Assembly: GCA_900320595.1 (NCBI GenBank)
Contig: ONSW01000009.1
Coordinates: 1 to 35,269, forward strand
Source: an uncultured Eubacteriales bacterium
Lineage (GTDB): Bacteria; Bacillota; Clostridia; Oscillospirales; Oscillospiraceae
Reading direction: 5' to 3'
DNA: 35,269 bases
In this document: positions 1 through 35,269 of the stretch, in pieces
How positions within the stretch are numbered: position 1 is the stretch's first letter
How the letters are laid out: each line of letters begins with the position of its first letter
Translations under genes and position numbers: made by a program
The notes under the pieces: model-generated
Told to the model about the DNA's origin: nothing
Seen by the model: the letters and a program-made list of their open reading frames with translations, nothing else
Databases searched by the model: none

Positions 1-2
1 CC

Positions 3-911
3 CTGGTGCAGCCGAATATTCTGTTCTCCCAATGGGCGGACACCTGGTATGAAGGGCACAAGGACAGCATCTCCAAGACGACGCAGCAGAGCTACAAGTA
101 CACGCTGGCCACATTGAAGGAGAAGATCGGGGATCGACCGGTCAACACCATCAAGGCAATGGACATCGAAGATCTGCTGCGGGATCTCCGGAAGGAGGGC
201 AAGTCCGACAGCTATGTGGCCAAGGCGCGCGGGATGTTGTTCCAGATCATGAACAAGGCCGAGGCCAACGAGCTGATCCGGCGAAATCCGGTGGCCTGTG
301 CGGAGAAGATGAAGGCCAACAAGCCCATGGAGGCAAAAGAAGCCTTCACCGCAGAAGAGGTAAAACGGATGATGGAGGGCCTCCCGCACGACAAGTACGG
401 AGACAGCATCCGCCTGATGCTGGGCACGGGCATCCGCATGCAGGAGCTGCTGGCCCTTGAACCCAGACTGATCGAGGAAGACGGTTCCGTAATCCACATC
501 CGGCAAGCGGTGAAAACCGTATCCGGGAAAGTGGAAATCGGGCCGCCGAAGTCGCGGGACAGCCTGAGGGATGTACCTATTCCCGAAGGCATGCGGCCGA
601 TGGTTATCTCTTTGCGCGAGACGAAGGACACATACCTCTTCCAATCGCCGAACAAGGAGCAGCCCTTCGACCCCAAACACTACCGGGACAAGTTCAAGGA
701 CTATATCGAAGCCCTGGGCGATGTTCGCGTGCTGACACCGCACTCCTGTCGGCACACCTATGTGTCTCAGATGCAGGCCCTGGGTGTGGATCTCGCGACC
801 ATCCAAAGCATGGTGGGACACGCGGATCTGGACATGACACAGCATTATCTGCATGTGCAGAGCCCGATCAAACAAAAAGCCGTAGAGGCATTCAATGCGG
901 CTTTTTGCTGA
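3..911 (+). CDS. Tyrosine recombinase (integrase), 5' end cut by window
   Basis: Site-specific recombinase that would integrate and excise a mobile element by a Tyr-mediated strand exchange. Numbering from the GTG at 6, residues 5-100 form the core-binding SAM-like domain, and the catalytic domain shows Arg144 (GIRMQELL), His246 and Arg249 (HSCRHTY), His272 (VGHADLDMTQHY) and the nucleophile Tyr281. The frame is open back to base 3 with no stop, the GTG has no visible ribosome binding site, and the family usually carries a further N-terminal arm-binding domain of about 60 residues, so the gene very probably begins outside the window. It points toward the 3' end of a tRNA-Pro gene about 100 bp away, which is the classic arrangement for a tRNA-targeted integrative element. 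Whether that is an ICE, an IME or a prophage cannot be told from this end. Confidence 0.93.
   Translation: MVQPNILFSQWADTWYEGHKDSISKTTQQSYKYTLATLKEKIGDRPVNTIKAMDIEDLLRDLRKEGKSDSYVAKARGMLFQIMNKAEANELIRRNPVACAEKMKANKPMEAKEAFTAEEVKRMMEGLPHDKYGDSIRLMLGTGIRMQELLALEPRLIEEDGSVIHIRQAVKTVSGKVEIGPPKSRDSLRDVPIPEGMRPMVISLRETKDTYLFQSPNKEQPFDPKHYRDKFKDYIEALGDVRVLTPHSCRHTYVSQMQALGVDLATIQSMVGHADLDMTQHYLHVQSPIKQKAVEAFNAAFC
874..906 (+). terminator. Hairpin overlapping the end of the integrase gene
   Basis: AAAAAGCCG (874-882) pairs with CGGCTTTTT (898-906), directly before the TGA stop at 909-911. It looks like an intrinsic terminator built into the last codons of the integrase gene. Confidence 0.6.
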
Positions 912-921
912 AATGATCCGC

Positions 922-941
922 ATTCCAGTCAAATTCCAGTC
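922..941 (+). repeat. Tandem 9-bp repeat near the element end
   Basis: ATTCCAGTC occurs at 922-930 and again at 933-941, 11 bp apart, between the integrase stop and the tRNA. It could be a recombinase or excisionase arm-type site; that role is inferred only from its position. Confidence 0.4.
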
Positions 942-971
942 GGCTCAAATTAAACAGTACTTTTAGGCAAG

Positions 972-1007
972 AAAAATCCCCGATTTCTTGCGAAATCGAG
1001 GATTTTT
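972..1007 (-). terminator. Terminator of the tRNA-Pro gene
   Basis: AAAAATCC plus CGATTTC (972-987) pairs with GAAATCG plus GGATTTTT (992-1007), with a TTGC loop and one mismatch. Read on the minus strand it is a hairpin followed by a U run immediately after the tRNA CCA end. Confidence 0.75.
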
Positions 1008-1045
1008 GGTCCGAGTGACTAGATTCGAACTAGCGGCCTCTTGAA
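1007..1045. other. Predicted attachment site (att) in the 3' part of tRNA-Pro
   Basis: Integrases of this type commonly recombine within the 3' half of a tRNA gene and restore the tRNA with element sequence. The tRNA here is intact and its 3' end abuts the integrase side. The exact core cannot be set because the other element end lies outside the window. Confidence 0.4.
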
Positions 1046-1082
1046 CCCCATTCAAGCGCGCTACCAACTGCGCTACACCCGG
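1007..1082 (-). tRNA. tRNA-Pro (anticodon GGG)
   Basis: On the minus strand the acceptor strand CCGGGTG (1082-1076) pairs with CACTCGG (1017-1011) including one G-U pair, followed by discriminator A and an encoded CCA (1009-1007). The anticodon stem CTTGA/TCAAG encloses the loop ATGGGGT, giving T33, anticodon GGG and G37 as expected for proline. The T arm contains GTTCGAATC. All four arms are present and the gene looks functional. Its 3' end faces the integrase, so it is the probable attachment site. Confidence 0.95.
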
Positions 1083-1086
1083 AAAT
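1065..1086 (-). repeat. Copy 1 of a 22-bp repeat (5' part of tRNA-Pro plus flank)
   Basis: These 22 bases, the tRNA acceptor 5' strand with the start of the D arm plus four bases upstream of the tRNA, recur exactly at 1153-1174. Confidence 0.85.
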
Positions 1087-1152
1087 CTTTCTCAAATTGC
1101 GCGCGGCATACACGATCCGTAAGCCTCGCAAACTCGGCAACGGCTCGTAGTA

Positions 1153-1174
1153 CAACTGCGCTACACCCGGAAAT
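1153..1174 (-). repeat. Copy 2 of the 22-bp repeat: tRNA-Pro 5' remnant
   Basis: An exact second copy of the first 18 bases of tRNA-Pro plus four flanking bases lies 88 bp upstream of the functional gene, with no anticodon arm, T arm or 3' acceptor after it. It looks like the stump of a second tRNA gene left by an old recombination or deletion. Confidence 0.8.
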
Positions 1175-1244
1175 AACTGGCTTTCGCTCAGCGCCAAATT
1201 ATATTAGCACACTCTTGCGGAAAAAGCAAGCCCCTTTTTATGCG

Positions 1245-1273
1245 AAAAATGCGGGGCGGATGGCCGCCCCGCA
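1245..1273 (-). terminator. Terminator of the amino-acid symporter gene
   Basis: TGCGGGGCGG (1250-1259) pairs with CCGCCCCGCA (1264-1273); on the minus strand a five-U run follows. It lies just after the symporter stop. Confidence 0.9.
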
Positions 1274-1289
1274 TCGGGATCTGTTCTAA

Positions 1290-2705
1290 TTATTTCTTCT
1301 TTGAAAGATCGTTCGAGAAGTGCTCGCGCGTCAGCTTGGCAACGACGCCGGAGAGCGCGAAGAGCGCGACAAAGTTCGGGATCGCCATCAGACCGTTGAG
1401 CGTGTCAGCCACATCCCACACCGCGTCGATCGATGCGACCGAGCCGATAACGACGACCACGACGAAAATGAGCTGATAAACCTTGGCGGCCTTGAGACCG
1501 AACAGATACTGGACGCAGCGCGTGCCATACAGCGACCAGCCGAGGATCGTGGAGAAGGCGAACATCATCAGCGCGAGCGCCACAAAGAGCGCGGCGAACT
1601 TGGTGCCGAAGACCGTGGAGAACGCGCTCGTGATCAGCTCGCTGCCCGGCTTGACGCCCCAGTTGATGTCCACGCCGCTGATGATGACGGACAGCGCGGT
1701 AAGGGTGCAGATAATGATGGTGTCGATGAAGACCTCGAAGATGCCGTACAGGCCCTGGTTGACCGGACCTTTCGTCTCGGCGGCGGCGTGTGCGATCGCG
1801 GCGGAGCCTAAGCCGGCCTCGTTCGAGAAAGCGCTGCGGCGCATGCCCCAGATCACCGTCTGCTTGAGCACGATGCCGGAGGTCGCGCCGAAGACAGCAC
1901 GCGGGGTGAAGGCGCTGGCAAAAATCAGATAGAAAGCGTGGCCGATGCTGGAAATGTGAGAGATGATCACGATCAGCGTAAAGAGGATGTAGAACGCGCT
2001 CATAAAGGGGACAAGCTTTTCACATACCTCGCCGATGCGCTTGATGCCGCCGAAGAGGATCAACGCGACAAGCACGGCCAGCACGATGCCGCAGACAAGG
2101 TTGATCGTGCCTGTGGAGGAGGCGGCGGAGGGAACAAAGGCCACGATCGCCCCGTTGAGAGAGCCGACGATCGATTTGGCCTGGGCGCCGTTGCCGATGC
2201 CGAAGGCGGCAAGAGCGGCAAAGATGCAGTAAAGGCTGCCGAGCCACTTCCAGTTCTTGCCCATACCGTTGCGGATGTAATACATCGGGCCGCCGACCCA
2301 GTCGCCCTTGACGTCACGCTCGCGATAACGGATCGAGAGAACGACCTCGGAGTATTTGGTGACCATGCCCATCAGCGCGGCGAGCCACATCCAGAAAACG
2401 GCGCCGTATCCGCCAAGCGCGATCGCCTGCGTCGTGCCGACGATGTTGCCGGTGCCTACGGTGGCGGACAGCGCGGTCGAAACAGCCTGGAAGGGCGTGA
2501 CGGCGCCCTCGCCGGCCTTTTGCCTGGAGAACATCTTTCCGATCGTGTTCTTCAGCGCATAGCCGAGCTTGGTGAACTGGATCCAGTTGTTGCGGATCGT
2601 CAGATACAGACCGCCGCCTACCGCGCAGGGAAGAAAGATGTACAGCCAGGCGACCGTATTTAACGGACCGGTAAGAAATGAGACGATTCTGTTCAGGAAA
2701 TCCAT
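1290..2705 (-). CDS. Sodium:alanine/glycine symporter family (AGCS)
   Basis: Secondary transporter in the cytoplasmic membrane that takes up small neutral amino acids, typically alanine or glycine, with Na+. The 471-residue product has about ten hydrophobic segments and the AGCS hallmarks GTGNIVGTTQAIALGG near residue 85, GGPMYYI near 140 and SNEAGLGSAAIAHAAAET near 300. Length is normal for the family. The ATG at 2705 has AGAGGAG seven bases upstream. The gene stands alone between its own promoter (2766-2794) and terminator (1245-1273). The exact substrate (alanine, glycine, glutamine or D-alanine) cannot be read from the sequence. Confidence 0.93.
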   Translation of the reverse strand: MDFLNRIVSFLTGPLNTVAWLYIFLPCAVGGGLYLTIRNNWIQFTKLGYALKNTIGKMFSRQKAGEGAVTPFQAVSTALSATVGTGNIVGTTQAIALGGYGAVFWMWLAALMGMVTKYSEVVLSIRYRERDVKGDWVGGPMYYIRNGMGKNWKWLGSLYCIFAALAAFGIGNGAQAKSIVGSLNGAIVAFVPSAASSTGTINLVCGIVLAVLVALILFGGIKRIGEVCEKLVPFMSAFYILFTLIVIISHISSIGHAFYLIFASAFTPRAVFGATSGIVLKQTVIWGMRRSAFSNEAGLGSAAIAHAAAETKGPVNQGLYGIFEVFIDTIIICTLTALSVIISGVDINWGVKPGSELITSAFSTVFGTKFAALFVALALMMFAFSTILGWSLYGTRCVQYLFGLKAAKVYQLIFVVVVVIGSVASIDAVWDVADTLNGLMAIPNFVALFALSGVVAKLTREHFSNDLSKKK

Positions 2706-2765
2706 AGTGTTTCTCCTCTCTGTGCTGCCTGAAAAAACAAGAAAAACAGCAGAAACAATGTGATT

Positions 2766-2794
2766 ATTTTACAGTAAAACGCGCTAAATTGCAA
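2766..2794 (-). promoter_or_regulatory. Promoter of the AGCS symporter
   Basis: On the minus strand TTGCAA (2794-2789), a 17-base spacer and TAAAAT (2771-2766) form a good sigma-A promoter about 60 bases before the start codon. Confidence 0.75.
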
Positions 2795-2805
2795 CAGTAA
2801 AACGC
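2771..2805. repeat. 12-bp direct repeats flanking the symporter promoter
   Basis: ACAGTAAAACGC occurs at 2771-2782 and exactly again at 2794-2805, a 23-bp period of about two helical turns. One copy touches the -10 and the other starts at the edge of the -35, which suggests an operator pair. The binding factor is unknown. Confidence 0.5.
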
Positions 2806-2859
2806 TGCCCAGGCTGACAAAAGAAAGGAACCGCGCCGAATGTTTTTTATGCGAAATGT

Positions 2860-2887
2860 TGAATATACAAAAAGAATATGGTATAAT
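2860..2887 (+). promoter_or_regulatory. Promoter of gtrA
   Basis: TTGAAT (2860-2865), a 16-base spacer and a perfect TATAAT (2882-2887). The predicted transcription start near 2894 is only about five bases before the gtrA ATG at 2899. Confidence 0.75.
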
Positions 2888-2898
2888 TCACAACCGCT

Positions 2899-3336
2899 AT
2901 GAAACGATTGATCGACAACACCATACCGAAGTTCCTGCTGACCGGCGTGATCAACACGCTCGTCGGCGCGCTTGTTATGTTCCTGCTGTATAATCTGGCC
3001 GGCTGCTCTTACTGGCTCAGCTCGGCGGCAAACTATCTCGTCGGCGGCACGGTCAGCTTTTTCCTGAACAAGTATTTTACATTTCGCAATACGGAACGCT
3101 CCTGGGCCCAGGTCGCGCGGTTTGCCCTTACGGTCGCGGTCTGCTGGCTGCTTGCTTACGGCATCGCAAAACCGCTGACACTGCGGCTGCTCGCCTCCGC
3201 GAGCGAGTCGGTGCAGACGAACGTCGCCATGGTTGTCGGTATGGGGCTGTATACGGTGCTCAATTATCTCGGACAGAGATTCTTTGCGTTCAAATCTTCG
3301 CATGCGGAGGACACGGATGATCACGTGGCTGACTGA
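2899..3336 (+). CDS. GtrA-like membrane protein
   Basis: Small integral membrane protein of the GtrA family, members of which are linked to moving lipid-linked sugars or to cell-surface polysaccharide modification. The 145-residue product has four hydrophobic segments (roughly 10-32, 38-58, 74-94, 108-128) and the family features NTLVGALVMFLLY, NKYFTFR near residue 57 and NYLGQRFFAFK near the C-terminus. There is no ribosome binding site before the ATG and the TATAAT ends 11 bases upstream, so the mRNA appears to be leaderless or nearly so. The stop overlaps the next gene by 20 bases. No glycosyltransferase partner lies next to it, so its substrate is unknown. Confidence 0.9.
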   Translation: MKRLIDNTIPKFLLTGVINTLVGALVMFLLYNLAGCSYWLSSAANYLVGGTVSFFLNKYFTFRNTERSWAQVARFALTVAVCWLLAYGIAKPLTLRLLASASESVQTNVAMVVGMGLYTVLNYLGQRFFAFKSSHAEDTDDHVAD

Positions 3337-3796
3337 TACCGTTATCGGGAAATTTACCATGACCTTCCTGATCTCCATGCTCCCGGTGGTGGAGCTGAGA
3401 CTGGGACTGCCATATGGGATCGCGATCGGGCTGAATTATCCGCTGGCGCTGCTGGCGGCGGTGGCGGGGAATCTGCTTCCCGCACCGTTCATTATCCTGT
3501 TTATCAAAAATGTTCTCACTTTTCTGCGGGATAGAATAAAGTCGCTGGACGGTTTTATCTCGAAAATAGAGGAGCGGGCGCATCTGAAAAGCGAAATGGT
3601 CGTGAAGTACGGCCAGATCGGGCTTTTCCTGCTGGTCGCCATCCCGCTGCCCGGCACCGGCGCCTGGACGGGCGCGCTCGTTGCGGCGCTGATGGGGCTG
3701 CCGATGAGAAAAGCCATGCCGGCGATCGTTTGCGGCGTGCTCGCCGCGGCGGCGATCATGACGCTCGTCACCTTTGGCGCTATCCATCTGTTTTAA
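3317..3796 (+). CDS. Small multi-drug export family protein (COG2426)
   Basis: Membrane protein of 159 residues resembling the COG2426 small multi-drug export family; the family name is not a proven function. It has about four hydrophobic stretches, an N-terminal LPVVELRLGLPYGIAIGLNY, and the conserved-looking PLPGTGAWTGALVAALMG near residue 115, as in DedA-like and COG2426 proteins. The ATG at 3317 was chosen because GCGGAGG ends six bases upstream; a longer reading from 3233 would overlap gtrA extensively and lacks a site. The 20-base overlap with gtrA suggests translational coupling. A strong hairpin terminator follows. Confidence 0.85.
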   Translation: MITWLTDTVIGKFTMTFLISMLPVVELRLGLPYGIAIGLNYPLALLAAVAGNLLPAPFIILFIKNVLTFLRDRIKSLDGFISKIEERAHLKSEMVVKYGQIGLFLLVAIPLPGTGAWTGALVAALMGLPMRKAMPAIVCGVLAAAAIMTLVTFGAIHLF

Positions 3797-3804
3797 AAGA
3801 CTAT

Positions 3805-3848
3805 AAAAAGCATCCCGCTGCCGTTCCGTCGGCAGCGGGATGCTTTTT
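3805..3848. terminator. Bidirectional terminator between COG2426 gene and malQ
   Basis: A 19-bp perfect stem (3805-3823 with 3830-3848), AAAAAGCATCCCGCTGCCG and its complement around a six-base loop, with A and T runs on both sides. It serves both converging genes. Confidence 0.95.
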
Positions 3849-3860
3849 CGTTTTCAACTT

Positions 3861-5342
3861 TTATGCGCGCCTGTAAAGCCTGGTATAGGCAAGGAGCTTT
3901 TTGGCGAGCTCCGGGGTGACGGCGTCGGGCTTCATGCGCCATTGCCAGTTGCCGGAGGGATTGCCGGGCGTGTTCATGCGCGCGCTCTTCGGCAGCTCGA
4001 GCGCATCCTGCATCTGCAGGATGAACAGCGACGAAGGCGTGGCCATGCCGGTGCGGATCATGCCCCAGCACCAGCCCTCATCGGGCGTGATGTGCATGTA
4101 GTCCCCGGCGAAGCGGCGGGTTTTGCCGTCTAGCCCGGATACCCAGCCGCGCACGGTCTCGTTGTCGTGTGTGCCGATGTAGCAGACGCTGTGCACAGGG
4201 CAGTTGTGCGGCATATAGGGGGCGTCGCCAGTCGGATCAAAGCCGAATTCCAGCACGCGCATTCCGGGAAGCCCGGAGTCGGAAAGCAGCTTTTCCACCT
4301 CGGGCGTCGTGTAGCCGAGATCCTCGGCAATGAAGCGCAGATCGTGGAACCAGGAGGTCAGCACGCCGACGAGATCCATCCCCGGGCCCTTGACCCAACG
4401 GCCCAAACGCGCCGTCTTGTCGCCGTAGGGAACGGCCCAATAGCTTTCAAAGCCGCGGAAATGGTCGATGCGGATGACGTCGTAGAGCTTGCCGATGCCC
4501 TCGATCCGGCGAATCCACCAGCCGAAGCCGTCCTTTTTCATCGCGTCGTAATCATACAGCGGATTGCCCCAAAGCTGGCCGTCTGCCGTAAAAGCGTCGG
4601 GCGGGCAGCCGGCTACCTCGGTGGGCAGATTGTTCTCGTCAAGCTGGAAAAACTGCGGCTCGCTCCAGACGTCCGCGCTGTCGAGCGCGACATAGATCGG
4701 CACGTCGCCGATGAACTCGATGCCTTTTTTGTGCGCATAGGCTCTCAGCGCCTTCCACTGGCGGAAGAACAAAAACTGGAGAAACGCATAGAAGGAGACG
4801 TCCTCGGCAAGCTCGCTGCGATAACGCGCAAGCGCGTCCGGGCGGCGCAGACGGATATCCTCATCCTCCCATTCGACCCAGCTGCGCATGCCGAAGTGCA
4901 CCTTGAGCGCCATGAACAGCGCATAATTCTCAAGCCAGGAAGCGTTTTCGGCGCGGAACGCGGCGAACGCATCGGCGAAGCGCTCCTTGCCGCGCGCGTA
5001 TGCCAAGCGCAGGACGGGAAAACGGTTTTCGTAAATCGCGCCGTAATCCACGCGCGTGTTATCCTTTCCCCAGAAACGCTCTTCGATCTCGCTCTTTTTC
5101 AGCAGCCTGTCGCGCACGAGCAGATCAAGATCGATGAAATACGGGTTGCCCGCAAAGGTGGAGAACGAAGCGTAGGGGCTGTCGCCGTAGCTCGTCGGGC
5201 CGAGCGGGAGAAGCTGCCAGTAGTGCTGGCCGGAGCGCTTGAGAAAATCGACAAATTGATAGGCGTTTTTGCCCATGGTGCCGATCCCGTAAGGGGAGGG
5301 CAGAGAACTCATCGGCATCAGAACGCCGCAGGATCTTTTCAT
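3861..5342 (-). CDS. malQ: 4-alpha-glucanotransferase (amylomaltase, GH77)
   Basis: Cytoplasmic enzyme that moves alpha-1,4-glucan segments between maltooligosaccharides and releases glucose; used in maltodextrin and glycogen metabolism. The 493-residue product starts with the family's LPSPYGIGTMG and LPLGPTSYGDSPYAS and carries the nucleophile Asp in RIDHFRGF near residue 291, the acid/base Glu in AEDLG near 338 and the third carboxylate in GTHDNE near 390, matching the spacing of characterised amylomaltases. The ATG at 5342 has AAAGGTGAG upstream. It has its own promoter (5400-5428) and converges on the COG2426 gene. No other glycogen or maltose gene lies alongside it; pgcA in this window acts in the same general pathway. 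Confidence 0.96.
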   Translation of the reverse strand: MKRSCGVLMPMSSLPSPYGIGTMGKNAYQFVDFLKRSGQHYWQLLPLGPTSYGDSPYASFSTFAGNPYFIDLDLLVRDRLLKKSEIEERFWGKDNTRVDYGAIYENRFPVLRLAYARGKERFADAFAAFRAENASWLENYALFMALKVHFGMRSWVEWEDEDIRLRRPDALARYRSELAEDVSFYAFLQFLFFRQWKALRAYAHKKGIEFIGDVPIYVALDSADVWSEPQFFQLDENNLPTEVAGCPPDAFTADGQLWGNPLYDYDAMKKDGFGWWIRRIEGIGKLYDVIRIDHFRGFESYWAVPYGDKTARLGRWVKGPGMDLVGVLTSWFHDLRFIAEDLGYTTPEVEKLLSDSGLPGMRVLEFGFDPTGDAPYMPHNCPVHSVCYIGTHDNETVRGWVSGLDGKTRRFAGDYMHITPDEGWCWGMIRTGMATPSSLFILQMQDALELPKSARMNTPGNPSGNWQWRMKPDAVTPELAKKLLAYTRLYRRA

Positions 5343-5399
5343 ACAGAAATCTCACCTTTCATCCGAACGATCGGAAAGAAACGATCTCTCCAATGGCCT

Positions 5400-5428
5400 A
5401 TATTACCAATTTGCACGGCCAAAGTCAA
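5400..5428 (-). promoter_or_regulatory. Promoter of malQ
   Basis: Minus strand TTGACT (5428-5423), a 17-base spacer and TAATAT (5405-5400), about 58 bases before the malQ start. Confidence 0.8.
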
Positions 5429-5456
5429 ACAGAAAGCGTACCGTCCGCTTCATAAG

Positions 5457-5487
5457 GCATATTCGCACGTCGCGAGCGATATATATG
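5457..5487 (+). promoter_or_regulatory. Possible sporulation-type promoter of yabP
   Basis: GCATATT (5457-5463) and GATATATAT (from 5478) are 14 bases apart, loosely like a mother-cell sigma-E promoter. In Bacillus subtilis yabP and yabQ are sigma-E genes. No sigma-A match was seen; the assignment is tentative. Confidence 0.3.
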
Positions 5488-5517
5488 TAGTAAAAGAAAG
5501 CAAAGGAGGGGAGCGAA

Positions 5518-5802
5518 ATGCTGGGAGAAAGAAGCGGCGAAGCCCTGGCACGCGCGCACACGCTGGAGATGGAAAACCGGGAAAAGATGCGCCTCACGGG
5601 CGTGAGCGACGTTTCCGGCTTTGACGAAAACGTCGTCGTCCTGATGACCGATATGGGGGAGCTTTCAATCCGTGGCGAGGCGCTGCACATCGACCGGATC
5701 GATCTGGAGGCAGGCATCCTGGAGCTGCGCGGGCGCGTCAATGAGCTGAGCTATGAGGAGCGGACGGTCGGCGGCTCGCTTTGGTCGCGGCTGTTCGGGT
5801 AG
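5518..5802 (+). CDS. yabP: Sporulation protein YabP
   Basis: Small spore-formation protein needed for coat/cortex assembly in the mother cell of endospore formers. The 94-residue product matches the family in length and in the stretches HTLEMENREKMRLTGV and GVSDVSGFDENVVVLMTDMG, followed by GELSIRGEALHIDRIDLE. The ATG at 5518 sits behind AAAGGAGGGGAG. yabQ follows after three bases, then divIC and yabR, which is the order seen in Bacillus and many clostridia, where yabO normally precedes; no yabO is present here. Its presence indicates a spore-forming lineage, though not that this strain sporulates. Confidence 0.93.
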   Translation: MLGERSGEALARAHTLEMENREKMRLTGVSDVSGFDENVVVLMTDMGELSIRGEALHIDRIDLEAGILELRGRVNELSYEERTVGGSLWSRLFG

Positions 5803-5805
5803 GGC

Positions 5806-6150
5806 GTGGGCATGTCGATCGGAGCACAGACGATATCCATTACCGCCGCCGCGCTGGGCGGCCTCGCAGCCGGGCTTCTCTATGACCTGCTGCGGCAGAT
5901 CCGCGCCGTCGGAGGGCGGACGGCAGGATTTCTCTGCGACCTCTTTTTCTGCCTCTTCTGTACGGCGGAGCTGTTTTTGATCGGTATGCTGTTCTGTGAA
6001 GGACGGCTCGGCGTTTGGGAGCCGGCTGGCTTTTTGACGGCTTTCGGACTGTATCTCTTCGGGATCAGCCCCTCGGTGACCCCGGTATTTGGGATTTACA
6101 GGGAAAAAATGCTCGTGTTTTTGAAAAAAGTTCGCAAAAACGTGAAATAA
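5806..6150 (+). CDS. yabQ: Spore cortex biosynthesis protein YabQ
   Basis: Membrane protein required for spore cortex formation. The 114-residue product has three or four hydrophobic segments (about 8-26, 40-62, 68-90) and ends in a basic tail (EKMLVFLKKVRKNVK). The GTG at 5806 and the ATG at 5812 are both possible starts; AGGG overlapping the yabP stop is closer to the right distance for the ATG. It is shorter than some YabQ proteins, as is common in clostridia. It lies between yabP and divIC, which supports the call. Confidence 0.85.
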   Translation: MGMSIGAQTISITAAALGGLAAGLLYDLLRQIRAVGGRTAGFLCDLFFCLFCTAELFLIGMLFCEGRLGVWEPAGFLTAFGLYLFGISPSVTPVFGIYREKMLVFLKKVRKNVK

Positions 6151-6191
6151 ATACTTCCATTTTTTCAATTTATATTATATATTAACACATA

Positions 6192-6509
6192 TTGAGAGGG
6201 TGTGAACCTACGGGCGATAAAACCACGTCGGAAATCATCCGGATCGTCATTGTGATACTGTTGGTGTATGCGCTTGCGCGCTTCATCACAGTGCGAAATA
6301 CAATTGAGGAGGCGGAAGCGGCACACCGGGCGCTGTGCTCGGAGGTGCAGAAGCTCCGGGAAGAGACGGACGCGCTTGAGCGCAGGGTCGTCACTCCGCC
6401 GGATGAGGAAGAAATCGAAAAGTTGGCGCGCGATCGACTTGGACTTGTGATGCCGAACGAAACGATTTTTGTTTTTACCGAAGAAAACAGCACAAAAAAA
6501 GAGGGATAA
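6192..6509 (+). CDS. divIC: Septum formation initiator (DivIC/FtsB family)
   Basis: Bitopic division protein that joins FtsL and DivIB/FtsQ at the septum. The product has one membrane segment (IVIVILLVYALARFI), then a coiled coil (EEAEAAHRALCSEVQKLREE) and the C-terminal pattern EIEKLARDRLGLVMPNET typical of DivIC. The start is uncertain: the frame is closed by TAA at 6183 and has no ATG or GTG before the membrane segment. TTG at 6192 has no ribosome binding site in front, while the good GAGAGGG at 6194-6200 would fit a start near 6207-6210, where only ACG is in frame. Its place between yabQ and yabR is standard. Confidence 0.85.
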   Translation: MRGCEPTGDKTTSEIIRIVIVILLVYALARFITVRNTIEEAEAAHRALCSEVQKLREETDALERRVVTPPDEEEIEKLARDRLGLVMPNETIFVFTEENSTKKEG

Positions 6510-6510
6510 C

Positions 6511-6966
6511 ATGGCATTGGAAATCGGAACTGTCGTTGAGGGCAAGGTCACCAGTATTGCGAAGTTCGGTGCGTTCGTGCTGCTGCCGGGCGGCAAGAGC
6601 GGGCTCGTACATATCTCCGAGATCGCAAACGCGTTTGTCTCCGACATCAATGAATTCGTACAGGTCGGACAGAGCGTGAAAGTACGGATCCTGAGCATCA
6701 GCGACGACGGCAAAATCAACCTTTCGATCAAACGGGCGGAGGAAACGGCGGCCCAGACGCCGCAGCGTCCCGCACGCCCGTCCTTCCGGCAGGAGAACGA
6801 ACCCAGACCCCGTCAGACCTCCTCCTCCCCTGTGGGCGAGGTCGCAGAGCGCAGTGACAATCAGGAGTTTGAAGACAAGCTCAAAAAATTCATGCAGGAG
6901 TCGGACAGCCGCATCGCGGACAACCGCCTGTATGCCGACCGTCCGCGCCGAGGCAGAAAACATTGA
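6511..6966 (+). CDS. yabR: S1-domain RNA-binding protein (YabR/GSP13-like)
   Basis: RNA-binding protein with one N-terminal S1 domain (residues 3-72: EIGTVVEGKVTSIAKFGAFV, then GLVHISEIA and DGKINLSIKRAEE). The rest is a charged, proline- and arginine-rich linker and a short tail ending RPRRGRKH, which may bind RNA or the ribosome. At 151 residues it is close to clostridial homologues of YabR and general stress protein 13. The ATG at 6511 has GAGGG upstream and follows divIC directly. Its exact role is not established; the neighbourhood links it to division and sporulation. It is probably co-transcribed with the CoA-transferase 17 bases downstream. Confidence 0.9.
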   Translation: MALEIGTVVEGKVTSIAKFGAFVLLPGGKSGLVHISEIANAFVSDINEFVQVGQSVKVRILSISDDGKINLSIKRAEETAAQTPQRPARPSFRQENEPRPRQTSSSPVGEVAERSDNQEFEDKLKKFMQESDSRIADNRLYADRPRRGRKH

Positions 6967-6983
6967 CGGAGGATAAACAAAAC

Positions 6984-8291
6984 ATGAGCGAGTATCAGGA
7001 CCTGTACAGACAGAAGCTTACGGACGCCGCATCGATCGCCGCAAGAGTGGAGAGCGGCTGGGTCATCGGAATGGACGCCGCCACGGCGCACACGCCGAAG
7101 ATCATCAGCGCCCTTGCCGAGCGGGCCAGAAACGATGAGATCCGAAACGTCAAGGTGCAGACGCTGCTTGACGTGTATCCGCTGGAATTCTATGCGGACA
7201 AGACGCTGGACGGAAAGCTCAACGGTGTTTCCTGGTTCGCAGGCGGCGGAGCCCGCAAGGCGATCAACGCCGGCTTTGCCGATTTTATTCCCAACTACTA
7301 TCGCGATATCCCCAAGCTGATCCGCAGCTGCTATGATTATGACGCGTTCTGCGTCGCCGTCTCGCCGATGGACGAGCACGGCTATTTCTCGCTCGGCTGC
7401 GTCTCGTCTTACAGCGAGGCGATGATCGAAAAGTCCAGACGCATCTTCCTCGAGGTCAACGACCGCCAGCCCCGCGCCGTGTGCGGGCTGCAGATCCACA
7501 TCAGCCAGGTCGACGGCATCGTGGAGAACAATATGCCTCTGCCCGTGCTGCCTGCGGCGAACATCGACGAGACCAGCCGCACCATCGGCGGCTATATTGC
7601 CGAGATGATCCCGGACGGCGCCTGCATCCAGCTGGGCATCGGCGCGATCCCGGACGCGACCGGCATGGCGCTGAAGGAAAAGCACGATCTCGGCATCCAC
7701 ACCGAGATGTTCACCGACTCGATGGTCGAACTGATTGCCTGCGGCGCGGTCAACAACAGCCGCAAGCAGATCCACCGCGGCGTTTCCGTCACGACCTTTG
7801 CCTTCGGCTCGCAGCGGATCTATGATTATATCGACAACAACCCGGCCATCGCGCTGATGCCGGTAGACTATGTCAACGACCCGAACGTCATCTGCCGGAA
7901 CGACAACATGATCTCGATCAACGCGGCGCTGGAGGTCGACTTCTGGGGGCAGGTCTGTGCCGAGAGCGTCGGTACCAGGCACATGTCCGGCTCCGGCGGG
8001 CAGATCGACTATGTCCGCGGCGCGACCCAGTCGAAGGGGGGCAAGAGCTTTATTGCGTTCTCCTCGACGGCGAAGGGCGGCACGATCAGCAAGATCAAAT
8101 CCACGCTGACGCCCGGCGCGGTCTGCACGACGAGCAAGAACGACGTGGACTATATCGTTACCGAGTACGGCGTGGCGCATCTGCGCGGCGAGAGCCTTGC
8201 GAGCCGTACGAAGCAGCTCATCGCGATCGCGCATCCCGATTTCCGCGATCAGCTCACCTTTGAGGCCAGGCAGCGCGGTATTATGATCTGA
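6984..8291 (+). CDS. Acetyl-CoA hydrolase/transferase family; probable butyryl- or 4-hydroxybutyrate-CoA:acetate CoA-transferase
   Basis: Cytoplasmic enzyme that moves CoA between an acyl-CoA and acetate through a glutamyl-CoA intermediate. The 435-residue product has the family's two halves; the likely catalytic Glu241 lies in GIHTEMFTDSM, close to Glu238 of the 4-hydroxybutyrate enzyme, and the C-terminal half has GSGGQIDYVRGA and VDYIVTEYGVAHLRG. The ATG at 6984 has GGAGG 11 bases upstream; a TTG at 6963 overlapping yabR is less likely. Butyryl-CoA:acetate CoA-transferase would be the last step of butyrate formation in gut clostridia, but closely related 4-hydroxybutyrate, propionate and succinate enzymes cannot be excluded by eye. 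No butyrate genes are adjacent. A strong terminator follows. Confidence 0.85.
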   Translation: MSEYQDLYRQKLTDAASIAARVESGWVIGMDAATAHTPKIISALAERARNDEIRNVKVQTLLDVYPLEFYADKTLDGKLNGVSWFAGGGARKAINAGFADFIPNYYRDIPKLIRSCYDYDAFCVAVSPMDEHGYFSLGCVSSYSEAMIEKSRRIFLEVNDRQPRAVCGLQIHISQVDGIVENNMPLPVLPAANIDETSRTIGGYIAEMIPDGACIQLGIGAIPDATGMALKEKHDLGIHTEMFTDSMVELIACGAVNNSRKQIHRGVSVTTFAFGSQRIYDYIDNNPAIALMPVDYVNDPNVICRNDNMISINAALEVDFWGQVCAESVGTRHMSGSGGQIDYVRGATQSKGGKSFIAFSSTAKGGTISKIKSTLTPGAVCTTSKNDVDYIVTEYGVAHLRGESLASRTKQLIAIAHPDFRDQLTFEARQRGIMI

Positions 8292-8304
8292 TCACAGACA
8301 AGCT

Positions 8305-8333
8305 CGCGGCAGGGGAGACCCTGCCGCGTTTTT
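8305..8333 (+). terminator. Terminator after the CoA-transferase
   Basis: CGCGGCAGGG (8305-8314) pairs with CCCTGCCGCG (8319-8328), GAGA loop, followed by TTTTT. It closes the run that starts with yabP. Confidence 0.92.
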
Positions 8334-8338
8334 CATAC

Positions 8339-8367
8339 TTGCCAGTTCCGGTGGATAATGCTAAAAT
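8339..8367 (+). promoter_or_regulatory. Promoter of rpiB
   Basis: TTGCCA (8339-8344), a 17-base spacer and TAAAAT (8362-8367), 49 bases before the rpiB ATG. Confidence 0.75.
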
Positions 8368-8416
8368 AAAAAAGATGTTTCATCGAATCTTAAAGACAAC
8401 ACGGAGGAACACTCTC

Positions 8417-8845
8417 ATGATTGCGATCGGAAGCGACCACGGCGGATTTGCCCTGAAGGCGGAGATCATTGACCATCTGCAAAAGCGCGGCTTTGAGGTA
8501 AAAGATTTCGGCACCTATTCCGAGGCGAGCTGTGATTATCCCGTTTATGCCAAGGCTGTGGCGAAGGCTGTCACGGCCGGCGAATGCGAAAAGGGCATTC
8601 TGATCTGCGGCACGGGCATCGGCGTTTCCATCACCGCCAACAAGTTCCGCGGCATCCGCGCGGCGCTCTGCGGCGACTGCTTTTCCGCCGAGGCGACACG
8701 GCTGCACAACGACGCCAACATCCTCGCGATGGGCGCGCGCGTCACGGGACCCGGTCTCGCGCTTAAGATCGTCGACACCTTCCTGGATACGCCGTTTTCC
8801 GGCGATGAGAGACATATCCGCCGCATCTCTATGATAGAGGAGTAA
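8417..8845 (+). CDS. rpiB: Ribose-5-phosphate isomerase B
   Basis: Cytoplasmic isomerase that interconverts ribose 5-phosphate and ribulose 5-phosphate in the pentose phosphate pathway. The 142-residue product is full length for RpiB/LacAB, begins IAIGSDHGGFALK, has the catalytic Cys64 in GILICGTGIGVSITANK and the conserved RLHNDANILAMGAR. The ATG at 8417 follows GGAGG by nine bases; the longer reading from 8339 would start inside the promoter. It shares a transcript with the DUF4015 gene eight bases downstream. An allose-6-phosphate isomerase function is possible in this family but nothing in the context suggests it. Confidence 0.95.
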   Translation: MIAIGSDHGGFALKAEIIDHLQKRGFEVKDFGTYSEASCDYPVYAKAVAKAVTAGECEKGILICGTGIGVSITANKFRGIRAALCGDCFSAEATRLHNDANILAMGARVTGPGLALKIVDTFLDTPFSGDERHIRRISMIEE

Positions 8846-8853
8846 GCTTTCAC

Positions 8854-10011
8854 ATGGCAAGAAACGCCGAATTTTATAAAGGCAGCCGGACAAAGAGAAC
8901 GCATTATTACGTCATCGTCGCTGTGGCGGTGGCGCTTGTGGCGCTGCTCGTCGTCCTGTTTTACAGCATGCAGAAATACGCCGTCATCACCAAGGACGAC
9001 GTCAAGGTCGTGCTGCCGATCATGGGCGGGGAGGGCGAGATTACCTCTGTGAGCGACAGCGAAGGGGACGACACGCCCGCACTCGAGCACACCAGCGTAT
9101 CGATCAGCTTTGACCAGCCGGATTACTCCAGCGTCCTGCCGCTTGCCCGCACGGATGTGAAGCCCGTGCGCGCGATCTTTGTGCCGCATGAGAATATCAC
9201 ACTTGAAAAGCTCGAGGAATATGCCGCCCGTCTCCAGACCGGCAACGCGCTGCTCTTCGAAATGAAGCCGCGCAGCGGCAATCTGATGTGGTATTCCAAC
9301 GCAAAGGCCGCCCTCGATTACGGCCTTTCGGTGCAGACCGAGGTGACCAACTCGATCCAGCGCTACGTCGACATGCTCAAGGAAAAGAATATCTATCTCG
9401 TCGCTCAGATCAGCTGCTGCGTGGACGAGCGCTACCCGGCCTACAGCTCGCTCGTCGCGCTCAAGACCGTTTCGGGCATGAACTATTACGACGATATCGG
9501 CATGTGGCTCGACCCTTACAGCCAGAAGGTTCGTGATTATGTCGTCGAGATGGCGCGGGAGCTGTATGACATGGGCTTTGACGAGGTCGTGCTGGCCGAT
9601 CTGCGCCATCCGGTTCCGGATGAGGATCGCGGCGAGGTCGAATTCGTCTACAACGCCGAGATGTCCACCCTGCCGAGCGCGGAGGGCGGCATCAGCGGCT
9701 TTGCCATCAGCGTTGCCCAGCAGCTGAGCGACCGCGAAAAGGGCAAGGTCCTGTCCATTTACAGCTATACGCCGGTCTCGCTCGTCAAGGCCGACACCGG
9801 AACGGGCCAGAATACGCCCCTGTTTTTCAAGCTGTACGACCGCGTCTATTATCCGACCGACCGCGGAACCTATACCTATAATCTCCAGGACGTGACGCGC
9901 AGCATCACCGAGACGGTCGCGGCCTCGCGCTTTGTGCCGGTGGTGCAGAACTATCTGCCCGACAACCCGGACAAGATCTCCTGGGTGCTCATTGACGTGG
10001 AAGAGGATTGA
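8854..10011 (+). CDS. Membrane-anchored putative glycoside hydrolase (DUF4015)
   Basis: Protein of 385 residues with a basic cytoplasmic start, one membrane segment (about 20-41, YYVIVAVAVALVALLVVLFY), a low-complexity acidic linker and an extracellular domain from about residue 100. That domain resembles DUF4015/COG1306, a predicted TIM-barrel glycoside hydrolase: PVRAIFVPHENITLEKLEEY, then WLDPYSQKVRDYVVEMAREL and GFDEVVLADLRHP. The Asp in LADLRHP is in the place of a candidate catalytic carboxylate. No substrate is known for the family. It sits eight bases after rpiB and ends at a shared terminator. The link to rpiB is probably only transcriptional. Confidence 0.8.
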   Translation: MARNAEFYKGSRTKRTHYYVIVAVAVALVALLVVLFYSMQKYAVITKDDVKVVLPIMGGEGEITSVSDSEGDDTPALEHTSVSISFDQPDYSSVLPLARTDVKPVRAIFVPHENITLEKLEEYAARLQTGNALLFEMKPRSGNLMWYSNAKAALDYGLSVQTEVTNSIQRYVDMLKEKNIYLVAQISCCVDERYPAYSSLVALKTVSGMNYYDDIGMWLDPYSQKVRDYVVEMARELYDMGFDEVVLADLRHPVPDEDRGEVEFVYNAEMSTLPSAEGGISGFAISVAQQLSDREKGKVLSIYSYTPVSLVKADTGTGQNTPLFFKLYDRVYYPTDRGTYTYNLQDVTRSITETVAASRFVPVVQNYLPDNPDKISWVLIDVEED

Positions 10012-10020
10012 TCCTTTCAT

Positions 10021-10053
10021 AAAAAAGCGGAAGCCCGTCGGGCTTCCGCTTTT
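10021..10053. terminator. Bidirectional terminator
   Basis: AAAAGCGGAAGCCCG and its complement form a near-perfect hairpin with A and T runs on either side. It serves the DUF4015 gene and the converging phosphoesterase gene. Confidence 0.92.
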
Positions 10054-10054
10054 A

Positions 10055-10645
10055 TTATATCTCCAGGATGTATTTTCCCCAGGCGTTGATCACGGTGGTG
10101 TCGCCGTGCTGCAAAGTGCGGGGCGCGTCATGGCTGTAATTCATATGGACGTGGCCGTGAACGTGATAGGCCGGGCGCTGCTTATCGATCAGGTCGTTGA
10201 AGCATTCAAAACCCCGGTGGGCATAGTCCTGCGCATCGCCCCAGCCGGCTGCCGGAGCATGGGTCAGAAGGATATCAAAGCCGCCGTGGCGCTTGATGTC
10301 CAGCCATCGGCGGGAGATACGCCGCTTCATCTGCCGCTCGGTATACTGGTATGCGTTGCGGCTGTATATCGCGCTGCCGCCAAGCCCCAGGATCCGCAGA
10401 CCCTTGTATTCAACAAGCCTGTCGTCGATACAGTCGCAGCCCTCGGGCGGATTGGTTTCATATCGCAGGTCGTGATTGCCGTGCACATAAAAAACCGGCG
10501 CGCGGCCCATGGTGACCAGAAAACTGAGATAATTTGCTTTCAGATCGCCGCAGGAGAGGATGAGATCGATCCCGTCCAGATGACCCGGACGGTAATAATC
10601 CCAGAGATACGGATCCTCCTTGTCGGCAAGAAGAAGGATCTTCAC
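10055..10645 (-). CDS. Calcineurin-like metallophosphoesterase
   Basis: Probable two-metal phosphoesterase of 196 residues. The metal-binding motifs of the family are visible: the ILSCGDLK block near residue 30, YVHGNHD near 55, LLTHAP near 125 and HVHGHVHMN near 160. The first motif begins KILLLADKEDP, so the usual D-x-H is replaced by D-x-E, which is unusual. The start is a GTG that overlaps the stop of the upstream ParB-like/BMP gene by four bases (GTGA), so translation is probably coupled. Substrate is unknown; such proteins hydrolyse phosphodiesters, nucleotides or phosphoproteins. It ends at the shared terminator at 10021-10053. Confidence 0.85.
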   Translation of the reverse strand: MKILLLADKEDPYLWDYYRPGHLDGIDLILSCGDLKANYLSFLVTMGRAPVFYVHGNHDLRYETNPPEGCDCIDDRLVEYKGLRILGLGGSAIYSRNAYQYTERQMKRRISRRWLDIKRHGGFDILLTHAPAAGWGDAQDYAHRGFECFNDLIDKQRPAYHVHGHVHMNYSHDAPRTLQHGDTTVINAWGKYILEI

Positions 10646-12594
10646 AGCTGCACACCGTCCTTTTCCGGCGGGATCGACTCACGGTAGATCCCCTGAAGAC
10701 GGACGATCGGACGGGCGATCGGCAAGAGCTCGTCATAGGACGGGATCTTGCCGTGCACGCGGTCGCACAGCCAGTCGATGTGCAAGATCTCCTCCGGCGT
10801 CAGTGCGCGGCCGCCGTCGTTGATGAGCGTGCCGTCCTGCGCAACGATGTGTCGGCAGAAGGGCGCAATCAGCCCGGAGATAATGCCTCGCTTGAGAATA
10901 TCGACAAGCTCGGCCATCGAGACGGGGAGCGCCTCGGAGGCGCGGATGTCCACCACGCCGGAGCTCAGTCCCCACCAATAGTTCACAGCCTTTTGTGAGC
11001 GGTCGCCCAGTTCTTCCCAGGCGCCGGAAAAGATGCTTTGGATCAGACGGATGTAGAATTCGCCCCAGCTCCAGATGGGGGAAAGAATGGGGGTGAGCGA
11101 GCCGTCATTCTCTGCACGGCAGAGACCGTAGGCCTCCTGCAGCTGCGCCTCGGTCGTGACGTCGCGGTTCGCAATCATGTCGCAGCCAAGCCCGCGCAGT
11201 TCGCTGATCGCGTCCTGCGATACACAGGTCCAGCGCAGCAGTACCTCGACGTCCGGGTTCGTCAGCGTCGCGCCGAGCGCGAACGCGTTGATCCCGGCGG
11301 GGACGCCATAGATGGGACTGGACGCGATATAGCCGATCTTGCCGGTGCGCGTCATCGCGCCGGCGACGGCGCCGGAGATGAATTTGCCCTCGTAGATGCG
11401 GCTGTAATAGGTGCGCACACCGGGGAAGGGCATCGAGACCGAGCAGTTTAAGATCTTGCAGTCTGGGTATTTGGCCGCCGCCTTGCGGCAGGAGGCGATC
11501 AGCGTGGGCGTCGTGGCAAAGATCACCTGTGCGCCGTCCTCCACAGCGGCGTCAAAGAGCGCATCCGTCCCGCAGCCTTCCGCCGCGGTGTAGACCTGTA
11601 CGCTGACCTTGTCGCCGAAAAAGTCCTCCATGGCCTGCCGCCCCCGATCGTGGGCATAGACCCAGGGACTCTCTTCCGCGCTGCGGTCGTTGATAAAGGC
11701 GACGTTCAGATGCCCGGGGAGCAGGACGTGGTCGATGATCTTGTTGAGGATGCTTTTTCCGGGCTGCTCCGGCTCGGTGCTCACGTCGATGGGGTCCGTC
11801 TCTGTCTGCAGACGGGCATCCGGCAGGATCTTCGCGATGGATTCGCCGAGTTCCTTGGCGGACATGCTCTTGAGCTCGGCAATGCTGTACAGCTGCAGCC
11901 ACAGCAGGAACAGGTCGCAAGAGGAACTCGTCTTTGAGATGCGCCGGGCGGCAAGCGCCCGTTCAAAGGCGGTGAACGCCGCGATAAAGCTGCGCCGTTC
12001 GTCCTCGGTCCAGACATGATCGGGCTCATAGCCGAGCGCGGCCTGCAGCTTGCGATACTGTCCCGGACGGCTGAAACGGACGTGATAGAGCTTGCTGAGT
12101 GCATAGAATTCCATGAATTCGTAGTAAACGCGGATCTCCTCGTCCTCCGAGAAGAGGGGGACGATGCGCACAACGTTTGCCGCGATCGTGGGGGCGTCAA
12201 AGGATTTGAGCACGCTGACGCGCTTGTTGCCCTCCTGCACGTAAAAACGCCCGAGATATTCATAGCAGCGAATCGGATCGCGGATGCCTTCGCTGCTCAA
12301 ATTAGCTTCGCAAAGCGCGATCCACTTCATGCCGAATTCCGACTCCATCGGCAGCAGCGGCATGAAATTGGCCGCAAAGGCGTTGCGCCGGCCCTGCACC
12401 TTGGTGCCGACGATCTGATCCATCGGGATGTTGAGGACGCCGAGCTCCACCCGCCCTGCGGCCAGGTGCTCGTCAAGGATCTCGTCGAGGACCTGCGGAT
12501 AGGGGTACTGGCCCTTCAAAACGGCCTCACGATAACATTTTTGTCCCGCTTTGAGTGCCGCGGCATAATACTGTTGTGCTTCCGGACTCGGCAT
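10642..12594 (-). CDS. ParB-like domain fused to BMP-family ligand-binding domain, no signal peptide
   Basis: Protein of 650 residues. Residues about 50-155 look like a ParB/sulfiredoxin-type fold: VLNIPMDQIVGTK at the start and DPIRCYEYLGRFYVQEGNKR near 115-135, the place of the ParB nucleotide-binding box. A helical linker follows, and residues about 305-560 match the BMP/PnrA/Med substrate-binding fold (VAFINDR, ATTPTLIASCRKAA, GAVAGAMTRTGKIGYI, GINAFALGA). The ATG at 12594 has GGAGG seven bases upstream and a promoter at the right distance; a longer frame running to 12768 is rejected. There is no signal peptide or lipobox, and no ABC transporter is nearby, so it should be cytosolic, perhaps a nucleoside-type sensor. 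Function is unknown. Confidence 0.85.
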   Translation of the reverse strand: MPSPEAQQYYAAALKAGQKCYREAVLKGQYPYPQVLDEILDEHLAAGRVELGVLNIPMDQIVGTKVQGRRNAFAANFMPLLPMESEFGMKWIALCEANLSSEGIRDPIRCYEYLGRFYVQEGNKRVSVLKSFDAPTIAANVVRIVPLFSEDEEIRVYYEFMEFYALSKLYHVRFSRPGQYRKLQAALGYEPDHVWTEDERRSFIAAFTAFERALAARRISKTSSSCDLFLLWLQLYSIAELKSMSAKELGESIAKILPDARLQTETDPIDVSTEPEQPGKSILNKIIDHVLLPGHLNVAFINDRSAEESPWVYAHDRGRQAMEDFFGDKVSVQVYTAAEGCGTDALFDAAVEDGAQVIFATTPTLIASCRKAAAKYPDCKILNCSVSMPFPGVRTYYSRIYEGKFISGAVAGAMTRTGKIGYIASSPIYGVPAGINAFALGATLTNPDVEVLLRWTCVSQDAISELRGLGCDMIANRDVTTEAQLQEAYGLCRAENDGSLTPILSPIWSWGEFYIRLIQSIFSGAWEELGDRSQKAVNYWWGLSSGVVDIRASEALPVSMAELVDILKRGIISGLIAPFCRHIVAQDGTLINDGGRALTPEEILHIDWLCDRVHGKIPSYDELLPIARPIVRLQGIYRESIPPEKDGVQL

Positions 12595-12624
12595 GTCGTA
12601 ACCTCCGATAAGTTGAGTGTGGTC

Positions 12625-12653
12625 ATTATAGTACGGCACAGGGACAAATGCAA
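12625..12653 (-). promoter_or_regulatory. Promoter of the ParB-like/BMP gene
   Basis: Minus strand TTGCAT (12653-12648), a 17-base spacer and a perfect TATAAT (12630-12625). Predicted leader about 24 bases. Confidence 0.85.
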
Positions 12654-12662
12654 CCGGGAATC

Positions 12663-12692
12663 TTGACAAAGCGCGCGCCGGTAACTTATCAT
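12663..12692 (+). promoter_or_regulatory. Promoter of tcdA
   Basis: A perfect TTGACA (12663-12668) with TTATCA at 17 or TATCAT at 18 bases. Its -35 lies only nine bases from the -35 of the divergent promoter, so a single factor could affect both. Confidence 0.75.
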
Positions 12693-12718
12693 GAAGCAAA
12701 ACGAAAGGGGGGCAGCAT

Positions 12719-13432
12719 ATGGACGAGATGTATGCCAGAACAAGGATGCTGCTCGGCAGCGAGGGCATGGCGCGCCTGCGCGAAAGCCGCGTGGCGGTGT
12801 TCGGTCTCGGCGGCGTGGGAAGCTATGTCTTCGAAGCGCTCGTGCGCAGCGGCGTCGGCGCGATCGACGTGATCGACAACGACATCGTTTCCGTGAGCAA
12901 TCTCAACCGCCAGCTGCTTGCGCTTCGCTCGACGGTCGGGATGAAAAAAACCGACGCCGCTGCGGCTCGCGCCGCGGATATCGACCCCGAAACCGTGATC
13001 CGCCGCTTTCCGGTCTTCGTCACGGCGGAGAACGCGAAGGACTTTCCCTTTGCCGAATATGATTATATCGTCGACGCCATTGACACCGTCAGCGCAAAGA
13101 TCGAGCTGATTTTGCGCGCAAAGGAGGCGGGCGTGCCAATCCTCTCGAGCATGGGAACGGGCAACAAGCTCGATCCCTCCCGGCTGCGGATCGCCGACCT
13201 CTCCGAGACGCGGTACTGCCATCTCGCGCGCGTGATGCGCAAGGAGCTGCGCCGCCGCGGCATTGAGCACGTCAAGGTCATTTATTCCGAGGAGATCCCG
13301 CAGATCCGCGAGGAGGGGAGCGAGACCAAGGGCGCCCAGGGCCGCCCGGCACCGGGCAGCACGGCCTTTGTCCCGCCGGTCGCGGGACTGATGATCGCGG
13401 CCGAGGTCGTGCGCGAGCTCGCCGGGATATAA
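12719..13432 (+). CDS. tcdA: tRNA threonylcarbamoyladenosine dehydratase (ThiF/E1 family)
   Basis: ATP-dependent enzyme that cyclises t6A37 to ct6A in tRNA. The 237-residue product has the E1-like nucleotide-binding loop VFGLGGVGSYVFEALVRSGV (residues 28-47), DNDIVSVSNLNRQ with the conserved Asp and Arg residues, the DYIVDAIDTVSAK segment, and SSMGTGNKLDPSRLRIADLS, which is characteristic of TcdA (CsdL/YgdL) rather than of ThiF or MoeB. No zinc-binding Cys pairs are present, which also fits TcdA. The ATG at 12719 follows a GGGGGG site. It is divergent from the ParB-like/BMP gene and is alone in its transcript. Confidence 0.93.
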   Translation: MDEMYARTRMLLGSEGMARLRESRVAVFGLGGVGSYVFEALVRSGVGAIDVIDNDIVSVSNLNRQLLALRSTVGMKKTDAAAARAADIDPETVIRRFPVFVTAENAKDFPFAEYDYIVDAIDTVSAKIELILRAKEAGVPILSSMGTGNKLDPSRLRIADLSETRYCHLARVMRKELRRRGIEHVKVIYSEEIPQIREEGSETKGAQGRPAPGSTAFVPPVAGLMIAAEVVRELAGI

Positions 13433-13435
13433 CGA

Positions 13436-13465
13436 AAAACGCTGTACCGAACGGTACAGCGTTTT
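13436..13465. terminator. Terminator between tcdA and copA
   Basis: AAAACGCTGTACC pairs with GGTACAGCGTTTT around GAAC. A and T runs on both sides let it serve both converging genes. Confidence 0.92.
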
Positions 13466-13481
13466 CTCGTTTGCGAAGAGC

Positions 13482-13691
13482 TTACTCGATCCCGAGAACC
13501 TTGTAATCCTGCGCCTCGACGGCGTTCTTCAGAACGTCGTCCGCAACGGCGGCCGAAAGCGTCACGACGGCGGTGCCGGCAACATGGCTGACCTCGGCGG
13601 CGGAAACGGCGTCGAGCGCCTCGAGCGCCTTCTTGACGCGCGCTTCGCAGTGCGGGCACATCATACCCTCGATCTTCATGGTTTTTGTCAT
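13482..13691 (-). CDS. CopZ-like copper chaperone from an internal in-frame start in copA
   Basis: The last 69 codons of copA are preceded, in the same frame, by a near-ideal ribosome binding site: GAGGAGG ends eight bases before the ATG at 13691. The product begins [20 protein letters not shown] and is the size of a free CopZ chaperone, with one CxxC site. A perfect 7-bp inverted repeat (13709-13725) lies just upstream. The full-length fusion is also open, so the locus could make both CopA and free CopZ, as E. coli copA does by frameshifting. Nested translation is inference; an alternative is that these codons are only a fused domain. Confidence 0.55.
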
Positions 13692-15998
13692 GGTTTTTTC
13701 CTCCTCTTCACGCTCTGAGAGCGTGTTTTTTCTTTTCTTGTCCCGCGAGGGATCATAGAGCCTGCAGAAATTCAGCCGCAGCGCGTTCGTCACGACGCAG
13801 AAGCTCGAAAGGCTCATCGCAGCCGCGCCGATCATCGGGCTGAGCGTCAGACCGAGGCGGGCATAGGCGCCCGCGGCGAGCGGGATGCAGATCACATTGT
13901 AGAAAAAGGCCCAGAACAGGTTTTCCTTGATGTTGACGAGCGTCGCGCGGCTGAGACGGATCGCGGCCGGAACATCGAGCATGCGGCTCTTCATCAGCAC
14001 GACGTCCGCCGCGTCGATCGCGACGTCCGCTCCGGCACCGATCGCGATGCCGATGTCCGCGCGCGTCAGCGCCGGCGCGTCATTGATGCCGTCGCCCACC
14101 ATGGCGACCTTTCCGCGCTCACGCAGCGAGCGGATGACGTTCTCCTTGCCCTCGGGCAGCACGCCGGAAATCACCTCGTCGGCGTCCACCTGCGCGCCGA
14201 TCGCGTCGGCGGTGCGGGCATTGTCACCGGTTAACATAACAACATGAATCCCCATACCCTTGAGCTGGCGCACGGCCTCGACGGCGTCTTCCTTGACGGT
14301 GTCTGCCACGGCGATGAGACCGAGCAGGTGCTCGCCTTTTGCAAAGAGCAGCGGCGTCTTGCCTTTCTCCGCGAGCGCATCCGCCCGGGCGCGCAGCGCG
14401 TCGGAAACGGGAAGCAGGGAAGAGATATACTTCAAGCTGCCGCCGAGCAGCGTCTCGCCGTTCATCACAGCGCGCAGACCATTGCCGGGCAGCGCGGTAA
14501 AATCGCTGACGGGGAGCGGCTCGATCCCGGCGGCCTCACCGCGGGCGGTGATGGCTTTGGCGAGCGGATGCTCACTTTTCTGCTCAAGGGAGAGAGCGCA
14601 GAGGAAAAGCTCCTCCTCACCGACGCCCTCGGCCGGGACGAGATCGGTCACGACAGGCTCGCCGTTCGTAACGGTACCGGTCTTGTCGAGCACGACGATC
14701 TGCGCCTTTCCGGCTTCCTCAAGCGAAACGGCTGTTTTGAAGAGAATGCCGTTTTTCGCGCCGAGGCCGTTGCCGACCATGATCGCGACGGGCGTGGCGA
14801 GGCCTAGCGCGCAGGGACAGCTGATGACGAGCACCGCGATGCCGCGGGAGAGCGCATAGGCGAAATCTTTTCCGAGCAGCAGCCAGATCACAAACGTGAC
14901 GAGCGCAACGCCGATCACAGCCGGTACGAACACGCCCGAGACCTTGTCGGCCAGCTTTGCGATCGGCGCCTTGGTCGCGGCTGCGTCGCTGACCATTTTG
15001 ATGATCTGGCTGAGCGTCGTATCCTCGCCGACGCGCGTCGCCTCGCAGCGGATAAAGCCGGACTGGTTGACGGTGGCGGCGCTGACGCGGTCGCCCGCGG
15101 CCTTGTCCACGGGGATGCTCTCGCCCGTGAGCGCGGCTTCGTTCACCGAGCTCTCACCGTCGAGCACCACGCCGTCCACGGGGATACTCTCGCCGGGACG
15201 GACGACGAAAACGTCGCCCTTTTGCACCTCCTCGATCGGAACGGTCTGTTCCTTTCCGCCGCGCTCGACACAGGCGGTCTGCGGCGCGAGGCGCATCAGA
15301 GACTTGAGGGCGTCGGTCGTTTTGCCCTTCGAGCGCGCCTCAAGCATCTTGCCGACCGTGATGAGCGTGACGATCATCGCGGCGGATTCAAAATACAGAT
15401 TGTGCATCAGCGCGTGGGCGCGCTCGCCGTCGCCGTGCTGCACGGCCGCGGTCATCGCAAAGAGCGAAAAGACGCTGTATAAAAATGAGACGCCGGAGCC
15501 GAGCGCGACGAGCGTGTCCATGTTCGGCGCGCGGTGGATCAGCCCGCGAAAGCCGCTTATAAAAAACTTCTGGTTGATGACCATGACGATCGCCGCGAGC
15601 AGCAGCTCGGCAAGGCCGATCGCAACATGATTCCCCTCGAAGAAGTCGGGCAGGGGAAAGCCCCACATCGTGTGCCCCATCGAGATATACATCAGGACGA
15701 GCAGAAAGCCGAGCGAGCTTATGAGCCGCCGCTTCAAAACCGGGGTCTCCCGGTCGCGCAGCGAATCCTCGTCCGCAGCGTGGGAGGAGCGCTTTTCCGC
15801 TCCCTTGCGCGAGGCGCCGTAGCCCGCGGCCTCGACGGCGGCGATGATCGCCTCGGGGGAGGCGCTGCCCTCGACGCCCATGGAGTTGGTCAGCAGGCTG
15901 ACCGAGCAGGCGCTGACGCCCTCCACGGCCGAGACGGCCTTTTCCACGCGCGCGCTGCAGGCCGCGCAGCTCATGCCTGTTACGTTATATTGTTCCAT
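13482..15998 (-). CDS. copA: Copper-exporting P1B-type ATPase with N- and C-terminal metal-binding domains
   Basis: Pump that exports Cu+ using ATP. The 838-residue product has an N-terminal HMA domain with GMSCAAC (residues 8-14), eight membrane segments, the CPC motif in [11 protein letters not shown], the phosphorylation site DKTGTVTNG, the HP motif in SEHPLAKAI and the hinge [25 protein letters not shown] near the last membrane helix fits the Cu+ subgroup. After a charged linker of about 30 residues a second HMA domain with GMMCPHC closes the protein; this part can also be made separately (see 13482-13691). The ATG at 15998 has AAGGAAG upstream and lies 12 bases after csoR. Confidence 0.95.
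13709..13725 (-). other. Inverted repeat upstream of the internal copZ start
   Basis: CACGCTC and GAGCGTG are perfectly complementary around a three-base loop. The hairpin sits seven bases before GAGGAGG inside copA and may affect ribosome loading at the nested start. Read on the plus strand it is followed by a T-rich run and looks like an antisense terminator. Confidence 0.5.
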
Positions 15999-16010
15999 TT
16001 CTTGCTTCCT

Positions 16011-16319
16011 TTATTTCATCAGCTTTTGCATCGTCGCGACGAGCTCGTCGACGACCTCGTCCTTGCCCGCCAGCAGATCGCGCTTGACACAGCCGCGGAT
16101 ATGACAGGCAAGGAGCTCTTTGTTAAAGGCGTTGATCGCAGCATTGACCGCCGCGGACTGGACGAGCACGTCGTTGCAGTAGGCGTCATTCTCGATCATG
16201 GCTTCGATCCCGCGGACCTGGCCCTCGATACGGCGCAGCCGGTTGAGCAGCTTCTTTTTCAGTTCCTCGTCGCGCACGGTCGATTTCGCGCAGGCGGGGC
16301 AGCTTGCCGTTGTAGCCAT
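16011..16319 (-). CDS. csoR: Copper-sensing transcriptional repressor CsoR
   Basis: DNA-binding repressor that leaves its operator when it binds Cu+. The 102-residue all-helical product has the CsoR/RcnR core RLRRIEGQVRGIEAMIEND and the Cu+ ligands Cys48 (AYCND), His73 and Cys77 (ACHIRGC), the Cys-His-Cys set of true CsoR. An extra CPAC near the N-terminus (residues 7-10) is outside the core. Two adjacent ATGs (16322, 16319) are possible; the second is seven bases from GGAGG and is preferred. It is followed 12 bases later by copA, and its own promoter carries two GGGGTA-type palindromes, so autoregulation is expected. Confidence 0.95.
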   Translation of the reverse strand: MATTASCPACAKSTVRDEELKKKLLNRLRRIEGQVRGIEAMIENDAYCNDVLVQSAAVNAAINAFNKELLACHIRGCVKRDLLAGKDEVVDELVATMQKLMK

Positions 16320-16332
16320 CATTTCACCTCCG

Positions 16333-16349
16333 ATACCCTTTAGGGGTAT
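16333..16349. promoter_or_regulatory. CsoR-type operator 1
   Basis: ATACCC-TTTAG-GGGTAT is a 17-bp palindrome matching the TACCC...GGGTA pattern of CsoR boxes. It covers the predicted transcription start of csoR-copA. Confidence 0.85.
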
Positions 16350-16353
16350 TTTT

Positions 16354-16382
16354 ACTATATACCCCCAAGGGGTATTTGTCAA
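16354..16382 (-). promoter_or_regulatory. Promoter of csoR-copA
   Basis: Minus strand TTGACA (16382-16377), a 17-base spacer and TATAGT (16359-16354). The spacer is almost entirely filled by operator 2. Confidence 0.9.
16359..16375. promoter_or_regulatory. CsoR-type operator 2
   Basis: ATACCCC-CAA-GGGGTAT is a 17-bp palindrome lying between the -35 and -10, 26 bp centre to centre from operator 1. Repressor binding here would block RNA polymerase directly. Confidence 0.9.
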
Positions 16383-16390
16383 GCAAGAGA

Positions 16391-16415
16391 AACAGCCCTG
16401 CCGGGCAGGGCTGTT
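16391..16415 (-). terminator. Probable terminator of the CDF exporter gene
   Basis: AACAGCCCTG pairs with CAGGGCTGTT around a five-base loop. On the minus strand it is followed by a pyrimidine run with only a weak U tract. It also separates the CDF gene from the csoR promoter. Confidence 0.7.
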
Positions 16416-16425
16416 CATGTCGGAT

Positions 16426-17577
16426 TTAATCTGCTGCGTCAATGTCGGGAACGATATGGATCGTGTAATCGGGAAAGGCGCTTTGCACCTCGCCGTACAG
16501 CGTGGCGAGCCCCTCCTCGGGCTTGATGTCAAAGCTCATCACGACGTCAAAGCGCAGTGTCTTTGCCGCCGTGTCGGCGTGAAAGCCGTGGAGCTGCAGC
16601 GCCCAGTCGTGTGACAGCACGAGATTCATTACCCGGTTGCGGATGGCCGCGGCCTCGTTGTCCTTGGTATTGAAGGCGTATACGCCCACGCCCGTGACGA
16701 TCACGCCGGTCGCCTTGTAGACGCGCGCCTGGATGCGGCGCGTGAGGACGTCGACCTGGTCGACGGTCATAACGTCGGGCAGCTCGACGTGCAGCGAGCA
16801 GGTGTTCTTGTTCGGGCCGTAGTTATTCACGATGATGTCGTACACGCCGCGGACCTCGTCCTCCTCCAGCACGCTCGAACGGATCTTGCCGGTCAGCTCG
16901 GCGTCGGCGCGCTTGCCGAGAATATCGTCGAGCGTTTCGGTGATCATCTCGATGCCGGACTTGATGATAAAGCCGGAGATCACCGCGCCGACCCAGGCCT
17001 CGAGCGAAACGCCGAAGACAAGGTAGATGATGGCCGAGAGCAGCACAGAGGCGGAGAGCACGGCGTCAAAGCTGGCGTCGGCGCCGGAGGCCTCGAGTGC
17101 GGCGGAGTTAGCCTTTTTGCCCTGGGCCTTGACATAGCGGCCGAGCAGAAGCTTCACGACCACGGCGACGGCGATGATGACGAGCGAGACGACCGAGTAG
17201 TCCGCCGTTTCGGGGTGGATGATTTTTTTGACCGACTCGACAAGCGAGGTCGCGCCGGCGTACAGCACGATCGCGGCGACGACGAGCGCGGTGAGGTATT
17301 CGATCCGGCCGTAGCCGAGCGGGTGCTTTTTGCCGGGCAGCTTAGCCGAGAGCTTGGTGCCGATGATCGTGATCAGCGACGAGAGCGCGTCGGAGAGGTT
17401 GTTCACCGCGTCGAGCACGACGGCGATCGAATGGGAAAGCAGACCGATCGCGGCCTTGAACGCGGCGAGAAAGACGTTCGTGATGATGCCGATGATGCTG
17501 GTACGCACGATCAGACGGTCGCGGTCGACCATCACGGCGGTGATCTCTTCGTTTTCTAACTGGTTTATTTTTTTCAC
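16426..17577 (-). CDS. Cation diffusion facilitator, Mn-type, with extra C-terminal domain
   Basis: Metal/proton antiporter that exports a divalent metal. The 383-residue product has six membrane segments, then a ferredoxin-like cytosolic domain (about 215-295). The transport site reads N-x-x-x-D in helix 2 (LDAVNNLSDALSS) and D-x-x-x-D in helix 5 (SGADASFDAVLS), lacking the His residues of Zn transporters; this Asn/Asp pattern has been described for manganese exporters, so Mn2+ is the likely cargo. About 85 further residues form a second domain of similar size, absent from the short CDF proteins. The start is GTG at 17577 with AGGAG eight bases before it. It follows the SCP2-like gene by 31 bases. 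Confidence 0.88.
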   Translation of the reverse strand: MKKINQLENEEITAVMVDRDRLIVRTSIIGIITNVFLAAFKAAIGLLSHSIAVVLDAVNNLSDALSSLITIIGTKLSAKLPGKKHPLGYGRIEYLTALVVAAIVLYAGATSLVESVKKIIHPETADYSVVSLVIIAVAVVVKLLLGRYVKAQGKKANSAALEASGADASFDAVLSASVLLSAIIYLVFGVSLEAWVGAVISGFIIKSGIEMITETLDDILGKRADAELTGKIRSSVLEEDEVRGVYDIIVNNYGPNKNTCSLHVELPDVMTVDQVDVLTRRIQARVYKATGVIVTGVGVYAFNTKDNEAAAIRNRVMNLVLSHDWALQLHGFHADTAAKTLRFDVVMSFDIKPEEGLATLYGEVQSAFPDYTIHIVPDIDAAD

Positions 17578-17608
17578 GCTTTTTGCTCCTTTCGGGGAAG
17601 GGGAGAGA

Positions 17609-18007
17609 TCAGAACTCGGTCCCCTCGAGCCTCTTGCAGGCGGTCAGCTTGTCATAGGTCGGAAGCATGGGCATGGCGGCCATCACGCCGCCCTCGAGCT
17701 TGAACACGCCGCCGAGGATGCCGAGCTTGGGGTCGAGCCGGCCCTGGCAGACGGAGACGTAGCTCTTGTAATCGCCGAAGCAGCGGAACGTCGCGTCGGG
17801 AACGGTGTCCTCGCCCTCGCCGCGGGTGATGCTGGTGATCATCGTCTTTTCGACCACGTATTTGATCCACTTTGTGTTGCCGGGGACGCCCCAGACATTG
17901 CGATAGACCTCGACAAGCTGGGTGTTCAGGCTGCCGGGGACGGAAAAGACCTCGGCGATCTTCTTCTGGTGCAGTTCATACCATTCGTCGTCCAAAAATT
18001 TCATCAT
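17609..18007 (-). CDS. SCP2 sterol-binding-like domain protein
   Basis: Small soluble protein of 132 residues resembling bacterial SCP2-like domain proteins: an N-terminal helix with DDEWYELHQKKIAEV, a central strand region (KWIKYVVEKTMITSITRGEG, then DATFRCFGDYKSYVSVCQGR) and a hydrophobic C-terminal part (GILGGVFKLEGGVMAAM). Such domains bind lipids or fatty acyl groups in a tunnel; the ligand of the bacterial forms is unknown. The first of two ATGs at 18007 has AGGAG six bases upstream. It appears to be the first gene of an operon with the CDF exporter, but a functional link is not obvious. Confidence 0.7.
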   Translation of the reverse strand: MMKFLDDEWYELHQKKIAEVFSVPGSLNTQLVEVYRNVWGVPGNTKWIKYVVEKTMITSITRGEGEDTVPDATFRCFGDYKSYVSVCQGRLDPKLGILGGVFKLEGGVMAAMPMLPTYDKLTACKRLEGTEF

Positions 18008-18043
18008 CCGCTGCTCCTTCGTTGTGTTTTTATGGCTGCTGTC

Positions 18044-18072
18044 AGTATAACATAGCCGGCCGTCAAAGAAAA
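18044..18072 (-). promoter_or_regulatory. Possible promoter of the SCP2-CDF pair
   Basis: Minus strand extended -10 TGTTATACT (the TATACT at 18049-18044) with a poor -35 about 17 bases upstream. Confidence 0.45.
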
Positions 18073-18150
18073 GAACTTTTCAAGCCGCAGCCTGAGGGCA
18101 AACAGAATCGGCCTTTTCATATCATAAACGAAGAGCCCGGCTTCATTTTC

Positions 18151-18504
18151 TCAGCCATCCCAATCCAAATGCTGTCCACAACGGTCGCAATAGGACTGGT
18201 ATTCCCTGTCCAACGGAACTCGACACCGGGGACACAGATACCCGTGACTGCCCCGTTCCTGAACCTTCATGGAGATACGATAGGCAGCCGCGCTTAACAG
18301 ACATGTGCATAATTGCCAAATAATCAGGTCGGTCTCCCTGTCGGACATATAAGGCAGCAGAAGCTTTATACTTTTAATGGTTTTATTTACATATTCAGGT
18401 TTGACAGCGGACAGTTCATCTTTCGCACGATGGATTTCAGCCAAACGAGGATTGTGGCCAAGCGCATAAGCAATACACCACATGACGTTTTCTATTTGAG
18501 ACAT
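18151..18504 (-). CDS. Hypothetical protein with C-terminal zinc ribbon
   Basis: Unrecognised protein of 117 residues. The first 75 residues are predicted helical (AEIHRAKDELSAVKPEYVNK, then LLLPYMSDRETDLIIWQLC). The C-terminus carries two Cys pairs, LCPRC and YCDRC, 16 residues apart, a typical zinc-ribbon spacing, and ends HLDWDG. The ATG at 18504 has AAGGAG eight bases upstream and a good promoter at 18527-18555, so it looks like a real, independently expressed gene. Its base composition is clearly more A+T-rich than the genes around it, which suggests acquisition by transfer. No partner gene is adjacent. Confidence 0.75.
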   Translation of the reverse strand: MSQIENVMWCIAYALGHNPRLAEIHRAKDELSAVKPEYVNKTIKSIKLLLPYMSDRETDLIIWQLCTCLLSAAAYRISMKVQERGSHGYLCPRCRVPLDREYQSYCDRCGQHLDWDG

Positions 18505-18526
18505 GATATCAGCTCCTTTATTTCAA

Positions 18527-18555
18527 ATAATACAAGAAGCTGTATGCAATGTGAA
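18527..18555 (-). promoter_or_regulatory. Promoter of the zinc-ribbon gene
   Basis: Minus strand TTCACA (18555-18550), a 17-base spacer and TATTAT (18532-18527). Confidence 0.7.
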
Positions 18556-18670
18556 GTTTTTCAAACGAGAGGGGAGATGTACGTTTTTTCAGAGGAAGGT
18601 GAGGGCTGACGTGCACCGGCGCGTTATCTACTCTCGCTCCAGCGTTCGCTTCTCACCCATCCTTTATGAC

Positions 18671-18707
18671 AAACAAAAGCACCGCCAACAAGGCGGTGCT
18701 TTTGTTT
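18671..18707 (-). terminator. Terminator of ssrA
   Basis: A 16-bp perfect stem (18671-18686 with 18692-18707) around AACAA, two bases after the tmRNA CCA end on the minus strand. Confidence 0.93.
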
Positions 18708-18708
18708 G

Positions 18709-19057
18709 TGGTGGAGATGGGGAGAATCGAACTCCCGTCCGAAAGCGCTTCCTCAGGAACTTCTCCGGGCGCAGACGGTTATTTACATTCCCTTATCCGC
18801 GCGCAAGCCGTCATGCTCGCGGACTTGGTAGCTTCATGATGCATGGCACGCTCAAAGCTTTGCGTACTCACGGTCCCCACTCATCGACGCCTCTGTCCGG
18901 GCCGTGGGCCTCCCGGGAGAGACGCTCGCGCGATTACGCAGCGAGAAGAACAGTGTTGTCGTTGTTCTTTAATTTATAAGTTGCCCGTTTTATGGATGCC
19001 AGGCGCATCCGCCCGCTATTCCTGCCTCCGCACCCCCGTCGAAACCAGTACATCCCC
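18709..19057 (-). ncRNA. ssrA: Transfer-messenger RNA (tmRNA)
   Basis: RNA that, with SmpB, frees stalled ribosomes and tags the unfinished protein for proteolysis. On the minus strand it begins GGGGATG (19057-19051), pairs with CATCTCC (18719-18713), and ends in ACCA (18712-18709). The tRNA-like part shows GGTTTCGAC near the 5' end and GTTCGATTC in the T arm. The tag frame closes at TAA (18936-18934) after codons reading NNDNTVLLAA; if the resume codon is the GCA at 18984 the tag would be ATYKLKNNDNTVLLAA, longer than most. The hydrophobic LLAA end fits ClpXP recognition. smpB lies upstream on the same strand. No clear sigma-A promoter was seen directly upstream. Confidence 0.96.
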
Positions 19058-19125
19058 TTGCGTCAGAATGGATCCGATAGGTCAGGTTTCCGCGCGGGGC
19101 GCGAAAACCACGACCGGCGAATCCA

Positions 19126-19241
19126 TTCTTCCTTCCAAAATCGAACCCGCTTCGCTGGGCTTCGATTTTGAAAAAAGAACAACGTTACAGGTTTTCCTCT
19201 CAAAAACGAAAGGCAAGCTTTCGTTTTTGTTAAGAACAACG
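19126..19241. repeat. 116-bp repeat, copy 1 (period 122 bp)
   Basis: First of two copies that differ at a single base (19202 versus 19324). Each copy holds two hairpins: AAAATCGAA...TTCGATTTT (in copy 1 about 19137-19169) and AAAAACGAAAG-GCAAG-CTTTCGTTTTT (19202-19228). Both resemble intrinsic terminators in either direction. Confidence 0.95.
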
Positions 19242-19247
19242 TTGATG

Positions 19248-19363
19248 TTCTTCCTTCCAAAATCGAACCCGCTTCGCTGGGCTTCGATTTTGAAAAAAGA
19301 ACAACGTTACAGGTTTTCCTCTCGAAAACGAAAGGCAAGCTTTCGTTTTTGTTAAGAACAACG
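19248..19363. repeat. 116-bp repeat, copy 2
   Basis: Second copy, six bases after the first, with the same pair of hairpins. The 19058-19420 stretch between ssrA and ppiB has no convincing gene; open frames across it run through the tmRNA and the repeats. Confidence 0.95.
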
Positions 19364-19390
19364 ATGGAAGAGATACTTTCTAACCAGGTG

Positions 19391-19420
19391 CTAGAAACTA
19401 AAAACTAGAAACCAGAAACT
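19391..19420. repeat. Short A-rich degenerate repeat
   Basis: Imperfect tandem units of the form CTAGAAACT/CCAGAAACT lie directly beyond the ppiB terminator. They look like slippage products; function is not apparent. Confidence 0.5.
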
Positions 19421-19440
19421 AAAAATGCCTCAGCATTTTT
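19421..19440 (-). terminator. Terminator overlapping the ppiB stop
   Basis: AAAAATGC (19421-19428) pairs with GCATTTTT (19433-19440) around CTCA. On the minus strand it includes the last ppiB codons and is followed by a U run. Confidence 0.8.
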
Positions 19441-19948
19441 CCGGCTCGGGATACTCGACGCCGAAGGTCTCGACCGTGACCTTTTTCATGACCTGGGGGA
19501 CACGGGGCCGGTCGTTGTAATCGGTGCGGGTGTTCGCGATCTTGTCGACGACGTCCAGCCCCTCGGTGATCTTGCCGAAGGCGGCATACTGGCCGTCGAG
19601 ATGGGGAGAATCCTCGTGCATGATGAAGAACTGGCTTCCGGCGGAGTTGGGCGCCATCGTGCGCGCCATGGACAGAACGCCGCGGCTGTGCTTGAGGTCG
19701 TTCTTGAAGCCGTTCGCGGTAAACTCGCCGCGGATGGAGTAGCCCGGGCCGCCGATGCCCTTGCCCTCGGGGTCGCCGCCCTGGATCATAAAGCCGGAGA
19801 TGACGCGGTGGAAGATCACGCCGTCATAAAAGCCCTTTTTGCACAGGGAAACAAAGTTGTTGACCGTGTTGGGCGCGATCTCGGGATAGAGCTCCGCCTT
19901 CATGACGTCCCCGTTTTCCATCTCGATGGTAACGATAGGATTGCTCAT
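19430..19948 (-). CDS. ppiB: Cyclophilin-type peptidyl-prolyl cis-trans isomerase
   Basis: Cytoplasmic foldase that isomerises Xaa-Pro bonds. The 172-residue product is a single cyclophilin domain with FHRVISGFMIQGGDPEGKG (catalytic Arg and Phe/Gln), MARTMAPNSAGSQFFIM and LDGQYAAFGKITEGLDVVD. There is no signal peptide. The gene follows smpB by 18 bases on the same strand and probably shares its transcript; the next gene downstream is ssrA. The ATG at 19948 is preceded by AAGGAA. The Trp of the cyclosporin site found in human cyclophilin A is not conserved, as is common in bacteria. Confidence 0.95.
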   Translation of the reverse strand: MSNPIVTIEMENGDVMKAELYPEIAPNTVNNFVSLCKKGFYDGVIFHRVISGFMIQGGDPEGKGIGGPGYSIRGEFTANGFKNDLKHSRGVLSMARTMAPNSAGSQFFIMHEDSPHLDGQYAAFGKITEGLDVVDKIANTRTDYNDRPRVPQVMKKVTVETFGVEYPEPEKC

Positions 19949-19966
19949 AATCTATGGTTCCTTTCT

Positions 19967-20434
19967 TTAATCTGCGTTTTTCATCGCGCGCTCGATGTCG
20001 CGCTTCGACTGGCGCTCGGCCTCACTGTCGCGCTTGTCATGGAGCTTTTTGCCCTTGCACAGCCCCAGATCGACCTTCACGCGGCTGTCCTTGAAATACA
20101 GCCCCAGCGGGATGAGCGCGACGCCGTCCTGCATGACGCGGGCGTTGAGACGGTTGATCTCACGCTTATGCATCAGAAGGCGGCGCGGCCGCACCGGGTC
20201 GCGGTTGAAGATATTGCCGTGCTCATAGGGAGAGATGTGCATCCCGCGGACGAACAGCTCGCCGTTTTTGACTGTGCAGTAGGAGTCCTTGAGATTGGCC
20301 CCGCCGGCGCGGATGGATTTGACCTCGGTCCCGCAAAGCTCGATCCCGGCCTCATAGCGCTCGAGCACGAAATATTCATGATAAGCTTTGCGATTGGAGG
20401 TGATCTCCTTTACGCCTTTCTGCTTGGCAGCCAT
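19967..20434 (-). CDS. smpB: SsrA-binding protein
   Basis: Partner of tmRNA in trans-translation. The 155-residue product has the OB-fold core ([20 protein letters not shown], then [18 protein letters not shown]), the HISPYEHGN and [12 protein letters not shown] segments and a basic C-terminal tail ([20 protein letters not shown]) that enters the mRNA channel. The ATG at 20434 is 11 bases from GGAGG; a GTG three codons earlier is only two bases from it and is unlikely. Its RNA partner ssrA is about 900 bases downstream on the same strand. Confidence 0.96.
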
Positions 20435-20654
20435 GTTTCTCACATCCTCCGGGCTATCTTAACACATCGAAAGGGAAAATAAAAGCATATTTTATGAACA
20501 GGGGAGCGGCGGCCGACAGTGCGGCGTTGCCGAATTGTAAGGAAATGTGACGGAAGCGAAACGAATTGAACGCCAAATTGTTTTGAATCAACAGATTTTT
20601 TTCGATTTTTCCGCGTTTTTGCAGCAGATAAGTATGGAAATCGCAAGTGCGATG

Positions 20655-20663
20655 TGCTATACT
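20655..20663 (+). promoter_or_regulatory. Extended -10 promoter of the NUDIX gene
   Basis: TGCTATACT is a good extended -10 element 53 bases before the start codon; no clear -35 is seen. Confidence 0.5.
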
Positions 20664-20715
20664 GATCATGCGATATTATGTAAATTATTTTCGTTATGTA
20701 TGGGAGGAATGCCCC

Positions 20716-21258
20716 ATGGAATGCATCGAAAAGCGCATTGACGGCGAAGTGAAATACAGCGGTATCATCGTAAAGGTCAGACTGGACCGCGCGGAGCTGG
20801 AAAACGGCAAGATCGTCCGGCGCGAGGTCGTAGAGCACCCCGGCGGCGTCGGGATCCTTCCGATCGATGACGAGGGGAACTGCTACATGGTGCGCCAGTT
20901 CCGCTATCCCTTCTCCCGCCAGCTGCTGGAGATCCCGGCGGGCAAGCTGGAATACGGGGAAGAGCCGCTTTCGTGCGCGGTGCGCGAGCTGTCCGAGGAG
21001 ACCGGCTTTGAGGCCGAGGAGCTCATCCCGCTCGGCGCGTGCTACACTTCTCCCGGCTTTTCGAGCGAGGTGCTGCATCTCTATCTGGCCCGCGGCCTTC
21101 ACGCGGGGAAGGCGCATCTCGACGAGGACGAATTCCTCAACGTCGAGAAGCACAGCCTCGAGGAGCTGCTTGAAATGGCGGACCGCCGGGAGCTGCCCGA
21201 CGCCAAGACGGTGATCGCGATCCTGAAGGCCGAGAGACTGCTGAGAAGCAAAGAATAA
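20716..21258 (+). CDS. NUDIX hydrolase, probable ADP-ribose pyrophosphatase
   Basis: Hydrolase that cleaves nucleoside diphosphate compounds; this subgroup typically converts ADP-ribose to AMP and ribose 5-phosphate. The 180-residue product has a complete NUDIX box, G-x5-E-x7-REL-SEETGF (residues about 77-99), preceded by VRQFRYPFSRQLLEIPAG, which is characteristic of ADP-ribose pyrophosphatases, and followed by YTSPGFSSEVLHLYLA. The ATG at 20716 follows GGAGG by eight bases. It has its own extended -10 promoter and lies 113 bases before murA, which also has a promoter. Confidence 0.92.
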   Translation: MECIEKRIDGEVKYSGIIVKVRLDRAELENGKIVRREVVEHPGGVGILPIDDEGNCYMVRQFRYPFSRQLLEIPAGKLEYGEEPLSCAVRELSEETGFEAEELIPLGACYTSPGFSSEVLHLYLARGLHAGKAHLDEDEFLNVEKHSLEELLEMADRRELPDAKTVIAILKAERLLRSKE

Positions 21259-21299
21259 CACAAGATTTAGAATTTTATCGGGATACCACCACAAAATAG

Positions 21300-21328
21300 T
21301 TGCCTTTTGACAAGGTGTATGATAGAAT
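21300..21328 (+). promoter_or_regulatory. Promoter of the murA operon
   Basis: TTGCCT (21300-21305), a 17-base spacer and TAGAAT (21323-21328). A perfect TTGACA at 21307-21312 is present but no -10 lies at the right distance from it. Confidence 0.6.
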
Positions 21329-21334
21329 CAACAA

Positions 21335-21350
21335 TCGGGCGAAAGCCCGA
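21335..21350 (+). other. 5'-terminal GNRA hairpin in the murA leader
   Basis: TCGGGC-GAAA-GCCCGA forms a perfect 6-bp stem with a GNRA tetraloop, starting at or next to the predicted transcription start and ending six bases before the GGAAAGG site. It may stabilise the mRNA. Confidence 0.55.
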
Positions 21351-21371
21351 ATGACGGAAAGGTGCAATCAC

Positions 21372-22673
21372 GTGGAAAAGTATGTTATCAACGGCGGCGC
21401 GACACTGCGCGGCGAAGTGGAGATCAGCGGGGCGAAAAACGCCGCTGTCGCGATCATCCCCGCGGCGCTTCTGGTCGACGGCGTCTGCCGGATCGAAAAT
21501 ATTCCCCAGATCAGCGATGCCGATATGCTGCTGACGATCCTCAGCCACCTCGGCGCTCAGGTTCGCTTTATCAACAAAACGACCATCGAGATCGACTGCA
21601 CGAGCGTTCGCTGTGTCGACGCGCCTTTCGATCTGACGCGCAAGATCCGCGCGTCGTATTACCTCATCGGCGCGATGCTCGGCCGCTTCGGCCGCGCCAA
21701 GACCACGATGCCCGGCGGCTGCAACTTCGGCGTCCGTCCGATCGAGCAGCACATCAAGGGCATGACGGCGCTCGGCGCCGACATCGACGTGCGCAACGGC
21801 TTTGTCTATGCCGAGACGCCTGACGGCAAGCTGCACGGCGCGCGCATCTATCTTGACAAGGTCTCCGTCGGCGCGACGATGAACATCATCCTCGCCGCAA
21901 CGCTGGCGCACGGCCGTACCATCATCGAAAACGCCGCGCGCGAGCCGCATATCGTTGATCTCGCGAACTTCCTCAACTCCATGGGCGCGGATATCCGCGG
22001 CGCCGGTACCGACACGGTCAAGGTCAACGGCGTGGAAAAGCTGCACGGCGGCTCTTACACCATCATTCCCGACCAGATCGAGGCCGGCACCTATATGGTC
22101 GCCGCCGCCGCGACGGGCGGAGAGGTGCTGATCCGCAACGTGATCCCCAAGCATCTTGAGTGCATCAGCGCCAAGCTGCGCGAGACCGGCACCATCATCC
22201 AGGAAAACGAGGACTCGGTCTTTGTCAGAGGTGCGAAGCATCTGCGCCGCGCCAACGTCAAGACGCTGCCCTATCCCGGCTTCCCGACCGATATGCAGCC
22301 CCAGATGGGAACGCTGCTGTGCCTGGCGAACGGCACCTCCGTAATCACCGAGGGCATCTATGACAACCGATTCAAATACGTCAACGAGCTGCGCAAGATG
22401 GGCGCCGAGATCCAGGTGGACGGCCGTGTCGCCGTCATCGAGGGCGGCCACGAGCTCAGCGGCGCGATGGTGCAGGCCTGCGACCTGCGCGCCGGCGCAG
22501 CGATGGTCATCGCCGGGCTCTGCGCCAAGGGCACGACGACGATCGAGGACGTGCACTATATCGAACGCGGCTATGAAAACTTTGTCGGCAAGCTCCGCGC
22601 GCTCGGCGCGGACATCTCCGTCGTGGATTTCCCGGACGACGACGGGGGAGAAAAGATCATCTCCGTAAGCTGA
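21372..22673 (+). CDS. murA: UDP-N-acetylglucosamine 1-carboxyvinyltransferase
   Basis: Catalyses the first committed step of peptidoglycan precursor synthesis, adding enolpyruvate from PEP to UDP-GlcNAc; it is the fosfomycin target. The 433-residue product has the two-domain EPSP-synthase-like fold with GAKNAAVAIIPAALL near the start, the catalytic Cys117 in MPGGCNFGVRPIEQHI (so fosfomycin-sensitive type), and FPTDMQPQMGTLLCLANGTS. The GTG at 21372, nine bases after GGAAAGG, was chosen because the family starts at this point; ATG 21351 upstream is less likely. It begins a dense operon, with walJ overlapping by one base (TGATG). Confidence 0.96.
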   Translation: MEKYVINGGATLRGEVEISGAKNAAVAIIPAALLVDGVCRIENIPQISDADMLLTILSHLGAQVRFINKTTIEIDCTSVRCVDAPFDLTRKIRASYYLIGAMLGRFGRAKTTMPGGCNFGVRPIEQHIKGMTALGADIDVRNGFVYAETPDGKLHGARIYLDKVSVGATMNIILAATLAHGRTIIENAAREPHIVDLANFLNSMGADIRGAGTDTVKVNGVEKLHGGSYTIIPDQIEAGTYMVAAAATGGEVLIRNVIPKHLECISAKLRETGTIIQENEDSVFVRGAKHLRRANVKTLPYPGFPTDMQPQMGTLLCLANGTSVITEGIYDNRFKYVNELRKMGAEIQVDGRVAVIEGGHELSGAMVQACDLRAGAAMVIAGLCAKGTTTIEDVHYIERGYENFVGKLRALGADISVVDFPDDDGGEKIISVS

Positions 22674-23458
22674 TGCGTCTTACGGTTTTTGCCAGCGGTT
22701 CGAGCGGAAATTGTCTGCTGCTCTCGGGCGGCAGAACCAATATATTGATCGACGCCGGGATCTCAACACGCAGAATCGCCGCCTTGCTCGGCGAGTGCTG
22801 CCTTACATTACAGGATATCGGCGGAGTGCTCATCAGCCATGAGCACTCCGATCATATTTACGGGCTGAAAACACTGGTCAAGCGCAGCACGTGCCCGATC
22901 TATGCGCCGCGCACCGTCGCCTCGCGCCTGCGCGGGATGCTGCCGGAGCTTGACGAGCGGCTGGAGGTCATCCCGGTGGGGGAGGACTTTTCGATCGCCG
23001 CTCTTTCCGTGCGCGCCTTCCATACGCCGCACGACACGCCCGAGAGCGTGGGCTACCGCGTCAGCTGCGGGGGCGTGTTCGCCATCGCGACGGACATGGG
23101 CTGCGTGACGGATGAGGTCCGCGAGAATCTGCGCGGCGCCGATACGGTGCTGATCGAATCGAATCACGATGAGGAAATGCTGCGCTTCGGCCCGTATCCG
23201 CCGATGCTCAAACGCCGGATCCTGTCGGATCACGGGCATCTTTCGAACGAAAACTGCGCCGCGCTGGCGCGGGAGCTGGCCGAGAGCGGGACGAGGACGA
23301 TCATCCTCGGGCACCTCAGCCGCCAGAACAACACGCCGTCGACGGCGATGCGCGCGGCCGAGGCCGCGCTTGCCGGGACAGGAACGGAAATTTTCTGCGC
23401 GCCGGAGCTGGGCTGCCTGTCGCTGAAGGTGGAGGAAGCATGCTTGGAATCAAGCTGA
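22673..23458 (+). CDS. walJ: MBL-fold metallohydrolase (WalJ/YycJ-like)
   Basis: Metallo-beta-lactamase-fold protein of 261 residues. The metal site is clear: SHEHSDH near residue 57-63, with ATDMG and ILGHLS supplying further ligands, and FASGSSGNCLLLSGGRTNIL at the N-terminus, which is typical of the WalJ/YycJ group. Such proteins are linked to the coordination of cell division and DNA replication in Bacillus and Streptococcus and are thought to act as nucleases. It overlaps murA by one base and rlmH by 19 bases, and the walJ-rlmH pairing is common in Bacillota. The walRK genes themselves are not in the window. Confidence 0.88.
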   Translation: MRLTVFASGSSGNCLLLSGGRTNILIDAGISTRRIAALLGECCLTLQDIGGVLISHEHSDHIYGLKTLVKRSTCPIYAPRTVASRLRGMLPELDERLEVIPVGEDFSIAALSVRAFHTPHDTPESVGYRVSCGGVFAIATDMGCVTDEVRENLRGADTVLIESNHDEEMLRFGPYPPMLKRRILSDHGHLSNENCAALARELAESGTRTIILGHLSRQNNTPSTAMRAAEAALAGTGTEIFCAPELGCLSLKVEEACLESS

Positions 23459-23922
23459 TCTGCGTCGGAAAGATGCGGGAGAAATATTATATCGAGGCCT
23501 TTGAGGAATACCGCAAGAGGCTTGGCGCGTATTGTCGGCTCGAATGCGTGGAGCTTGCCGAGCAGCGTCTTTCGGACAATCCGTCGTCCGGGGAGATCGC
23601 CGCGGCGCTCGAGCGCGAGGGCGCGGAGATCCTGCGCAATATCCCCGCCGACGCCTTTTGCGTTGCGCTCTGCGTTGAGGGGAAGGAGAGGAGCAGCGAG
23701 GATTTCGCCGCCCTTTTCCGCGAACGGGAGCTTTCGGGAAAACCGAAGCTGTGCTTTCTTGTCGGCGGCTCGTACGGCATGAGCGAGACGGTGAAGGGCC
23801 GGGCCGATCTGAAGCTGAGCATGTCGAAAATGACCTTTCCGCACCATCTGGCGCGCGTGATGCTCGCAGAGCAGATTTATCGCGCGTTCAAGATCGGCGA
23901 AGGGTCCCGGTATCATAAATGA
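23440..23922 (+). CDS. rlmH: 23S rRNA pseudouridine-1915 N3-methyltransferase
   Basis: SPOUT-type methyltransferase that modifies pseudouridine 1915 in helix 69 of 23S rRNA, using S-adenosylmethionine on assembled 70S ribosomes. The 160-residue product is full length, with the knot segments LCFLVGGSYGMSETVKGRAD and the C-terminal SKMTFPHHLARVMLAEQIYR followed by GEGSRYHK, nearly invariant in RlmH. The ATG at 23440 lies within the end of walJ behind GGAGGAAGC. It belongs to the murA operon. Confidence 0.96.
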   Translation: MLGIKLICVGKMREKYYIEAFEEYRKRLGAYCRLECVELAEQRLSDNPSSGEIAAALEREGAEILRNIPADAFCVALCVEGKERSSEDFAALFRERELSGKPKLCFLVGGSYGMSETVKGRADLKLSMSKMTFPHHLARVMLAEQIYRAFKIGEGSRYHK

Positions 23923-23935
23923 CAGGAGCGGTGCT

Positions 23936-24247
23936 ATGAAAAAAGAAGAATGGGGCCGGTCGGGCGCGGGGCTCGTCTCCGACCGCTGGCCGAAGGACGA
24001 GGCAGGCCGCGCGGAGGAGAGCGCTTTTCTCTGCACGCGCAGCAACACGGACATGAGCGATGAACTGACGGTCAACATGCTGGAGGCGTATGGCATTCCC
24101 TGCGTGCGCGACTATCCCGGCAACGGCAGCTTCGGCCGCGTGATCATGGGCGCAAGCGGAACAGGGGTTGACATTTTCGTTCCGAAGAGTATGCTTGAGA
24201 CAGCACAAAAGCTGATAGAAGGAGTAGAAAACGATGAGGAATTATAA
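23936..24247 (+). CDS. DUF2007-like small protein
   Basis: Protein of 103 residues whose second half (LCTRSNTDMSDELTVNMLEA, then GIPCVRDYPGNGSFGRVIMG and GVDIFVPKSMLETAQKLIEG) resembles DUF2007, a small alpha/beta domain annotated as putative signal transducing. The first 30 residues are charged and variable. No catalytic residues are apparent. The ATG at 23936 follows AGGAG by seven bases and the end overlaps pgcA by 14 bases, so its translation is coupled to pgcA. Function is unknown. Confidence 0.75.
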   Translation: MKKEEWGRSGAGLVSDRWPKDEAGRAEESAFLCTRSNTDMSDELTVNMLEAYGIPCVRDYPGNGSFGRVIMGASGTGVDIFVPKSMLETAQKLIEGVENDEEL

Positions 24248-25961
24248 AGAAGAGTACCAGCGCTGGCTGGACAGCCCTGCCCTCACCGAAGAGGAATGGA
24301 AAGAACTGAACGACATCGCTGACGACGAGAAAGAGATCGAAAGCCGCTTCTTTGCCCCGCTCGAGTTCGGCACGGCCGGTCTGCGCGGCACGATGAAGGT
24401 CGGCCTTCATCATATGAATATCCATGTCATCCGCCACGCCACCCAGGCCTTCGCCAACGTCATCTGCGCCGAGGGCGAGGAGGCGATGGCCAAGGGCGTC
24501 GCCATCGACCACGACTGCCGTCTCAACGGCCGCGACTTCGCGGTGGAGGCGGCCTGCGTCATGGCGGCCAACGGCATCCACGTTCGCCTGTTCGACGCGC
24601 TGCGCCCCACGCCGGAGCTGAGCTTCGCCGTGATCCACTACGGCTGCACCGCCGGCATCAACGTGACGGCCAGCCATAACCCCAAGGAATACAACGGCTA
24701 TAAGGTCTACTGGTCCGACGGCGCCCAGCTGCCGCCCCAGCACGCCGACGCCGTCGCGCGCGAGATGGAGCGGATCGACATCTTCACGGGCTTTAAGACC
24801 TGCAATTTCGACGAGGCCGTCGCCGACGGACGCATCGAGATCATGGGCGAGGAGACAGATGAGGCCTTCCTTGCCGAGGTCATGAAGATGGCCATTGACA
24901 AGAAGACCGTCGCCGAGGTCGCAGATGATTTCCGCATCGTCTTCACGCCGTTCCACGGCTGCGGCTACAAGCTCGTGCCGGAGGCGCTGCGCAGACTCGG
25001 CATCAAACACCTCTACCCGGTGGAGGAGCAGATGGTCATCGACGGCAGCTTCCCGACTGTCGTCAGCCCCAACCCCGAAAATCCCGAGGGCTTTTATCTG
25101 GCCGTCGACCTCGCCAAAAAGGTCGGCAGCGACCTGATCATCGGCACCGACCCCGACTCGGACCGCATCGGCACGATGGTGCGCCGCGGCGACGAGTATG
25201 TGACCATCACGGGCAACCAGATGGGCGTGCTGCTGCTGGACTATATCATCAACGCCCGCCGCGAGACCGGCACGCTGCCGGAGAACGCCGGCGCGCTGTC
25301 GAGCATCGTTTCCACCTCGATGGCCCGCGTCGTCGCCGAGCAGAACGGCGTCCACTTTGAGGACACCTTTACCGGCTTCAAGTTCATGGCCGAGCGTGTC
25401 GCCGCCTGGGAAAAGGCGAACAGCTATAAGTATATCTTCGCCTTTGAAGAGAGCTATGGCTATATGGTCGGCGATTTCGTGCGCGACAAGGACGCGGTCA
25501 CGGCGTCGCTGCTCGTCGCCGAGATGGCCGCTCACTATTACAAGAAGGGCATGACGCTCTACGACGCGATGGAATCGCTGTATGAGAAGTACGGCTATTT
25601 CAAGGAAAAGACGCTCAACCTCGTGATGCCCGGCCTCGACGGCCTGCAGAAGATGAAGAAGCTGATGGACACGCTGCGCAGCGAGCCGCCCAAGGAGATC
25701 GGCGGGACCGAGATCGCCCGTCTGCGCGACTATCTCGACGGCAGCATCTACGTTTCCGGTCTCGGTAAGGTCGGCAAGACGCCGTTCGAGGGCTCGAACG
25801 TGCTGTACTTCGAGCTTGCCGACGGCAGCAGCTTCATCGTCCGTCCCTCCGGCACCGAGCCGAAGATCAAGGTCTACATCCTCTGCCGCGGCGAGAGCCA
25901 CGAGGCCTGCGACGAGCATGTTGCCCGCTATGTCGAATTTGCGGAGGGTCTGAGCAAATGA
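24234..25961 (+). CDS. pgcA: Phosphoglucomutase/phosphomannomutase
   Basis: Alpha-D-phosphohexomutase that interconverts glucose 1- and 6-phosphate, feeding glycogen and cell-envelope sugar synthesis. The 575-residue product has the four family signatures: phosphoserine loop TASHNPKEYNG near residue 147, metal loop GTDPDSDRIG near 303, sugar-specificity loop FAFEESYGYM near 403 and phosphate-binding RPSGTEPKIKVY near 540. Length and N-terminus (FGTAGLRGTMKVG) match the clostridial PgcA/Pgm type. The ATG at 24234 has AAGGAG nine bases before it. It overlaps the DUF2007 gene before and chrA1 after (ATGA). Confidence 0.95.
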   Translation: MRNYKEEYQRWLDSPALTEEEWKELNDIADDEKEIESRFFAPLEFGTAGLRGTMKVGLHHMNIHVIRHATQAFANVICAEGEEAMAKGVAIDHDCRLNGRDFAVEAACVMAANGIHVRLFDALRPTPELSFAVIHYGCTAGINVTASHNPKEYNGYKVYWSDGAQLPPQHADAVAREMERIDIFTGFKTCNFDEAVADGRIEIMGEETDEAFLAEVMKMAIDKKTVAEVADDFRIVFTPFHGCGYKLVPEALRRLGIKHLYPVEEQMVIDGSFPTVVSPNPENPEGFYLAVDLAKKVGSDLIIGTDPDSDRIGTMVRRGDEYVTITGNQMGVLLLDYIINARRETGTLPENAGALSSIVSTSMARVVAEQNGVHFEDTFTGFKFMAERVAAWEKANSYKYIFAFEESYGYMVGDFVRDKDAVTASLLVAEMAAHYYKKGMTLYDAMESLYEKYGYFKEKTLNLVMPGLDGLQKMKKLMDTLRSEPPKEIGGTEIARLRDYLDGSIYVSGLGKVGKTPFEGSNVLYFELADGSSFIVRPSGTEPKIKVYILCRGESHEACDEHVARYVEFAEGLSK

Positions 25962-26497
25962 TCCTCTGGCAGCTTTTTGTCTCGTTTGCCAGGGTGGGCG
26001 TGCTCACCTTCGGCGGCGGCTATGCGATGATCCCCATGCTCGAGCGGGAGATCGTCGACCGCCGCGGCTGGGCGACAAGCGAAGAGCTGATGGACTATTA
26101 CGCCGTGGGTCAATGTACCCCCGGCGTAATTGCCGTTAATACGGCAACCTTCATCGGCTATAAAACAGCGGGGAACCTGGGCGGCATCGTGGCGACGCTC
26201 GGCGTTGTGTTCCCCTCGCTTCTCATTATCACTGTCATCGCCGGGATCATCCAGAACTTCTCCGACATCCCGGCCGTCAAAAGCGCCTTTGCCGGCATCC
26301 GCGTGTGCGTGTGCGTGCTGATCTTCAATTCCGTGGTCAAGCTGTGGAAGGGCGCGGTCAAGGACAAGGCAACGCTCGTCCTGTGCCTGCTGGTGTTCGG
26401 ACTGAGCGTGTTCTTCCCGATCTCGCCGATCGTATTCGTCGTGTTTTGCGCGGCGGCGGGCATCCTCTTCACCAGAATGGGGGTGCGCGGGAAATGA
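25958..26497 (+). CDS. Chromate transporter family, first half-protein
   Basis: Short-chain CHR-family membrane protein of 179 residues. It shows the CHR motif FGGGYAMIPMLEREIVDRRG near the N-terminus and GQCTPGVIAVNTATFIGYKT near residue 50, with about five hydrophobic segments. Short CHR proteins work as pairs of unequal, oppositely oriented halves, and the partner overlaps it by four bases (ATGA). Chromate export has been shown for some members, but in gut anaerobes the natural anion is uncertain. It overlaps pgcA by four bases and is the next-to-last gene of the murA run. Confidence 0.9.
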   Translation: MILWQLFVSFARVGVLTFGGGYAMIPMLEREIVDRRGWATSEELMDYYAVGQCTPGVIAVNTATFIGYKTAGNLGGIVATLGVVFPSLLIITVIAGIIQNFSDIPAVKSAFAGIRVCVCVLIFNSVVKLWKGAVKDKATLVLCLLVFGLSVFFPISPIVFVVFCAAAGILFTRMGVRGK

Positions 26498-27078
26498 AGC
26501 TTTTGCTCACGCTCTTCTTTGAATTTTTCAAGACCGGTCTTTTCGCCGTCGGCGGGGGAATGGCGACGCTGCCCTTCCTCTATGACATGTCCGCGCGGCA
26601 TCCCGACTGGTTCTCGACCGCACAGCTGGCGGACATGGTCGCCGTCTCGGAATCGACGCCCGGACCGATCGGGGTCAACATGGCCACCTACGTCGGCTTT
26701 GAGACCGGAGGGATCGCCGGCGCCGTGATCGCGACGCTTGGGCTCGTAACCCCTTCGATCATCGTGATTCTGATCGTTGCACGTATGCTGAAGGCCTTTC
26801 GCGGCAACAAGACGGTCGACGCCGTCTTTTACGGGCTGCGCCCCTGTTCGGTTGGCCTGATTGCGGCGGCGGGAATCCTTGTCGTCAAGATCGCGCTCTT
26901 CCGCTGGGATTACGTGGGCCCAAACGAGGACTGGTGGAGGTTCTTCTTCAATTGGAAAGCGCTGATCCTTGCCGCTGCGCTGCTCGTTCTCACGCGCTTT
27001 ATCAAGGCGACAAAAAAACTGCATCCGGTCATTTTTATCCTCGCCTCCGCCGCTGCCGGCGTGCTGTTCTCTTTCTGA
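26494..27078 (+). CDS. Chromate transporter family, second half-protein
   Basis: Partner CHR protein of 194 residues. Signature segments are FAVGGGMATLPFLYDMSARH near residue 17 and ESTPGPIGVNMATYVGFETG near residue 53, followed by several hydrophobic helices. The ATG at 26494 overlaps the stop of the first half-protein; a longer frame from 26305 lies wholly inside that gene and is not used. Together the two would form a complete transporter. The strong terminator at 27085-27117 ends the operon. Confidence 0.9.
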   Translation: MKLLLTLFFEFFKTGLFAVGGGMATLPFLYDMSARHPDWFSTAQLADMVAVSESTPGPIGVNMATYVGFETGGIAGAVIATLGLVTPSIIVILIVARMLKAFRGNKTVDAVFYGLRPCSVGLIAAAGILVVKIALFRWDYVGPNEDWWRFFFNWKALILAAALLVLTRFIKATKKLHPVIFILASAAAGVLFSF

Positions 27079-27084
27079 CAGACT

Positions 27085-27117
27085 CAAAAAAATCTCTTCC
27101 GAGAAGGAAGAGATTTT
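27085..27117 (+). terminator. Terminator of the murA-chrA operon
   Basis: AAAAAATCTCTTCC and its exact complement form a 14-bp stem with a five-base loop and end in a T run. Confidence 0.95.
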
Positions 27118-27120
27118 TTG

Positions 27121-27149
27121 TTGCGGTGAGAAAAAAACCATGCTATGAT
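27121..27149 (+). promoter_or_regulatory. Promoter of the zinc-ribbon membrane protein gene
   Basis: TTGCGG (27121-27126), a 17-base spacer and TATGAT (27144-27149) with an upstream TGC (extended -10). It starts four bases after the preceding terminator. Confidence 0.65.
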
Positions 27150-27197
27150 GGATAAAAGGAAAAAAGCAGCCTTTTTGACGATAGAAAGGAGATAAAT

Positions 27198-28760
27198 ATG
27201 CCTTTTTGTGTACAGTGCGGAGCGCAGCTTGAAGAGAACGCGAGATTCTGCACGAACTGCGGCGCAAGACAGCCGGACCTCCCGACGGGAGCGGCCGCGC
27301 CGGAAGAACCGCTTGTTTCCTATCCCGCTGCCAATAATACGAACGCATACAGCGCACAGCCTGCGGGGCAGAGCGCGCCGAGCTATGACCCGACGGTCTA
27401 CAGCCCGCTTGCCAAGCCTGAGAAGAAAAAGGGCGGCAGGATCCTCGCGCTTGTGATCCTTGCGCTCGTCGCGCTTGCTGCGATCATCTATATCTTTGCC
27501 GGAAAGAGCGGCGGAAAAACCTCGGCCGACAGCGCCGATCTCGGACTCTATGTTGCCCGGACCGGGGAAATGAACGGTCTGAGCATCAACATCGACAACC
27601 TGTGGGACGATGGTTTTACCATTGAACTCAAGGACAAGGGTAAAGCGGCGATCAACATCGACGGCGAAAAGGGCAGCGCAAAATGGACGCTTGACGGCGA
27701 CAGATTCACGATCAAGGGCTCCGGCCTCGACTGCAGCGGTACGCTTTCAGGAGACATTCTGACGCTTGAGAATGCGATGGACAGCGGCGTGACAATCACC
27801 TTTACCAAGGACGGTGCGGCGCTTCCCTCTGCTTCCGCTCCGGCCGCTGCGGCGCCGGACGTGCAGGAGCCGTCTGTACCGCCTGTAACCGCGGCGGATG
27901 ACGGCGTCCTTGGCGTGTATTATGCCGACAAGGCCGTTGCCTATGGCTTGGACGTCTCCATTTCCACCATGTGGGAAAACGGTTTTTCGCTCGAACTGCA
28001 GGAGGGCGGCAAATGCGTTGCCGTGGTCAACGGCAGCTCCGGCGAGGGTACCTGGAAGCTTGACGGAGAGACCTTTACGCTTACCAAAGACGGGATCGAC
28101 ATGACCGGGACGCTTTCCGGCGGCGTGCTCTTCCTTGAAAATATCCTGGATACCGGCGTCGACCTCTACTTTACCAAGGACGGCTCCATGATCCCGGCCG
28201 AAACGCCGGCCAATGCTGACAGTGTCTGGGCAGGCGATTATTACGGATGGTGGGCAGTACTCGATCCGACAGGTGAATTTGTCGCTGAGGACGATTCCAT
28301 CCTTCCCGCATGGGATGTCTGCGCTTCCATCACCGATTACGGAGATGGAACGGGGTATCTTATCATCTGGGACGAAGACAATGATATGGTTGTAAAAGCT
28401 GGAGTTACGTTTGCGAGCGGCCTGACAGAGAAGGGAACAATGGCTTGCCGAAACGGCAATTTTTGGGACAGCGAGCTGAAAGAAGGAGAATGGGTCGTTG
28501 AGCCCGCCGACAGCATGGTAAGCGAATTTGCTGACATGCTGTGCATCGACGGAAAATATATCGATCCCGAGAACGCAGAAAACAGCTTTGAATACATGAT
28601 CTTCCTGCGCCCCTGGGGCATGCGCTGGGATGACGTCGCTGCGGCGGATACGACGTATATGATCTGCGACGATATGACACCGATCGAGTACACAAACTGG
28701 TATCTCCCGCTGATCGAGGCGGGCGAGCCGATGCCCGACAGCTTTGAAGGCCTTTACTGA
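27198..28760 (+). CDS. Zinc-ribbon membrane protein with duplicated extracellular module
   Basis: Protein of 520 residues, not assignable to a named family. It starts with a zinc ribbon (FCVQCGAQLEENARFCTNCG, residues 3-22), then a Pro/Ala/Ser-rich cytoplasmic linker, a basic KPEKKKGGR stop-transfer and one membrane helix (about 81-100). The outer part holds two copies of a beta-rich module of about 95 residues (about 113-210 and 233-333), each with W(D/E)(D/N)GF, W-(T/K)-LDG-(D/E)-(R/T)-FT and a C-terminal FTKDG. The last 190 residues are rich in acidic and aromatic residues (EFADMLCIDGKYID). The start follows AAGGAG. A lipid, wall or carbohydrate-binding role is possible but not shown. It is monocistronic. 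Confidence 0.85.
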   Translation: MPFCVQCGAQLEENARFCTNCGARQPDLPTGAAAPEEPLVSYPAANNTNAYSAQPAGQSAPSYDPTVYSPLAKPEKKKGGRILALVILALVALAAIIYIFAGKSGGKTSADSADLGLYVARTGEMNGLSINIDNLWDDGFTIELKDKGKAAINIDGEKGSAKWTLDGDRFTIKGSGLDCSGTLSGDILTLENAMDSGVTITFTKDGAALPSASAPAAAAPDVQEPSVPPVTAADDGVLGVYYADKAVAYGLDVSISTMWENGFSLELQEGGKCVAVVNGSSGEGTWKLDGETFTLTKDGIDMTGTLSGGVLFLENILDTGVDLYFTKDGSMIPAETPANADSVWAGDYYGWWAVLDPTGEFVAEDDSILPAWDVCASITDYGDGTGYLIIWDEDNDMVVKAGVTFASGLTEKGTMACRNGNFWDSELKEGEWVVEPADSMVSEFADMLCIDGKYIDPENAENSFEYMIFLRPWGMRWDDVAAADTTYMICDDMTPIEYTNWYLPLIEAGEPMPDSFEGLY

Positions 28761-28781
28761 GAAAAGAAATCATAACGCATT

Positions 28782-28815
28782 CGCGTCCCGCGGACTCTTC
28801 CGCGGGACGCGTTTT
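28782..28815 (+). terminator. Terminator of the zinc-ribbon membrane protein gene
   Basis: CGCGTCCCGCGGA pairs with TCCGCGGGACGCG (13 bp, CTCT loop), followed by TTTT. Confidence 0.92.
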
Positions 28816-28835
28816 GATTTCGCCCTGCCCGCGGC

Positions 28836-28864
28836 TTGCAATCCGGTCGCAAGGAGGGTAGAAT
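28836..28864 (+). promoter_or_regulatory. Promoter of truA
   Basis: TTGCAA (28836-28841), a 17-base spacer and TAGAAT (28859-28864), 30 bases before the truA ATG. Confidence 0.8.
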
Positions 28865-28894
28865 GAAGCAAGCTGAAAAGAAGGGGAAAACGCC

Positions 28895-29632
28895 ATGCGG
28901 AATTTCAAGCTCACGCTCTGCTATGACGGCGGCCGTTACGACGGCTGGCAGCGGCAGGGCAACAGCGACAACACCATACAGGGCAAGCTCGAAGTGCTGC
29001 TGACGCGGCTGCTTTCCCAAAGCGTCGAGGTCGCGGGCTCCGGGCGGACGGACGCGGGCGTGCACGCACTGGGACAGGTCTGCTCATTTCGCGCCGAGAC
29101 GGAGCTTACCTGTGCCGAGCTGCTGCGCGAGATCCGCCGCTATCTGCCGGAGGATATCGGCGCGCTTTCGCTCGAGGAGGCCGAGCCGCGCTTTCATGCG
29201 CGCCTTAGCTGCCGGGAAAAGACCTATGTCTATCGGATCTGGAACAGCGAAGAGCCCAATGTGTTCGAGCGCCGCTGGATGGTTTCCGTTCCCGGAAGGC
29301 TTGATCTCGATGCGATGCGCACCGCGGCGGCACAGCTTGTCGGCGAGCATGATTTCACGACCTTCTGCGCCAATCGGCATATGAAAAAGACCGCGGTGAG
29401 GAATCTCAAGCGCATTGACATCGCCCGCAGCGGCGGCGAGATCCGCATTTCTCTTACCGGCGACGGCTTTTTGTACCACATGGTGCGCATCATCGTCGGC
29501 ACCCTGCTGGAGGTGGGCGAGGGAAAGCGGGAGGCCTCGGAAATCTCCGCCGCGCTCGAGGCCTGCGACAGAATGGAGGCCGGCCCCACGGCGCCCGCGC
29601 AGGGGCTTACGCTGTGGCAGGTGAAGTATTGA
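28895..29632 (+). CDS. truA: tRNA pseudouridine(38-40) synthase
   Basis: Makes pseudouridine at positions 38-40 of the anticodon arm of many tRNAs. The 245-residue product is full length, with YDGGRYDGWQRQGNSDNTIQ at the start, the catalytic Asp53 in GSGRTDAGVHALGQ, EKTYVYRIWN and the C-terminal GDGFLYHMVRIIVGTLLEVG. The ATG at 28895 follows GAAGGGG by eight bases. It has its own promoter and is followed by the structured RNA region rather than by another gene. Confidence 0.96.
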   Translation: MRNFKLTLCYDGGRYDGWQRQGNSDNTIQGKLEVLLTRLLSQSVEVAGSGRTDAGVHALGQVCSFRAETELTCAELLREIRRYLPEDIGALSLEEAEPRFHARLSCREKTYVYRIWNSEEPNVFERRWMVSVPGRLDLDAMRTAAAQLVGEHDFTTFCANRHMKKTAVRNLKRIDIARSGGEIRISLTGDGFLYHMVRIIVGTLLEVGEGKREASEISAALEACDRMEAGPTAPAQGLTLWQVKY

Positions 29633-29686
29633 TCGAAGCGGATAGAAAACAGGGGAAAAATCGTTAATTCTTGTATACTATTTTTA

Positions 29687-29715
29687 TTGACATCCCTGTC
29701 GAATGCTGTTAAAAT
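29687..29715 (+). promoter_or_regulatory. Strong promoter of the structured RNA / pot leader
   Basis: A perfect TTGACA (29687-29692), a 17-base spacer and TAAAAT (29710-29715). It is among the best promoters in the window and sits about 380 bases before potA. Expected start near 29722. Confidence 0.9.
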
Positions 29716-29719
29716 TTTT

Positions 29720-30074
29720 GCGTCTCAATTGGATAGCGGGTTTATCCGAAGCAAGATAACGACCGCCGAGCCCTTGAAAAAAGGGGGAGGCCAAGGCCAC
29801 ACGGACAGCCGGGTCGAATGCCGAGTATCCGCGGAAGGCGGCGGCAACTTCTGTTGCCTTATTGATTGAGTTAAAAGCTCAAGTTTTATAAGTTGGTTAC
29901 TATAAACCGGTATACACGCAAGCGGTATACAAAACTTGTGAAATGGTCAATAAGAGTAGTAAAAGGTATCTTTGCTTACAAGCTCTTCAAACCAATCGGG
30001 ACTGGAAAAGCCTTTCTTTGTGAAGGACAAAACAGTTTTTTCAAGTGACGTATGCCGGGCATACGTCATTTTTT
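29720..30074 (+). ncRNA. Unassigned structured RNA upstream of potA
   Basis: About 355 bases between a strong promoter and an intrinsic terminator, with no credible protein. Domain 1 is closed by CTCAAT (29724-29729) and ATTGAG (29865-29870) and contains hairpins GGATA/TATCC (29731-29747), CCCTT/AAGGG (29771-29785), GGCAAC/GTTGCC (29843-29858) and a long-range CCGCC/GGCGG pair (29763-29767 with 29837-29841). Domain 2 is closed by CAAGTTTT (29880-29887) and AAAACTTG (29931-29938) and contains two copies of GGTATAC. TTGGTT (29894-29899) could pair with AACCAA downstream. Hallmarks of RNase P, SRP, 6S, T-box, SAM, cobalamin, lysine and c-di-GMP RNAs were looked for and not found. It may be an independent ncRNA (a raiA-motif-like RNA is one idea to test) or a riboswitch-type leader of potABCD. 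Confidence 0.7.
30046..30074 (+). terminator. Intrinsic terminator between the structured RNA and potA
   Basis: TGACGTATG (30046-30054) pairs with CATACGTCA (30060-30068), followed by six T. It lies only 22 bases before the potA start codon, the position of a leader attenuator. Confidence 0.92.
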
Positions 30075-30095
30075 GTTTTCAGGGGGTTGCGGCCA

Positions 30096-31259
30096 ATGAA
30101 GAAGATCGTGGAGCTCAAGGGCGTTTCCAAGTCCTTTGACGGCGAACTGGTGCTGGATCATATTGATCTGGATATCTATGATAACGAGTTTTTAACGCTC
30201 CTCGGCCCTTCGGGCTGCGGCAAGACGACCACGCTGCGCATCATCGGCGGCTTTGAAACGGCCGACGAGGGCGAGGTCATCTTCATGGGCGAGGAGATCT
30301 CCTCCGTTCCGCCCCACAAGCGCAACGTCAACACGGTATTCCAGCGCTATGCGCTCTTCCCGCATCTGAACGTCTTTGAAAACGTCGCCTTCCCGCTGCG
30401 CGAGAAGAAGGTGCCGAAGGCCGAGATCGAGCAGCGCGTGAACGAAATGCTCGCGCTCGTGGCGCTCAAGGGCTTTGAAAAGCGCAGCGTGACCAGCCTA
30501 TCCGGCGGACAGCAGCAGCGCGTTGCGATCGCCCGCGCGCTGGTCGGACGGCCGAAGGTGCTGCTGCTCGACGAGCCGCTGGCCGCGCTCGACCTCAAGC
30601 TGCGCAAGGATATGCAGCAGGAACTGAAGAACATCCAGAAGGCGACCGGGATCACCTTTATCTTTGTCACGCACGACCAGGAGGAAGCGCTGAGCATGTC
30701 CGACACGGTCGTCGTCATGAGCGAGGGCCGCATCCAGCAGATCGGCACCCCGATCGATATTTATAACGAGCCGAAAAACGCCTTTGTGGCCGACTTCATC
30801 GGCGAGAGCAACATCGTCGACGGCATCATGCTGCGCGACCGGCGCGTCAGCTTTTCCGGCCACGTGTTCGACTGTGTGGACGAGGGCTTTGATCCCAAGG
30901 AGCCCGTGGACGTGGTCATCCGTCCCGAGGACGTCGACATCGTGCCCGAGGACAAGGGCATGCTGCGCGGCGTCGTGACCTCCGTCACCTTCCTCGGCGT
31001 CCATTATGAGATCATCGTCGATATCGACGGCTTCAAGTGGATGATCCAGACGACCGATTTTGTCGACGTGGACGAGCACATCGGCCTGTATATCGAGCCC
31101 GAGGCCATCCACATCATGAAAAAGAGCGAGTACTCCGGCATGTTCGGCGACTATTCCTCCTTCTCGATGGAGCTTGACGAGATTGGCGAGCTCAACGAGA
31201 TCGAGGAGCTGGGCGAGCTGACCGAGGAGCCCGCGAAGGAGGGCGAGAGCGAAGGATGA
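30096..31259 (+). CDS. potA: Spermidine/putrescine ABC transporter ATPase
   Basis: Cytoplasmic ATP-binding subunit of a polyamine importer. The 387-residue product has Walker [10 protein letters not shown] (37-45), the Q-loop in [14 protein letters not shown], the signature [15 protein letters not shown], Walker [13 protein letters not shown] and the switch His in [15 protein letters not shown]-type regulatory domain follows ([14 protein letters not shown]). The last 40 residues are strongly acidic with repeating [11 protein letters not shown] units, which is unusual for PotA. The ATG at 30096 follows AGGGGG by nine bases; a longer reading would start in the terminator. The stop overlaps potB (ATGA). 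Confidence 0.95.
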
Positions 31260-32131
31260 AGAGAAAAGCTTCCGGAAGCCTCGCGCTCGTCCAGCGCCTG
31301 GCGCTCGCGCCGTATTCGGCGTGGTCGGTGCTGTTCATCGTCGTGCCGCTGATCTTTGTGGCCTATTACGCCTTCACCGATCTGCAGTTTCATTTTACGA
31401 CCGAGAACATCACCCGCTTTTTCACCGCGACCTCCGTCGTCACCGACGAGAGCGGCACGCGTGAAGTGCATACCTATCTGCTGATCTTCATGCGCTCGCT
31501 GAAGCTGGCTGTGATCTCCACGGTGATCTGCCTCATCTTCGGCTATCCCTTTGCGTATCTGATCTCCAAGGCATCCGAGCGGACCCAGAGCATCCTCATC
31601 ACGCTCATCATGATCCCGATGTGGATGAACTTCCTGATCCGCACCTACGCCTGGATGACGATCCTGCAGGACACCGGCATCTTCAACGGCTTTCTGTCAC
31701 TGCTGGGGCTGGGGCGCATCCACATCATCGGCACCGAGAGCGCGGTCGTCATCGGCATGGTGTACGACTATTTCCCGTATATGATCCTGCCGATCTATTC
31801 GGTCATGGCCAAGATGGACGTCAAGCTCATCGAAGCCGCGCGCGATCTCGGCTGCAACGGCGCGGGCGTGCTGCGCCGCGTGATCTGGCCGCTGAGCCTG
31901 CCGGGCGTGATCTCCGGCGTGACGATGGTTCTCATCCCGTCGATCAGCACCTTCTATATCTCCCAGAAGCTCGGCAACGGCAAGTTCTATCTGATCGGCG
32001 ACGCGATCGAGGGCCAGTATACGGCCAACAACCTGCACTTTGCCGCGGCGATCGCCTTTATCCTGATGGTCATCCTGCTCTTCGGCATGGCCTTTATGCA
32101 GCGCTTTGCCAACAAGCGCGCGGCTGTCTGA
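31256..32131 (+). CDS. potB: Spermidine/putrescine ABC transporter permease
   Basis: Membrane subunit of the polyamine importer, 291 residues with six membrane segments. The permease (EAA) loop [20 protein letters not shown] is visible near residue 193, as is [12 protein letters not shown], characteristic of PotB. The start overlaps the potA stop by four bases. potC follows after 14 bases. An unusually long segment between the first two helices carries [16 protein letters not shown] and would lie outside the cell. Confidence 0.94.
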
Positions 32132-32145
32132 AAGGGGGAGAGACG

Positions 32146-32979
32146 ATGAAAACCGCTTCCCGTATCTATACCGCGCTCGTGATGATCTTCCTCTTCGCGC
32201 CCATCGCGATCCTGCTGGTCTTCTCCTTTAACGAATCGAAAAGCCTGTCCGTCTTCTCCGGCTTTTCCTTCCACTGGTACCGCGAGCTGTTCCGCGATTC
32301 CGAGACGCTCGGCGCCGTGCGCAATACGCTGGTGCTCGCCGTCTCCGCGGCGCTGATCTCCACGGTCATGGGCACGGCAGCCGCCGTCGGCATCCACAAG
32401 CTGAAAAACCGCTATCTGCGCGCCGCGATGGACACCGTGACCAATATCCCGATGATCAATCCCGATATCATCACCGGTATCTCGCTGATGCTGATGTTCG
32501 TGTTCGTCGGCCGGCTCTTCGGAGCGGCGACAAGTCTGAACTTCGCCACGATGCTGATCGCGCACATCACGTTCTGTCTGCCGTATGTGATCCTGCAGGT
32601 CCTGCCGAAGCTGCAGCAGATGGACAAGTCGCTGCCCGAGGCGGCGATGGATCTCGGCTGCACGCCGATGCGCGCCTTCCTGAAGGTCGAGATCCCCGAG
32701 ATCCTGCCCGGCATCGTGACCGGCTTGATCATGGCCTTTACGCTTTCGCTCGATGACTTCGTCATCAGTTATTTCACCTCCGGCAACGGCTTCCAGACGC
32801 TGCCGATCCGCATCTATAACATGACCAAGAAGACCGTCACGCCGAAAATGTACGCGCTCGCGACGATCATCTTCTTCGTGATCCTGTTCCTGCTGCTGCT
32901 TTCCAATCTCGTCGACGAGGAGACCGCCCAGGCCGTCCGTGCCGCGCGGGAGAAGAAAAACGCCCGGAAAAAGGGATAA
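32146..32979 (+). CDS. potC: Spermidine/putrescine ABC transporter permease
   Basis: Second membrane subunit, 277 residues with six membrane segments, FLFAPIAILLVFSFNESKS at the start, the EAA loop EAAMDLGCTPMRAFLKVEIP near residue 165 and SLDDFVISYFTSG, typical of PotC. The ATG at 32146 is preceded by AAAGGGGGAGA. The C-terminus is basic (REKKNARKKG). The potD gene follows after 33 bases with its own ribosome binding site. Confidence 0.95.
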   Translation: MKTASRIYTALVMIFLFAPIAILLVFSFNESKSLSVFSGFSFHWYRELFRDSETLGAVRNTLVLAVSAALISTVMGTAAAVGIHKLKNRYLRAAMDTVTNIPMINPDIITGISLMLMFVFVGRLFGAATSLNFATMLIAHITFCLPYVILQVLPKLQQMDKSLPEAAMDLGCTPMRAFLKVEIPEILPGIVTGLIMAFTLSLDDFVISYFTSGNGFQTLPIRIYNMTKKTVTPKMYALATIIFFVILFLLLLSNLVDEETAQAVRAAREKKNARKKG

Positions 32980-33012
32980 TAAGAGAAACTATCATTTAAG
33001 GAGGAACCCCCA

Positions 33013-34125
33013 ATGAAAAAGATCCTTACCGCCCTGCTTGCCGCCGTGATGCTGCTTTCGCTCTGCGCGCTTGCCGGCTGCGGCTCGTCCAAGACGCTGA
33101 CGCTCAACGTCTACAACTGGGGCGAATATATCTCCGACGGCTCCGAGGACTCTCTCGACACGATCAAGGCCTTCGAGTCCTGGTACGAGGAGACCTACGG
33201 CGAGAAGATCAAGGTCAACTACACGACCTATGCCAGCAACGAGGACATGTACGCCAAGCTCTCCTCCGGCGCCGTGAGCTATGACGTGATCATCCCGTCT
33301 GACTATATGATCGCGCGCATGAAGGACGAGGGCATGCTCCTTGAGCTGGACTTTGCCAACATCCCGAACTATCAGTACATCGACGAGAGCTTCCGCGGCC
33401 TGTACTATGACCCGGACGACACCTACACCGTGCCCTACACCTACGGCGTGGTCGGCGTGATCTATAACGCCAACGTGGTGGATGAGAACGACGTGGGCGA
33501 CTGGGATCTGATGTGGAACGACAAGTACGCGGGCGAGATCCTGCAGTTCAACAACTCCCGCGACGCCTTCGCCACCGCAATGTACAAGCTCGGCATCGAC
33601 GTGAACACCACTGACAAGGCCGAGTGGGACCGCGCCCTTGCAGAGCTCAAGACTCAGTCTCCGCTGGTCAAGAGCTATGTCATGGACGAGATCTACAACA
33701 TGATGGAGTCCGGCGAGGCTGCGATCGGCGCCTACTATGCGGGCGACTACTTCACGATGCTCGACGCCCAGGCCGACGGCGTTGACCTGCGGTTCTATTA
33801 TCCCGAGCGCACCAACTATTTCGTCGACGCGATGTGCATCCCGTCCTGCTGCCAGCACAAGGAGCTTGCGGAGATCTTCATCAACTACATGCTCTCCGAG
33901 GAGCCCGCGATCGCGAACGCCGAGTATATCTACTACGCCTCCCCGAACTCCCTCGTCTATGAGAGCGAGGAGTATCAGGAAGAGCTGGGCGAGGAGGCCA
34001 TGGAGATCCTCTATCCCGGCATCGAGAACTTCAGCGAGCTGTACAACGCTTATGCCTACCAGAATCTCGACAGCGAGATGCTCGACTATGTCAACACCCT
34101 CTGGGAGTCGCTGAAGATAGCGTAA
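33013..34125 (+). CDS. potD: Spermidine/putrescine-binding lipoprotein
   Basis: Extracellular solute-binding lipoprotein that hands polyamines to PotBC. The 370-residue product has a lipoprotein signal (MKKILTALLAAVMLLSLCAL) with lipobox LAGC, so the lipidated Cys is residue 23. The mature part shows LNVYNWGEYI, YDVIIPSDYMIARM and VPYTYGVVGVIYN, typical of the PotD/PotF group with Trp and acidic residues lining the polyamine site. The ATG at 33013 follows AAGGAGG. It closes the operon before a strong terminator. Confidence 0.95.
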   Translation: MKKILTALLAAVMLLSLCALAGCGSSKTLTLNVYNWGEYISDGSEDSLDTIKAFESWYEETYGEKIKVNYTTYASNEDMYAKLSSGAVSYDVIIPSDYMIARMKDEGMLLELDFANIPNYQYIDESFRGLYYDPDDTYTVPYTYGVVGVIYNANVVDENDVGDWDLMWNDKYAGEILQFNNSRDAFATAMYKLGIDVNTTDKAEWDRALAELKTQSPLVKSYVMDEIYNMMESGEAAIGAYYAGDYFTMLDAQADGVDLRFYYPERTNYFVDAMCIPSCCQHKELAEIFINYMLSEEPAIANAEYIYYASPNSLVYESEEYQEELGEEAMEILYPGIENFSELYNAYAYQNLDSEMLDYVNTLWESLKIA

Positions 34126-34131
34126 GGTAGA

Positions 34132-34155
34132 TTAACATAATCCGGTTAACATAAT
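34132..34155. repeat. Short direct repeat after potD
   Basis: TTAACATAAT occurs at 34132-34141 and 34146-34155, 14 bp apart, in the A+T-rich spacer before the terminator. No function is evident. The rest of 34126-34365 holds only the pot terminator and the next promoter. Confidence 0.5.
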
Positions 34156-34172
34156 TTATTTGTGAAAACTGT

Positions 34173-34215
34173 ACTGTGAGAAGCCGCCTTTTTTGGTGGT
34201 TTCTCACAGTTTTTG
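34173..34215 (+). terminator. Terminator of the pot operon
   Basis: ACTGTGAGAAGCCGCC (34173-34188) pairs with the complementary strand at 34195-34210, with one mismatch and a six-T loop, followed by TTTT. Confidence 0.93.
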
Positions 34216-34270
34216 TTTTGACACTGTTATACACTTTGAGCCAAAGTATCTAAATACCCGCAAAAAGTTG

Positions 34271-34299
34271 TTGACCCGGGGGAGGGGAAAAGATATAAT
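34271..34299 (+). promoter_or_regulatory. Promoter of the small membrane protein / flavoenzyme genes
   Basis: TTGACC (34271-34276), a 17-base spacer and a perfect TATAAT (34294-34299). Confidence 0.88.
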
Positions 34300-34365
34300 A
34301 CAGGTATCATGGTTTAACCGTGCATACGCGTAAAATCAAAACTTACACAGGAGGGGAAATCATTC

Positions 34366-34572
34366 ATGAAGAAAGCAAAGAAGCTGCTTGTCATCGCCTG
34401 CCTCGGCGGTGTGGGCTATCTTCTGGTAAAGCTGCTTAAGACCGAACTTGGACAGGAAAAGCTGTTCGAGATTCTGGGCGAGGACACCTATCTTGCGATC
34501 CTTGACAAAGTACGCCTTGTCGGCGACCTGATCATGTGGCCGGTCGATTTTGTCAGAGCTCTGCTTCCGTAA
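34366..34572 (+). CDS. Small hydrophobic protein, unknown function
   Basis: Protein of 68 residues with a basic start (MKKAKK), one hydrophobic segment (residues 7-24, LLVIACLGGVGYLLVKLL) and an amphipathic remainder (GEDTYLAILDKVRLVGDLIM) ending WPVDFVRALLP. The ATG at 34366 has AGGAGGGG upstream and a near-consensus promoter, so it is almost certainly a real gene. It is followed 46 bases later by the flavin oxidoreductase and probably shares its transcript. No family was recognised. Confidence 0.75.
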   Translation: MKKAKKLLVIACLGGVGYLLVKLLKTELGQEKLFEILGEDTYLAILDKVRLVGDLIMWPVDFVRALLP

Positions 34573-34618
34573 ACCATCTTAAACGGAAATTAATTTTAAG
34601 AAGTAAAGGGGATATACT

Positions 34619-35269
34619 ATGAACCAGAAGTATGAAGCTCTATTTACTCCCTTTAAGATCGGAGAGGTAGAGATTCCCAACCGTATCGTTCAGTGCTCGA
34701 TGGGCGGCACCACCCTGTTCGGATGGCTCGAGCCTTCTCACTTTGACCTTGAGGGTGCAAACTTCCTGCTCCAGCGCGCCAAGGACGGCGTCGGCCTGGT
34801 CCTGCCCGGCATGCAGGTCATCCGCGACACGATGGGCAGAAAGTGGCTGGACTCCAACCGCCAGATGTACCGCGTGCTCAAGCCCTACATGGACGAGTAT
34901 CACAAGACCGGCAGCAAGCTGTTCATCCAGCTGGCCGGCGGCTTTGGCCGTTCGATGGCTGTTACGCCGTGGATGGCCGCTCTGGGCAAAAACGACCTGC
35001 TCAACAAGCTGGCCAGCCCGATCGTCGACGTTCAGTACGCCTGCGCCTCCGCCTCCGCCACGCCCAACCGCTGGGCCGACGGTCTGACCTCCCGTCCTTT
35101 CACCGTGGAAGAGATCCAGGAGATGGTATGGCACTTCGGCGCCACCGCCAAGAAGCTGCGTGAAGCCGGCATCGACGGCGTTGAGATCCACGCCGTTCAC
35201 GAAGGCTACAACCTCGACCAGTTTGCCATTGCGAACATGAACTTCCGTACCGACCAGTACGGCGGCTCG
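34619..35269 (+). CDS. NADH:flavin oxidoreductase / old yellow enzyme family, 3' end cut by window
   Basis: The first 217 codons of an FMN-dependent reductase of the OYE superfamily. It starts KYEALFTPFKIGEVEIPNRI, has KLFIQLAGGFGRS (FMN region) near residue 98, the segment SRPFTVEEIQEMVWHFGATA and GIDGVEIHAVHEGYNLDQF, with NFRTDQYGGS at the window end, the standard OYE signature. In clostridia such enzymes often continue into an iron-sulfur and FAD domain and reduce 2-enoates, dienoyl-CoA or bile-acid intermediates; only the barrel is visible here. The usual H-x-A-H-GY is changed to HAVHEGYN, a small insertion. ATG at 34619 follows AAGGGG by seven bases. It has no stop in the window. Confidence 0.9.
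   Translation, partial: MNQKYEALFTPFKIGEVEIPNRIVQCSMGGTTLFGWLEPSHFDLEGANFLLQRAKDGVGLVLPGMQVIRDTMGRKWLDSNRQMYRVLKPYMDEYHKTGSKLFIQLAGGFGRSMAVTPWMAALGKNDLLNKLASPIVDVQYACASASATPNRWADGLTSRPFTVEEIQEMVWHFGATAKKLREAGIDGVEIHAVHEGYNLDQFAIANMNFRTDQYGGS

Follow-up and report, generated by a model that had tools for sequence, protein, structure and literature searches.

Here, we present a long structured RNA encoded directly in front of the polyamine importer operon potABCD in a 35,269-nucleotide stretch of DNA, hereafter the window. From its sequence and that of its relatives, this RNA belongs to the RF02440 lineage as a full-length member and forms the 5' leader of the potABCD mRNA; it probably acts as a polyamine-responsive terminating OFF riboswitch with spermidine as the likeliest ligand. 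That it is a cis-regulatory leader is almost certain. With distinctly less assurance, sequence comparison makes us lean towards spermidine being the ligand of a class independent of the SAM-I-derived spermidine riboswitch. Such a class would apparently be the more widespread of the two; its aptamer would comprise about 240 nt and occur in several structural subtypes. It would control synthesis in polyamine-making Bacillota and the importer where synthesis is lacking, and the pneumococcal 'small RNA' F59 would be its terminated leader. RF02440 is already known as an orphan family; the RNA proves far larger than the Rfam model of this family, and almost all loci examined link it to polyamine supply.

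Locus and family assignment

The RNA lies between a promoter and potA, and its locus has the following parts.

29687 to 29715, + strand: sigma-70-type promoter (TTGACA, 17 nt, TAAAAT) identified from the sequence, upstream of the RNA
29722 to 30074, + strand: leader RNA of about 353 nt, with an aptamer-like domain and an expression platform
30096 to 31259, + strand: potA, which encodes the ATPase of a spermidine/putrescine ABC transporter and opens the controlled operon
31256 to 34125, + strand: rest of the potABCD operon, permeases and a PotD-like binding protein

The start of the leader was placed from the promoter and its end at the U-tract of the terminator. The hexamers TTGACA (29687-29692) and TAAAAT (29710-29715) match the consensus at 11 of 12 positions; the initial annotation had called this promoter perfect, which is true of the -35 hexamer and the 17-nt spacer but not of the -10 hexamer, which has one mismatch. 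Among 97 relatives, 57 have a promoter-like pair with at most one mismatch per hexamer 5' of the RNA, against a mean of 1.7 for mononucleotide-shuffled sequences. The 245-codon gene ending at 29632, 5' of the promoter, we take to be truA-like. The potA product passes the cut-offs of NF043075 (565.5 bits; cut-off 550) and TIGR01187 potA (369.9 bits; cut-off 355.6), and the PotD model matches the binding protein at 165.7 bits, under its cut-off of 582. Elsewhere in the window, the Rfam scan located a tmRNA (18709-19057, - strand) and a tRNA gene (1010-1082, - strand), and the membrane protein ORF at 26305-27078 presumably resembles a chromate-transporter family protein.

The RNA had initially been left unassigned and considered a new or rare class or a divergent raiA motif, with a confident Rfam hit named as the outcome that would speak against this. 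Such a hit was obtained: positions 29760-29824 match RF02440, SpF59_sRNA "(ldcC RNA)", at 56.6 bits against a gathering threshold of 37.2, over the full model (1-54) and as the one match in the whole genome. No match to raiA, OLE, ROOL or 6S was found up to E = 10 in the 551 bases at 29600-30150, and none to T-box or SAM-family RNAs at the gathering threshold or, in the leader, up to E = 10; the four other Rfam entries appearing in the leader up to E = 10 were all far below their own thresholds. A reading as raiA or another orphan large RNA, which the size and complexity of the RNA might invite, is thus of negligible probability.

The Rfam model comprises 54 positions, whereas the RNA conserved among relatives has about 240 nt, including P1 and P5-P11, plus the terminator; conservation continues beyond the Rfam core, through about 160 nt on its 3' side and as far as the P1 strand on its 5' side. 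RF02440 was matched in 33 of 150 genomes of the window's family, 18 of 398 of its phylum, 31 of 398 from the class of genome G483 and 8 of 395 from the order of genome G766, in samples that partly overlap and with stricter filters in the larger searches. The control genome of Lactococcus lactis also carries it. The distribution is therefore patchy yet widely scattered, reaching distant Bacillota. An exact-pattern scan of genomes gave at least 118 stretches, of which 106 were kept as the RNA; among the matches listed, the kept loci include Paenibacillus, Bacillus, Neobacillus, Acidaminococcus, Phascolarctobacterium, Blautia and Oscillospiraceae.

The 12 stretches that were dropped comprise one ending within the RNA (L047), three divergent forms (L088, L107, L148), seven that looked like chance matches (L050, L053, L062, L063, L091, L119, L163) and L051. 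The last (L051:1-600, - strand), from Holdemania massiliensis, may be a divergent member: a core-like TGACC...GGGTCA enclosing an inner hairpin precedes an ORF that resembles a lipoprotein gene. In L107:3296-3650, from a Spirochaetes MAG, the RNA takes a divergent form and stands in front of an operon with speD and a decarboxylase gene. Annotated phages gave no match, and two viral-contig hits were read as chance matches to the short pattern, having no conserved RNA 3' of the core. Plasmids gave one match, on a Paenibacillus megaplasmid without annotated genes at that place.

Conserved structure

The leader region folds at a minimum free energy of -117.4 kcal/mol, against -91.5 +/- 4.8 for shuffled sequences (z = -5.4; none of 100 shuffles as good), and both the high degree of structure and the several hairpins noted initially are present. 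The helices and the core, all on the + strand, are as follows.

29731 to 29747: P0, variable 5' hairpin GGATA...TATCC, with two-sided changes at all 6 pairs in relatives
29751 to 29758: 5' strand of P1, GCAAGATA, which closes the whole RNA (swap test; in minimum-energy fold)
29760 to 29824: conserved core matched by RF02440 (Rfam match)
29760-29764/29812-29816: P2, within the core
from 29765: P3 hairpin, within the core
29795-29797/29808-29810: P4, within the core
29843 to 29858: P5 hairpin GGCAAC...GTTGCC, with pairs ranking 6, 9 and 10
29859 to 29865: 5' strand of P6, TTATTGA
29866 to 29882: P7 hairpin TTGAG...CTCAA, with one pair ranking 7 of 27,730
29884 to 29894: 5' strand of P8, TTTTATAAGTT (in minimum-energy fold)
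29895 to 29908: P9 hairpin GGTTACTATAAACC, with one pair ranking 18 of 27,730
29910 to 29930: P10, variable hairpin GTATAC...GTATAC
29933 to 29943: 3' strand of P8, AACTTGTGAAA, also the proposed antiterminator strand
29947 to 29953: 3' strand of P6, TCAATAA
29953 to 29986: P11, AGAG.../...CTCT, with the 3' strand of P1 in its loop
29967 to 29975: 3' strand of P1, TATCTTTGC, with one bulged base (swap test; in minimum-energy fold)

Covariation was assessed on 97 non-redundant sequences (about 76 effective), obtained from 152 loci by way of 137 (15 without anchors or ends) and 112 (near-duplicates removed), with 15 more left out by length. All 27,730 column pairs were ranked by the APC-corrected G statistic. 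Because RNAalifold gave a poor consensus on the MAFFT alignment, the helices were drawn up by hand on the basis of conserved strings, and counting followed. Selection and counting thus used the same data, with the rank among all 27,730 pairs and swap tests as safeguards.

The seven strongest column pairs all lie within proposed helices (P3, P2, P5 and P7), with P2 and P3 holding ranks 1-5 and the outer pair of P2 occurring as UA, CG, GC and UG. Ranks 12-17 are pairs outside or beside the proposed helices, so background correlation reaches that level and the ranks of P9 and of P1 (21 and 32) prove little on their own. P7 shows 17 two-sided cells and 95% of cells paired. The initial annotation had staked its reading on conservation and covariation among relatives, and both are found, in an RNA present in 18 of the 398 phylum genomes.

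In the window, the RNA closed by P1 measures 225 nt. In an alignment-free partner swap over 112 loci, cognate strands paired at -10.06 kcal/mol against -7.12 +/- 0.21 for permuted ones, with none of 5000 permutations as low; a few loci with misplaced anchors (e.g. L048, L056, L059) were left in, and the relatedness of the sequences inflates tests of this kind. The effect size and the variety of partner sequences argue for P1 as a real helix. On the alignment, its outer pairs are formed in 87-94% of rows and its inner ones, from the sixth onward, in 58-64%. The 3' strand of P1 lies inside the loop of P11, and the two helices therefore form a pseudoknot or exclude each other.

P6, P8 and P11 hardly vary among the 97 sequences and thus rest on near-universal pairing; their few or absent two-sided changes count against our reading. 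P6 has 98% of cells paired and one two-sided cell, P8 as 11 pairs has 1012 of 1059 cells (96%) paired and six two-sided, and P11 is nearly invariant with no two-sided change. Divergent loci show P6 as UGUUGA/UCGACA (L148) or UGUUG/CAACA (L194, L198, L199), a form not kept in L107, and replace GAGU/ACUC of P11 by GAGC/GCUC (L148, L198, L199), which was not seen in L194. P0 is paired in 59-81% of sequences at each pair, with weak ranks, and is absent from the minimum-energy fold of the window; P10 is paired in 53-82% of relatives at each pair and is poorly aligned.

A further helix, P4b (core CGG with GCCG), was rejected, one of its pairs being never standard and the other invariant. Alignment columns 67 and 76 form C-A, or U-G in some loci, and are possibly a non-standard pair. 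In one subtype (L148:3630-3960, L088 and L198:1440-1760) TAGCGAT...ATCG replaces the P5 hairpin, and in L148 and L198 GAGC/GGCTC stands instead of P11; this subtype probably keeps the same role, since speD comes next in L148. In L160 and L124, where the RNA precedes potA, extra domains of roughly 125-140 nt are inserted in the P9/P10 region.

The conserved long-range helices are P1, P6 and P8, and the two long-range stems proposed initially do not belong to the conserved fold. Neither stem is present in the minimum-energy fold of the window, which does contain P1, P2, P6 and P8. CTCAAT/ATTGAG does occur in the window, overlapping P6 and P7. It is paired in 96 of 100 cells, with no two-sided change, in the 17 relatives sharing the TCTCAATTGG string. 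When all 97 relatives are taken together, 172 of 213 scorable cells are paired and one shows a two-sided change. The stem may be peculiar to the TCTCAATTGG group. The other stem, CAAGTTTT/AAAACTTG, uses the 3' strand of P8 in a different register. It is paired in 79% of consensus-column cells, against 96% for the 11-bp P8, and has an A-C mismatch mid-stem in 58 relatives. On window-anchored columns the two are closer (72% against 79% for the inner five pairs of P8), and two-sided changes are scarce in both (3 and 6 cells, respectively).

Terminator and proposed antiterminator

Two further elements on the + strand make up the 3' end of the leader.

30038 to 30047: segment TTTTCAAGTG in the left arm of the terminator, the proposed pairing partner of 29933-29943
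30043 to 30074: intrinsic terminator hairpin (stem 30043-30071) and U-tract

The terminator just before potA, already recognised in the initial annotation, was detected by script in 95 of the 97 relatives. The best complement of its left arm within the RNA is the 3' strand of P8, AACUUGUGA, at a mean of -6.81 kcal/mol; all windows average -3.01, and shuffled arms give -3.07 +/- 0.17. The pairing reaches -5 in 74 of 95 loci, and the next best separate complement is the side of P10 just 5' of this strand (-5.5). Own-partner pairing modestly beats permuted pairing (-8.62 against -8.06 +/- 0.13; 0 of 5000, n = 93), and UACAG or UACAAG is found in the arm in 5 of 15 loci with ACUUGUA against 2 of 76 with ACUUGUG. 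In the window itself the antiterminator pairing is modest, at -6.5 kcal/mol against -16.2 for the terminator, and it would need to displace the 11-bp P8, which counts against the proposed switch.

Terminator and antiterminator are, judged by sequence alone, mutually exclusive, in the usual geometry of a terminating OFF switch. Direct ligand binding, the identity of the ligand and the direction of the response we infer as follows. With spermidine plentiful, P8 (UUUUAUAAGUU with AACUUGUGAAA) would be held and its 3' strand occupied, so that the terminator at 30043-30074 would form and potABCD would not be transcribed. With spermidine scarce, the 3' strand of P8 would become available for pairing with the terminator's left arm (CAAGUG); this would keep the terminator from forming, and the importer would be made.

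Downstream genes and the proposed ligand

Gene families were set by BLAST against four representatives, themselves checked with NCBIfam and Pfam; seven of the 106 kept loci had no ORF before the locus end, leaving 99. Among the matches listed, the next gene belongs to one of four polyamine families in 98 of the 99, with PotA first in 29, OKR decarboxylase in 28, SpeD in 27 and carboxyspermidine dehydrogenase in 14, at lowest identities of 54%, 67%, 68% and 92%, respectively. In the remaining locus, a nitrogen regulatory P-II gene (Pfam; L126:1557-1952, - strand) stands between the RNA and potA. The same families take first place in 45 of 46 loci of a second set (SpeD 20, PotA 12, dehydrogenase 7, decarboxylase 6, other 1, namely L020) and in 29 of 33 loci of a third set from more distant genomes (dehydrogenase 24, decarboxylase 5, other 4, namely L194, L197, L198 and L199); some loci of the 99 come from the same organisms as loci in the other sets. 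L197 matched none of the four representatives. As expected of a riboswitch, a conserved and covarying RNA thus leads functionally related genes. The name RF02440 'ldcC RNA' implies a decarboxylase, which follows the RNA in 28 of the 99 loci among the matches listed, whereas the gene controlled in the window is potA.

With the carboxynorspermidine synthase model the dehydrogenase scores 412-418 bits, short of the curated cut-off of 800, and the name carboxyspermidine dehydrogenase is therefore our own reading; the cut-off for its partner nspC is cleared (489.6 against 409.05). In L020, L194, L198 and L199 the RNA precedes the gene of an M28 peptidase, a secreted protein or lipoprotein that carries a PA domain; it was called by Pfam in L194 and L198 and by likeness to L198 in L199. 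The L020 and L194 proteins are 37% identical, the L020 genome belonging to the family of the window and that of L194 sharing only its phylum, and the RNA of L194, L198 and L199 is of a divergent subtype. An M28 peptidase has no obvious polyamine role, which counts against our reading, and a link between it and polyamines is possible.

The speD and dehydrogenase routes share spermidine as their product, and PotABCD imports spermidine. Polyamine synthesis genes were searched for in 32 genomes of the family, comprising 12 with the RNA before potA (RNA-potA genomes), 18 with it before synthesis genes, G022 (M28) and G109 (no RNA found); two of the 33 family genomes with the RNA, G097 and G037, were left out, and in G076 the gene after the RNA was read from coordinates only. 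In none of the 12 RNA-potA genomes, four of them assemblies only 65-85% complete, were SpeD of the E. coli or the B. subtilis type, the dehydrogenase or SpeE above cut-off found. A distant SpeE-like hit below cut-off was seen in 5 of the 12, and an OKR-family protein above the Pfam cut-off in 4 of the 12; the window's own genome, one of the 12, gave no OKR hit. Of the 18 genomes in which the RNA stands before synthesis genes, 14 have SpeD and the remaining 4 a dehydrogenase hit, a result partly built in because speD often directly follows the RNA. The absence in the RNA-potA genomes is thus the informative half of the comparison, and by this pattern the RNA would guard synthesis where it is present and import where no synthesis was found. 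The genomes compared are related and the gene losses are not a set of independent events; this shared descent weakens the ligand argument, not its direction.

Alternative explanations

Sensing of another compound of the pathway (putrescine, agmatine, cadaverine or decarboxylated SAM) seems fairly unlikely to us. Decarboxylase and agmatinase genes do occur in the controlled operons, and importers of the PotABCD type can take up putrescine too, but no SpeD was found in the potA-linked genomes, which makes decarboxylated SAM an unlikely ligand there. The dehydrogenase-nspC operons (e.g. L071, Paenibacillus) consume putrescine and make spermidine, so that an OFF switch fits spermidine better. It is rather improbable that the leader is a polyamine-related attenuator read by a protein or the ribosome, through a polyamine-binding regulator or through arrest on an upstream ORF as in the speF and odc1 leaders. 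The speF leader encodes an arrest peptide, and polyamines act on ribosomes. The odc1 motif is a known case of control of polyamine genes by an upstream ORF, according to the available part of its description (PMC8632094). However, no upstream frame is common to the relatives of the present RNA: an SD-led ORF of at least 8 codons begins inside the RNA in 22 of the 97, and no start position recurs more than twice, in line with the initial finding of no credible reading frame. Moreover, an RNA whose bases are close to invariant over about 240 nt and whose long-range helices are nested resembles an aptamer more than it does a protein site.

The pneumococcal RNA known as F59, SN20, srn235 or Spd_sr49 gives RF02440 its name and lies, in the sources as far as available, directly upstream of SP0916 on the same strand. 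F59 (869510-869591) is placed between SP0915 and SP0916 in the accessible part of PMC3395615, and that of PMC2887815 gives SN20 as 869478-869791, on the strand of SP0916, with a transcript of 318 nt on tiling arrays and a guess at an FMN switch from a shared motif. The mapped length of about 320 nt resembles that of the terminated window leader, a likeness by description and not by sequence. In contrast to our leader reading, the RNA is catalogued as a putative sRNA, still so in the portion available of a 2025 study (PMC12323649), and the excerpted table of a review lists F59 under 'Lung' (PMC4387999). That it acts in trans and stands before these genes by chance is nevertheless very improbable. 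It was named and studied as an sRNA and has a discrete short transcript, but a terminator before the start codon also accounts for such a transcript. The RNA stands on the same strand directly before four polyamine gene families in distant lineages, and independence from the neighbouring gene, as expected of a trans-acting sRNA, is not seen (98 of the 99 loci precede polyamine genes among the matches listed).

Expression data from the pneumococcus, taken from the accessible parts of the cited papers, point in different directions. SP0916 is arginine decarboxylase (PMC7990898). On deletion of potABCD, with reduced polyamine levels, SP_0916 rose 16.9-fold and SP_0918 14.4-fold by qRT-PCR, but neither was differentially expressed in the RNA-seq of the same study (PMC8540371). 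DFMO lowered SPD0813 and SPD0815, of spermidine/putrescine synthesis, 1.5-fold, and deletion of SP_0916 lowered polyamine-synthesis proteins (PMC10887117); the effect of DFMO is the opposite of simple derepression and speaks against a simple OFF switch.

With these alternatives weighed, an OFF-type polyamine-sensing riboswitch remains, on sequence evidence, the likely reading, and the initial suggestion of a riboswitch leader is strongly supported by the covarying structure, the terminator, the antiterminator complementarity and the coherent downstream genes.

Relation to known RNAs and significance

The SAM-I-derived spermidine riboswitch, as described in the available part of Salvail et al. 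2023 (PMC10853860), is likewise a terminating OFF switch before polyamine genes, including ldcC; it has the SAM-I fold, whereas the window leader gave no SAM-family match at the threshold or at E = 10. The odc1 and potE motifs (PMC8632094) are also candidate leaders of polyamine-related genes; in the portion available, odc1 is described with an upstream ORF, unlike the present RNA with no shared one, and potE is called a weak candidate poorly supported by covariation. No description of the present RNA as a polyamine riboswitch was found in the open-licence literature searched. An 'ldcC RNA motif' was reportedly named by Weinberg et al. 2017 (NAR, 224 candidate RNAs), and that paper may already report some of the association with these genes.

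Polyamine riboswitches have long been sought, and the only validated class found in the literature searched, as far as its text was available, is the SAM-I variant, called rare by its authors. If our reading is true, a second class of unrelated architecture would open the sensing of polyamines by RNA to direct tests, a catalogued pneumococcal 'sRNA' would become a cis-regulator of polyamine supply, and the RNA could yield a marker for polyamine-dependent bacteria.
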